Assembly: GCA_002070605.1 (NCBI GenBank)
Contig: MWDO01000031.1
Coordinates: 1-33,508 of the forward strand
Length of the DNA stretch: 33,508 bases
Direction: 5' to 3'
Source of the DNA: Spirochaetes bacterium ADurb.Bin133
GTDB taxonomy: Bacteria; Spirochaetota; GWE2-31-10; MWDO01
Position 1 is the first letter of the stretch. Each line of letters opens with the position of its first letter. The position numbers and the translations under genes were made by a program. The notes under the pieces are model-generated. The model had not been told where the DNA came from. It saw only the letters and a list, made by a program, of their open reading frames with translations, and searched no databases. Shown here piece after piece: positions 1 through 33,508 of this stretch.

Positions 1-1
1 T

Positions 2-37
2 GAGGCTGTATTTATAGACGATAGATTAAAATGTTAA
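2..37 (+). CDS. 3' end of an unknown gene running in from the left (partial)
   Basis: The frame beginning at base 2 reads EAVFIDDRLKC and then a TAA stop at 35-37. It is identical to the C-terminus of the 21-residue frame in the next tandem unit. It may be the true 3' end of an upstream gene whose tail was copied into the neighbouring unit. Too little is visible to name it. Confidence 0.35.
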   Translation, partial: EAVFIDDRLKC

Positions 38-84
38 AAAAAAACAAAGATTATCGTTGACTTTTACCATAGATGGATAAACTT

Positions 85-150
85 ATGAAAAAATTTATTG
101 ACAAGGAAATTTATGAGGCTGTATTTATAGACGATAGATTAAAATGTTAA
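85..150 (+). CDS. 21-residue reading frame inside the tandem duplication
   Basis: An ATG at 85 opens a frame ending with the same EAVFIDDRLKC tail found at 2-37. A TTGACT hexamer (57-62) and a weak TAAACT (78-83, 15-bp spacer) precede it, but there is no strong ribosome binding site. It could be a real micro-peptide. It could equally be the broken 3' remnant of the preceding gene, created by the 113-bp duplication, and I favour the remnant. It has no recognisable domain. Confidence 0.25.
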   Translation: MKKFIDKEIYEAVFIDDRLKC

Positions 151-180
151 AAAAAAACAAAGATTATCGTTGACTTTTAC

Positions 181-226
181 CATAGATGCGTCGATTTCTT
201 CGTCTCAAAAAACCGATAGGATTACC
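181..226 (+). repeat. degenerate end of the CATATG-palindrome element
   Basis: The segment starts CATAGATGCGTCGATTT, close to the CATATGCGTCGATTT half-site used by the intergenic elements elsewhere in the window. It ends AAAAAACCGATAGG, which matches the right arm of the element before topB (29754-29768). It directly follows the second tandem unit and precedes the large surface-protein gene. Confidence 0.5.
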
Positions 227-292
227 GAATTTTATAGAAATTTATTTGCGCTTAAATTTTATTTTCGGATATTCGTTTACGATACTTATTTT

Positions 293-3200
293 ATGAATAA
301 AATTCTTTTTGTCGTTTGTTGGCTATTTTTGTTATCATTTTCGGCATATTCTGCAGATTATTACGATTCTTTAAGTTACGATAAGGAGTTTTCAGAACCT
401 ATAAAGTGGTATCCCGAGCAAAGCATTCATACCAAACCGATACAGTGCCGAATTTACAGCGATTACGGCAAAATTTACTATTTGATAGAGAACAGTCTCT
501 CCGAATACGAGCCGGTTGCTTACGAAGACGGGATATTTCTGAAAGGCTCTAAGGGAAACGTAAAGGATTACGAAGTCGTCGTATTGCTTGAAAGCGACGA
601 CGGCAGAGTGGAGCTGTTTTCAAAAAGATACAGAATCGATCTTACCGAAAACCCTGATATAAAAAAAAATGAAAAGAAAAAATATTATGAAAAAAATATA
701 GAGTATTCGTACGACTCGATAAACTTGAGTTACGATTTTAGCGACGCAAAATACGGCGTCGCTTACGGAAAGAGAAAGATAGAATTTCCGTTTAAACTTA
801 CCGATAATGCGGAAAAAAAGAGTATAATAACTTTAAATGGGGTGGAATCTTCCAAAACCGACATGTTTGTTAGCGTCTCTTATCAAAACGGTCCCGACGT
901 CCAGAGCGATATTTCGCTATATTCCATCGATATGACTGAAACGGGCCGTCCGTCGTTTGGCAATTTTTATTGGGGGCAGGTGTATAAACAAAATTATAAA
1001 ATTAAGATTAAGCCCGCCGGCGTTAACGATAAGATATATTATTGGCTGAGAGAATTTCATAAAGACGAACTGATTTTCGCCCCGCCTTCGAGAAGTAAAA
1101 TAGAGTTATGGAACGAGTATGCCGGGGCGATCGAACTTGTATCTAAATACGGCTCGGAAGGCGCTATGGGGATAGCGGCTTTTTCAGTCGGAATGAACAA
1201 TAAACCGTCGGAAATTGCGGGACCTTACTACTTTAGAGTCGAGGATAGAGAGGAAACCTTTACTCAAGTATTTATGGATGAAAAAATCGACTATAAAAGA
1301 GAGATAGCGTTTAACGATAAAAAGTTTAACGAGCCTTTGTTGGAATACGGTATGGGGCTAATCAGATTTAATTCGTTTAGTTCCGACGATAAATTTTATT
1401 TTAATTACAAATCGGCAAATTCTGTCGGGAGATCGGACAATATTCCTTGCGAAGGGGAGTATAAGTTTGTTAACAACGACGTCGAGCCTTACAAGCTCAA
1501 CTTCTTTTATTCCAACGGCGAGACGATCGGCGAGGTCGTTCTGTTTCCCGCTAACGCGACTCTTCCGATTTTAAAAAATGAGAAATCCAAAAATATATAT
1601 TTAAATTCAGATAAAGTAATTGAATTCTATATGCCGAAAAACGCGGTTCGCTATTCGGTAACGGCGGATTTGGATAAAGAACTGTCGGTGGATAGTAAAT
1701 CTCCCGAATTTAAGGGACGATTTAACGTAGTCGCGGACGGAGACGAGGCGGTTTACAAATTGAGATTCGGAGCTTTTGAAGATAACGGCGCTCTAAAAGA
1801 TCTTAGCGATTATTATTATATTTATCTTAATAAAAACGTTTCTGAAAGCGGCGCGTTGTCCGAGGGGATAGACTTTGAAACTTATCACAACTCCGTAAAA
1901 TTATTGACGTTGAATTGCGAAGATAAAAAGTTAAAAATATTTTATAAAATCGGCGACGCCGGCGAATGGATGTCGTATAGAGATCCCGTCGAATTTCATC
2001 CCCCTTTATACGGCGTAAGTTTTGTCAAAATATTTGTAAAATCTGTCGATACCGCCGGCAATGAGAGGGTAAATCCCGAACCTTTTATTTTAAAATTTGA
2101 CAGAAGAGGGCTTTTTGTAGATAAAAACGCTAAATTAGGCGGAAATGGTACTGAAAAATCCCCTTTTAACTCGTTATTTCCGGCTTTGGTTTCGGCTAAA
2201 AAAAATAACCTTAAAATAATATACCTTATTAATGACGAGATTGATATTTCCGTTTCGTCTAAAATTTCGACCGATATTATTATTCAGCCTTATAAAAAAG
2301 GGGAAAGAGCAAAAATAGTATTTGATACTAAAAATTCTTTGAAAAAAGAGGAGATATGGTTTGACGTAACGGCCGGCGGATTTTTTGAAGCGCGAAATCT
2401 GGATTTAGATATAGTTAACGGCGGAAATCTTATCAAAACCGAGAGAACCAAAACAAAGTTATACGACATATCGTTTAATTATAAAGGCGAGGGAGAATTT
2501 TTATTATTAGACTCTTTTAAAAGTAAAATAGGGGTTAGCGGATGCTCTTTGGAAGCGTATAAGTCTAAAAAAGTCGGTTTTATAAACGCCGTTAAATCTG
2601 AGGTTATATTGAGAGCGGTAAAGTCTAACGTCGCTTCTAACGACGTCGATATGTTAAATTTTGATAAATCAAAAAAAATAAGCATCGAAGGATTTTATTG
2701 CGATATAACGTGCGATAACAGCGTTTCTCTTATCAAATCCGACTATTCTGAAATGAATCTAACAAATATCATCATAAATCTCAATGGAAGTTATAAGCGC
2801 TCGTCGGCTTTTTTGACGGAAAATAGCGCCGTAAACATAAACGAATCCGATTTTATTTTTAAAGGGGACGATCCTTTTGAGATAAAAGTTATGGATGACA
2901 AAAATTCTAAAATTATTATAGAGAACTCTCTTTTTAAAATCGATAAATCTGTCGGCGCGATAGGATTTAATCAAAACGGCGGCACTCTCTTGTTTGCTAA
3001 AAGCGCGCTCGATATAAACGGTTGTTCAGATTACGCATATAGTTTTAGAAACGATAAGAGTAAACTTCGAATCGAATCGTCGGTTGTCAGAAACCAATTT
3101 TGCGAAAGTTCGTTAATATTTAGTTTGAATAACGGCGTTTTTGAAGGAATTAATAACTCTATTTTCTCAAACAACGTTGTCGGAAGCGCTTACGGTTTTT

Positions 3201-3622
3201 GGATTACCGGTAAGGTCGCGATTACGACAATCAACAGTTTTTATTATTTTTCCGAAAATATAGAAAAATGCGGATTTATTTTTGTCAATAACGACGATAT
3301 GAACCGGCTCAAGCCGATTTGGAACTCTAACGCGATATCCGAGCGCGCGGTATTCATAACGTTTTCAGATAATCAAAACGGCGATACTTACGTTGCCGAT
3401 TATAAGAAAACGAACTACTTTTGCGATTTTAAAGACTCGTTCGCGTTTGAACGAAACGATTTTTTTATTCCGACGGGAAACTCTCCGCTTTTGGGAGGCG
3501 GAATCGGCGAGGATGAAACTTCGATAAAAATTCCAAAATATGACTTTTTTGGAAACGATAGACTATTTCCGGGAAACCGGGTCGACGTTGGAGCGGCGCA
3601 GATAACCGGTTATATCAAATAA
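293..3622 (+). CDS. large exported parallel beta-helix-type surface protein
   Basis: This 1109-residue protein has a signal peptide (MNKILFVVCWLFLLSFSAYS, cleavage likely before ADYYD), which sets the start at 293. An in-frame TTG at 170 would add 41 residues ahead of it. Two segments, at about residues 245-315 and 545-607, look like the immunoglobulin-like chitobiase C-terminal-type modules common in surface proteins; the second has the pattern VDTAGNERVNPEPF. From about residue 610 the pattern GGNGTEKSPFNSLFPAL opens a long region of short beta-rich turns that ends in NRVDVGAAQ, typical of right-handed parallel beta-helix (pectate-lyase-like) proteins. No catalytic residues are recognisable. 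The next gene overlaps its stop by one base, so the two are probably co-translated. It likely acts at the cell surface as a structural, adhesive or glycan-binding protein. No good Shine-Dalgarno sequence is visible. Confidence 0.75.
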   Translation: MNKILFVVCWLFLLSFSAYSADYYDSLSYDKEFSEPIKWYPEQSIHTKPIQCRIYSDYGKIYYLIENSLSEYEPVAYEDGIFLKGSKGNVKDYEVVVLLESDDGRVELFSKRYRIDLTENPDIKKNEKKKYYEKNIEYSYDSINLSYDFSDAKYGVAYGKRKIEFPFKLTDNAEKKSIITLNGVESSKTDMFVSVSYQNGPDVQSDISLYSIDMTETGRPSFGNFYWGQVYKQNYKIKIKPAGVNDKIYYWLREFHKDELIFAPPSRSKIELWNEYAGAIELVSKYGSEGAMGIAAFSVGMNNKPSEIAGPYYFRVEDREETFTQVFMDEKIDYKREIAFNDKKFNEPLLEYGMGLIRFNSFSSDDKFYFNYKSANSVGRSDNIPCEGEYKFVNNDVEPYKLNFFYSNGETIGEVVLFPANATLPILKNEKSKNIYLNSDKVIEFYMPKNAVRYSVTADLDKELSVDSKSPEFKGRFNVVADGDEAVYKLRFGAFEDNGALKDLSDYYYIYLNKNVSESGALSEGIDFETYHNSVKLLTLNCEDKKLKIFYKIGDAGEWMSYRDPVEFHPPLYGVSFVKIFVKSVDTAGNERVNPEPFILKFDRRGLFVDKNAKLGGNGTEKSPFNSLFPALVSAKKNNLKIIYLINDEIDISVSSKISTDIIIQPYKKGERAKIVFDTKNSLKKEEIWFDVTAGGFFEARNLDLDIVNGGNLIKTERTKTKLYDISFNYKGEGEFLLLDSFKSKIGVSGCSLEAYKSKKVGFINAVKSEVILRAVKSNVASNDVDMLNFDKSKKISIEGFYCDITCDNSVSLIKSDYSEMNLTNIIINLNGSYKRSSAFLTENSAVNINESDFIFKGDDPFEIKVMDDKNSKIIIENSLFKIDKSVGAIGFNQNGGTLLFAKSALDINGCSDYAYSFRNDKSKLRIESSVVRNQFCESSLIFSLNNGVFEGINNSIFSNNVVGSAYGFWITGKVAITTINSFYYFSENIEKCGFIFVNNDDMNRLKPIWNSNAISERAVFITFSDNQNGDTYVADYKKTNYFCDFKDSFAFERNDFFIPTGNSPLLGGGIGEDETSIKIPKYDFFGNDRLFPGNRVDVGAAQITGYIK

Positions 3623-5244
3623 TGAAAGTCGCTATTCTCAATCATCCGTTTACGGATTTTTACTCTTCGCCGAAAAGAATGAACTGCGGCGCGCTTTACT
3701 ATTTGGGAGAAATTGTAAAACCGCATACCTATTGCGCGTTTGATCTTGTCCGGAATAAAAAAAAAGAGATACGGATACCGAATAGTCTTAGATATTTATC
3801 CGAATATACCGCGTCGGATAAAACTAATTACTCGTTTTTTCAGAAATATTATAAATTCGGCGACGCCGGACTACTCGACCCCGATAAATTCGTCGCGGAA
3901 GAGTTTGACTGCGTTTTAGTTACGACCTTTGCGTTTTGTTATTTTGAGGGGCTGAAAGAGCTGATAGAGTATATAAGAAAATTTTATCGCAAACCGATCA
4001 TTGTCGGCGGTTCCGGCGTTTCGTCAAATCCGGGTTATTATTTAGATAATCTTGATATAGACTTTGCGGTAAAAGGTCCCGCGGAGTTATCGTTATGTAA
4101 AATTCTTGATTCGATTGAGGAGGGGAGAGAAGTCGATTATAAGGGAGTTTTTTCAAAAGAGAAAAGAACCGCCTCAGATAATTGCGCCGATTATAGCTTC
4201 AAGCCGTACGTTTTTTTACGCGGCGATACTCTTATGTTGCAATTAACGCGAGGTTGTCCGAAAGACTGCGCTTACTGCTCGATAAAACTGAATAGCGGCG
4301 ACGTCTACAGAAAATCGCCGACGGATTTGTTAGAGAGCGCTCTACAAACGCGCAGGCTTGACGGCGCAAAGGTTTATCGAATCAACTTTGAGGACGACAA
4401 TCTTACTTACGATTGGGAATATTTTGAAAATGTTATGGAGATATTGAAAAAAAACGTTGGGAGTTTTACTTTCAGTTTTGAAAACGGCGTTGATTTTACG
4501 ACTTTGGACGAACGAAAAATATATAAACTTATAGAAAGCGGAATTTCTCAATGGAATTTATCGTTGACCTCTGTAAATTACGATACGTTGAAAAACTCTA
4601 AAAGGAATTATATTCTTGAGCTTTACGATAGTATTATGAATATTATTGAAAAATATAATTTACCGGTTATAACCTATTTTATTTCCGGACTGATCGGCGA
4701 CAAAAGCGATAACATTTTGGCTACCATACTATATTTAGCCGGAAAGAGGACGGCTCTCGGTATCTCTTCCTTTTATCCTGTACCGAATACAAAAGCCGTT
4801 TTGGGTTTGAAAGAGGAGATTGTCCCGGAATTGGCGAAGGGATCGTCGTTTTACAAATGGGGCGACGTTTCTACAAAAAAACTTATTACTCTGTTTATGT
4901 TGTCGAGATTTGTCAATAGCATAAAGACGGTTACCGTTAAAGAATGGATGGATTTTTCTGTTAAAATTTTTAAAAAAAATGCGGACTTTTATATAACCGG
5001 CGCTATGTCTGATAAAACGGCTTTATCAAAAACGGGAATTCTCGTTTCTATAATAAACGAGGATATTTACTATTGTTGCAAAGTTGGCGAAGAATATATT
5101 TTTAGAAAGCGCGATTTGGACGATCAAATTATTAAAAGATTTTTTTTCTCAATAAAAAACGATATAATTATCAAAAATAGCGGCGGAGAAGTTATTTCCG
5201 GAGAGATATGGAGCGGTTTATGGGAAAAGGCGTATCGGTCGTAA
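3622..5244 (+). CDS. B12-binding-type radical SAM protein
   Basis: The 540-residue protein has a Rossmann-like N-terminal half (about 1-190; IIVGGSGVSSNPGYY near 127-140) resembling the cobalamin-binding domain of class B radical SAM enzymes. The radical SAM core follows, with the cluster motif LTRGCPKDCAYC (Cys212, Cys216, Cys219). The DxHxxG cobalamin ligand motif is not evident, so B12 use is uncertain. The product binds a 4Fe-4S cluster and SAM; its substrate cannot be told from sequence. Its ATG overlaps the stop of the surface-protein gene, and its 3' end overlaps the glycosyltransferase gene. That context suggests modification of a glycan, lipid or envelope component. Confidence 0.85.
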   Translation: MKVAILNHPFTDFYSSPKRMNCGALYYLGEIVKPHTYCAFDLVRNKKKEIRIPNSLRYLSEYTASDKTNYSFFQKYYKFGDAGLLDPDKFVAEEFDCVLVTTFAFCYFEGLKELIEYIRKFYRKPIIVGGSGVSSNPGYYLDNLDIDFAVKGPAELSLCKILDSIEEGREVDYKGVFSKEKRTASDNCADYSFKPYVFLRGDTLMLQLTRGCPKDCAYCSIKLNSGDVYRKSPTDLLESALQTRRLDGAKVYRINFEDDNLTYDWEYFENVMEILKKNVGSFTFSFENGVDFTTLDERKIYKLIESGISQWNLSLTSVNYDTLKNSKRNYILELYDSIMNIIEKYNLPVITYFISGLIGDKSDNILATILYLAGKRTALGISSFYPVPNTKAVLGLKEEIVPELAKGSSFYKWGDVSTKKLITLFMLSRFVNSIKTVTVKEWMDFSVKIFKKNADFYITGAMSDKTALSKTGILVSIINEDIYYCCKVGEEYIFRKRDLDDQIIKRFFFSIKNDIIIKNSGGEVISGEIWSGLWEKAYRS

Positions 5245-6065
5245 TACCCGTCTATAACAGAGTATTTGAACTAAAAAGAGCGATAGACAGCGTTTTAAAG
5301 CAGAATAACGTCGAATATGAAATTATAATCGTCGACGATTGTTCGGAGGCGGATATAAAAGGGGTAGTCGATTCGTATAACGATGAAAGAATCGTATTTA
5401 TGAGAAATAGCGAGAATTTGGGGGTCGCCGCTTCGAGAAATATCGGGATACGAGCGTCCAAATACGATATATTCGCATTTTTGGACAGCGACGACGAATG
5501 GTTGCCAAATAAATTAACAATGCAGTTAAAATATTTGGATAACTCGCCCGTCGACGTAGTTCATACCGAAGAGATATGGATAAGAAACGGCGTCAGAGCG
5601 AATCAAAAAAAGATACATAAAAAGACGGGCGGCGATATTTATATTCCGTCTTTACGACTGTGCCTTATGTCGCCGTCGTCGATAATGATAAAGAAAAAGG
5701 TTTTCGATAAATTAGGGCTATTTGACGAGAGTTTGCCCGTATGCGAAGATTACGATATGTGGTTGAGAATTACGGCAAACGATAACGTCGGTTTTATTGA
5801 AACGCCGCTTATCGTCAAATACGGCGGGCATAGCGATCAACTTAGCGTCAAATATCGGGCGATGGATAGATATAGAGTTATATCAATGTTTAAGATTCTT
5901 AATACTTTAAACCTTTCTCAAATAAAAAAAGAGGCGACGGTCGATATGATAAAAGAAAAAACGCTAATCCTTCTATCCGGCGCTGAAAAAAGGCGCAAGA
6001 TAGACGATATAGCGTTGTATAGAAAATGGTTGAAAGACTGCGCTAACTATCTGTCCATAACGTAA
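5220..6065 (+). CDS. family 2 glycosyltransferase
   Basis: The protein (281 residues) opens with MGKGVSVVIPVYNR, the standard nucleotide-sugar-binding start of GT-A family 2 enzymes. EIIIVDDCS follows, then AASRNIGIRAS and the metal-binding motif FLDSDDEW. GLFDESLPVCEDYDMWLR is the usual acceptor-side ED(Y/W)D block. I chose ATG 5220 because GGAG sits 6 bases upstream; an alternative ATG at 5208 lacks a usable site. The start lies inside the end of the radical SAM gene. The enzyme transfers a sugar from an activated donor, probably in envelope glycan synthesis. The gene converges with the sigma-factor gene, and their 3' ends overlap by 19 bp. Confidence 0.9.
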   Translation: MGKGVSVVIPVYNRVFELKRAIDSVLKQNNVEYEIIIVDDCSEADIKGVVDSYNDERIVFMRNSENLGVAASRNIGIRASKYDIFAFLDSDDEWLPNKLTMQLKYLDNSPVDVVHTEEIWIRNGVRANQKKIHKKTGGDIYIPSLRLCLMSPSSIMIKKKVFDKLGLFDESLPVCEDYDMWLRITANDNVGFIETPLIVKYGGHSDQLSVKYRAMDRYRVISMFKILNTLNLSQIKKEATVDMIKEKTLILLSGAEKRRKIDDIALYRKWLKDCANYLSIT

Positions 6066-6922
6066 CTTTGAAGTTTTGAGCTCCTTGAAGTATGCTTTAG
6101 GCGAACCAGAGCTTTTTTTTCAATTTGTCTGATTCTCTCCTTAGTGAGGTTGTATTTTTTACCGATTTCTTTCAAACTCATTGATTTTAAGCCGTTTAGT
6201 CCGAATCTGCGTTCAATTATGTCTTTTTCTTTTTGAGACAGAGTATTCAATACCGAATTTAGTATCTCGTTGAGAGAATCTTTTTCAACTCCGTCCATAG
6301 GAGACGCGTATCTGTCGTCTTTCAAGAAGTCGCCGAGATTGGAAGTCTCTTTATTGTCGTAAATTTTCGTCTCAAGAGATATAGCCGACCTCGAAATGTC
6401 CATAAGGTGTTGAACTGTCTTAGGATTATAGTCCAGCTTTTTAGCAATTTCGTCCGCAGTCGGTTCGACCCCTTCTATCGTCTCTATACTTTTTTTCGCC
6501 CTCTCTATTTGTATAAGTTCGTTGGCTCTGTTTAGCGGAAGTCTTATAAGTCTCGATTTCTCGCATATAGCTTTTAGTATCGCCTGTCTGATCCACCAAA
6601 CCGCGTAACTAATAAAGTGGTATCCTAAGCTTACGTCGAATTTATCTATAGCGGTAAGAAGTCCTATATTGCCCTCGTTTATAAGATCGCTTAACGGAAT
6701 ACCCTGATTTCTATATTTTTTAGCGACGGCTACGACAAATCTTAAATTTGATTTAATTAATTTCTCTTTTGCAAGTTCGTCCCCGTTTCTGGCTCTTAGA
6801 GCTAATTTTTGTTCTTCTTCTCTGGTCAAAAGAGGAATCTTACTGATCTCTCCAAGGTAGTACGATAAGGAGTTGTTATAATTTGGTTTGCCGTTGTTTA
6901 CAATTTTTTTCATGTCTCCCAT
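6047..6922 (-). CDS. RNA polymerase sigma-70 family factor, RpoD/RpoS-like without region 1.1
   Basis: This is a 291-residue primary-like (group 2) sigma factor. Region 1.2 is seen in SLSYYLGEISKIPLLTREEE. Region 2 runs LIKSNLRFVVAVAKKYRNQG to SYAVWWIRQAI, including the -10 recognition and melting helix. Region 3 lies around EPTADEIAKKLDYNPKTV. Region 4 ends SLKEIGKKYNLTKERIRQIEKKAL, the -35-binding helix-turn-helix. The N-terminal region 1.1 of housekeeping RpoD is absent, and the length fits RpoS-like factors. ATG 6922 is preferred over 6949 because AAAGGA lies 6 bases upstream. A strong promoter lies about 325 bp upstream. It directs polymerase to an alternative, perhaps stress or stationary-phase, regulon; the regulon is not inferable here. 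Confidence 0.92.
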   Translation of the reverse strand: MGDMKKIVNNGKPNYNNSLSYYLGEISKIPLLTREEEQKLALRARNGDELAKEKLIKSNLRFVVAVAKKYRNQGIPLSDLINEGNIGLLTAIDKFDVSLGYHFISYAVWWIRQAILKAICEKSRLIRLPLNRANELIQIERAKKSIETIEGVEPTADEIAKKLDYNPKTVQHLMDISRSAISLETKIYDNKETSNLGDFLKDDRYASPMDGVEKDSLNEILNSVLNTLSQKEKDIIERRFGLNGLKSMSLKEIGKKYNLTKERIRQIEKKALVRLKHTSRSSKLQSYVMDR

Positions 6923-7240
6923 AAAATATCCTTTTAATAAGATTACCATAATACTTTAGCAACTATAGCGCCTTCATTAATATGAGAAGCGTAACTAATT
7001 TGCTATAAAGGAATTACGGTTTATTAAAAGGTATATCTATAACCTCCTTACATTAAACTCAACCAGCCAATTTCTACACACTATTAATTATCGGACGAAA
7101 AAACGGGTAAATATTATACATTTTTAAATACTAAGCGGCTTTTTGACGCCTTTTTAATCCAAAGACTCCGCAATCGACAGACCGATCGTCTCTACCCTAG
7201 GTTTGATATGTTTAACGATATTTTTAAGCTCGCCGCGCTA
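6923..7240 (-). other. long leader or ncRNA region upstream of the sigma gene
   Basis: About 318 bases separate the predicted transcription start (near 7240) from the sigma-factor start codon. No protein-coding frame is credible here. The minus strand carries a TAAGGAGGT run with no start codon after it, and short inverted repeats such as GGC(GTCAAAAA)GCC near 7136-7151. It does not match tmRNA, RNase P RNA, SRP RNA or a riboswitch class I recognise. It may be a regulated 5' UTR or encode a small RNA. Confidence 0.4.
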
Positions 7241-7245
7241 GTTTA

Positions 7246-7274
7246 ATTATACTACAAAAAATAAAAAAAATCAA
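7246..7274 (-). promoter_or_regulatory. sigma-70 promoter for the sigma gene/leader
   Basis: On the minus strand TTGATT (7274-7269) and a perfect TATAAT (7251-7246) are separated by 17 bp. The promoter points toward the sigma-factor gene. Confidence 0.6.
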
Positions 7275-7303
7275 AAAAAACGATAAAATTTATTTTTTTT
7301 AAA

Positions 7304-7813
7304 TTAATATGCGTATTTGGGATAATTTTCGATTACGAGCGTGTGTAATAGCTGTTTTCGAGCGGTTATATTTAACAGTTGTGTCATTTTATCCAAAAAG
7401 TCGTTCTTCAACTTATCAATCCTCAATTTCTTACCAACGATCTCAAGAAATCCTTCCAACCCATATTTTACAACGCCGTTATAGAAAAACAGGATAATGT
7501 CGCGAACCGTCGATGCCATACCGAATTCGTTATACAAAGAATGCCATCTTTTTATTTGAAGATAGTCCGCTTCGTTAATTCTGAGGTATTTATCCACCCT
7601 TTTATCGTCGGAGCTATCTATAACGGCGTATTCGGAGCGATGATTTCCGATTATTCTTTTCATTTTTGGGATTTTTTTGTCAATAAGGTGAAACATAGTT
7701 TCAAATAACTCGCTGAACGTATTAATTTTGAATTCTTTTAACAGAAAATCTATGACGTTCTTATTCATAGACTCTGATACTATAAAATGGAATAGATGTT
7801 TTTTGTTTTTCAT
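7304..7813 (-). CDS. unknown protein, paralog 1 of a repeat-associated family with RHH-like N-terminus
   Basis: I do not recognise this 169-residue protein by name. It is about 90% identical to the product at 31987-32502. Residues 5-45 follow the beta-strand/helix/helix pattern of ribbon-helix-helix DNA-binding proteins: a strand around LFHFIVSE, a helix from MNKNV to KEFKI, then TFSELFETMFHLI. The rest is mostly helical and includes YLQIKRWHSLYNEFGMASTV. There is no signal peptide or membrane segment. The start at 7813 has GGAG 8 bases upstream; a longer frame to 7969 crosses the conserved promoter region and is rejected. Palindromic CATATG half-sites lie about 120 bp upstream, an arrangement shared with paralog 2. 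A DNA-binding role is inference. Confidence 0.8.
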   Translation of the reverse strand: MKNKKHLFHFIVSESMNKNVIDFLLKEFKINTFSELFETMFHLIDKKIPKMKRIIGNHRSEYAVIDSSDDKRVDKYLRINEADYLQIKRWHSLYNEFGMASTVRDIILFFYNGVVKYGLEGFLEIVGKKLRIDKLKNDFLDKMTQLLNITARKQLLHTLVIENYPKYAY

Positions 7814-7930
7814 AAAGTTTTCTCCTTTTTCTTTTATATATATAACAACTAAAAGTAGAAAACTCTTTACAAAAACTTGGATAAATTTTAAATAAATGAC
7901 AAATAATTTACTAATTAAAAATATCTGTTC
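7814..7930 (-). promoter_or_regulatory. conserved upstream region of paralog 1
   Basis: About 115 bp upstream of the start are closely conserved with the region upstream of paralog 2 (32503-32629). The shared parts include the AAAGGAG ribosome binding site, the block TTGTAAAGAGTTTTCTACTT on the minus strand, and a TTATATATA segment. Promoter elements are probably within it, but the -35/-10 spacing is not canonical (TTGTAA and TTATAT, about 21 bp apart). Confidence 0.45.
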
Positions 7931-7996
7931 CATATGTGTCAATTTTATTCTTAACATCATATGTGTCAATTTCCTCCCGATAAACCGGCGGGGCGC
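7931..7996. repeat. CATATG-palindrome element, copy A (partial)
   Basis: Two half-sites of the form CATATGTGTCAATTT start at 7931 and 7958. They are followed by the arm AAACCGGCGGGGCGC (7982-7996). No left arm is present; the sequence toward paralog 1 shares AATTAAAAATATCTGTT with the left interior of copy B. Confidence 0.8.
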
Positions 7997-8065
7997 AACA
8001 AGGACGACGGCTAAGATGATAATATATTTTCGAATATAAGCCGCTTAAGCTGGGGAGATATGAAG

Positions 8066-8090
8066 AAAAAAAAACAGCCCTGTCGGACTG
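8066..8090 (-). terminator. intrinsic terminator of the tRNA-Lys/tRNA-Glu transcript
   Basis: On the minus strand CAGTCC (8090-8085), loop GACA and GGGCTG (8080-8075) form a 6-bp stem with one G-U pair. A run of eight or more T residues follows. It starts just after the tRNA-Glu 3' end. Confidence 0.8.
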
Positions 8091-8095
8091 CCTTT

Positions 8096-8167
8096 TATCG
8101 CATAGGGGAGTCGAACCCCTCTTGCCGGGATGAAAACCCGGTGTCCTAACCGATAGACGAATGCGAC
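8096..8167 (-). tRNA. tRNA-Glu (anticodon UUC)
   Basis: The minus strand folds as a standard tRNA. The acceptor stem is GTCGCAT with ATGCGAT (G-U first pair) and the discriminator is A. The D-arm is GTCTATCGGTTAGGAC, the anticodon stem CCGGG/CCCGG has loop TTTTCAT giving anticodon TTC, and the T-arm is AGGGG TTCGACT CCCCT. CCA is not encoded. It lies 4 bp after tRNA-Lys in the same transcript. Confidence 0.95.
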
Positions 8168-8171
8168 GCAT

Positions 8172-8244
8172 TGAGATGCGAAGGAATCGAACCTTCGACC
8201 CACGCCTTAAAAGGGCGTTGCTCTACCGACTGAGCTAGCATCTC
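8172..8244 (-). tRNA. tRNA-Lys (anticodon UUU)
   Basis: The minus strand folds as a tRNA with acceptor stem GAGATGC/GCATCTC and discriminator A. The D-arm is GCTCAGTCGGTAGAGC, the anticodon stem ACGCC/GGCGT has loop CTTTTAA giving anticodon TTT, and the T-arm is GAAGG TTCGATT CCTTC. CCA is not encoded. It is the first gene of a two-tRNA transcript with tRNA-Glu. Confidence 0.95.
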
Positions 8245-8278
8245 AAATCGTTAAGTTTTTTCTTAAAGATTGCTTAGG

Positions 8279-8307
8279 AAGTTATCACATTTACGTAGAA
8301 AAGTCAA
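8279..8307 (-). promoter_or_regulatory. possible promoter of the tRNA pair
   Basis: On the minus strand TTGACT (8307-8302) lies 17 bp from TAACTT (8284-8279), within GTGATAACTT. The -35 is good and the -10 is weak. The position, 35-63 bp upstream of tRNA-Lys, is right. Confidence 0.4.
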
Positions 8308-8328
8308 TAAAATATTTAAAAATTAATG

Positions 8329-8542
8329 TACCCCGTCAGTTTTTTGGGGAATTAAAAATATCTGTTTCATATGTGTCGAATTTTTCATCAGGAAGCGACG
8401 CGCCGTATATAGCTCCATATGTGTCAATTTATTCGTCGGGGAGTAGCCGCGATGGTATGCAACACATATGTGTCAATTTTTTATCGAGGAGCGGCGCGGC
8501 GCATATGCGTCGATTTTCTTACCCCAAAAAACTGACGGGGTA
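8329..8542. repeat. CATATG-palindrome element, copy B, with perfect 21-bp terminal inverted repeats
   Basis: Bases 8329-8349 (TACCCCGTCAGTTTTTTGGG plus G) are the exact reverse complement of 8522-8542. Between them are four half-sites starting at 8368, 8416, 8465 and 8502. Each reads CATATG(T/C)GTC(A/G)A.TTT, with a GC-rich GAGGAGCGGCGCGGCG block before the last. Both arms end in TA, which is compatible with a TA target site. There is no transposase inside, so it resembles a MITE. It fills the gap between the tRNA pair and the PilZ-like gene. Confidence 0.92.
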
Positions 8543-8547
8543 TAAAA

Positions 8548-9165
8548 TTAATACCCGATTTTTTCAACTATTTCTCTTATTTTCTCTCTACCTTCATATA
8601 CCGTATTTGGAACTAAAAAATAGGCGTTTTTAGCGTAATTTTTCTTGTATTTTGATAGAATAGCGAGTTTATCTTCATCGGATTGCAATTTATCCAATAT
8701 TTCGCTCTCAAAAACTCCCGCTTCAATCTCGTTTGGTATGTAACCGATAAATACGGATTTCATGATAATCGATACTAAGATTTCTAAAATCGCGTTAGTT
8801 TCGGCAACCGGATTTTCCGGGCTAAAAGCTCCTATGGTCATCGAGTAACCGTCGCTGGTAGAAAAGGATATTTTATACCAAGACAATTTACGGGTAAATT
8901 TATAACTTTTATTTAGATATTCAAACGAAATATTTACAATTATATCGTCTCGGTTTAACATACTCTCTTCGATAGTATATACAAGTTCGGCGCTTTGAAA
9001 TTGAATCTGAAAACCTTTTAGGGATAAATTTAATATTTTTGCCTTATATACGTTTGAAGTATTCTTCGTAAAATTTTCTATAGCGATATTTCCTTCGATA
9101 TTTAACTCAAATCTATTATCCAATCTGTTTCCGGACATATAAGAGCTTTCGATATTTTTTTTCAT
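8548..9165 (-). CDS. PilZ-like domain protein
   Basis: The product is about 205 residues from ATG 9165, which has CGGA 8 bases upstream; an ATG at 9180 would add five residues. The N-terminal half has a RLDNRF arginine patch followed by ILNLSLKGFQIQF, matching the RxxxR...(D/N)xSxxG pattern of PilZ c-di-GMP receptors. The C-terminal 90 residues are helical and unassigned. No membrane segment or signal peptide is seen. It probably acts as a cytoplasmic c-di-GMP effector; the neighbouring divergent gene encodes an HD-GYP protein of the same signalling system. The stop lies only 6 bp from the end of repeat element B. Confidence 0.6.
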   Translation of the reverse strand: MKKNIESSYMSGNRLDNRFELNIEGNIAIENFTKNTSNVYKAKILNLSLKGFQIQFQSAELVYTIEESMLNRDDIIVNISFEYLNKSYKFTRKLSWYKISFSTSDGYSMTIGAFSPENPVAETNAILEILVSIIMKSVFIGYIPNEIEAGVFESEILDKLQSDEDKLAILSKYKKNYAKNAYFLVPNTVYEGREKIREIVEKIGY

Positions 9166-9316
9166 AATATTGTTCCGCATTATGTTTATAAGTTTTATTA
9201 TTATCGGAAACTAAGAGCTTAACCTCGATTTTTTTTGTTATCTATTCGTAAGCGACGATCTAAAAAAACAGCTAAAATTAATAATTTTCTAAAATGATAA
9301 AAATTTATGAATAAAT

Positions 9317-9345
9317 TTGTCTATAAAAAAGATTTTTAGTATAAT
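9317..9345 (+). promoter_or_regulatory. sigma-70 promoter of the GAF/HD-GYP gene
   Basis: TTGTCT (9317-9322) and a perfect TATAAT (9340-9345) are separated by 17 bp, about 40 bp before the start codon. Confidence 0.7.
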
Positions 9346-9386
9346 AGGATGGGCGGTAAATAACAAAAAGAAGAGTTTGTAAGTTT

Positions 9387-11345
9387 ATGAAAGAGCGTAT
9401 GTTTGGTTTTTTGCAGGATAAGAAAAAAAGCAAGTTTTTTTATTTGTTTAAGGATATAAAAGATCTGGAGATAAAATACTTTACGGAAATCGAAAAAGCT
9501 AGGTCTTTCAACGCTTTGGTAGTTAGCGCAAAGACTTTTATCAAGAATTACGACTTTTTTAATAAATTATTTATAACGAATAATATTAAGTGTTTTGTAT
9601 TGATTTCAAAAAAAATCAAAACCAAAACGCATAATAAATTATTATACGATCCTATGGTTATAAAAACCATATCAAAAGATATTCCGTTAAAAAGAATATC
9701 GGAGCTTTTGAGGGAGTATAAAGAATATTTTACCTGCGATAGCGAACGGCGGGACTTGCTTAACAAAAACAAAATTCAAACGGAGAAGTTTAATACGCTT
9801 ACTAAAATCGGCATCTCTCTCTCCGTTGAAAGAGATATAGAAATTTTATTTGATCTTATTTTGACAAAAGCCAGAGAGATAACAAATTCGGACGCCGGTT
9901 CGATTTATCTGACGATAGAAGCGGAAGTTAAAGACGACGACGGCGCTTTAAAAAAAGATAAGATGCTAAAATTTGTTCATAGTCAGAATTTTTCATTTCC
10001 TATACAATCTCCTACCTTTACGATACCGTTGACTAAAAATTCCATAGTCGGTTATTCAGCTTTAACCGGAAAAGTCGTTAACATTAAGGACGCTCATAAA
10101 ATCTCGGGCGAAGCGGATTATTCTTATAACGTTGAAGCTGAAAAAAAAATGAAAGTTCACAACAGATCGATAATCGTCGTTCCTATGAAAAATCATAGAG
10201 GAGATATAATCGGAGTTATACAGTTGTTTAATAAAAAAAAGAATTTTCAGGCAAATATATTTGATCCCGACGTTTTTGAGAGCGAAGTCCAAAGCTACGA
10301 GCTTTCCGACGAGGAGATAGTCGGTTCGTTAGCGAGTCAGGCGGCGGTGTCGCTTGAAAATAGTATGCTGTATAAAGAGATCAAGAGTATATTTGAAGGA
10401 TTTATAAGGGCTTCGGTAACGGCGATAGAGTCTAGAGATCCTACGACGTCTGGACACAGCGAAAGAGTCGCTAAATTAACGATCGGGTTGGCGAAGAAAG
10501 TGAATGAAATTGAAAGCGGCGTTTATAAAGACGTAAAATTTAGCTCGGATGATCTAAAAAACATCGAATACGCGGGATTATTACACGATTTTGGTAAAAT
10601 AAGCGTAAGGGAGGAGGTGTTGGTTAAAGCCGAGAAATTATACCCGCGAGACATGGATAAAATAAAAGCCAGATTGAACTATATCAAAAAGCTCGTTATA
10701 AACGATAATTTGTTGAATAAAATCAGAATTCTCAAAGAGGGCGGTATAGAACGTTATAATTCGCTTGAGGCTGAGCTAGATAACGAAGTAAAAAATAAAA
10801 TAGACGAAATTGATTATTATTTATCGATAATAGTAAAAGCTAATAAACCGACGGTGTTGGAAGAGGACAATTCGAAAATTATAAGCGGGTTAGTCGATAA
10901 ATGGTATGAGAGTTCGGACGGTTTGGAGAAAGTAAGGTATCTTGAAGAGGAGGAGATGAAATCTCTGACGGTTAAAAGGGGCAGTTTGACGGAATCCGAG
11001 AGAAAGGAGATAGAAAGCCACGTTATTCATTCGTACAATTTTTTACGGAACATTCCCTGGACAAAAGATATGTCGGTTATCCCTGAAATTGCATACAAGC
11101 ATCATGAGAAACTTGACGGAAAGGGGTATCCTCAAGGCGTTAAATCGGAAGATATATCAATACAAGCTAGGATGATGGCTATCGCCGATATTTACGACGC
11201 TCTTACCGCGGCGGACCGTCCGTATAAAAAAGCCGTTTCGGAAGAGAGAGCTCTGGACATACTAAATATGGAAAAAGACGACGGCAAAATAGACGCGGAA
11301 TTATTAAAAATTTTTATTGATTCAAAAGTATATAAAGAGTTTTAA
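9387..11345 (+). CDS. GAF/HD-GYP protein, probable c-di-GMP phosphodiesterase
   Basis: This is a 652-residue signalling protein. Residues 1-120 are an unassigned, perhaps degenerate receiver-like, domain. A GAF sensor domain spans about 135-330 (SDAGSIYLT, IIVVPMKNHRGDIIGVIQLFNKK). The HD-GYP domain follows: RDPTTSGHSERV, the metal-binding LLHDFGK (His400-Asp401), HHEKLDGKGYP (572-582) and DIYDALTAADRPYK. All signature residues are intact, so hydrolysis of cyclic di-GMP is expected. About 115 residues of charged helical sequence (roughly 417-533) are inserted between the HD motif and the next conserved helix, where typical members have a short loop. It has its own promoter and is likely soluble. 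The ribosome binding site is weak. Confidence 0.9.
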   Translation: MKERMFGFLQDKKKSKFFYLFKDIKDLEIKYFTEIEKARSFNALVVSAKTFIKNYDFFNKLFITNNIKCFVLISKKIKTKTHNKLLYDPMVIKTISKDIPLKRISELLREYKEYFTCDSERRDLLNKNKIQTEKFNTLTKIGISLSVERDIEILFDLILTKAREITNSDAGSIYLTIEAEVKDDDGALKKDKMLKFVHSQNFSFPIQSPTFTIPLTKNSIVGYSALTGKVVNIKDAHKISGEADYSYNVEAEKKMKVHNRSIIVVPMKNHRGDIIGVIQLFNKKKNFQANIFDPDVFESEVQSYELSDEEIVGSLASQAAVSLENSMLYKEIKSIFEGFIRASVTAIESRDPTTSGHSERVAKLTIGLAKKVNEIESGVYKDVKFSSDDLKNIEYAGLLHDFGKISVREEVLVKAEKLYPRDMDKIKARLNYIKKLVINDNLLNKIRILKEGGIERYNSLEAELDNEVKNKIDEIDYYLSIIVKANKPTVLEEDNSKIISGLVDKWYESSDGLEKVRYLEEEEMKSLTVKRGSLTESERKEIESHVIHSYNFLRNIPWTKDMSVIPEIAYKHHEKLDGKGYPQGVKSEDISIQARMMAIADIYDALTAADRPYKKAVSEERALDILNMEKDDGKIDAELLKIFIDSKVYKEF

Positions 11346-11396
11346 ATTTAAAAATAAAGCGCTATAATAGATTAGTAGTAATAAAAACGGATTGAT

Positions 11397-12605
11397 ATGG
11401 ATAAGAAAGAAGAAATATCGCAAGAAGTATTTAAAAAAAACATCGCTCTTTTTGAAGAGGTATTAAATAATAGCTCTGATTATCTGTTCTATTTTAGTCC
11501 CGATCCGGACGCCGTTGGGATTAGTATAGCGCTGGCTTTGTATTTGAGAGAGCGCGATAAGAATTGCGTTATATTTTTGCCTGAAGGATGCGATCCAAAT
11601 TTGGATTTCTTGTTTGATATCGCCGTTTACAACAAGATTATTATTTCGGGCGATATAGACTACATAGAAGAATATGTTTCAAAAACCTGCCCCGTTTTAA
11701 TATCGTGCGATACTCCTACGCACTTTTTACTTTACGAATTTGATAAAGTAAATTCGTTTTGGAAAAAAAAGGAAGACCGCAAATGTATTGAAATTGATCA
11801 CCACTTTGGCGGAGATAGCGAACAGATTTTTGAAGAGTCGATAGTTTTCTATTTCAATACAAATTCTTGTTGCGAGATATTATGCGAAATTCTGGATTAT
11901 ATGAGTAAAAACGGGAAGAAAAAACAGAGCGTCGACAAAACTTTTCCGCGAAATATCGTGCTCTCCTTATTAGTCGGAATTTGCTTTGACACGCAATTTG
12001 GTAAATTCGTAGTGAACAAAGAGAGTTATGATAAATGGTTTGGTTTTTTAGAGGAAAGATTGCAAAAATTGACGTGGAGTAATACCAAAAATATAAATAA
12101 CGCTAAATTAGTGTTTGACACCATTAGCAGAATGAACGAGGTGAAAGAGAAAGCGTTGCTTAAATTGCTAAAGGGCGTAGACGTTATTAACGGAGTAGGT
12201 TTGCTAATAATACCGCCTATTGATAAATACGAGTCGATAGCGGAATCAAAAGATTCAACCTGTATTTTAAGCAAAGTAATTCTTGATCTATCCAATATGG
12301 TTCCGGAATATTCCGGGGCTATCGGGATTCTGACTTATTACGATACGGTTTACGAACTCTATTATTTGAAAATCAGAAGGTCTCATTCGTTTAAAAAATA
12401 CGATCTTCGCGAATTGGAAGATCTTTTTAACGAAGTGTTTGGAGTATATTTTCTGGGAGGGGGAGGGCACGAGGGCGCTACAAGTTTTAGAATCGCCGCA
12501 ATTCAAAGGGAAGATTTTTTAAAAAAAATACGTTTGTTTCACAAGAAGTTTGCGTCAAACGTAAAAGAACTTACAAAGGACGCAAAACCGACGATCAATT
12601 TATAA
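11397..12605 (+). CDS. DHH/DHHA1 family phosphoesterase (NrnA-like)
   Basis: The 402-residue protein carries the DHH superfamily motifs in order: FSPDPDAVG (motif I), ISCDTPTH (II), EIDHHFGGD (III) and ICFDTQFGKF (IV). A DHHA1 domain follows, with the substrate-binding loop GGGGHEGATSF near residue 360. Relatives degrade nano-RNAs, pAp or cyclic-dinucleotide-derived pGpG with manganese. Because it follows an HD-GYP gene, clearing linear dinucleotides is an attractive role, but this is inference. A TATAAT at 11363-11368 lies in the intergenic gap, so it may have its own promoter. It is cytoplasmic, with no signal peptide. Confidence 0.85.
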   Translation: MDKKEEISQEVFKKNIALFEEVLNNSSDYLFYFSPDPDAVGISIALALYLRERDKNCVIFLPEGCDPNLDFLFDIAVYNKIIISGDIDYIEEYVSKTCPVLISCDTPTHFLLYEFDKVNSFWKKKEDRKCIEIDHHFGGDSEQIFEESIVFYFNTNSCCEILCEILDYMSKNGKKKQSVDKTFPRNIVLSLLVGICFDTQFGKFVVNKESYDKWFGFLEERLQKLTWSNTKNINNAKLVFDTISRMNEVKEKALLKLLKGVDVINGVGLLIIPPIDKYESIAESKDSTCILSKVILDLSNMVPEYSGAIGILTYYDTVYELYYLKIRRSHSFKKYDLRELEDLFNEVFGVYFLGGGGHEGATSFRIAAIQREDFLKKIRLFHKKFASNVKELTKDAKPTINL

Positions 12606-12662
12606 ATATTTAAAACCGGATTACATGTTTTTTTTAAATTGATTTGGCGAGTTTTATAATTT

Positions 12663-12696
12663 TATATTCAAAACGGGAATTCCCGTTTTGAATATA
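12663..12696. promoter_or_regulatory. 34-bp perfect palindrome upstream of the esterase lipoprotein
   Basis: The 17-bp arms are exactly complementary around AAAACGGGAATTCCCGTTTT. It sits 40 bp before the start codon. It could be an operator, or act as a terminator for the DHH gene, although no T-run follows. The right half, CCCGTTTTGAATATA, recurs after topB at 31932-31946. Confidence 0.7.
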
Positions 12697-12735
12697 CTAA
12701 AATACAAATATGTTTTTATTTTTACGGAGGTTTAT

Positions 12736-14301
12736 ATGAACAAATTAGACAAATTACTGTTGAGCTTTTTTTTATTCGCTTTTTTATTGATTTCGTGCGC
12801 GAATACTCATGACGATGTCGGCGACGGCGTTACTACGACTTCGACGAGCGCTTCAACGACTACGACTTCAACGTACGTTTCGACGACTACTACCACTATT
12901 TTACAATTTACTTCAGTTACCGCCAATAATAGACTTATAACTTATAAAAACTGTACCAATAACTATAATCTACTAACTCGCGATATTAAAGTCTATTTAC
13001 CGGCGGGATACGATCCGTCGGGCGACGCGACGTATTCGGTAGTCTATATGCACGACGGGCAGAATCTTTTTTTCGCCGGCGGTCCGTTCGGTTCGTGGCG
13101 CGTTGAGAAGGCGTACGACGGATTGATAGCTCAAGATCTTATAGAGCCGCTAATAATAGTCGGTATTAATAACACAAACGATAGAATTCCCGAATATACG
13201 CCGACTTTAGACTCCAACTTTGTCGGTTCGGGTAAGGGAGAGAGTTATGTAAATTTTATTATTAACAATCTTATACCGTTTATAAATTCCAATTATAAAA
13301 CAAAAACCGGTCCGGAAAACACGGCGATTATAGGTTCTTCTCTGGGCGGGCTTATATCTTTATACGCGTCGTGGAATCATCCGGACGTATTTGGCAAAGC
13401 CGGTTGCCTCTCTTCGTCGTTATGGTGGGACAAGAATAACTTGCTGAATCAAGTTCTTGCTTATACCGGAAGTAAAAAGTCTGTTAAATATTGGATAGAT
13501 TGCGGTACTGCGGAGGGGAACGACGGAGACGATCAAGAAGCCGACGCCGATAACGACGGCAGAACTTATATGATAGAGGACTCAAGAACTTTGTCTTATC
13601 GACTAAGCTCGCTGGGTTGGCAAGATAACGTCGATCTCTGTTATAAAGAGGACGTAGGCGCGGCGCATAACGAAGCGGCGTGGTCGGGTAGAATCGACGA
13701 CGTTCTATATTTCTTTTTTAGAAAAAGCGCGCCGGCGCTTACCGGTATTAATACTCGACTTTTTGCAAATAAAATCGGGCTAACGGGTATAACAAAAACT
13801 TACGCGTCGACGGATTTGAAGTACGAAAACGATTTTTCAATAACGCAGGTTGCGACAAATTTAACGGTTTCCGACGAAACCGTCGCGACAGTCGACAATG
13901 CTCTTTACGGTAAAATTACGCCGCTAAAAGCGGGGACGGCCAAAGTTTCCGCAAGTTACGGCGGTTTTACTTCAGAAGCGGACTTAGAGGTCGTAGAAGA
14001 TCTGCCGGTAATGATAAGAGTTTTCTTTAACGTAACTTGCCCGAATACCGGAGGCGCGGCTAATATCTATATAGCCGGCGATGGCGGACCGGTGCCGCAG
14101 GATAAGATATGGAATCCTTCCGGTTTTGCGTCGACCGCAAAGATTAGTTCGACGAATTACCATTTTTTGTTTAATATGAAGAGAAATACCTCGTTTTCGT
14201 TTAAATTTACAAAAAACGGAAGTTGGGAATCCAGAGGTTCGAACAGAATATTTAGTTCCGCTGAAGACGCAACCGCGGATTTTACCGTAACTTCTTGGTA
14301 A
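12736..14301 (+). CDS. esterase-family (PF00756-type) lipoprotein with C-terminal Ig-like and beta-rich domains
   Basis: The 521-residue product is a lipoprotein: MNKLDKLLLSFFLFAFLLISC puts the lipidated cysteine at residue 21. A Ser/Thr-rich linker follows (about 34-54), then an alpha/beta-hydrolase domain of the feruloyl-esterase/esterase D type. VVYMHDGQNLF and the nucleophile elbow IIGSSLGGL (Ser202) are clear, and AAHNEAAW supplies the catalytic histidine. An acidic DGDDQEADADNDG loop near residues 255-270 may bind calcium. C-terminal modules comprise a Big2-like domain (VSDETVATVDN to AGTAKVSASYGG) and a beta-rich, possibly starch-binding-like, domain. It likely deacylates a polysaccharide or siderophore-type ester at the cell surface. 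ATG 12736 has GGAGG 5 bases upstream. Confidence 0.85.
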   Translation: MNKLDKLLLSFFLFAFLLISCANTHDDVGDGVTTTSTSASTTTTSTYVSTTTTTILQFTSVTANNRLITYKNCTNNYNLLTRDIKVYLPAGYDPSGDATYSVVYMHDGQNLFFAGGPFGSWRVEKAYDGLIAQDLIEPLIIVGINNTNDRIPEYTPTLDSNFVGSGKGESYVNFIINNLIPFINSNYKTKTGPENTAIIGSSLGGLISLYASWNHPDVFGKAGCLSSSLWWDKNNLLNQVLAYTGSKKSVKYWIDCGTAEGNDGDDQEADADNDGRTYMIEDSRTLSYRLSSLGWQDNVDLCYKEDVGAAHNEAAWSGRIDDVLYFFFRKSAPALTGINTRLFANKIGLTGITKTYASTDLKYENDFSITQVATNLTVSDETVATVDNALYGKITPLKAGTAKVSASYGGFTSEADLEVVEDLPVMIRVFFNVTCPNTGGAANIYIAGDGGPVPQDKIWNPSGFASTAKISSTNYHFLFNMKRNTSFSFKFTKNGSWESRGSNRIFSSAEDATADFTVTSW

Positions 14302-14386
14302 TTATAGAATTGGACAAACTAAAAACGTTACGATATGCAGATTTATAACTAAAGGGACTTTTTGATAAGTAATTAGAGGAGAAGGG

Positions 14387-15772
14387 ATGAGCGACGTGAA
14401 AAAACCCTGGGGAGGGAGATTTAGAGAGAAAAATCACCCTTTATTTGAAAAAATGAACAGATCTTTGCCTTTCGATATAAGAATGTATAAAGAGGATATT
14501 AAACTGAATTCGGCGTATTCTAAAGAGTTGAATCGCATAGGCGTTATCAACGACGTTGAATTGAAAGAGATACTTGAAGGATTGAAAATCGTAGAGAAAG
14601 AGATAGAGCGCGGCGGTTTAAGCGTATTTGATAGCGAGGTCGAAGATATACATATGGGGGTTGAAACTCTGCTTGCGCAGAAAATAGGAGACTCCGCGAG
14701 GAAGATGCATACCGGTAAAAGCAGAAACGATCAGGTCGCGACCGATATGAGGATGTATCTTTTAAAAGAGATCGAAGTCATATTAGAGTTAATAAAAGCG
14801 TTTCAGAAGGAGATAGTTTTGTTGGCGGAGAGCCGGGTCGGAGATCCAATGCCGGGGTTTACGCATTTGAGACAGGCGCAACCGGTTCTGTTTTCACATT
14901 ATATGATGTCGTTTTTCTTTTCAATTCAGAGGGATTACGAGAGATTGAGCGATTTGAAGAAAAGAGTATCGATTATGCCGCTGGGTTCCGCCGCTTTGGC
15001 CGGATCGGCTTTTCCCTTAAATAGAGAAAATTTAATGAAAGAACTTGGATTTGATAAAATTTGCGAGAATTCTATGGACGGCGCGTCGTCTAGAGATTTT
15101 GTACTGGAATTTTTATCCGATATATCCATTTTATCGATAACTTTATCAAAATTTGCCGAGGATTTTATAATATTTTCGAGCGAGGCTTATAATTTTTTTG
15201 AACTTAGCGACAAAGTAACTACGGGCTCTTCTATAATGCCAAACAAGAAAAATCCCGATTCGCTTGAGTTGACCAGAGGGAAGACGGGCAGATTAATAGG
15301 AAATATGGTCGCGCTTTTTACTTTACTAAAATCTCTTCCGTCTACTTATAATAAAGATCTGCAGGAGGATAAGGATCCGCTCTTTGATACGATTGATACT
15401 ATAAAGGAAGTTCTTGAAGTAAATTCAATTTTATTGCAAACTATCGAGGTAAAAACTGAAAATATGCTAAATTCTATAGATTCTTTATCTTTTGCGACCG
15501 AATTAGCCGATTACCTTGCTAAAAACAACCTTCCTTTTAGAGAAGCGCACCGTATAGTAGGCGCGATAGTGGGAGATTGTCTTGATAAGGGTATTTTTCT
15601 AAAAGACCTAAAAGAGAGCGATTTAGAGGCATACTGTTCGTTATTTAGAGGTATAGGGGATAAATGGTCTGATATAAGCTCGATAATTTCAAAAAGAAAC
15701 CTTTTTGGCGGAACTGGCGTTGAATCTGTAAAAAAACAGATAGAATATGCAAAAAAAATTGTTGTAAATTAA
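14387..15772 (+). CDS. argH: argininosuccinate lyase
   Basis: The 461-residue protein has the usual length and full signature of argininosuccinate lyase. MSDVKKPWGGRF is the typical N-terminus. Other blocks are HTGKSRNDQVATD, GFTHLRQAQP (catalytic His160 region) and the fumarase-family signature GSSIMPNKKNPD, with the mobile-loop serines at 281-282. It splits argininosuccinate into arginine and fumarate, the last step of arginine synthesis, as a cytoplasmic tetramer. The start has a GAGGAG ribosome binding site. No other arginine genes are nearby, so it stands as a single gene between lipoprotein genes. Confidence 0.97.
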   Translation: MSDVKKPWGGRFREKNHPLFEKMNRSLPFDIRMYKEDIKLNSAYSKELNRIGVINDVELKEILEGLKIVEKEIERGGLSVFDSEVEDIHMGVETLLAQKIGDSARKMHTGKSRNDQVATDMRMYLLKEIEVILELIKAFQKEIVLLAESRVGDPMPGFTHLRQAQPVLFSHYMMSFFFSIQRDYERLSDLKKRVSIMPLGSAALAGSAFPLNRENLMKELGFDKICENSMDGASSRDFVLEFLSDISILSITLSKFAEDFIIFSSEAYNFFELSDKVTTGSSIMPNKKNPDSLELTRGKTGRLIGNMVALFTLLKSLPSTYNKDLQEDKDPLFDTIDTIKEVLEVNSILLQTIEVKTENMLNSIDSLSFATELADYLAKNNLPFREAHRIVGAIVGDCLDKGIFLKDLKESDLEAYCSLFRGIGDKWSDISSIISKRNLFGGTGVESVKKQIEYAKKIVVN

Positions 15773-15782
15773 ATTTACATAA

Positions 15783-15811
15783 TTGTTTTTTACCTTTTTA
15801 TATGCTATAAT
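15783..15811 (+). promoter_or_regulatory. extended -10 promoter of the LPP20 cluster
   Basis: TTGTTT (15783-15788) is 17 bp from a perfect TATAAT (15806-15811), which is preceded by TGC as an extended -10. It lies 26 bp before the first lipoprotein start. Confidence 0.7.
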
Positions 15812-15837
15812 GGTTTGTGTCTTTGGAGGCTGTTTTT

Positions 15838-17772
15838 ATGAAGAGGGTTTGTTTTGCGGTTGCCGTTCTGTTTTTATTGTCAACGATAAATTGCGTAACG
15901 GGAGCCGATAAAGATGTAAAAAAGTCCGTAAAGTCCGCTAAGGTAGAGTTGCCCGAATGGTTGTCGGGAGAGACTCCCAGATCTCCAGATTTTATTTACG
16001 CGGTAGGCTCGGCTGAAAAGTCAGGTCTAGCTATGGCTAGAGAGTCGGCCGTTTTAGCGGCGAGAGCCGAGCTTTCAAAAACTATTGAAGTAAAGGTTGA
16101 TTCTTTCGTAAAAGACTACGTAGAAAATTCTAAATCCAAAAACAGAAGTTCTATGATTGAATTTACTCAATCTTTTTCGAAACAAATATCTCAATCGGTT
16201 ATTATTGGATCGTTTATAAAGGACTCCTGGTTAGAGGAGACCAGATCGGCCGTTAAATATTACTGTCTTTTAGCTATAAAGTCTAAGGATCTTGAAAAAT
16301 CGATTGCCGAGACGAAGGACAAACTTGGAAAGAACTATCCTGAAATCGAGAAAGAACTCGACGGCTTAGTCAAGAATGTTAAAGAAAAACTTAAGATCGA
16401 AGAAGAAAAAATTAGAGAAGAAACTGAAGCGAAACATAGCGGGAACGTTTCCGCCGAAAAACAAGAGCCCGAAGTATCGACCGGCAAAGAGCCGGCGTGG
16501 ATTAAAAAATATCCGACCGATAAAAAATACTACGTCGGCATTGGAAACGGCTCTACTCTTCAGGGCGGGCAGGATCAGGCGATTAACTCCCTAGTTTCTC
16601 AAATAAAATTGAAAATAAAGTCTGAGTTAAACGATTACTTTAAGGAAGTCAACGGCGTTACCGAAGAAGAGGCGTCGCAAAGCATAAAGATTACCGTTAG
16701 GGAGAGTATAGAGGACGTCGAGATAGTAGACGTATGGTACAAAGAGGGGAGGGGGTATTGGGTTTACTGCAGATTAAATATAGAAGAGTATAAAAGAAAG
16801 CAGTTGGAAAAGATGGAGAACGCCAAGTTAAACGCGTTGGATTTTTTATCCAAATGCGACGCCGAGTCGGATCCCGCTTTAGCTTTTAAATTTGCTTTTA
16901 TGGGGTATTACAATCTGGCAAAGTACGTTACCAACGCTTTAAAAGCCGATTATAACGGTAAAAAGGTCATAGTCGTAAACGAATTAATCGGGCGTATGCA
17001 GAAAATTTTGAGTCAGACCGTAGTCTCTTCAAAGCAAGACGGTTACGAGATAGATAGAATTTCCGCGGAGCCGGTAAAGTCGTATTTTGAATTTAAAACT
17101 AACAATAAACCTTTGGCAAATATGCCCGTTCAATTTAAAACAAACGGTATAAAGGCCGATATGTCCGTAAGTTCGACGACGGACGGTATGGGGAAGGTTT
17201 TTTGCGTCGTTAACGGCGTCGTCGATAAGGTTAAGTCGTTTTCTTTATACGCCCAGCCGGATTTTACCGAATTTTTATCGGGGACTCTCGAATACGAGGA
17301 TGAGCAGGATTTTTATTTGAATAAGATAACTCAACTCGGTTTGCCCGTTAAAGAGGTTACTATTAGCGTGAAAAAGCCGGTATTTGGATTTGAATTGGTT
17401 CTTCTTGACGATATGAAAAAGGATACGAGGAATATATCAAAATTTGACGCTTTTGCTTCAAATATTAAAGCTACTCTTTCCGATAGCTTGGACGCCGATT
17501 TTACCGACGGTAAAGCGAAGTTTAGTTTCAAGATGATTTGTAGCGGAACTACGACTACGTCGGATTATTCGGGGCAGGTATTTACAAGATTGACCGTAAC
17601 CTTCAAAATATTGGATAACTCTACTAGTCGCGAGATATATTCAAAAGCTTCTCCGGAGGTCAAGGGGGGGAGCGTAACGGATATAAAATCGGTACAGAAA
17701 GCGATCGATAAATATCTCGAGGAGTATAACGAACAGATGATAGAGGAGTTATTAAATAGCGGCATTAATTAA
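15838..17772 (+). CDS. large lipoprotein with two LPP20-type domains
   Basis: The 644-residue lipoprotein begins MKRVCFAVAVLFLLSTINC. The box TINC has Asn at -1, a relaxed form seen in spirochaetes. The first LPP20-like domain (about 38-155) carries LPEWLSGETPRSPDFIYAVGSAEKSG. A charged coiled coil follows (about 155-205). A second LPP20-like domain (about 217-330) has EPAWIKKYPTDKKYYVGIGNG. The remainder is beta-rich and unassigned, ending with another conserved-looking domain (RLTVTFKILDNSTSREIY). ATG 15838 has GGAGG 8 bases upstream; the in-frame GTG at 15817 lies ahead of that site and is rejected. It is first in an operon with the next gene. LPP20 proteins are outer-membrane or periplasmic lipoproteins of unclear biochemical role. 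Confidence 0.85.
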   Translation: MKRVCFAVAVLFLLSTINCVTGADKDVKKSVKSAKVELPEWLSGETPRSPDFIYAVGSAEKSGLAMARESAVLAARAELSKTIEVKVDSFVKDYVENSKSKNRSSMIEFTQSFSKQISQSVIIGSFIKDSWLEETRSAVKYYCLLAIKSKDLEKSIAETKDKLGKNYPEIEKELDGLVKNVKEKLKIEEEKIREETEAKHSGNVSAEKQEPEVSTGKEPAWIKKYPTDKKYYVGIGNGSTLQGGQDQAINSLVSQIKLKIKSELNDYFKEVNGVTEEEASQSIKITVRESIEDVEIVDVWYKEGRGYWVYCRLNIEEYKRKQLEKMENAKLNALDFLSKCDAESDPALAFKFAFMGYYNLAKYVTNALKADYNGKKVIVVNELIGRMQKILSQTVVSSKQDGYEIDRISAEPVKSYFEFKTNNKPLANMPVQFKTNGIKADMSVSSTTDGMGKVFCVVNGVVDKVKSFSLYAQPDFTEFLSGTLEYEDEQDFYLNKITQLGLPVKEVTISVKKPVFGFELVLLDDMKKDTRNISKFDAFASNIKATLSDSLDADFTDGKAKFSFKMICSGTTTTSDYSGQVFTRLTVTFKILDNSTSREIYSKASPEVKGGSVTDIKSVQKAIDKYLEEYNEQMIEELLNSGIN

Positions 17773-17799
17773 AATAATTATAAAAAAAAGGAGTGAAAA

Positions 17800-18441
17800 A
17801 TGAAAAAAATTTTTGCAGTATCTACCTTTGCGGCATTTTTACTATCTGTTTTAGTTGCTTGCGGAGGCGGCGGAGAGACGACGGAGACGACGAACGCTCC
17901 GACCAGAAAAAAAAGAGCGGACGTTCCGGCATGGTTTTTGATGCCTCCTCAGACCGAGGATGCGATTTATTCAGTCGGATACGCCAAAAAACAGAATATG
18001 CAGTTGGCTTTAACGACTGCGGCAAACAGAGCTAGAGACGAGCTGTCAAGAGTTCTTGGCGTAAAAGTCGCTAATATGGTTAAAGATTTTATGGAAGAAG
18101 GAACCGTTGGTTCGGATAAGGAAAAGACCGGACAAACTATCGAATTTTCATCTTCGGTATCAAAATCTATAACTTCAAATTCTATGTCTTTAACTCAAAT
18201 ATCTCAGCAAGAACTCTACGAGTTGGATAACGGATATTTTGAAGGTTTTGTTCTTATTAAGCTCGCTATTACCGATATGTCGAGTAAGATCGACGAAGTT
18301 ATGAAGAATAACGCGGCGGCTTTTGCTAAATTAGCGGCTAACAAATCTTTTGACGAACTAAACGCAGAGTTGAAGGCTTTAAACGGAAAAGATCCTGCGT
18401 TAAAACCTGCCGAAGGCAATCCTGAAGAGATGGACGAATAA
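17800..18441 (+). CDS. LPP20-family lipoprotein
   Basis: The 213-residue lipoprotein (lipobox LVAC, Cys21, then a GGGGE linker) has one LPP20-type domain: VPAWFLMPPQTEDAIYSVGYAKKQNMQLALTTAANRARDELSR when read as consecutive blocks from residue 42. It is the single-domain counterpart of the N-terminal half of the preceding protein, including a matching S/T-rich FSSSVSKSITS segment. AAGGAGTG lies upstream of the ATG, and the gene starts 27 bp after the previous stop. A strong terminator follows, so these two genes form one transcript. Confidence 0.88.
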   Translation: MKKIFAVSTFAAFLLSVLVACGGGGETTETTNAPTRKKRADVPAWFLMPPQTEDAIYSVGYAKKQNMQLALTTAANRARDELSRVLGVKVANMVKDFMEEGTVGSDKEKTGQTIEFSSSVSKSITSNSMSLTQISQQELYELDNGYFEGFVLIKLAITDMSSKIDEVMKNNAAAFAKLAANKSFDELNAELKALNGKDPALKPAEGNPEEMDE

Positions 18442-18448
18442 GTTTTAA

Positions 18449-18480
18449 AAAAAATGGCTATCGGACGATAGCCATTTTTT
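18449..18480 (+). terminator. intrinsic terminator after the two LPP20 genes
   Basis: A 14-bp perfect stem (AAAAATGGCTATC pairing with GATAGCCATTTTT, plus one pair) has a 4-base GGAC loop and ends in T residues. Its symmetry means it could also terminate transcription on the other strand. Confidence 0.9.
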
Positions 18481-18506
18481 CAATTATTTGAGATACTAAG
18501 AACCTG

Positions 18507-19307
18507 ATGAAAAAGAATTACTTTGTTATTATCGTATTAATATTCTTAATTAACGGAGCTTACGCTCAGTTGATATTAAAGGGAAACTACGGTATAAACA
18601 ACGCCAGATTTTTTAATAGTCCGCCGGTAAACGGGGATTGTCTTTACTTCTCGTTTTTAAATCAGAGTTTTTCGGAGAACAAAGAGAAATATTATATAAT
18701 GAATTGCCTGAACGAAATAGCAAAATTTATTTCGTTAGAGATCGAATTTAGTTCGTACGATCAAACGTTCGGCTCATTTTTGTTGTCCGATAGAAAAATA
18801 GCCGCGACGGGCGACTCTGAGATTACTTTGGACGTAGTCGATTATGTGAAAATAGCCGGATCGGTAGGAACTAAACAGGGGGACGTAACGATAGTTAAAA
18901 TTCTTAAAAAGGATTTAGCCAAAGTTTGGGTAAAATATAATCCGTTTGAATTTCCCGAGTTTAATTTTTTTATCGACAGTAAAATTTTATCAAACGGAGT
19001 TCCGATATGGTTTCAAAACCCTCCTAACGCGGACGGTTATATTTTTGGAGTCGGGGTCTACCAAAACGATTCCAGACCGAGCCACCTTGTTCAAAAAGCG
19101 GATATAGAGGCGAGAACTAATATTATCAAGTCTATTAAATCGGAAGCTAATTCTGAATTAAGAGATTTGATCATAGATAATTTTGAAATGACCTCGTATT
19201 ACTCTAATCAAAAGAGTAAATCTTCTTTAGCCGGCTCTTATATCGTAAGAAGATATTTTGATGAAAATAAAAAAATAGCGTATAGTTTGGCGGTTTATAA
19301 ATATTAA
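18507..19307 (+). CDS. exported LPP20-like protein
   Basis: The 266-residue protein has a cleavable signal peptide (MKKNYFVIIVLIFLINGAYA before QLILKG). Its C-terminal half contains GVPIWFQNPPNADGYIFGVG, the same W-F-x-x-P-P...Y-x-x-G-x-G signature as its neighbours. EARTNIIKSIKSEANSELRD and a beta strand follow. The N-terminal half is diverged. It sits in line with the other LPP20-type genes but after a terminator, so it likely has its own weak promoter; none is clear in the short gap. It is probably periplasmic or outer-membrane associated. Confidence 0.7.
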   Translation: MKKNYFVIIVLIFLINGAYAQLILKGNYGINNARFFNSPPVNGDCLYFSFLNQSFSENKEKYYIMNCLNEIAKFISLEIEFSSYDQTFGSFLLSDRKIAATGDSEITLDVVDYVKIAGSVGTKQGDVTIVKILKKDLAKVWVKYNPFEFPEFNFFIDSKILSNGVPIWFQNPPNADGYIFGVGVYQNDSRPSHLVQKADIEARTNIIKSIKSEANSELRDLIIDNFEMTSYYSNQKSKSSLAGSYIVRRYFDENKKIAYSLAVYKY

Positions 19308-19373
19308 GCCGTTTAAAGAAGTTGCGCGACGGATTGAGTAAAATTAATTTTAAGGAAATTTTAGAGCGGTCGT

Positions 19374-19949
19374 ATGAAATTTATAAGCATAATTTTATTA
19401 ATTATTATAACTTTTTCTTCATGCCTTTTAGAAAAAGAGATAAAGATGGATAAAAATATCGCGCCCGAAGAGAGCCGATTAGATACCTCTTTTTTGATGA
19501 AAGAGAGCTTAGACGACCTATTTATTATCGAATCTTCAAACGAGATAGATAGTAAAGTCGCGATAGACACGGCGACGGCTAAAGGTCGTTACAGGATGTC
19601 CGAATATGTGAAAAAAAATATGGAGAGGATTTTGGCGGACTTTTTGATTAGCGCCGACGCCGATCCCTCTTCGGATCTGTTTGCTTTTGTCGTTAGGGGC
19701 GCGTCCGATAATCTTGCCGAAGTCGCTCTACACTCTTCGACGGTCGATCGGGTTTTCCAGGATAAAGAGACCGAGCCTCATACGTTTTTTACTGTTATCA
19801 AATTTGCTTTGAAAGATTTTGCAAAAGATATAGACGTTATGATGAATAAATATATTGAGAGTTATGTCAAAATGAATTCGACAAGACCGTTTGGGGATTT
19901 TAAGAAACAGATATTGAATTTGAAAAGTTCAGATTTTAAAGATAACTAA
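19374..19949 (+). CDS. small lipoprotein, distant relative of the LPP20 cluster
   Basis: The 191-residue protein has a lipoprotein signal (MKFISIILLIIITFSSC, Cys17). The mature part lacks the WF..P motif, but it keeps the A-T-A-K-G-R-Y-R-M-S-E-Y-V helix and the closing beta-strand/helix pattern (TFFTVIKFALKDFAKDIDVMM). Both match the end of the 213-residue LPP20 protein (FVLIKLAITDMSSKIDEVM). I infer common descent. It is followed after 17 bp by the CHASE2-cyclase gene and may be co-transcribed with it. Confidence 0.65.
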   Translation: MKFISIILLIIITFSSCLLEKEIKMDKNIAPEESRLDTSFLMKESLDDLFIIESSNEIDSKVAIDTATAKGRYRMSEYVKKNMERILADFLISADADPSSDLFAFVVRGASDNLAEVALHSSTVDRVFQDKETEPHTFFTVIKFALKDFAKDIDVMMNKYIESYVKMNSTRPFGDFKKQILNLKSSDFKDN

Positions 19950-19966
19950 ATTCACTGGATTTATTT

Positions 19967-22066
19967 ATGAAAGCAAGAAGGAAAAAAAATAGTAAATTAG
20001 TATTTTTTGTAATAATAATAATATCTTCGTTGGCGTTAACGTTTATATTATCTTTGACCGAGCCTTTTATCATTTTGAACAACAACATTTACGACATCTT
20101 TTTTAGAACGCGTAAAGCCGAGAGAGACAAAACCGCCAACGTCGCTATCGTCGATATTAACGACGTTAGTTTGAGAGCGATGCAGGAGAAACGCTCAATA
20201 CTGTGGCCTTGGTCGAGAAATTTGTACGCTTTGGTTGCCGATTATCTTGTCAAAATGGGCGCAAAAGCGGTTGTTTTTGATATTTTATTTTCAAGCCCCG
20301 ACATAGACAGGGCGGATAGTTTTGGAGAGGATAACGACTACGCGTTTGCGGACGTTATTAATAATTCGGGGAAAATAATATTATCCTACAACATTGATAA
20401 GTATATCGACTCGGAAGATAAACTTGACTTGCCGGAGATAAAAAACGCCGGCGATTTCAAATATGTAAGCGAGTATAAAGGGGTTATTCCCCCTTATTAT
20501 TTATTTACGGAAAATAATAAAAACTTGGGGTATGTTGAGATCGAGGCTGAGACCGACGGCGTTATCAGACAGTATATTCCTTTTGTAAAGATAAAAGGGG
20601 ATTATTGCCCGTCGTTGGCGGCGACGACATATTTGTTGACGACGAACAAAGATAGCGTTCCGTCAAATTTAGTATTAAATAGGAGAGGTAAGTTTGCCAT
20701 AAATTGGTACGGTCCGGGAGGATACGACCTAGACGATAAAGGGGAGCAGATCAACCAGACTATAGATTATTTTTCATTTAACTATGTTTTTGAGAATGCG
20801 TTAAACGCAAGGAGAGGATTGCAAACGACGATAACCCCCGAAACTTTTAAAGACAAAGTCGTTTTTATCGGCTCTAGCGCAAGAGGGCTGTTAGACCAGA
20901 AAAATACTCCTTTTACCGTGAAAGGGAAAGCGTATCCCGGAGTCGAGATACACGCGACGGCTTATCTAAATATGGCGCATGAAGACTGGATAAAAAAGGC
21001 AAATATTTTTCTTGAAATAACTATATTTCTACTGTTATTATCATTTTTAGTCTATTTTGGTCTAGAAACAAAGTCTTTTGTCAGATATTCGTTATATTTT
21101 ATGATAACGTTTGTCGTTGTAGTTATAGTTCAATACTTTTTGTTTTCTAAATTCAATATCGAATCAAGAATAGTATTTTTCTTTGTATTTACTCTTTTGA
21201 CGTTTTTATCTACGCTTTTGGTCAACTATATTTTAGTCGGAATGAGTAGAAATATCATTAAAAATGCGTTTGGAGCGTATCTTAGCCCCGATTTACTCAA
21301 AAAAGTATCCGAATCGGCTAAACCTCTTGAAACGTGGGGCGAGGAACTCGACGCTTCGGCTATGTTTATCGATATACAAGGATTTACAACTTTTTCGGAG
21401 AAAAACGCCCCAGAAAAGGTCGTCGAGGTATTAAACGAATATTTAAAAGCGTTTTGCGACATTATTATTAATAACAGAGGTCTTGTTAATAAATTTCTTG
21501 GAGACGGGCTTATGGCGCTTTTTGGGGCTCCGACCAGGTTTAGCGACCATTCGGATATGGCGGTTAAGTCCGCGTTTGAATGTTATAAAATAAATAAGGA
21601 GTTGTCTAGAGATTTTGGACTTAACGTTCGCATAGGAGTTAATTCCGGAAAGATGATTTTAGGGAATATCGGCGGCGGTAGAAGATTGGAATACACCGCT
21701 ATAGGAGATAACGTAAATCTGGCGAGCAGGTTGGAAGGGGCGAATAAATTTTTTGATACTAGAATAATGGTAGGCGAGAATACTTACAACGCGTTATCGG
21801 ATAAAACTACGCTCGATTATCTTGGAAAATTCAGCGTTAAGGGAAAAGATATACCGGTAGGATTCTATTTTTATTCGGACGGTTTGCCGGAGGATATACT
21901 GCAATTTAAAAATATCGTTAAATATTACGAAAATGAAAATGAAGCCGAATTTATCAGAGCTATGAAATATTTTGATAATAAGAATTTCGGACCGGCGGCA
22001 TATTACAAAAATTATTACGAAGAGAAAAAAACGCTTGGAAAGCCGATAAAACTTATGGAGAAATAA
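19967..22066 (+). CDS. CHASE2-domain class III adenylate cyclase
   Basis: The 699-residue membrane protein has one N-terminal transmembrane helix (about 10-30). An extracytoplasmic CHASE2 sensor follows (about 40-330, with VAIVDINDVSLRAMQ and GAKAVVFDILFSSPDID), then three membrane helices (about 345-425). The catalytic domain is cytoplasmic (about 455-645). The metal-binding aspartates are in FIDIQGFT (Asp469) and LGDGLMALFG (Asp512). Lys508 and Asp580 fit adenine specificity, and Asn583/Arg587 in NVNLASRLEG are the transition-state residues. It should make cAMP in response to a periplasmic or outer signal. It lies directly downstream of the LPP20-type lipoprotein genes, so an envelope-stress link is possible but unproven. 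Confidence 0.93.
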   Translation: MKARRKKNSKLVFFVIIIISSLALTFILSLTEPFIILNNNIYDIFFRTRKAERDKTANVAIVDINDVSLRAMQEKRSILWPWSRNLYALVADYLVKMGAKAVVFDILFSSPDIDRADSFGEDNDYAFADVINNSGKIILSYNIDKYIDSEDKLDLPEIKNAGDFKYVSEYKGVIPPYYLFTENNKNLGYVEIEAETDGVIRQYIPFVKIKGDYCPSLAATTYLLTTNKDSVPSNLVLNRRGKFAINWYGPGGYDLDDKGEQINQTIDYFSFNYVFENALNARRGLQTTITPETFKDKVVFIGSSARGLLDQKNTPFTVKGKAYPGVEIHATAYLNMAHEDWIKKANIFLEITIFLLLLSFLVYFGLETKSFVRYSLYFMITFVVVVIVQYFLFSKFNIESRIVFFFVFTLLTFLSTLLVNYILVGMSRNIIKNAFGAYLSPDLLKKVSESAKPLETWGEELDASAMFIDIQGFTTFSEKNAPEKVVEVLNEYLKAFCDIIINNRGLVNKFLGDGLMALFGAPTRFSDHSDMAVKSAFECYKINKELSRDFGLNVRIGVNSGKMILGNIGGGRRLEYTAIGDNVNLASRLEGANKFFDTRIMVGENTYNALSDKTTLDYLGKFSVKGKDIPVGFYFYSDGLPEDILQFKNIVKYYENENEAEFIRAMKYFDNKNFGPAAYYKNYYEEKKTLGKPIKLMEK

Positions 22067-22074
22067 CGCCGTAA

Positions 22075-22224
22075 TCCGTCAGTTTTTTTGGGGGAAGAAA
22101 ATGACACATATGATGTTGCGGAGAAAATTCGACGCATATGGGGATAAAAATTAAATTAACGCATATGTGTCATTTTAAAGGAACTGTCTCAAAAGTTGCT
22201 ATTCCCCCCCAAAATACCGACGGG
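22075..22224. repeat. CATATG-palindrome element, copy C
   Basis: The left arm CCGTCAGTTTTTTTGGGGG (22076-22094) and right arm CCCCCCCAAAATACCGACGG (22204-22223) are imperfect inverted repeats. CATATG cores lie at 22107, 22135 and 22162. The first two have their GTC half on the opposite strand (ATGACACATATG, TTCGACGCATATG); the third is nearly two-sided. It fills the gap between the convergent cyclase and PilZ genes and could form a large transcript hairpin. Confidence 0.85.
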
Positions 22225-22235
22225 ACGGATAACGG

Positions 22236-23075
22236 TTATACGACGGTTTTCATTTCCGCCTCAAGGTTGCTCTGTAGGTACTTAAATATATATGAAAATA
22301 TTTTGTCCTTAATGAAGCTCGACGCGCCTGGATCGAATAAAATGACGTAAGTTCGGTCGTATTCGTTTTTTCTTACGCCTAATATTTTCCCGGACACAGT
22401 TACTAAAGATCCTTTGAGTTTTAGTTGAATGTCCGGAAACGACGCGTTTACGGGCATATCAATATTTGAGTCAAATCTACACGCCATTCCGACCGAACTT
22501 ATATCAAGTATATCGCCCGTGAGCAGTTTGTCGTAAATTTTAACGTTAAATTTTGCGTTGACGTCGCTTTCGCATCTGGCTCTGACGTATTTTCTACGCC
22601 CCTTCGCCTCGTTTATAATAAGCGTCCTAAGAAGCAAATCTTTAGTCTCCTTAACGCCCGCTTTTAACTTGATATAACCGCAAGGCAACCCGATTTTTTG
22701 AATATATTTATTTTTAACGTTTTCATCTTCGTTATAGGATATTACTCCTATTTTAAACTTTTTTAAACTGGGGTCGTTGACCAAAGATTTAACATACTCT
22801 TCCCATTTAGGTTCCGGCATGACCGCGTCTATATTAATAAACAGAATTGAATTGGGATACTTCTTAAAAATTCCGACAGCTTTTAAGTGATCTTTCACGA
22901 AATAAACTTCATACTCTTCGCGTAAAATCTCGTTGATAAGATCTTCCTGTATAATACTGTGCGGATAAAGGAAAAACACTTTTTTACCTAAATCGTCCGG
23001 CGGACTAGGAACTTTAGCTTCCTGTCGAGCGTTCGGCGGGGGATCGGATATATTTTGAGTATCGCAATTATTCAT
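22236..23075 (-). CDS. PilZ domain protein with receiver-like N-terminus
   Basis: The 279-residue protein has a proline-rich start (about 1-28) and a receiver-like alpha/beta domain (about 30-150; VFFLYPHSIIQEDLINEILRE, ILFINID). The phosphoacceptor aspartate pattern is not canonical. A PilZ domain spans about 155-265, with RRKYVR (160-165) and DISSVG (191-196), the c-di-GMP-binding RxxxR and (D/N)xSxxG motifs. It is probably a cytoplasmic c-di-GMP effector that alters motility or envelope functions. GAGGCG lies 5 bases upstream of the ATG. It is transcribed convergently to the cyclase gene, with repeat element C between them. Confidence 0.87.
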   Translation of the reverse strand: MNNCDTQNISDPPPNARQEAKVPSPPDDLGKKVFFLYPHSIIQEDLINEILREEYEVYFVKDHLKAVGIFKKYPNSILFINIDAVMPEPKWEEYVKSLVNDPSLKKFKIGVISYNEDENVKNKYIQKIGLPCGYIKLKAGVKETKDLLLRTLIINEAKGRRKYVRARCESDVNAKFNVKIYDKLLTGDILDISSVGMACRFDSNIDMPVNASFPDIQLKLKGSLVTVSGKILGVRKNEYDRTYVILFDPGASSFIKDKIFSYIFKYLQSNLEAEMKTVV

Positions 23076-23293
23076 AAAAGCGCCTCGTTGTTAAGCGGTA
23101 ATCTCAATAATTATTAATGCCATAGTAATAATAAATTTAAAAAAAATCAACCTAATTTTTCAATAAAGTTTTAAAGAAATATATAAATTTAACTAAAACG
23201 ATAATAATTGTAAAATATCAAAATAATATAATAATATTAAAAAAAATATGTAAAAAAATTGCGGCGTAAATAATATTATGATATAAGCTTCGC

Positions 23294-23590
23294 ATGAAAA
23301 AAATTATCCGAAATATCTTTGCAGTGATTTTTTTGTTTATCGGTTTTCTAGGCGGGTTTATACCTATTTTACAGGGATGGGTATTTGTCTTAATCGGCTT
23401 TATTTTACTGGATTTTAGTAAAAAAGAACTCCTTGAAGCTAAAATATTATCTATTATCGGCAAAACTAAGATCGGGAGGAAATTAGCCGACCTATGGGCG
23501 AGGGTTAAAGATAAAAATCGCGACGCAATAAAATACGGGGGGGATAAATTTTCGGATATTTACAAAAAAATTGATAAAAATGTGGAATAG
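23294..23590 (+). CDS. small membrane protein, PGPGW-like
   Basis: The 98-residue protein has two close hydrophobic segments (about 5-25 and 27-43). They are joined by GGFIPILQGWVFVLIGFILL, which resembles the PGPGW transmembrane family with the PGPG turn replaced by ILQG. A positively charged, amphipathic C-terminal half (about 45-98) is cytoplasmic by the positive-inside rule. The function of the family is unknown. It ends 9 bp before the aspartate kinase start, so the two genes are probably an operon. Confidence 0.65.
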   Translation: MKKIIRNIFAVIFLFIGFLGGFIPILQGWVFVLIGFILLDFSKKELLEAKILSIIGKTKIGRKLADLWARVKDKNRDAIKYGGDKFSDIYKKIDKNVE

Positions 23591-23599
23591 GAGTTTACA

Positions 23600-25018
23600 A
23601 TGAGTTATATAGTTGCAAAATTTGGCGGTTGGGCTAATTCAACTGCTGATAGAGTTAAGAGATCGGCGGATCTGTTTGAAAAAAATCCCGATAGAAGGAT
23701 TAAAATTAATTCGGCAATAGGCAAAGTGGAAGGGCTTCCAAAGGTTACCGATTTACTTATCGAAGGCGCTGAAAAAGCGCTTAAAGACGGGGCGTTCCCT
23801 CAAGATATTTACGATAAGATAAAACTTAATCACTATTCTGTTTTTGAACCTCTGGGTATTGGTAGGGATAAAATCGACGAAGTAATGACTATTTTGAAAA
23901 GTTATATCGAAAGAAAAGAGGAACTCTCTAAAGATAACTATAGGGCTTTAGTCGTTGGATCAGGCGAAGAGCTGTTTACTCGATTGGACTATATTTATAT
24001 GAAAGAGATCAGAAATATGAACGTAAGATACGTCGATCCCAGAGAAATCGGGCATTTTTTGGAAGGCAATCCGCTTGACGGCAAAATATTGGAAGAGACT
24101 TACGATAATCTTTCAAAATTAAGGCGCTACGAGGAGATAATTCTTTATCCGGGGTTTTTTGCCGTCGATAAAAAGGGAAGACCGATGTTGTATAGCAGGG
24201 GCGGAACCGATAAGACTGCGGCCGACGTTTCGGCGGCAGTAGGCGCGGATATGTATGAAAATTGGAAAGACGTGGACGGAGTCTATTCGGCGGATCCAAG
24301 GATTGTTCAAAACCCCGAGTTGATGAATGAAGTTACTTATAAAGAGATAAGGGAATTGTCGTATATAAGCTTCAACGTGCTGCATCAAGAGGCGATGATA
24401 CCGGTAATGAGAGCTAACATTCCAATTTGCTTAAAGAATTTGATGAAACCGGAAAGTTCTGGCACGACCATTATTAATAAAAGAGAAATTTTAAATAACA
24501 GACCGGTCGTAGGTATAGCCCATATAGAGGATATGTTTTTTGTAAATATTGAAAAACTTTTGATGAACGAAGAGATAGGTTTTGCGGATAAGTTAACGGC
24601 AATCTTCAAAGAGCATAATATAAATATAGAGCAGATAACTACCGGTATCGATAGCATGTGCGTCGTCGTTTCCAGCAAACAGTTTCGCGAAAAAACGGTT
24701 TATACCGGAGTAGCCGAGGGGCTGAGAAAAAAAATAGATATAGACGAGTTTTCTCAATACGCTCAAAACAAGCTACATTCGGACGTTTTTAAAATAAGGA
24801 AAGATAAAGCTCTTATCTGCGTCGTCGGCGAAGGGATGAGGCGTAGCGTCGGCACGTTATCCAGAATTGCGGGAGTTTTATCGAAAAACGATATAAATAT
24901 TGAGATTATAGATCAAGGACCGAGCGAAAGAAACGTAATAATCGGAGTCGATTGTTCAAAAGATAAAGACGCCGCAAAAAAAGCGGTAAATTTTATATAT
25001 CAAGAGTTTTTTAATTAA
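23600..25018 (+). CDS. lysC: aspartate kinase
   Basis: The 472-residue protein begins MSYIVAKFGGWANS; KFGG is the conserved kinase motif, with W-A in place of the usual T-S. SRGGTDKTAADVSAAVGAD and WKDVDGVYSADPRIV are the aspartokinase catalytic blocks. Two ACT domains follow (about 315-380 and 395-470; MCVVVSS..., LICVVGEGM), usual for feedback control by lysine or threonine. It phosphorylates aspartate at the head of lysine, threonine and methionine synthesis. AGGAG sits 6 bases upstream of the ATG. The stop codon falls inside AATTAAAAACATTTGTTTCA, a sequence shared with the interior of repeat elements A and B, so its last codons may derive from or adjoin an element insertion. Confidence 0.93.
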   Translation: MSYIVAKFGGWANSTADRVKRSADLFEKNPDRRIKINSAIGKVEGLPKVTDLLIEGAEKALKDGAFPQDIYDKIKLNHYSVFEPLGIGRDKIDEVMTILKSYIERKEELSKDNYRALVVGSGEELFTRLDYIYMKEIRNMNVRYVDPREIGHFLEGNPLDGKILEETYDNLSKLRRYEEIILYPGFFAVDKKGRPMLYSRGGTDKTAADVSAAVGADMYENWKDVDGVYSADPRIVQNPELMNEVTYKEIRELSYISFNVLHQEAMIPVMRANIPICLKNLMKPESSGTTIINKREILNNRPVVGIAHIEDMFFVNIEKLLMNEEIGFADKLTAIFKEHNINIEQITTGIDSMCVVVSSKQFREKTVYTGVAEGLRKKIDIDEFSQYAQNKLHSDVFKIRKDKALICVVGEGMRRSVGTLSRIAGVLSKNDINIEIIDQGPSERNVIIGVDCSKDKDAAKKAVNFIYQEFFN

Positions 25019-25230
25019 AAACATTTGTTTCATATGCGTCGATTTTTTTTGACGCATATGTTGCAATTTCTCATCGGGGAACGGCGCGCCGCATATGCGT
25101 TAATTTCTATCCACCATATGTGTCAATTTATTTTGGCTCGACTCGATTTTCCTCTTCTCATATGCGTCGAATTCCCTCCTTGATACCATATGTGTCAAAT
25201 TTCCCTGCCTTAAAAGACCGACGGGGCGCA
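25013..25230. repeat. CATATG-palindrome element, copy D
   Basis: Six CATATG cores start at 25031, 25055, 25092, 25115, 25159 and 25187, in both orientations. A GC-rich block TCATCGGGGAACGGCGCGCC lies before the third. The right arm AAAAGACCGACGGGGCGC is at 25213-25230. There is no left arm. The left border AATTAAAAACATTTGTTTCA overlaps the lysC stop codon. Confidence 0.88.
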
Positions 25231-25243
25231 TATTAATAAAAAA

Positions 25244-25277
25244 AAAGCTCCATACTTGCGAGTAGGAGCTTTTTTCA
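25244..25277. terminator. bidirectional intrinsic terminator between lysC and the DUF2934-like gene
   Basis: AGCTCC-A-TACT (25246-25256), loop TGCG and AGTAGGAGCT (25261-25270) form a 10-bp stem with one bulged A. Flanking A and T runs let it serve both convergent transcripts. Confidence 0.85.
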
Positions 25278-25293
25278 AAAAGAATTCCGATCC

Positions 25294-25527
25294 TTAAATC
25301 ATTTTATATTTTGCTTTGATCTCCGACTGAGCTTGCAACCAATCCGTAAAGTCATCCCCGGGTATGTGGTTCTTTTTTCGCTCTTCATAAATCTCATAAG
25401 CTCTTTTTTCTATCTCCGAAAGAAATTGATTCAAATCTACGTTAGATTTTTTTTGCTTACAACCAGTCGCTTTTTCATCATTTTTTATAACCGAATTTGA
25501 AGTGTTTGACGTCGTTTTTTTAGCCAT
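25294..25527 (-). CDS. DUF2934-like small protein
   Basis: The 77-residue protein has a charged, Ser/Lys-rich N-terminal tail. Its C-terminal half contains IEKRAYEIYEERKKNHIPGDDFTDWLQAQSEI in consecutive blocks; the pattern A-Y-E-x-Y-x-x-R...D-W-L-x-A-x-x-E-I is the hallmark of the DUF2934 family. The family's function is unknown. GGAG lies 6 bases upstream of the ATG, and a strong promoter lies 32 bp upstream. The gene is monocistronic, ending at a shared terminator. Confidence 0.8.
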   Translation of the reverse strand: MAKKTTSNTSNSVIKNDEKATGCKQKKSNVDLNQFLSEIEKRAYEIYEERKKNHIPGDDFTDWLQAQSEIKAKYKMI

Positions 25528-25558
25528 TTTTGACTCCTTAAATAATATTGCTTTCGCT

Positions 25559-25586
25559 ATTATATAATAAATAATAAAAACGTCAA
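25559..25586 (-). promoter_or_regulatory. sigma-70 promoter of the DUF2934-like gene
   Basis: On the minus strand TTGACG (25586-25581) and a perfect TATAAT (25564-25559) are separated by 16 bp. Confidence 0.75.
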
Positions 25587-25610
25587 GTATAAAAGCAAAT
25601 TAATTAACTA

Positions 25611-26681
25611 TTATTTAACCTTTCTCTGCTTAAAAAATGATTTTGGTTCGATTTTCTTCCTTATTGAGTCAATTATAGTCGAATCGTAAGCGTCGGTCTC
25701 TATTAAAACTTTGTATAGCCCGTCGACGTCTTTAAAAATACAAAATTTAAAACCGGGAATTCCCGTTTTTTTGTCAAGATAGAAATTAATTGCGTTAGCA
25801 AGCATCGCAAAAGAGCCAATTTGTATATAATTTTTATCAACTTTAAGATTAGGGATAAAATAAGATTCTTCGGGGGTTTCAATGAGTAATTCGACTTCCG
25901 GTTCTTCTACCGAAACGGCTTCTTCGTCGATAGGATCTTTATCCGCTACAACGCTAACCTCTGAATTATCGGAAGAGTAAAATTCGTCGTTTTCATCAAA
26001 TTCGTCAATTTTTATCGAACTATCGTCGGATAAGTTTTCGACCGACGCGATTGCGGTTTCCGAAGAAGAGCTATCGTCGATTTTTGGAATAGTATTTGGA
26101 TCAAACGACGAATACTCTTTCAACGTCCATTTTGTCATTAATTCTTCTTTATCGGTTTTTTCCAATTCGTAAAGATCAAAAAGTCCGATGTTTTTTCGAT
26201 AGAGGCGATACCCGACTGTTGAAAGGTCGTCGGACTCTATATCCACTTTGACAAAGTCGTCCGTAACGCTTGAGACCGTATTTATTCGATAATTAGAAGT
26301 CCATTTATCGCCAATTTTAGGATTTAGCGGAAAAAACTTTGTTATTACATATTCCGTATCGATTTTCTCGTAAAAAGAGATAAAACCTTCGTTTTCAATA
26401 AAATACCAACTCCCGTCGAGCTCTTTACACTCTACGTAAAAAGCCGCGACGCCTTCCAGATTGTTTTTAACGTCCGTTACGCTATAGAGACCTTTGATCT
26501 CCCAAGTAAAGTCAGTTTTTGCTCCATCCATTTCAAGCGTCCAACTCCATTTTGCTCCGGAAAATAAGGGAAAATATGAGTTGCCTTTTAATACGCCGTC
26601 GCCGTCTAAATTTTTAATATCTTGAGAAAAAACTGCCGAGCATAGGCTCAATAGTAGAATGATATGGAAATATTTTTTCAT
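25611..26681 (-). CDS. exported SPOR-domain protein
   Basis: The 356-residue protein has a signal peptide (MKKYFHIILLLSLCSAVFS before QDIK). A beta-rich N-terminal domain (about 25-190; GAKWSWTLEMDG, NPKIGDKW) is followed by an acidic, Ser/Asp/Glu-rich linker (about 200-275). A C-terminal SPOR domain (about 285-356) contains YIQIGSFAMLANAINFYLDK and DGLYKVLIETDAY. SPOR domains bind peptidoglycan stripped of stem peptides at division sites, so the protein probably sits in the periplasm at the septum. AGGGAT precedes the ATG. It is transcribed divergently from rsmE. Confidence 0.82.
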   Translation of the reverse strand: MKKYFHIILLLSLCSAVFSQDIKNLDGDGVLKGNSYFPLFSGAKWSWTLEMDGAKTDFTWEIKGLYSVTDVKNNLEGVAAFYVECKELDGSWYFIENEGFISFYEKIDTEYVITKFFPLNPKIGDKWTSNYRINTVSSVTDDFVKVDIESDDLSTVGYRLYRKNIGLFDLYELEKTDKEELMTKWTLKEYSSFDPNTIPKIDDSSSSETAIASVENLSDDSSIKIDEFDENDEFYSSDNSEVSVVADKDPIDEEAVSVEEPEVELLIETPEESYFIPNLKVDKNYIQIGSFAMLANAINFYLDKKTGIPGFKFCIFKDVDGLYKVLIETDAYDSTIIDSIRKKIEPKSFFKQRKVK

Positions 26682-26713
26682 TTTTATCCCTGTGTAAAAT
26701 AAATTTAAAACTA

Positions 26714-26742
26714 TTTAACAAATAGCCGCAATATACTATAAT
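26714..26742 (+). promoter_or_regulatory. possible promoter of the rsmE operon
   Basis: TTTAAC (26714-26719) lies 17 bp from a perfect TATAAT (26737-26742). The -35 is weak. The position suits the rsmE start at 26799. Confidence 0.45.
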
Positions 26743-26798
26743 ATTGATAGTAAATTATCGGAAGATATGAAAAAAATTACAACAATAATTAATTTAGT

Positions 26799-27536
26799 AT
26801 GAAAAAAATTTTTATTGAAGAGAATATTATAGATTTTGATTCAAAAGTTAGAATTACGGGAAAAGATTTCAACCACATGTCAAATTCGCTAAGAGTATCG
26901 GTCGGCGAGGAGTTTGTCGTCGGGGACGCCTCTTATAATGAATATTTAGGGATAATTAGCGAGGTCGATAAAAATGAGATATTAATCGAGATAAAAAATC
27001 GAATTGTAAGGAAACGGAACGATATAGACGTAACTTTATTTTTTTCGGCGTTGAAAGGGGATAAAAATGAAGATATTATCAGAAAATGTTCGGAAATTGG
27101 GGTAAATACTTTTATTCCGACTATTACTAAAAACTCTATTGTAGAACTGAACGACAAAAACGGCGCGAATAAGCTTTTGAGATGGCGAGCGCTCGCCCGC
27201 GAGAGTAGTATGCAATGCGGAAGGGAAAGAATTCCTGAAATATTTCCCATAATATATTTTGACGATCTTAATAAATATGCTATAAATAGTCTTAAAATTT
27301 TTGGAGAAATAAATAGCGAAAAATCCTTAAAATCGGTTTTTCAAGAAAATGTTCAGACGAGGCGCTTTGCTTGTTTTATGGGACCGGAAGGGGACTTTAC
27401 AAAATACGAGATAGAGCGTCTGAAAAGTATGGGATGGATTGGCGTAAATTTGGGCGATAACATATTAAGAAGCGAAACGTCGGCAATATTTGTCGCGTCT
27501 TCTATATATTTTTTTTATCCGGGAGGGGATGAATAA
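26799..27536 (+). CDS. rsmE: 16S rRNA (uracil-1498-N3)-methyltransferase
   Basis: The 245-residue protein is of normal RsmE length. It carries the SPOUT-fold knot motifs MGPEGDFTKYEIERLKSMGW (usually GPEGGF) and LGDNILRSETSAIFVASSIY, which bind SAM. The middle block KCSEIGVNTFIPTITKNS is also typical. It methylates U1498 of 16S rRNA in the small ribosomal subunit. Its stop overlaps the ATG of the next gene (TAATG), indicating translational coupling. No Shine-Dalgarno sequence is obvious. Confidence 0.93.
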   Translation: MKKIFIEENIIDFDSKVRITGKDFNHMSNSLRVSVGEEFVVGDASYNEYLGIISEVDKNEILIEIKNRIVRKRNDIDVTLFFSALKGDKNEDIIRKCSEIGVNTFIPTITKNSIVELNDKNGANKLLRWRALARESSMQCGRERIPEIFPIIYFDDLNKYAINSLKIFGEINSEKSLKSVFQENVQTRRFACFMGPEGDFTKYEIERLKSMGWIGVNLGDNILRSETSAIFVASSIYFFYPGGDE

Positions 27537-28252
27537 TGAGATTCAAATTGTTGGGGATAAACGTCGATTCGTTATCCGAAGATGAGATTCACGAACGGAC
27601 GGCGAAATTATCAAATGAAAGGAGGACTTCTCAGATAGCGCTTTTGGATACGTATCTGCTTATGAAAGCTCAATTTAGTAAGGAATTAAAAAATATTATT
27701 AATTCTTGCGATATGGTTATTCCTATATCGGACGGTATAAAGTTTGGGTTAAAGTTTTTTAAAGTAAAACTTGATACGGTGTATAACTATTTTAGTTTTA
27801 TTATCAGATTGCTAACGTATCTTACGGAGTATAACAAAAATATTTATCTCTTAGGCGGAACCGAGCGGTCGATAGTAAGGGCGGAGAAAAATATCAGGGG
27901 ATCGTTTCCGGGAATCAGGTTAATGGGAAGATTTCATGTGAAATATCGAAAAGAGTTTGAGAGAGATCTTATTACGGCTATACAAAAGACCTCGCCCGCT
28001 ATGACGATAGTAAGTATGCCGAGACCAAAACAGGAGAAATGGATCTATCGGGTTCGTAAAGAGTTTAAAGAGGGCGTTTTTATAGGTATAGAAAATTTTG
28101 TAGATATTATCGGCGATATTGATCCTTCCGGAAAGAAAACCGGAACAGGTTCAAGAAGAAGAGCGATTATAATAAAAAATCCTTTGAGGATATTTTATTA
28201 TATTTTGTATTTTGTGTTGCTGGTTGTCTATAAAATTTTTAAATTAGATTAA
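27536..28252 (+). CDS. WecG/TagA/CpsF family glycosyltransferase
   Basis: The 238-residue protein matches the WecG/TagA family (GT26). LLGINVDSLSEDEI is at the start, then IALLDTYLLMKAQ, CDMVIPISDGIKFG and NIYLLGGTERSIVRAEKNI. The signature SMPRPKQEKWI is near residue 160. Members transfer N-acetylmannosamine-type sugars to lipid-linked acceptors for teichoic acid, enterobacterial antigen or exopolysaccharide. A hydrophobic C-terminus (IFYYILYFVLLVVYKIF) suggests membrane anchoring. It is co-translated with rsmE. Confidence 0.88.
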   Translation: MRFKLLGINVDSLSEDEIHERTAKLSNERRTSQIALLDTYLLMKAQFSKELKNIINSCDMVIPISDGIKFGLKFFKVKLDTVYNYFSFIIRLLTYLTEYNKNIYLLGGTERSIVRAEKNIRGSFPGIRLMGRFHVKYRKEFERDLITAIQKTSPAMTIVSMPRPKQEKWIYRVRKEFKEGVFIGIENFVDIIGDIDPSGKKTGTGSRRRAIIIKNPLRIFYYILYFVLLVVYKIFKLD

Positions 28253-28273
28253 TTTATAATTTAGGAGGTTTTT

Positions 28274-29065
28274 ATGTTGAGAAAAGTTGTCGTTTTTTTG
28301 CTGGCGTCGTTATTAGCGTCTTCCGTTTATTCGCTGGATTTAGCGGAAATAGACAAGAGGCTAGATAGGGGCGACTTTTTGGATTCAAAGAAGGAACTTG
28401 AAAAATCCTTTGACAAGTTGAATCCAAATCTTAAAATTTTGTGGAGGATCGCCAGATGTTATTACGAATTGAGCGACAGAGCTCCAAACAAAAAAGACAC
28501 TATATTGTTATGCGAACAGGGAATGGAGCTTCTTAAGGACTACGTCGACGTTAAAGAGGGGGAGCCCATTGATAGAGCCAAAATTGTCTATTGGTACGAC
28601 GTTTTGTATTCGAGAAGAGGAAAAGCTATCGGGATAAAAGAGTCCCTAAACATTATACCGGAATTATTTAAATTAGCGGATAAAGCGATCTCAATTTATC
28701 CGAAATTTGGCGACCCTTATCATTTAAAAGCGGCTATCGACGACGCGGTGCCGGGATTTTTGGGCGGAGATAAATTTAGAATGTCTGAAAACTTTACAAA
28801 AGCTATAAGTTATGATGAGAATATTATTTTTTTAGTCGATGCGGCTACGGGATTTTTAGGAAGAAATTGGGACGTTAAAAAAAAGGGAGCTATGGCGGCT
28901 AAATTTGGACGAACCGACGGATCGCCGGAAAATTTAAGCGATAAGGAATTCGCTAAAGAACTTTTACAAAAAGCTCTTGAAGTGGGGAAAAATAAAGATT
29001 TTCTAAGTATTAATGAAAAGGAAAAAATAGAAGAAGCGAAAAAAAATCTTAAAAAACTTAATTAA
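28274..29065 (+). CDS. exported helical-repeat (TPR-like) protein
   Basis: The 263-residue protein has a signal peptide (MLRKVVVFLLASLLASSVYS before LDLAEI). Helical pairs resembling tetratricopeptide repeats follow: GDFLDSKKELEKSFDKLNPNLKI in pieces, then ILWRIARCYYELSDRA, KLADKAISIYPKFGDPYHLKA and LGGDKFRMSENFTKAISYDE. The LGGD..A.F.KA pattern recalls the periplasmic TatT and RMD1-like TPR families, but I cannot decide between them. AGGAGG lies upstream of the ATG. It is the third gene of the rsmE operon and probably periplasmic, acting as a scaffold or binding protein. Confidence 0.7.
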   Translation: MLRKVVVFLLASLLASSVYSLDLAEIDKRLDRGDFLDSKKELEKSFDKLNPNLKILWRIARCYYELSDRAPNKKDTILLCEQGMELLKDYVDVKEGEPIDRAKIVYWYDVLYSRRGKAIGIKESLNIIPELFKLADKAISIYPKFGDPYHLKAAIDDAVPGFLGGDKFRMSENFTKAISYDENIIFLVDAATGFLGRNWDVKKKGAMAAKFGRTDGSPENLSDKEFAKELLQKALEVGKNKDFLSINEKEKIEEAKKNLKKLN

Positions 29066-29122
29066 TTGATAAATTTTACGAAATTTGTTGCATTTTTAAG
29101 AATATTGTTATATATGTTACTT

Positions 29123-29155
29123 AGTCCGATACTTATGTGATCGGACTTTTAATAT
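29123..29155 (+). terminator. hairpin between the TPR-like and RRM genes (terminator or RRM leader)
   Basis: AGTCCGAT (29123-29130) pairs perfectly with ATCGGACT (29140-29147) across a 9-base loop. TTTAATATTTTT follows, only 16 bp before the RRM start codon. It can terminate the rsmE operon. If the RRM promoter lies upstream, it would sit in that gene's leader. Confidence 0.6.
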
Positions 29156-29171
29156 TTTTCAGGAGTTTTAT

Positions 29172-29486
29172 ATGCCTATTAGTCTCTATGTAGGGAATCT
29201 GCCCTATTCGGTGAATGAAGATTCTCTAAAGGAAATCTTTGCGGAATTCGGTAACGTAGTATCTTTGAGAGTTATAACCGATAAGTTGTCCGGAAAGTCA
29301 AAAGGTTTTGCTTTTGTTGAAATGTCTACTCAGGAGGAAGCCGACGCGGCGATCAAAGCGCTTGATAACGGCGAAATTGACGGAAGAAACATTAGGGTAA
29401 ATATTGCAAAACCGAAAGAAGATAATTTCAAAGACGGGGAACGAAGAAATTTCAAGGGTAAATTTAATAGTAAAAGAAGATTTTAA
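29172..29486 (+). CDS. RRM-type RNA-binding protein
   Basis: The 104-residue protein is a single RNA recognition motif. RNP2 is LYVGNLPY (5-12) and RNP1 is KGFAFVEM (44-51), with the aromatic residues needed for RNA stacking. A lysine/arginine-rich tail follows (ERRNFKGKFNSKRRF). Such proteins are common in cyanobacteria, spirochaetes and some proteobacteria and are often cold-induced. AGGAG lies before the ATG. An upstream 8-bp hairpin and a downstream terminator make it a likely monocistronic unit. Confidence 0.95.
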   Translation: MPISLYVGNLPYSVNEDSLKEIFAEFGNVVSLRVITDKLSGKSKGFAFVEMSTQEEADAAIKALDNGEIDGRNIRVNIAKPKEDNFKDGERRNFKGKFNSKRRF

Positions 29487-29507
29487 TTTATTAAATATAT
29501 TTCCTTA

Positions 29508-29537
29508 AAGCGGTTTTTTAAAAACCGCTTTTTTTGT
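29508..29537 (+). terminator. intrinsic terminator of the RRM gene
   Basis: AAGCGGTT pairs with AACCGCTT across a T/A-rich loop and is followed by TTTTTTT. It lies 22 bp after the RRM stop. Confidence 0.9.
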
Positions 29538-29563
29538 ATTATAATATAAAAAAAACTTATTTT

Positions 29564-29772
29564 GCGCTTCGTCGGTTTTTTGGGGCGAGATAAATTTGAC
29601 GCATATGCGCCGCTCCCCGATAGAAAATGACACATATGAGTCTCATAGCCGCCGCGCCGCGCCATGATATAAATTGAAACATATGCGTCAAATTAAAGCT
29701 CCATATGTGTCAAAAATAAATTTGACACATATGCGCCGCGCCGCTCTTCGATGAAAAAACCGATAGGGCGCT
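29564..29772. repeat. CATATG-palindrome element, copy E
   Basis: The left arm GCGCTTCGTCGGTTTTTTGG (29564-29583) and the right arm AAAAAACCGATAGGGCGC (29754-29771) are imperfect inverted repeats. CATATG cores start at 29602, 29633, 29680, 29702 and 29728. GC-rich blocks (GCGCCGCTCCCCGAT, GCGCCGCGCCGCTCTTCGAT) are in inverted orientation relative to copies B and D. The right arm ends about 20 bp before the topB -35. Confidence 0.88.
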
Positions 29773-29791
29773 TGAGAATTTCAAATATCGG

Positions 29792-29819
29792 TTGACTTTT
29801 ACAATTAAATATCTATAAT
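29792..29819 (+). promoter_or_regulatory. sigma-70 promoter of topB
   Basis: TTGACT (29792-29797) and a perfect TATAAT (29814-29819) are separated by 16 bp, 28 bp before the ATG. The TTGACTTTTAC -35 context is the same as in the tandem repeat at the left edge of the window. Confidence 0.85.
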
Positions 29820-29847
29820 CGCTTCAATAATTAATGTCGGAGTTTCT

Positions 29848-31914
29848 ATGAAGAGCGTAGTTTTAGCGGAGAAACCAAGCGTTGGTAAGGAGCTTGCAAG
29901 AATATTAAAATGTTCTCCAAGAGGGAAAAGTTGTTGCGAGGGCGATAATTATATAGTAACTTGGGCTATGGGGCATCTTGTCGAGCTTGCCGATCCGGGA
30001 AGCTACTACGACGAATGGAATAGTTGGAAGATGGAAACTTTACCTATGCTTCCCGATAAGATGAAACTAAAAGTAATTGGTAAGACAGGTTTTCAATTTA
30101 CCGCTATAAAAAATATTTTTAATAGACAGGATGTAAACAACTTAATAATAGCGACAGACGCTGGGAGGGAAGGGGAGCTGGTTGCCAGATGGATTATGAA
30201 ACTCGCCGGCTGGAAAAAGAATTTTCAACGGCTTTGGATAAGTTCGCAAACTGATAAAGCGATAAAGGACGGATTTAGCGGATTAAAAGATGGACGCCGT
30301 TACGATAATCTTTTTCGCGCAGCAGAATGCAGAGCGGAGGCGGATTGGATCGTCGGGTTGAATGTTACGCGGGCTTTGTCCTGCCGTTACGACGCTAAAC
30401 TTTCAGCAGGCAGAGTTCAGACTCCGACTTTAGCGATGATTGTGAATAGAGAAAGTGAGATAAAAATGTTCAAATCCAGACCGTATTGGACGATTGGAGT
30501 TGATCTGGATGGATTTAAAGCCGTATGGCAAGCTAAAAACGGTCAAACAAGATTTTTTAATCAAAGCGACGCCGGCGCTATCGTGGAAAAAATAAATGGA
30601 AAAAACGCTTTTGTAAAAGAAGTCGATGTTAAGGAAAAATCGGATTTGCCTCCGCTCGCTTTCAATCTTAACGATTTACAGAGGGAAGCAAATAAAGTAT
30701 TGGGTTTTTCTGCGAAACAAACTCTAAACGTTTTACAAGGGCTTTACGAACGTCATAAAATTGTTACCTATCCCCGAACAGATTCGAGGCATTTAACTAC
30801 CGATATGTTGCCTACGTTAAAAGATAGGCTAAAAGCGATCGAAAATTCTCAATTTTCAGGAAAAATTAGAGAATTGCTTAAAAACGAAATAAATTCCGGT
30901 AAAAGATTAATCGACGACGCTAAAGTGAGCGATCATCACGCGATAATCCCCACGGAAGAACCGGTTAGGTTAGAGAAGCTCTCTCGCGAGGAAAAAATTT
31001 TATGGGAAATAATCGCGAAACGATTTATTGCAGTTTTGTCGAATCCGTATAGATATAAAAGCGTTAAGCTGGTTTTGGATATTAACGGGGAGTCGTTTGT
31101 CTCTAAAGGCGTAGAAGTAGTTGACCCCGGATGGAAGTCTCTGTACGGCGTAAATATTACGGAAGTTGAAGAGGATGAAGATATTCCCACTCAAAACCTC
31201 AAAATATTTCAAAAAGGCGAGGAAATTAACGTTAAAAGAGTAAATATTCTTCAAGGGTTAACCAAACCTCCGGCAAGGTACACGGAAGGCGCTTTACTGG
31301 AGGCGATGGAGAATGCCGGAAAATTTATTGACGATAAAGCTCTGAAAGAATCAATCCAAAAAGGGGGGATTGGCACTCCCGCAACAAGAGCCGACATAAT
31401 TGAAAAACTTTTTTCTAATTACTATATTGAAAAAAACGGAAAAGAGCTTGTTCCTACTCCTCAAGGGATGGAATTGGTGGGACTTGTTCCCGAATTGCTT
31501 CGCTCCCCGGAACTAACCGCCGAGTGGGAGATACGTCTTAACGCTATATCCGAAGGGAAAGAGTTAAATAATCTATTTTCTAAAGATATTAGAGATAAAA
31601 CGAAAGAACTTGTCGAGCAAGTTAAAAATTCTACCGTCAAATACGAACCTAAAGCTAATTCGCGGGAGAATTGTCCTTATTGCGGAAAGCCCCTGATTAG
31701 TAATAAAGATAAAAAGGGAAGAAAAATTTTGATATGCCCGTCTAAATCTTGCGGTTACGAAAGGGATCAATTTAACGATAACGATAGTCCTACTAACAAA
31801 GAGAAACAAATTGCCCGAAAATATATGAATAAATATGGCGCGAATAAGAACTCAAAAGAGACATTTACTCTTGGCGATATGCTAAAAGCTAAAATGGAGA
31901 TTAAAAAAGAGTAA
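29848..31914 (+). CDS. topB: DNA topoisomerase III
   Basis: The 688-residue type IA topoisomerase begins MKSVVLAEKPSVGKELARIL (TOPRIM Glu8, Lys9). IATDAGREGELVARW carries the metal-binding Asp104...Glu108 block. The catalytic tyrosine is Tyr308 in VTYPRTDSRHL. SAGRVQTPTLAMIV and PPARYTEGALLEAMENAGKFI in blocks are also typical of TopB. The C-terminus has a zinc-ribbon-like CPYCGK...CPSKSCGY module followed by a lysine-rich tail. It cuts and rejoins single strands to decatenate DNA and resolve recombination or replication intermediates. It has its own promoter and GGAG before the ATG. It sits between repeat element E and the second RHH-like paralog. Confidence 0.95.
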   Translation: MKSVVLAEKPSVGKELARILKCSPRGKSCCEGDNYIVTWAMGHLVELADPGSYYDEWNSWKMETLPMLPDKMKLKVIGKTGFQFTAIKNIFNRQDVNNLIIATDAGREGELVARWIMKLAGWKKNFQRLWISSQTDKAIKDGFSGLKDGRRYDNLFRAAECRAEADWIVGLNVTRALSCRYDAKLSAGRVQTPTLAMIVNRESEIKMFKSRPYWTIGVDLDGFKAVWQAKNGQTRFFNQSDAGAIVEKINGKNAFVKEVDVKEKSDLPPLAFNLNDLQREANKVLGFSAKQTLNVLQGLYERHKIVTYPRTDSRHLTTDMLPTLKDRLKAIENSQFSGKIRELLKNEINSGKRLIDDAKVSDHHAIIPTEEPVRLEKLSREEKILWEIIAKRFIAVLSNPYRYKSVKLVLDINGESFVSKGVEVVDPGWKSLYGVNITEVEEDEDIPTQNLKIFQKGEEINVKRVNILQGLTKPPARYTEGALLEAMENAGKFIDDKALKESIQKGGIGTPATRADIIEKLFSNYYIEKNGKELVPTPQGMELVGLVPELLRSPELTAEWEIRLNAISEGKELNNLFSKDIRDKTKELVEQVKNSTVKYEPKANSRENCPYCGKPLISNKDKKGRKILICPSKSCGYERDQFNDNDSPTNKEKQIARKYMNKYGANKNSKETFTLGDMLKAKMEIKKE

Positions 31915-31919
31915 AATAA

Positions 31920-31946
31920 AAAACGGCAATTCCCGTTTTGAATATA
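31920..31946 (+). repeat. partial copy of the CGGGAATTCCCG palindrome after topB
   Basis: AAAACGG, loop CAATTC and CCGTTTT form a 7-bp hairpin. The right half CCCGTTTTGAATATA is identical to the right half of the 34-bp palindrome at 12663-12696. It directly follows the topB stop and may act as a weak terminator. Confidence 0.55.
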
Positions 31947-31954
31947 ATAATATA

Positions 31955-31986
31955 ATTACGCATTCAACCGGTAAAAGTCGCGTAAT
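31955..31986. terminator. inverted repeat at the 3' end of paralog 2
   Basis: ATTACGC (31955-31961) is complementary to GCGTAAT (31980-31986) across 18 bases. It abuts the stop codon of paralog 2. No T-run follows, so terminator function is uncertain. Confidence 0.35.
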
Positions 31987-32502
31987 TTATGCGGAGCGGA
32001 CGTATTTTGGGTAATTTTCAATTACGAGCTCGTATAATAGCTGTTTTCGAGCGGTTATATTTAACAGTTGTGTCATTTTACCCAAAAAGTCGTTTTTCAA
32101 TTTATCAATCTTTAATTTCTTACCAATAAGCTCAAGAAATCCTTCCAACCCGTATTGGACAACGCCGTTATAGAAGAACAGTATAATATCTCGAACCGTT
32201 GAAGCCATACCAAATTCGTTATACAAGGAATGCCATCTTTTTATTCGAAGATAATCCGCTTCGCTGATTCTAAGATATTTATCCAGTCTTTTATCGTCTG
32301 TATTGTCTATAACGGCGTATTCGGATCTGTGATTCCCGATTATACTCTTCTTTTTTGGCATTTTTTTGTCAATAAGACGAAACATAGTTTCAAATAACTC
32401 GCTGAATGTATTAATTTTGAACTCTTTTAGTAAGAAATCTATGACGTTATTATTCATAGATTCCGATACTATAAAATGGAATAGATGTTTTTTGTTTTTC
32501 AT
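31987..32502 (-). CDS. unknown protein, paralog 2 of a repeat-associated family with RHH-like N-terminus
   Basis: The 171-residue protein differs from the product at 7304-7813 at roughly 17 positions plus the last few residues (KYVRSA versus KYAY), so it is about 90% identical. It has the same strand-helix-helix start (KKHLFHFIVSE, then TFSELFETMF). A conserved middle block HRSEYAVID is followed by helices including RIKRWHSLYNEFGMASTVRD. GGAG lies 8 bases upstream of the ATG. The homology includes the upstream 120 bp and the adjoining CATATG half-sites. Both copies are intact, suggesting selection or recent duplication. The function is not known; DNA binding at the adjoining palindromes is a hypothesis. 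Confidence 0.8.
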   Translation of the reverse strand: MKNKKHLFHFIVSESMNNNVIDFLLKEFKINTFSELFETMFRLIDKKMPKKKSIIGNHRSEYAVIDNTDDKRLDKYLRISEADYLRIKRWHSLYNEFGMASTVRDIILFFYNGVVQYGLEGFLELIGKKLKIDKLKNDFLGKMTQLLNITARKQLLYELVIENYPKYVRSA

Positions 32503-32629
32503 AAAATTTTCTCCTTTTTTTTTAATATTTCTTTAATATATATAACAACTAAAAGTAGAAAACTCTTTACAAAAATTCGTATAATTTTTTAGAAAATGAC
32601 AAAAAATTTGCTAATTAAAAAAATTGACA
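32503..32629 (-). promoter_or_regulatory. conserved upstream region of paralog 2
   Basis: The region matches 7814-7930 upstream of paralog 1, including the block TTGTAAAGAGTTTTCTACTT on the minus strand and the TTATATAT segment. An extra ATTTCTTTA-type insertion lies near the ribosome binding site. Confidence 0.45.
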
Positions 32630-32727
32630 CATATGCGTCGATTTTCATCGAGGAGTACTGCGTAGCATATGCGTCGAATTTTTATCCTTACTCCATATGC
32701 GTTAATTCCCAAAAAACCGACGGGGCA
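32624..32727. repeat. CATATG-palindrome element, copy F (partial)
   Basis: The first core (32630) is nearly two-sided: TTGACACATATGCGTCGA. Further cores start at 32666 and 32694. The block TCATCGAGGAGTACTGCGTA lies between the first two. The right arm CCCAAAAAACCGACGGGGC is at 32708-32726. There is no left arm; paralog 2 occupies that side, as paralog 1 does for copy A. Confidence 0.85.
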
Positions 32728-32749
32728 AATATCTTTCTTATTTTCTGTC

Positions 32750-33508
32750 GTTCAACTTTGAGACTTGACGCATATTTCAAAAAATGAGACTTTACACTTT
32801 GAAACAATTCTTTTATCATACTATATCTCCAATATCATATTTAGTCAATATATTATCTTTATAGAAAATCTTGATCCATTTATTTGGATTTTCTCTAACT
32901 TCAACTTCGTAATTTGAAAGAGAACAATTTTTATATTTTGGAATTAGAAAACATTTATTCTTATAACTAATTTCATTTACTTTACTTACTTTACGAATGG
33001 CTCTTTTTGTAAATGCATTTTCGATGCTTTCGATATCTTTTTTGTTAAGATCTTCAAAAACATCATTATTTTCTTTAAAAACTTTTTCAGGCGTCGAATT
33101 TATAGCTCTGGAATATGTATTATTATGCTTCTCGACATATTTTTCTAGAACGGCATTTGCATCGTCTATATTTTTTGCATTTTCGAAAATCATATAATGC
33201 GGTATTTGACCTTGAAATGTTAAAAACTTTCTTTCCACTTTACCTTTACCTTGCGGTTGAAAGGGTTTTGAATTTATTAAATTCACTCCGACTTCTTCTA
33301 AAGCCTTAGGTATTACTAGTTCCGGATTTTCAGTTCGTTGATCAAAATGAACGCCGCCATGTCGTATATAACTGTATTTTGAATCGTTATCGTAATAAAT
33401 AGACATGGGTAATCCAAAAGTTAAAAACATCTCTTTTAAAGCCGTTATGTGATTTTCAAGATTATCGCTAGTTACAAACTTTGCATATAGAATGTATCGC
33501 GATTTATC
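32750..33508 (-). mobile_element. insertion sequence, 3' part, cut by the window edge
   Basis: A DDE transposase gene runs off the right edge. Between its stop and repeat F, the sequence TTGAGACTTGAC (32757-32768) is echoed by ATGAGACTTTAC (32784-32795). Such internal direct repeats are typical transposase-binding sites near an IS end. The exact left end cannot be fixed without the other terminus. Confidence 0.6.
32816..33508 (-). CDS. DDE transposase with rve integrase core (5' part beyond window)
   Basis: The frame stays open to the window edge, reading DKSRYILYAKFVTSDNLNEH before the first internal Met at 33430, so that Met is not the start. It contains the second catalytic aspartate region SIYYDNDSKY. 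KPFQPQGKGKVERKF supplies the catalytic glutamate of the integrase core. A C-terminal beta-domain has YKNKCFLIPKYKNCSLSNYE, as in Mu-like C-terminal transposase domains. It is related to the IS481/IS3-like rve superfamily or ISNCY-type elements; the family cannot be settled from the visible part. No frameshift is visible in this portion. Confidence 0.88.
   Translation of the reverse strand, partial: DKSRYILYAKFVTSDNLENHITALKEMFLTFGLPMSIYYDNDSKYSYIRHGGVHFDQRTENPELVIPKALEEVGVNLINSKPFQPQGKGKVERKFLTFQGQIPHYMIFENAKNIDDANAVLEKYVEKHNNTYSRAINSTPEKVFKENNDVFEDLNKKDIESIENAFTKRAIRKVSKVNEISYKNKCFLIPKYKNCSLSNYEVEVRENPNKWIKIFYKDNILTKYDIGDIV

Follow-up and report, generated by a model that had tools for sequence, protein, structure and literature searches.

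A gene-less MITE-type element in a Spirochaetes genome, probably derived from an element with a ribbon-helix-helix-like gene and presumed operators

Element B, 216 bp long, proved to be a genuine DNA element that was formerly mobile and has lost its gene. It lies between a minus-strand ORF (8548-9180) and the tRNA-Lys/tRNA-Glu genes in the window, the whole stretch of 33,508 nucleotides analysed here (Spirochaetes bacterium ADurb.Bin133, contig MWDO01000031.1). A perfect 9-bp duplication flanks 8328-8543, so B is a MITE-type insertion. Element B is probably non-autonomous and internally deleted from an element of about 0.75 kb with a ribbon-helix-helix (RHH)-like gene and presumed operators. 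We observed directly the ends of B, which are common to the coding copies, its 9-bp duplication and its deletion structure.

Ends, target duplications and deletion junction

The perfect 21-bp terminal inverted repeats described by the sequence-only reading were confirmed: 8329-8349 is the reverse complement of 8522-8542, and the inverted arms reach 29 nt at 90% identity when extended. The range proposed there, 8329-8542, stood for the core, but the edges lie one base further on each side (8328 and 8543), and these outermost bases are unlike each other (G at the left and A at the right, read inward). No ORF of at least 90 aa was found inside B, in agreement with the earlier statement that it has no gene. 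B shows features of bacterial MITEs: it is short, has 21-bp perfect inverted ends, carries AAAATTAAT on both sides and belongs to a multi-copy family. Its suspected mobility is borne out by the exact 9-bp target duplications at B and at many sister copies. The coordinates of B, its parts and its relatives in the window are collected in Table 1.

Table 1. Features of element B and related copies in the window
Feature	Position	Strand	Remarks
Element B, gene-less MITE-type derivative	8328-8543	-	5' end 8543, 3' end 8328; from alignment with relatives
Left 9-bp target-site duplication AAAATTAAT	8319-8327	.	9-bp length established on 79 elements
3' terminal repeat of B GTACCCCGTCAGTTTTTTGGGG	8328-8349	+	21 bp perfect from 8329
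Leader remnant of B AAACAGATATTTTTAATT, fused to 3' end	8350-8367	-	deletion junction; precedes the gene in coding copies
Operator-like site GACACATATG	8368-8377	-	
Operator-like site GACACATATG	8416-8425	-	
Operator-like site GACACATATG	8465-8474	-	
Operator-like site GACGCATATG	8502-8511	-	
5' terminal repeat of B ATACCCCGTCAGTTTTTTGGGG	8522-8543	-	21 bp perfect from 8542
Right 9-bp target-site duplication AAAATTAAT	8544-8552	.	includes TAA stop 8548-8550 of the minus-strand ORF
Coding copy A	7304-7996	-	5' terminal repeat about 7996-7975; operators 7931, 7958; 3' end not recognisable
Gene of copy A, 169-aa predicted tandem RHH protein	7304-7813	-	
Gene-less copy	22071-22228	.	both ends and three operators; decayed target duplication
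Degenerate gene-less copy	25010-25229	.	five operators; one recognisable end 25208-25224; left edge approximate
Gene-less copy	29567-29771	.	good end 29569-29585, decayed end 29750-29766; five operators
Coding copy F	31987-32728	-	5' terminal repeat 32707-32723; operators 32626, 32630, 32666; 3' end not recognisable
Gene of copy F, 171-aa predicted tandem RHH protein	31987-32502	-	sequence modelled

Beyond the left flank, the minus strand carries TTGACT ... ATAACT, a putative sigma-70-like promoter for tRNA-Lys; with this promoter lying outside B and the stop codon of the neighbouring ORF retained in the right duplication, B destroys neither. The name PilZ, previously given to this ORF, was unsupported, as a Pfam search to E = 5 gave no match, and no clear orthologue of the neighbouring protein was found in the family. 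A PilZ match belongs to another ORF of the window, 22236-23075.

The 21-bp end, allowing at most three mismatches, was found in 211 copies across the genome (2.99 Mb), and the reversed-pattern control gave 0. A 0.79-Mb sample, made of stretches partly picked for their richness in ends and with densities that are not genome averages, contained 79 pairs of inward-facing ends with spans of about 70-710 bp. Exact 9-bp duplications at the offset seen in B flank 19 of these 79 paired elements, and 6 further elements have duplications with one mismatch; about 6,100 mismatched flank pairs taken as control gave no exact 9-bp match. No exact duplication at 10 bp was found among the 79, so the duplication length is 9 bp and the TA at the termini is part of the element. 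We also detected a nested insertion (L041:7282-7392), whose duplicated target is part of the leader of another copy, and this is the nearest equivalent of an empty-site comparison. The gene-less copies vary in their interiors and reach up to 99% mutual identity, and thus include insertions younger than the gene copies. No exact match to the end-plus-operator pattern was found in the genome contig or viral contig collections.

Two kinds of other repeats were observed in the same material. Within the element at L041:7180-7260, TCATTCCGAGCTTGTCGAAGAATC resembles another short dispersed repeat type that was captured, and long tandem arrays unrelated to the element are present at L054:16105-18772, L039:1876-15727 and L031:11502-13165, with periods of about 66 bp, 1-2 kb and 144 bp.

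Some elements with B-type ends are about 0.75 kb long and have one gene and 9-bp duplications (L058:3607-4306 is an example of a coding element with both ends). Exact 9-bp duplications flank the coding elements L048, L081, L089 and L094, with 8 bp at L123, so the coding copies, being flanked by duplications as well, moved as units. In these elements the gene comes after a leader (GACACATATG-RAACARATATTTTTAATT...), a promoter-like stretch that is conserved and a ribosome-binding site, and in complete copies the 3' end ...ATTCCCCAAAAAACYGACGG follows it. On the minus strand, B consists of the 5' end, four "GACRCATATG" units and a leader that runs straight into the 3' end. Other gene-less copies show the same join of leader and 3' end, which in B lies at 8349/8350, indicating that B is an internal-deletion derivative in which four operator units were kept.

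The encoded protein and the CATATG motif

The coding copies encode proteins of 168-172 aa, which we predict to be tandem ribbon-helix-helix DNA-binding proteins. There are 83 protein matches in this genome, more than 50 of them full length and none of these broken; the full-length proteins of the main group have 84-93% identity to copy A, and four paralogues have 36-44%. The true gene copy number is probably above the assembly count, because many contigs break in or beside the RHH gene. Breaks at this gene occur, for example, at G000 C17:62, C36:44 and C56:44.

The protein alignment comprised 14 relatives. The AF2 model has strand-helix-helix arrangements at residues 5-47 and 72-127, with a mean pLDDT of 66 and values of about 80-90 in the strand-helix-helix cores. 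The best Foldseek leads, all with E > 0.01, were F-plasmid relaxosome chains, probably TraY, together with VirC2 and viral RHH/CopG proteins. TraY is a tandem RHH protein. No convincing sequence match to the protein was found in Pfam, NCBIfam, PHROGs or PDB, and no relatives of the gene were found in viral contigs, plasmids or phages. Among the 100 genomes searched, relatives of the protein were confined to the genus and, weakly, to two other genomes of the order; the congener is the spirochaete metagenome bin Go_SlDig_bin_318, with 13 gene matches.

The four half-sites noticed inside B by the sequence-only reading are present, with CATATG at 8368, 8416, 8465 and 8502, and the half-site motif (at most three mismatches) occurs 30 times in the whole window against 1.1 expected from shuffles. 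Across the 2.99-Mb genome, the half-site CATATGNGTCNAWTT has 943 exact copies (control 0). The counts of TGACRCATATG were 1238 in this genome, 65 in the congener and 0 in each of two genomes of the same family without a detected gene. All ten diverged paralogues examined, from this genome and the congener, have a GACRCATATG-like site 118-161 bp upstream of the start, with a second upstream site in paralogue L108, and 7 of 93 control windows came within the same mismatch limit. When the commonest cassette was identified from its spacer only, 95 of the 121 operators next to it were free of mismatches, against an average spacer difference of 16%; other cassettes have conservation of operator over spacer to varying degrees, and in one it is absent. 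The position of the motif upstream of ten paralogues and the counts following the gene family suggest that CATATG is most likely the operator of the RHH-like protein. The element family has spread about 1,200 copies of the probable binding site of this protein across the genome.

The operator arrays are modular, being built of 25-75-bp cassettes that vary in order by locus and each end in an operator. In several paralogue genes, TGACACATATG also lies within the gene itself, close to its 3' end, and is read as Thr-His-Met (L148:3409-3420; also, for example, G001:C82:8810, C188:4369, C221:133, C240:1394 and C308:4655), and such genes have one site upstream plus one inside. Tandem operators were observed upstream of some genes of the congener (G001; L153 and L154), a possible natural regulon, with five TTTGACACATATGTTG copies at 22-bp spacing in L154:94-192.

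Selection and recombination were analysed in the full-length set of 54 distinct copies, 53 from this genome and one from the congener. Pairwise comparison gave medians of 0.42 for dS, 0.055 for dN and 0.13 for omega, and stop codons were found in 0 of 54 copies, with about 45 of 54 expected under random substitution. The closest gene-copy pairs are still at least 5% apart, and the promoter and leader are conserved. At distances above 10 bp, linkage disequilibrium is already close to the value for unlinked sites, and multi-nucleotide haplotypes are mostly present in all four combinations. We read this pattern in the sequences as suggesting purifying selection together with repeated gene conversion among the copies. 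Recurrent mutation after a star-like burst accounts for the single-site pattern but agrees less well with the reassorted multi-nucleotide haplotypes, and a contribution of assembly chimerism to the mosaic copies is possible but less likely.

Proposed origin and alternative explanations

In the proposed scheme, an element of about 0.75 kb with the same ends, a predicted tandem RHH gene and presumed operators would have given rise to B by internal deletion, and B would have entered its present site via a transposase-type reaction with 9-bp staggered cuts. The transposase may act in trans; it may be lost, too divergent or encoded in the missing part of the genome. The RHH protein would bind GACRCATATG and regulate its own gene, and the dispersed element copies may serve as further binding sites, either decoys or new regulatory inputs.

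No transposase with B-type ends was found among the families covered (DDE_Tnp_1, IS66, rve and IS256). IS66 and rve are absent from this genome and the congener, and DDE_Tnp_1 is absent from this genome, with one in the congener. IS256 is represented in this genome by two decayed scraps only; the 8-9-bp duplication length of an IS256-family derivative fits the B family, but no B-type ends lie beside either scrap. The autonomous transposon with the 21-bp ends envisaged by the sequence-only reading has a partial counterpart in a larger element whose gene is regulator-like and in which no transposase was recognised. A search of about 1.19 Mb gave no larger autonomous element with B-type ends and a convincing duplication. 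Two end-bounded spans of more than 1 kb were rejected, for a one-mismatch match and a low-complexity flank match.

The sequence-only reading had tentatively suggested that the TA fits a target duplication of the IS630/Tc1 type, and TA does stand at the start of both perfect arms. The TA is, however, internal to the element, 9-bp duplications are present in B and 18 other sampled elements, and other copies terminate in GTAAT or GTATC. An IS630/Tc1 origin of B is ruled out by the 9-bp duplications, and we attach almost no probability to a Tc1/mariner (IS630) MITE with TA target duplication. The same duplications, together with about 200 dispersed ends, indicate insertion and argue against a fixed regulatory RNA or terminator hairpin that is not mobile. 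The minus-strand transcript folds at -81.8 kcal/mol (z = -7.6), mainly through the long inverted ends, but any long inverted repeat folds stably, the interiors differ from copy to copy and Rfam gave no match, making this explanation very improbable. We find it slightly less probable still that B belongs to extragenic palindromes of the REP/BOX type, spread otherwise than by terminal-repeat transposition. REP/RAYT and BOX elements are numerous, short and intergenic, with palindromic cores and modules; 9-bp target duplications are not among their defining features, and RAYT is a Y1 transposase. The B family likewise consists of many short intergenic repeats, with high copy number and modular units in recurring cassettes, but it has defined ends with 9-bp duplications and its coding-copy protein does not resemble a Y1 transposase. 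Of 543 perfect operators, 416 have an end no more than 300 bp away, and the units therefore move mostly as parts of terminal-repeat elements.

More weight, although still little, goes to the RHH protein as an essential part of transposition, in a novel type of small transposon where it would be recruited by the operators beside the ends and act alone or with a host enzyme. At least one operator is kept in 79 of 79 paired elements, mostly within 40 bp of an end, and the largest convincing 9-bp-duplicated units in about 1.19 Mb encode the RHH-like protein as their sole product. Within the 0.79-Mb sample, no other dispersed repeat above 350 bp that is present in many copies bears a gene, and the poverty of this genome in IS66, rve, DDE_Tnp_1 and IS256 fits as well. 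On the other hand, no nuclease chemistry is known for the RHH fold, operator retention may reflect descent alone, and there are no recent near-identical gene-copy pairs, unlike in an actively jumping autonomous element. It is similarly unlikely that the family is a selfish 'regulator plus operator' element, a small transposon in which a tandem-RHH protein, the product of its only gene, needs and controls the operator-bearing ends and which moves with no known type of transposase; such an element would, with the same small likelihood, maintain more than 50 intact, mutually recombining gene copies and have seeded more than 1,200 operators in the genome.

Relation to described systems and significance

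The closest described MITE with internal repeats is BrickBuilt of Porphyromonas gingivalis, which contains a 23-nt spacer-less minisatellite and is present in 19 copies (PMC4596501). The two families are alike in being intergenic, MITE-like and multi-copy in one species, with small inverted ends, a leader and a tail, and internal repeats (PMC4596501). In contrast to BrickBuilt, the internal units of the B family have variable spacers and a core matching the site upstream of a gene family, and the B family has a gene-carrying sister element. Correia elements of Neisseria, MITEs with an IHF site, are similar in bearing a site for a DNA-binding protein (PMC10969869); IHF is a host protein, whereas the presumed binder of the B family is encoded by sister elements. 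The two strand-helix-helix modules per chain predicted here are reminiscent of F-plasmid TraY and VirC2, the Foldseek leads, but no sequence similarity to them was detected and their Foldseek E-values are 0.5 and higher; unlike TraY, the protein of the B family has its genomic setting in a dispersed mobile element rather than a relaxosome. In the open-access literature, we found no MITE family in which the presumed binder of the internal repeats is a product of sister elements, and no paper joining MITE, RHH and spirochaetes.

With over 50 gene copies in one genome both intact and mosaic, the question arises which selection keeps so many working. If confirmed, the proposed origin of element B would mean that one bacterial mobile element family spreads a regulator-like gene plus its binding sites, and would provide a testable system for the seeding of regulatory networks by transposons.

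Follow-up and report, generated by a model that had tools for sequence, protein, structure and literature searches.

REP and REPIN elements, as presented in two studies (PMC8266576, PMC3733652), are palindromes of 20-50 nt that reach high copy numbers and lie mostly in intergenic DNA. The second study adds a CGTC-tagged group of REPs, present in Spirochaetes among five phyla, which seems to do without a dedicated transposase (PMC3733652). In Acinetobacter, short inverted-repeat dif sites bracket small modules, some of them toxin-antitoxin modules, and these sites measure 11+6+11 bp with TTATGTTAAAT-type arms (PMC12907356). Quasipalindrome template switching, a mutational process documented in two further papers (PMC8604942, PMC7202029), homogenises the arms of inverted repeats.

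We analysed a window of 33,508 nucleotides, contig C31 of a 2.985-Mb assembly in 103 contigs (G000), together with a sister species of the same genus (G001, 86% complete). Over 3,012 bases G001 matches JAGOCL010000106.1 (Spirochaetes bacterium isolate Go_SlDig_bin_318) without a difference, which names the phylum. At 12663-12696 the window carries tatattcaaaacgggaattcccgttttgaatata, a perfect spacerless dyad of 34 bp with 17-bp arms, and chance predicts ~5e-6 such dyads per window and 5e-4 per genome at the GC content of 37.9% derived from a 417-kb sample. A sequence-only reading of this DNA had already singled out the palindrome as rare by chance, and had noted that it lacks a T-run and that its right half recurs exactly at 31932-31946. 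All of this held: no T-run at the palindrome exceeds TTTT, the region 12560-12800 contains no terminator-like site, and the right half CCCGTTTTGAATATA does recur as described, though within a larger copy, AAAACGGCAATTCCCGTTTTGAATATA, that starts at 31920. The features of the window relevant here are as follows.

11397-12605, plus strand: gene of a DHH-family protein (PF01368, E 8e-8), upstream context.
About 12640-12714, no strand: stretch including the palindrome that is missing from the orthologous intergenic region of G001 C61; its edges are uncertain by several bases in this AT-rich DNA.
12663-12696, no strand: 34-bp perfect palindrome, a two-armed copy of the dispersed repeat.
12736-14301, plus strand: esterase lipoprotein gene (Pfam Esterase PF00756, E 4e-28), downstream context outside the repeat.
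31920-31954, plus strand: single-armed copy after the topoisomerase gene, AAAACGGCAATTCCCGTTTTGAATATAATAATATA.
25754-25765, no strand: core CGGGAATTCCCG within coding sequence, devoid of the TTTTGAATATA arm and kept in G001 C356; excluded from the family.
5029-5048, no strand: degenerate core AAAACGGGAATTCTCGTTTC within coding sequence; likewise excluded.

The earlier suggestion that the palindrome may represent a second repeat family was borne out by genome-wide searches. The exact core CGGGAATTCCCG occurs 85 times in G000 (reversed control, 0) and 32 times in G001 (reversed control, 1), and its half-site CCCGTTTTGAATATA was scored 104 times in G000 at ≤1 mismatch (49 forward and 55 reverse; reversed control, 0 and 2), a count that each two-armed copy enters twice; the motif is thus by no means confined to two occurrences. 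Exact copies in these numbers in the assemblies of two species refute a chance palindrome or an assembly artefact, a reading in favour of which nothing was found and to which we attach virtually no probability. A first-order model expects 0.05 cores in the 417-kb sample, where 30 were observed. The core was present in 9 of the 41 genomes searched, with one or two copies in each of the seven other than G000 and G001 and none in the remaining 32, and among the genomes searched high copy number is found only in one Spirochaetota genus. Viral contigs yielded one exact match to a 22-bp core pattern, whose surroundings lack the outer arms. Our reading covered 97 places in G000, of which 84 carry one or both arms (≤2 mismatches) and 74 have the exact core (of 85), and 52 places in G001, of which 33 had an arm and 32 the exact core.

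We consider it rather likely that these copies make up a REP-like, non-autonomous dispersed palindromic repeat, high-copy only in this genus among the genomes searched, of which the esterase copy is an incidental member; rather than acting as a switch for the esterase, the palindrome is probably of a selfish or structural kind. The family resembles REP/REPIN elements in comprising many intergenic palindromes of 20-50 nt. Unlike REP/RAYT systems, it shows no conserved GTAG/CGTC tag beside the hairpin, its dyad has no spacer, and no free-standing Y1 (RAYT) transposase was found in the two genomes. Counted up to 26 nt from the 20-bp core, GTAG/CTAC accompanies 8 of 84 armed copies of G000 and 2 of 33 of G001, and CGTC/GACG only 23 of 84 and 9 of 33, respectively; the latter is therefore not a family tag. 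In this the repeat differs from the CGTC-tagged REPs, with which it shares the apparent lack of a dedicated transposase. The single Y1 (HUH) transposase-like domain of G000 (L173; C2:35627-35917) sits in a long frame that by eye resembles an Eco57I-type restriction-methylase, and its 3.3-kb locus contains neither core nor arm motif; the 86% complete G001 yielded none. A scan limited to the 104 neighbours of 181-560 aa (27 are longer) revealed no shared transposase or recombinase among the best 25 of 190 families. The hairpin would be the route along which copies spread, in transposition or in recombination, and the search for a mobilising enzyme found none. Copies settle in intergenic DNA irrespective of gene direction. 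We recognised no paper in the literature searched as describing this repeat, and this palindrome family, which has neither REP tags nor a recognisable transposase, is new to us. It adds to the known repertoire a family that is high-copy in one uncultured spirochaete genus and whose arms change together.

Genomic position was assessed in a sample composed of contigs C3, C6, C10, C11 and C12 plus the window (417,645 bp, 88.6% of it called coding by a simple codon-score script). All 29 copies with the TTTTGAATATA arm in this sample are intergenic, against a non-coding share of 11.4% (p 5e-28). A looser gene caller placed 3 of 84 armed copies of G000 and 2 of 33 of G001 within frames that are likely false. 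The 29 copies distribute as 12 tandem, 11 divergent and 6 convergent, versus 56%, 32% and 12% of intergenic length; neither the convergent (p 0.13) nor the divergent share (p 0.30) departs significantly from expectation, and in 22 single-armed copies the arm points toward a gene start 12 times and toward a stop 10 times. Neither a promoter nor a terminator role predicts these positions.

This distribution bears on two regulatory readings. That the repeat would be the operator of a global regulator or nucleoid protein, a dimer of which binds the symmetric core, accords with perfect symmetry, intergenic location, restriction to one genus, a copy number of ~100 and mirrored changes between arms. 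However, copies are neither enriched upstream of genes nor depleted between convergent ones (6 of 29), only one arm is present in 71 of the 84 armed G000 copies, mirrored sequence in single copies extends up to 27 bp per arm, and the palindrome is missing at the esterase ortholog, all of which leave an operator distinctly unlikely. We regard as very unlikely a bidirectional intrinsic terminator, which would explain a GC hairpin with A4/T4 flanks and the long T-runs that some armless cores carry, e.g., at G001 C481:2766 between convergent-looking ORFs. At the window copy there is no GC stem followed by a U-tract, divergent regions are not depleted of copies (11 of 29), and the arm GAATATACTAA is not a T-run. 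For the armed copies, intrinsic termination was rejected on the grounds of their position classes and of the window copy being free of terminator-like sites.

At the window site itself, the likely esterase start codon, assigned by hand, is the ATG at 12736 behind ggagg, 39 bases past the end of the palindrome. The closest promoter-like match, TTTAAA-16-TATAAT at 12633-12660, ends 2 bases 5' of the palindrome, and such matches nearby number 2 versus 1.3 expected from shuffles. An RNA hairpin fold is predicted for the stretch 12640-12735 (z -3.45), and an Rfam scan of 12500-12850 gave a best score of 20.4 bits against a gathering score of 100, i.e., no annotated RNA family.

We compared this site with the sister species, where the esterase ortholog starts in C61 and continues on C322 with gene start and ggagg conserved. 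Alignment across the interval that separates the DHH gene from the ribosome-binding site revealed that ~75 bp (window 12640-12714), palindrome included, are missing from G001. The palindrome was thus either gained in G000 or lost in G001 since the species split. The missing stretch spans ~75 bp, not 34, and no clear target-site duplication was seen in the diverged flanks. The palindrome at C3:50315 is also missing in G001 from an otherwise aligned region with both flanks aligned. The sequence-only reading had hinted at a link to the esterase promoter, which found no support in these comparisons, as copies fill the intergenic classes approximately by length and the sister species has no palindrome before the same gene; an esterase operator or promoter element was rejected on family distribution and the palindrome-free ortholog. 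Conversely, for 10 of the 33 armed G001 copies there is a counterpart in G000 no more than 130 bp from an aligned flank, two of them sharing C3:40272, a figure that over-counts conservation, given that the G000 sequence compared was centred on palindrome sites, and that indicates that many copies are old. Five others have an aligned flank with no G000 copy within 600 bp, and the remaining 18 were left unassigned. The family mixes old copies with recently gained or lost ones.

At the centre of each copy is a core, CGGGAATTCCCG, that can form a hairpin and has A-rich and T-rich sequence on its sides; to this are added one or two outer arms GAATATACTAA..., the defining arm reading TTTTGAATATACTAA outward from the core. 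Both-sided arms occur in 13 copies of G000 and 5 of G001, forming perfect dyads of up to 54 bp. In G000, the 71 single-armed copies bear a GATAAAA arm on the opposite side (44 of 71), a further shared tail (32) or CATATG within 200 bp (63), while the figures for the 28 single-armed copies of G001 are 2, 1 and 1, respectively, which indicates that in G000 the palindrome has fused into mosaics of other repeats that are largely missing from G001. Most armless cores fall within frames called as coding (9 of 13 in G000, 11 of 19 in G001); armless cores were not counted as repeats because several are conserved between both species as coding sequence. Several of the in-gene cores at G000 C9:3850 and C52:13490 and at G001 C182:671 and C295:2125 are alike and by eye seem to code for a K-R-E-F-P motif shared by proteins of one multicopy family.

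Deviations from the consensus tend to be mirrored between the arms of one copy. In the two-armed copies, 18 in all, both arms share 5 of the 12 deviations found at positions 1-17 (mean of 0.9 with re-paired arms; 3 of 5000 shuffles reach this value), and 13 of 54 at positions 18-24 (re-paired mean 5.8; 3 of 5000), and the effect fades past position 24 (28 of 149; reached by 442 of 5000). One of the 18, G000 C43, carries a core mismatch. The orthologous palindromes at G000 C43:16760 and G001 C485:2793 are distinguished by a change that both arms share (TATACTAA and TATAATAA), and at G001 C366:131 the core itself is altered on both sides (CAGGAATTCCTG). These mirrored variants suggest either arm homogenisation or selection for symmetry, both of which would look alike. 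We favour polymerase template switching between the arms (quasipalindrome correction), which would keep both arms of a copy identical, over a protein with a fixed recognition site, because mirroring in single copies extends past the family consensus; here, this mutational process is inferred from the mirrored variants. The co-changing arms provide a record, left in nature, of how the arms of bacterial palindromes are homogenised.

The genes that neighbour the copies raise the possibility that palindromes act as chromosomal cassette crossover sites, where bracketed segments (toxin-antitoxin modules and an acetyltransferase cassette) would change places through the core, much like the cassettes of integrons or the dif modules, a reading that we consider unlikely. 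Armed copies less than 2.6 kb apart form 18 pairs (14 in G000, 4 in G001), 16 of which enclose genes, the other two being an interval of 198 bp whose sole ORF has 37 aa and a gene-free one of 137 bp. Toxin-antitoxin-type genes occupy 10 of the 16: Phd/HigB-like, though resting on matches below Pfam cut-offs; ParE/RelB; DUF433/DUF5615 twice, which we take to be a toxin-antitoxin pair; ParE; HipA with HTH; ParE with RelB-like and PIN; ParE with RHH; HicAB; and YoeB with Phd. The other six hold an acetyltransferase with DUF5071 (one), a small ORF without a Pfam match (one) and other genes (four). Counted by Pfam, at least 21 of 54 small neighbours in both genomes are of toxin-antitoxin type versus 3 of 44 controls from G000 only (Fisher p 3e-4), a count in which partners of one module enter twice and one antitoxin (RHH) was added from a separate scan; without DUF433, DUF5615 and Polbeta the comparison is 15 versus 3 controls (p 0.009). 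However, toxin-antitoxin genes and repeats may merely accumulate in the same variable islands.

Comparison of the two species provided further evidence on both sides. The 2-kb acetyltransferase/DUF5071 segment at G000 C10:22234-24217, between two palindromes, is replaced by one palindrome in G001 C481, although homologous recombination between identical copies could also have deleted it. A ParE/RHH segment of G001 C196 is missing along with both its palindromes at the matching place in G000 C11, where other DNA is found. The genes around C3:40272 have been separated in G001, where each of them adjoins a palindrome copy; their two new neighbours, however, lack a palindrome at the corresponding places in G000 (C34, C12), and a simple two-palindrome exchange is therefore not demonstrated. 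Also against a cassette system, the DUF433/DUF5615 module of C45 sits in another context in G001 C57, where the 3.7 kb that we read contain no core at ≤3 mismatches, and arm orientation relative to bracketed modules is mixed.

Integron attC sites are foldable, and their cassettes carry toxin-antitoxin and GNAT cargo, features that the palindromes and their bracketed genes recall. We judge still less likely, at about the level of the operator, an unrecognised chromosomal system, integron-like but lacking a recognisable integron integrase, by which Spirochaetota would shuffle cassettes of toxin-antitoxin and acetyltransferase genes; the arms of two sites would recombine in the symmetric core, and lone palindromes such as the esterase copy would be scars. 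Unlike attC sites, the palindromes are scattered in both orientations, and no integron integrase (TIGR02249) scored over the cut-off in either genome, nor in 14 controls, so that the search had no positive control; the best G000 match, to a 373-aa frame on C69, is split in two and scores 111.5 bits in one piece and 92.2 in the other, the cut-off being 265. Proteins that this search picked up as tyrosine-recombinase-like lie on C2, C14 and C69. Short inverted-repeat sites that bracket small modules, toxin-antitoxin genes included, also liken the family to the Acinetobacter dif modules. A search with what we take to be the dif pattern (11-6-11, centre TATAAN6TTATGTNAA) returned 49 matches in G000 versus 54 in the reversed control and 51 versus 77 in G001, and none of the matches listed for G000 coincides with a palindrome. 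We file the family as REP-like, and not as REP/RAYT, attC or dif, because the defining features searched for in these systems were not found here. The frequent bracketing of toxin-antitoxin genes is the most interesting loose end, and modules proven mobile at the palindromes would constitute a cassette system outside integrons and dif modules.

A Borrelia-type hairpin telomere, considered in view of spirochaete ancestry and the TTAGTATA motif, was set aside, since many internal copies do not fit telomeres; the Borrelia motif presumably also runs in the opposite direction.

Several other repeats were evident in these genomes. At G001 C14:2444, C14:3097 and C324:1104, a bulged-dyad subfamily (about ATTCAAAACGGGAATTGCCGGATTTGAA) forms direct repeats around the HicAB and YoeB modules. 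A second abundant palindrome of 12 bp, CGACAATTGTCG, has 13 copies in the 417 kb of G000 sample contigs and by eye adjoins the GATAAAAG arm in several of them. Mosaics of other short repeats (CATATGTGTCAATTT, CCCCGTCGGTTTTTTGGGG, GGCGCGCC-type hairpins) lie in the window at 7900-8540, 22090-22140, 25000-25200, 29560-29760 and 32610-32730, and many single-armed palindromes elsewhere in the genome are fused into mosaics of this kind. An ORF of ~190 aa without a Pfam match, found on the minus strand at 7304-7969 and 31987-32502, is amplified to 135 matching pieces across G000, with dozens of copies, most of them at 75-92% identity and often at contig ends; in G001 a single copy reaches 76%, and about ten others fall at 36-41%. 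Finally, window positions 1-188 contain a 75-bp stretch that is repeated exactly 113 bp downstream.
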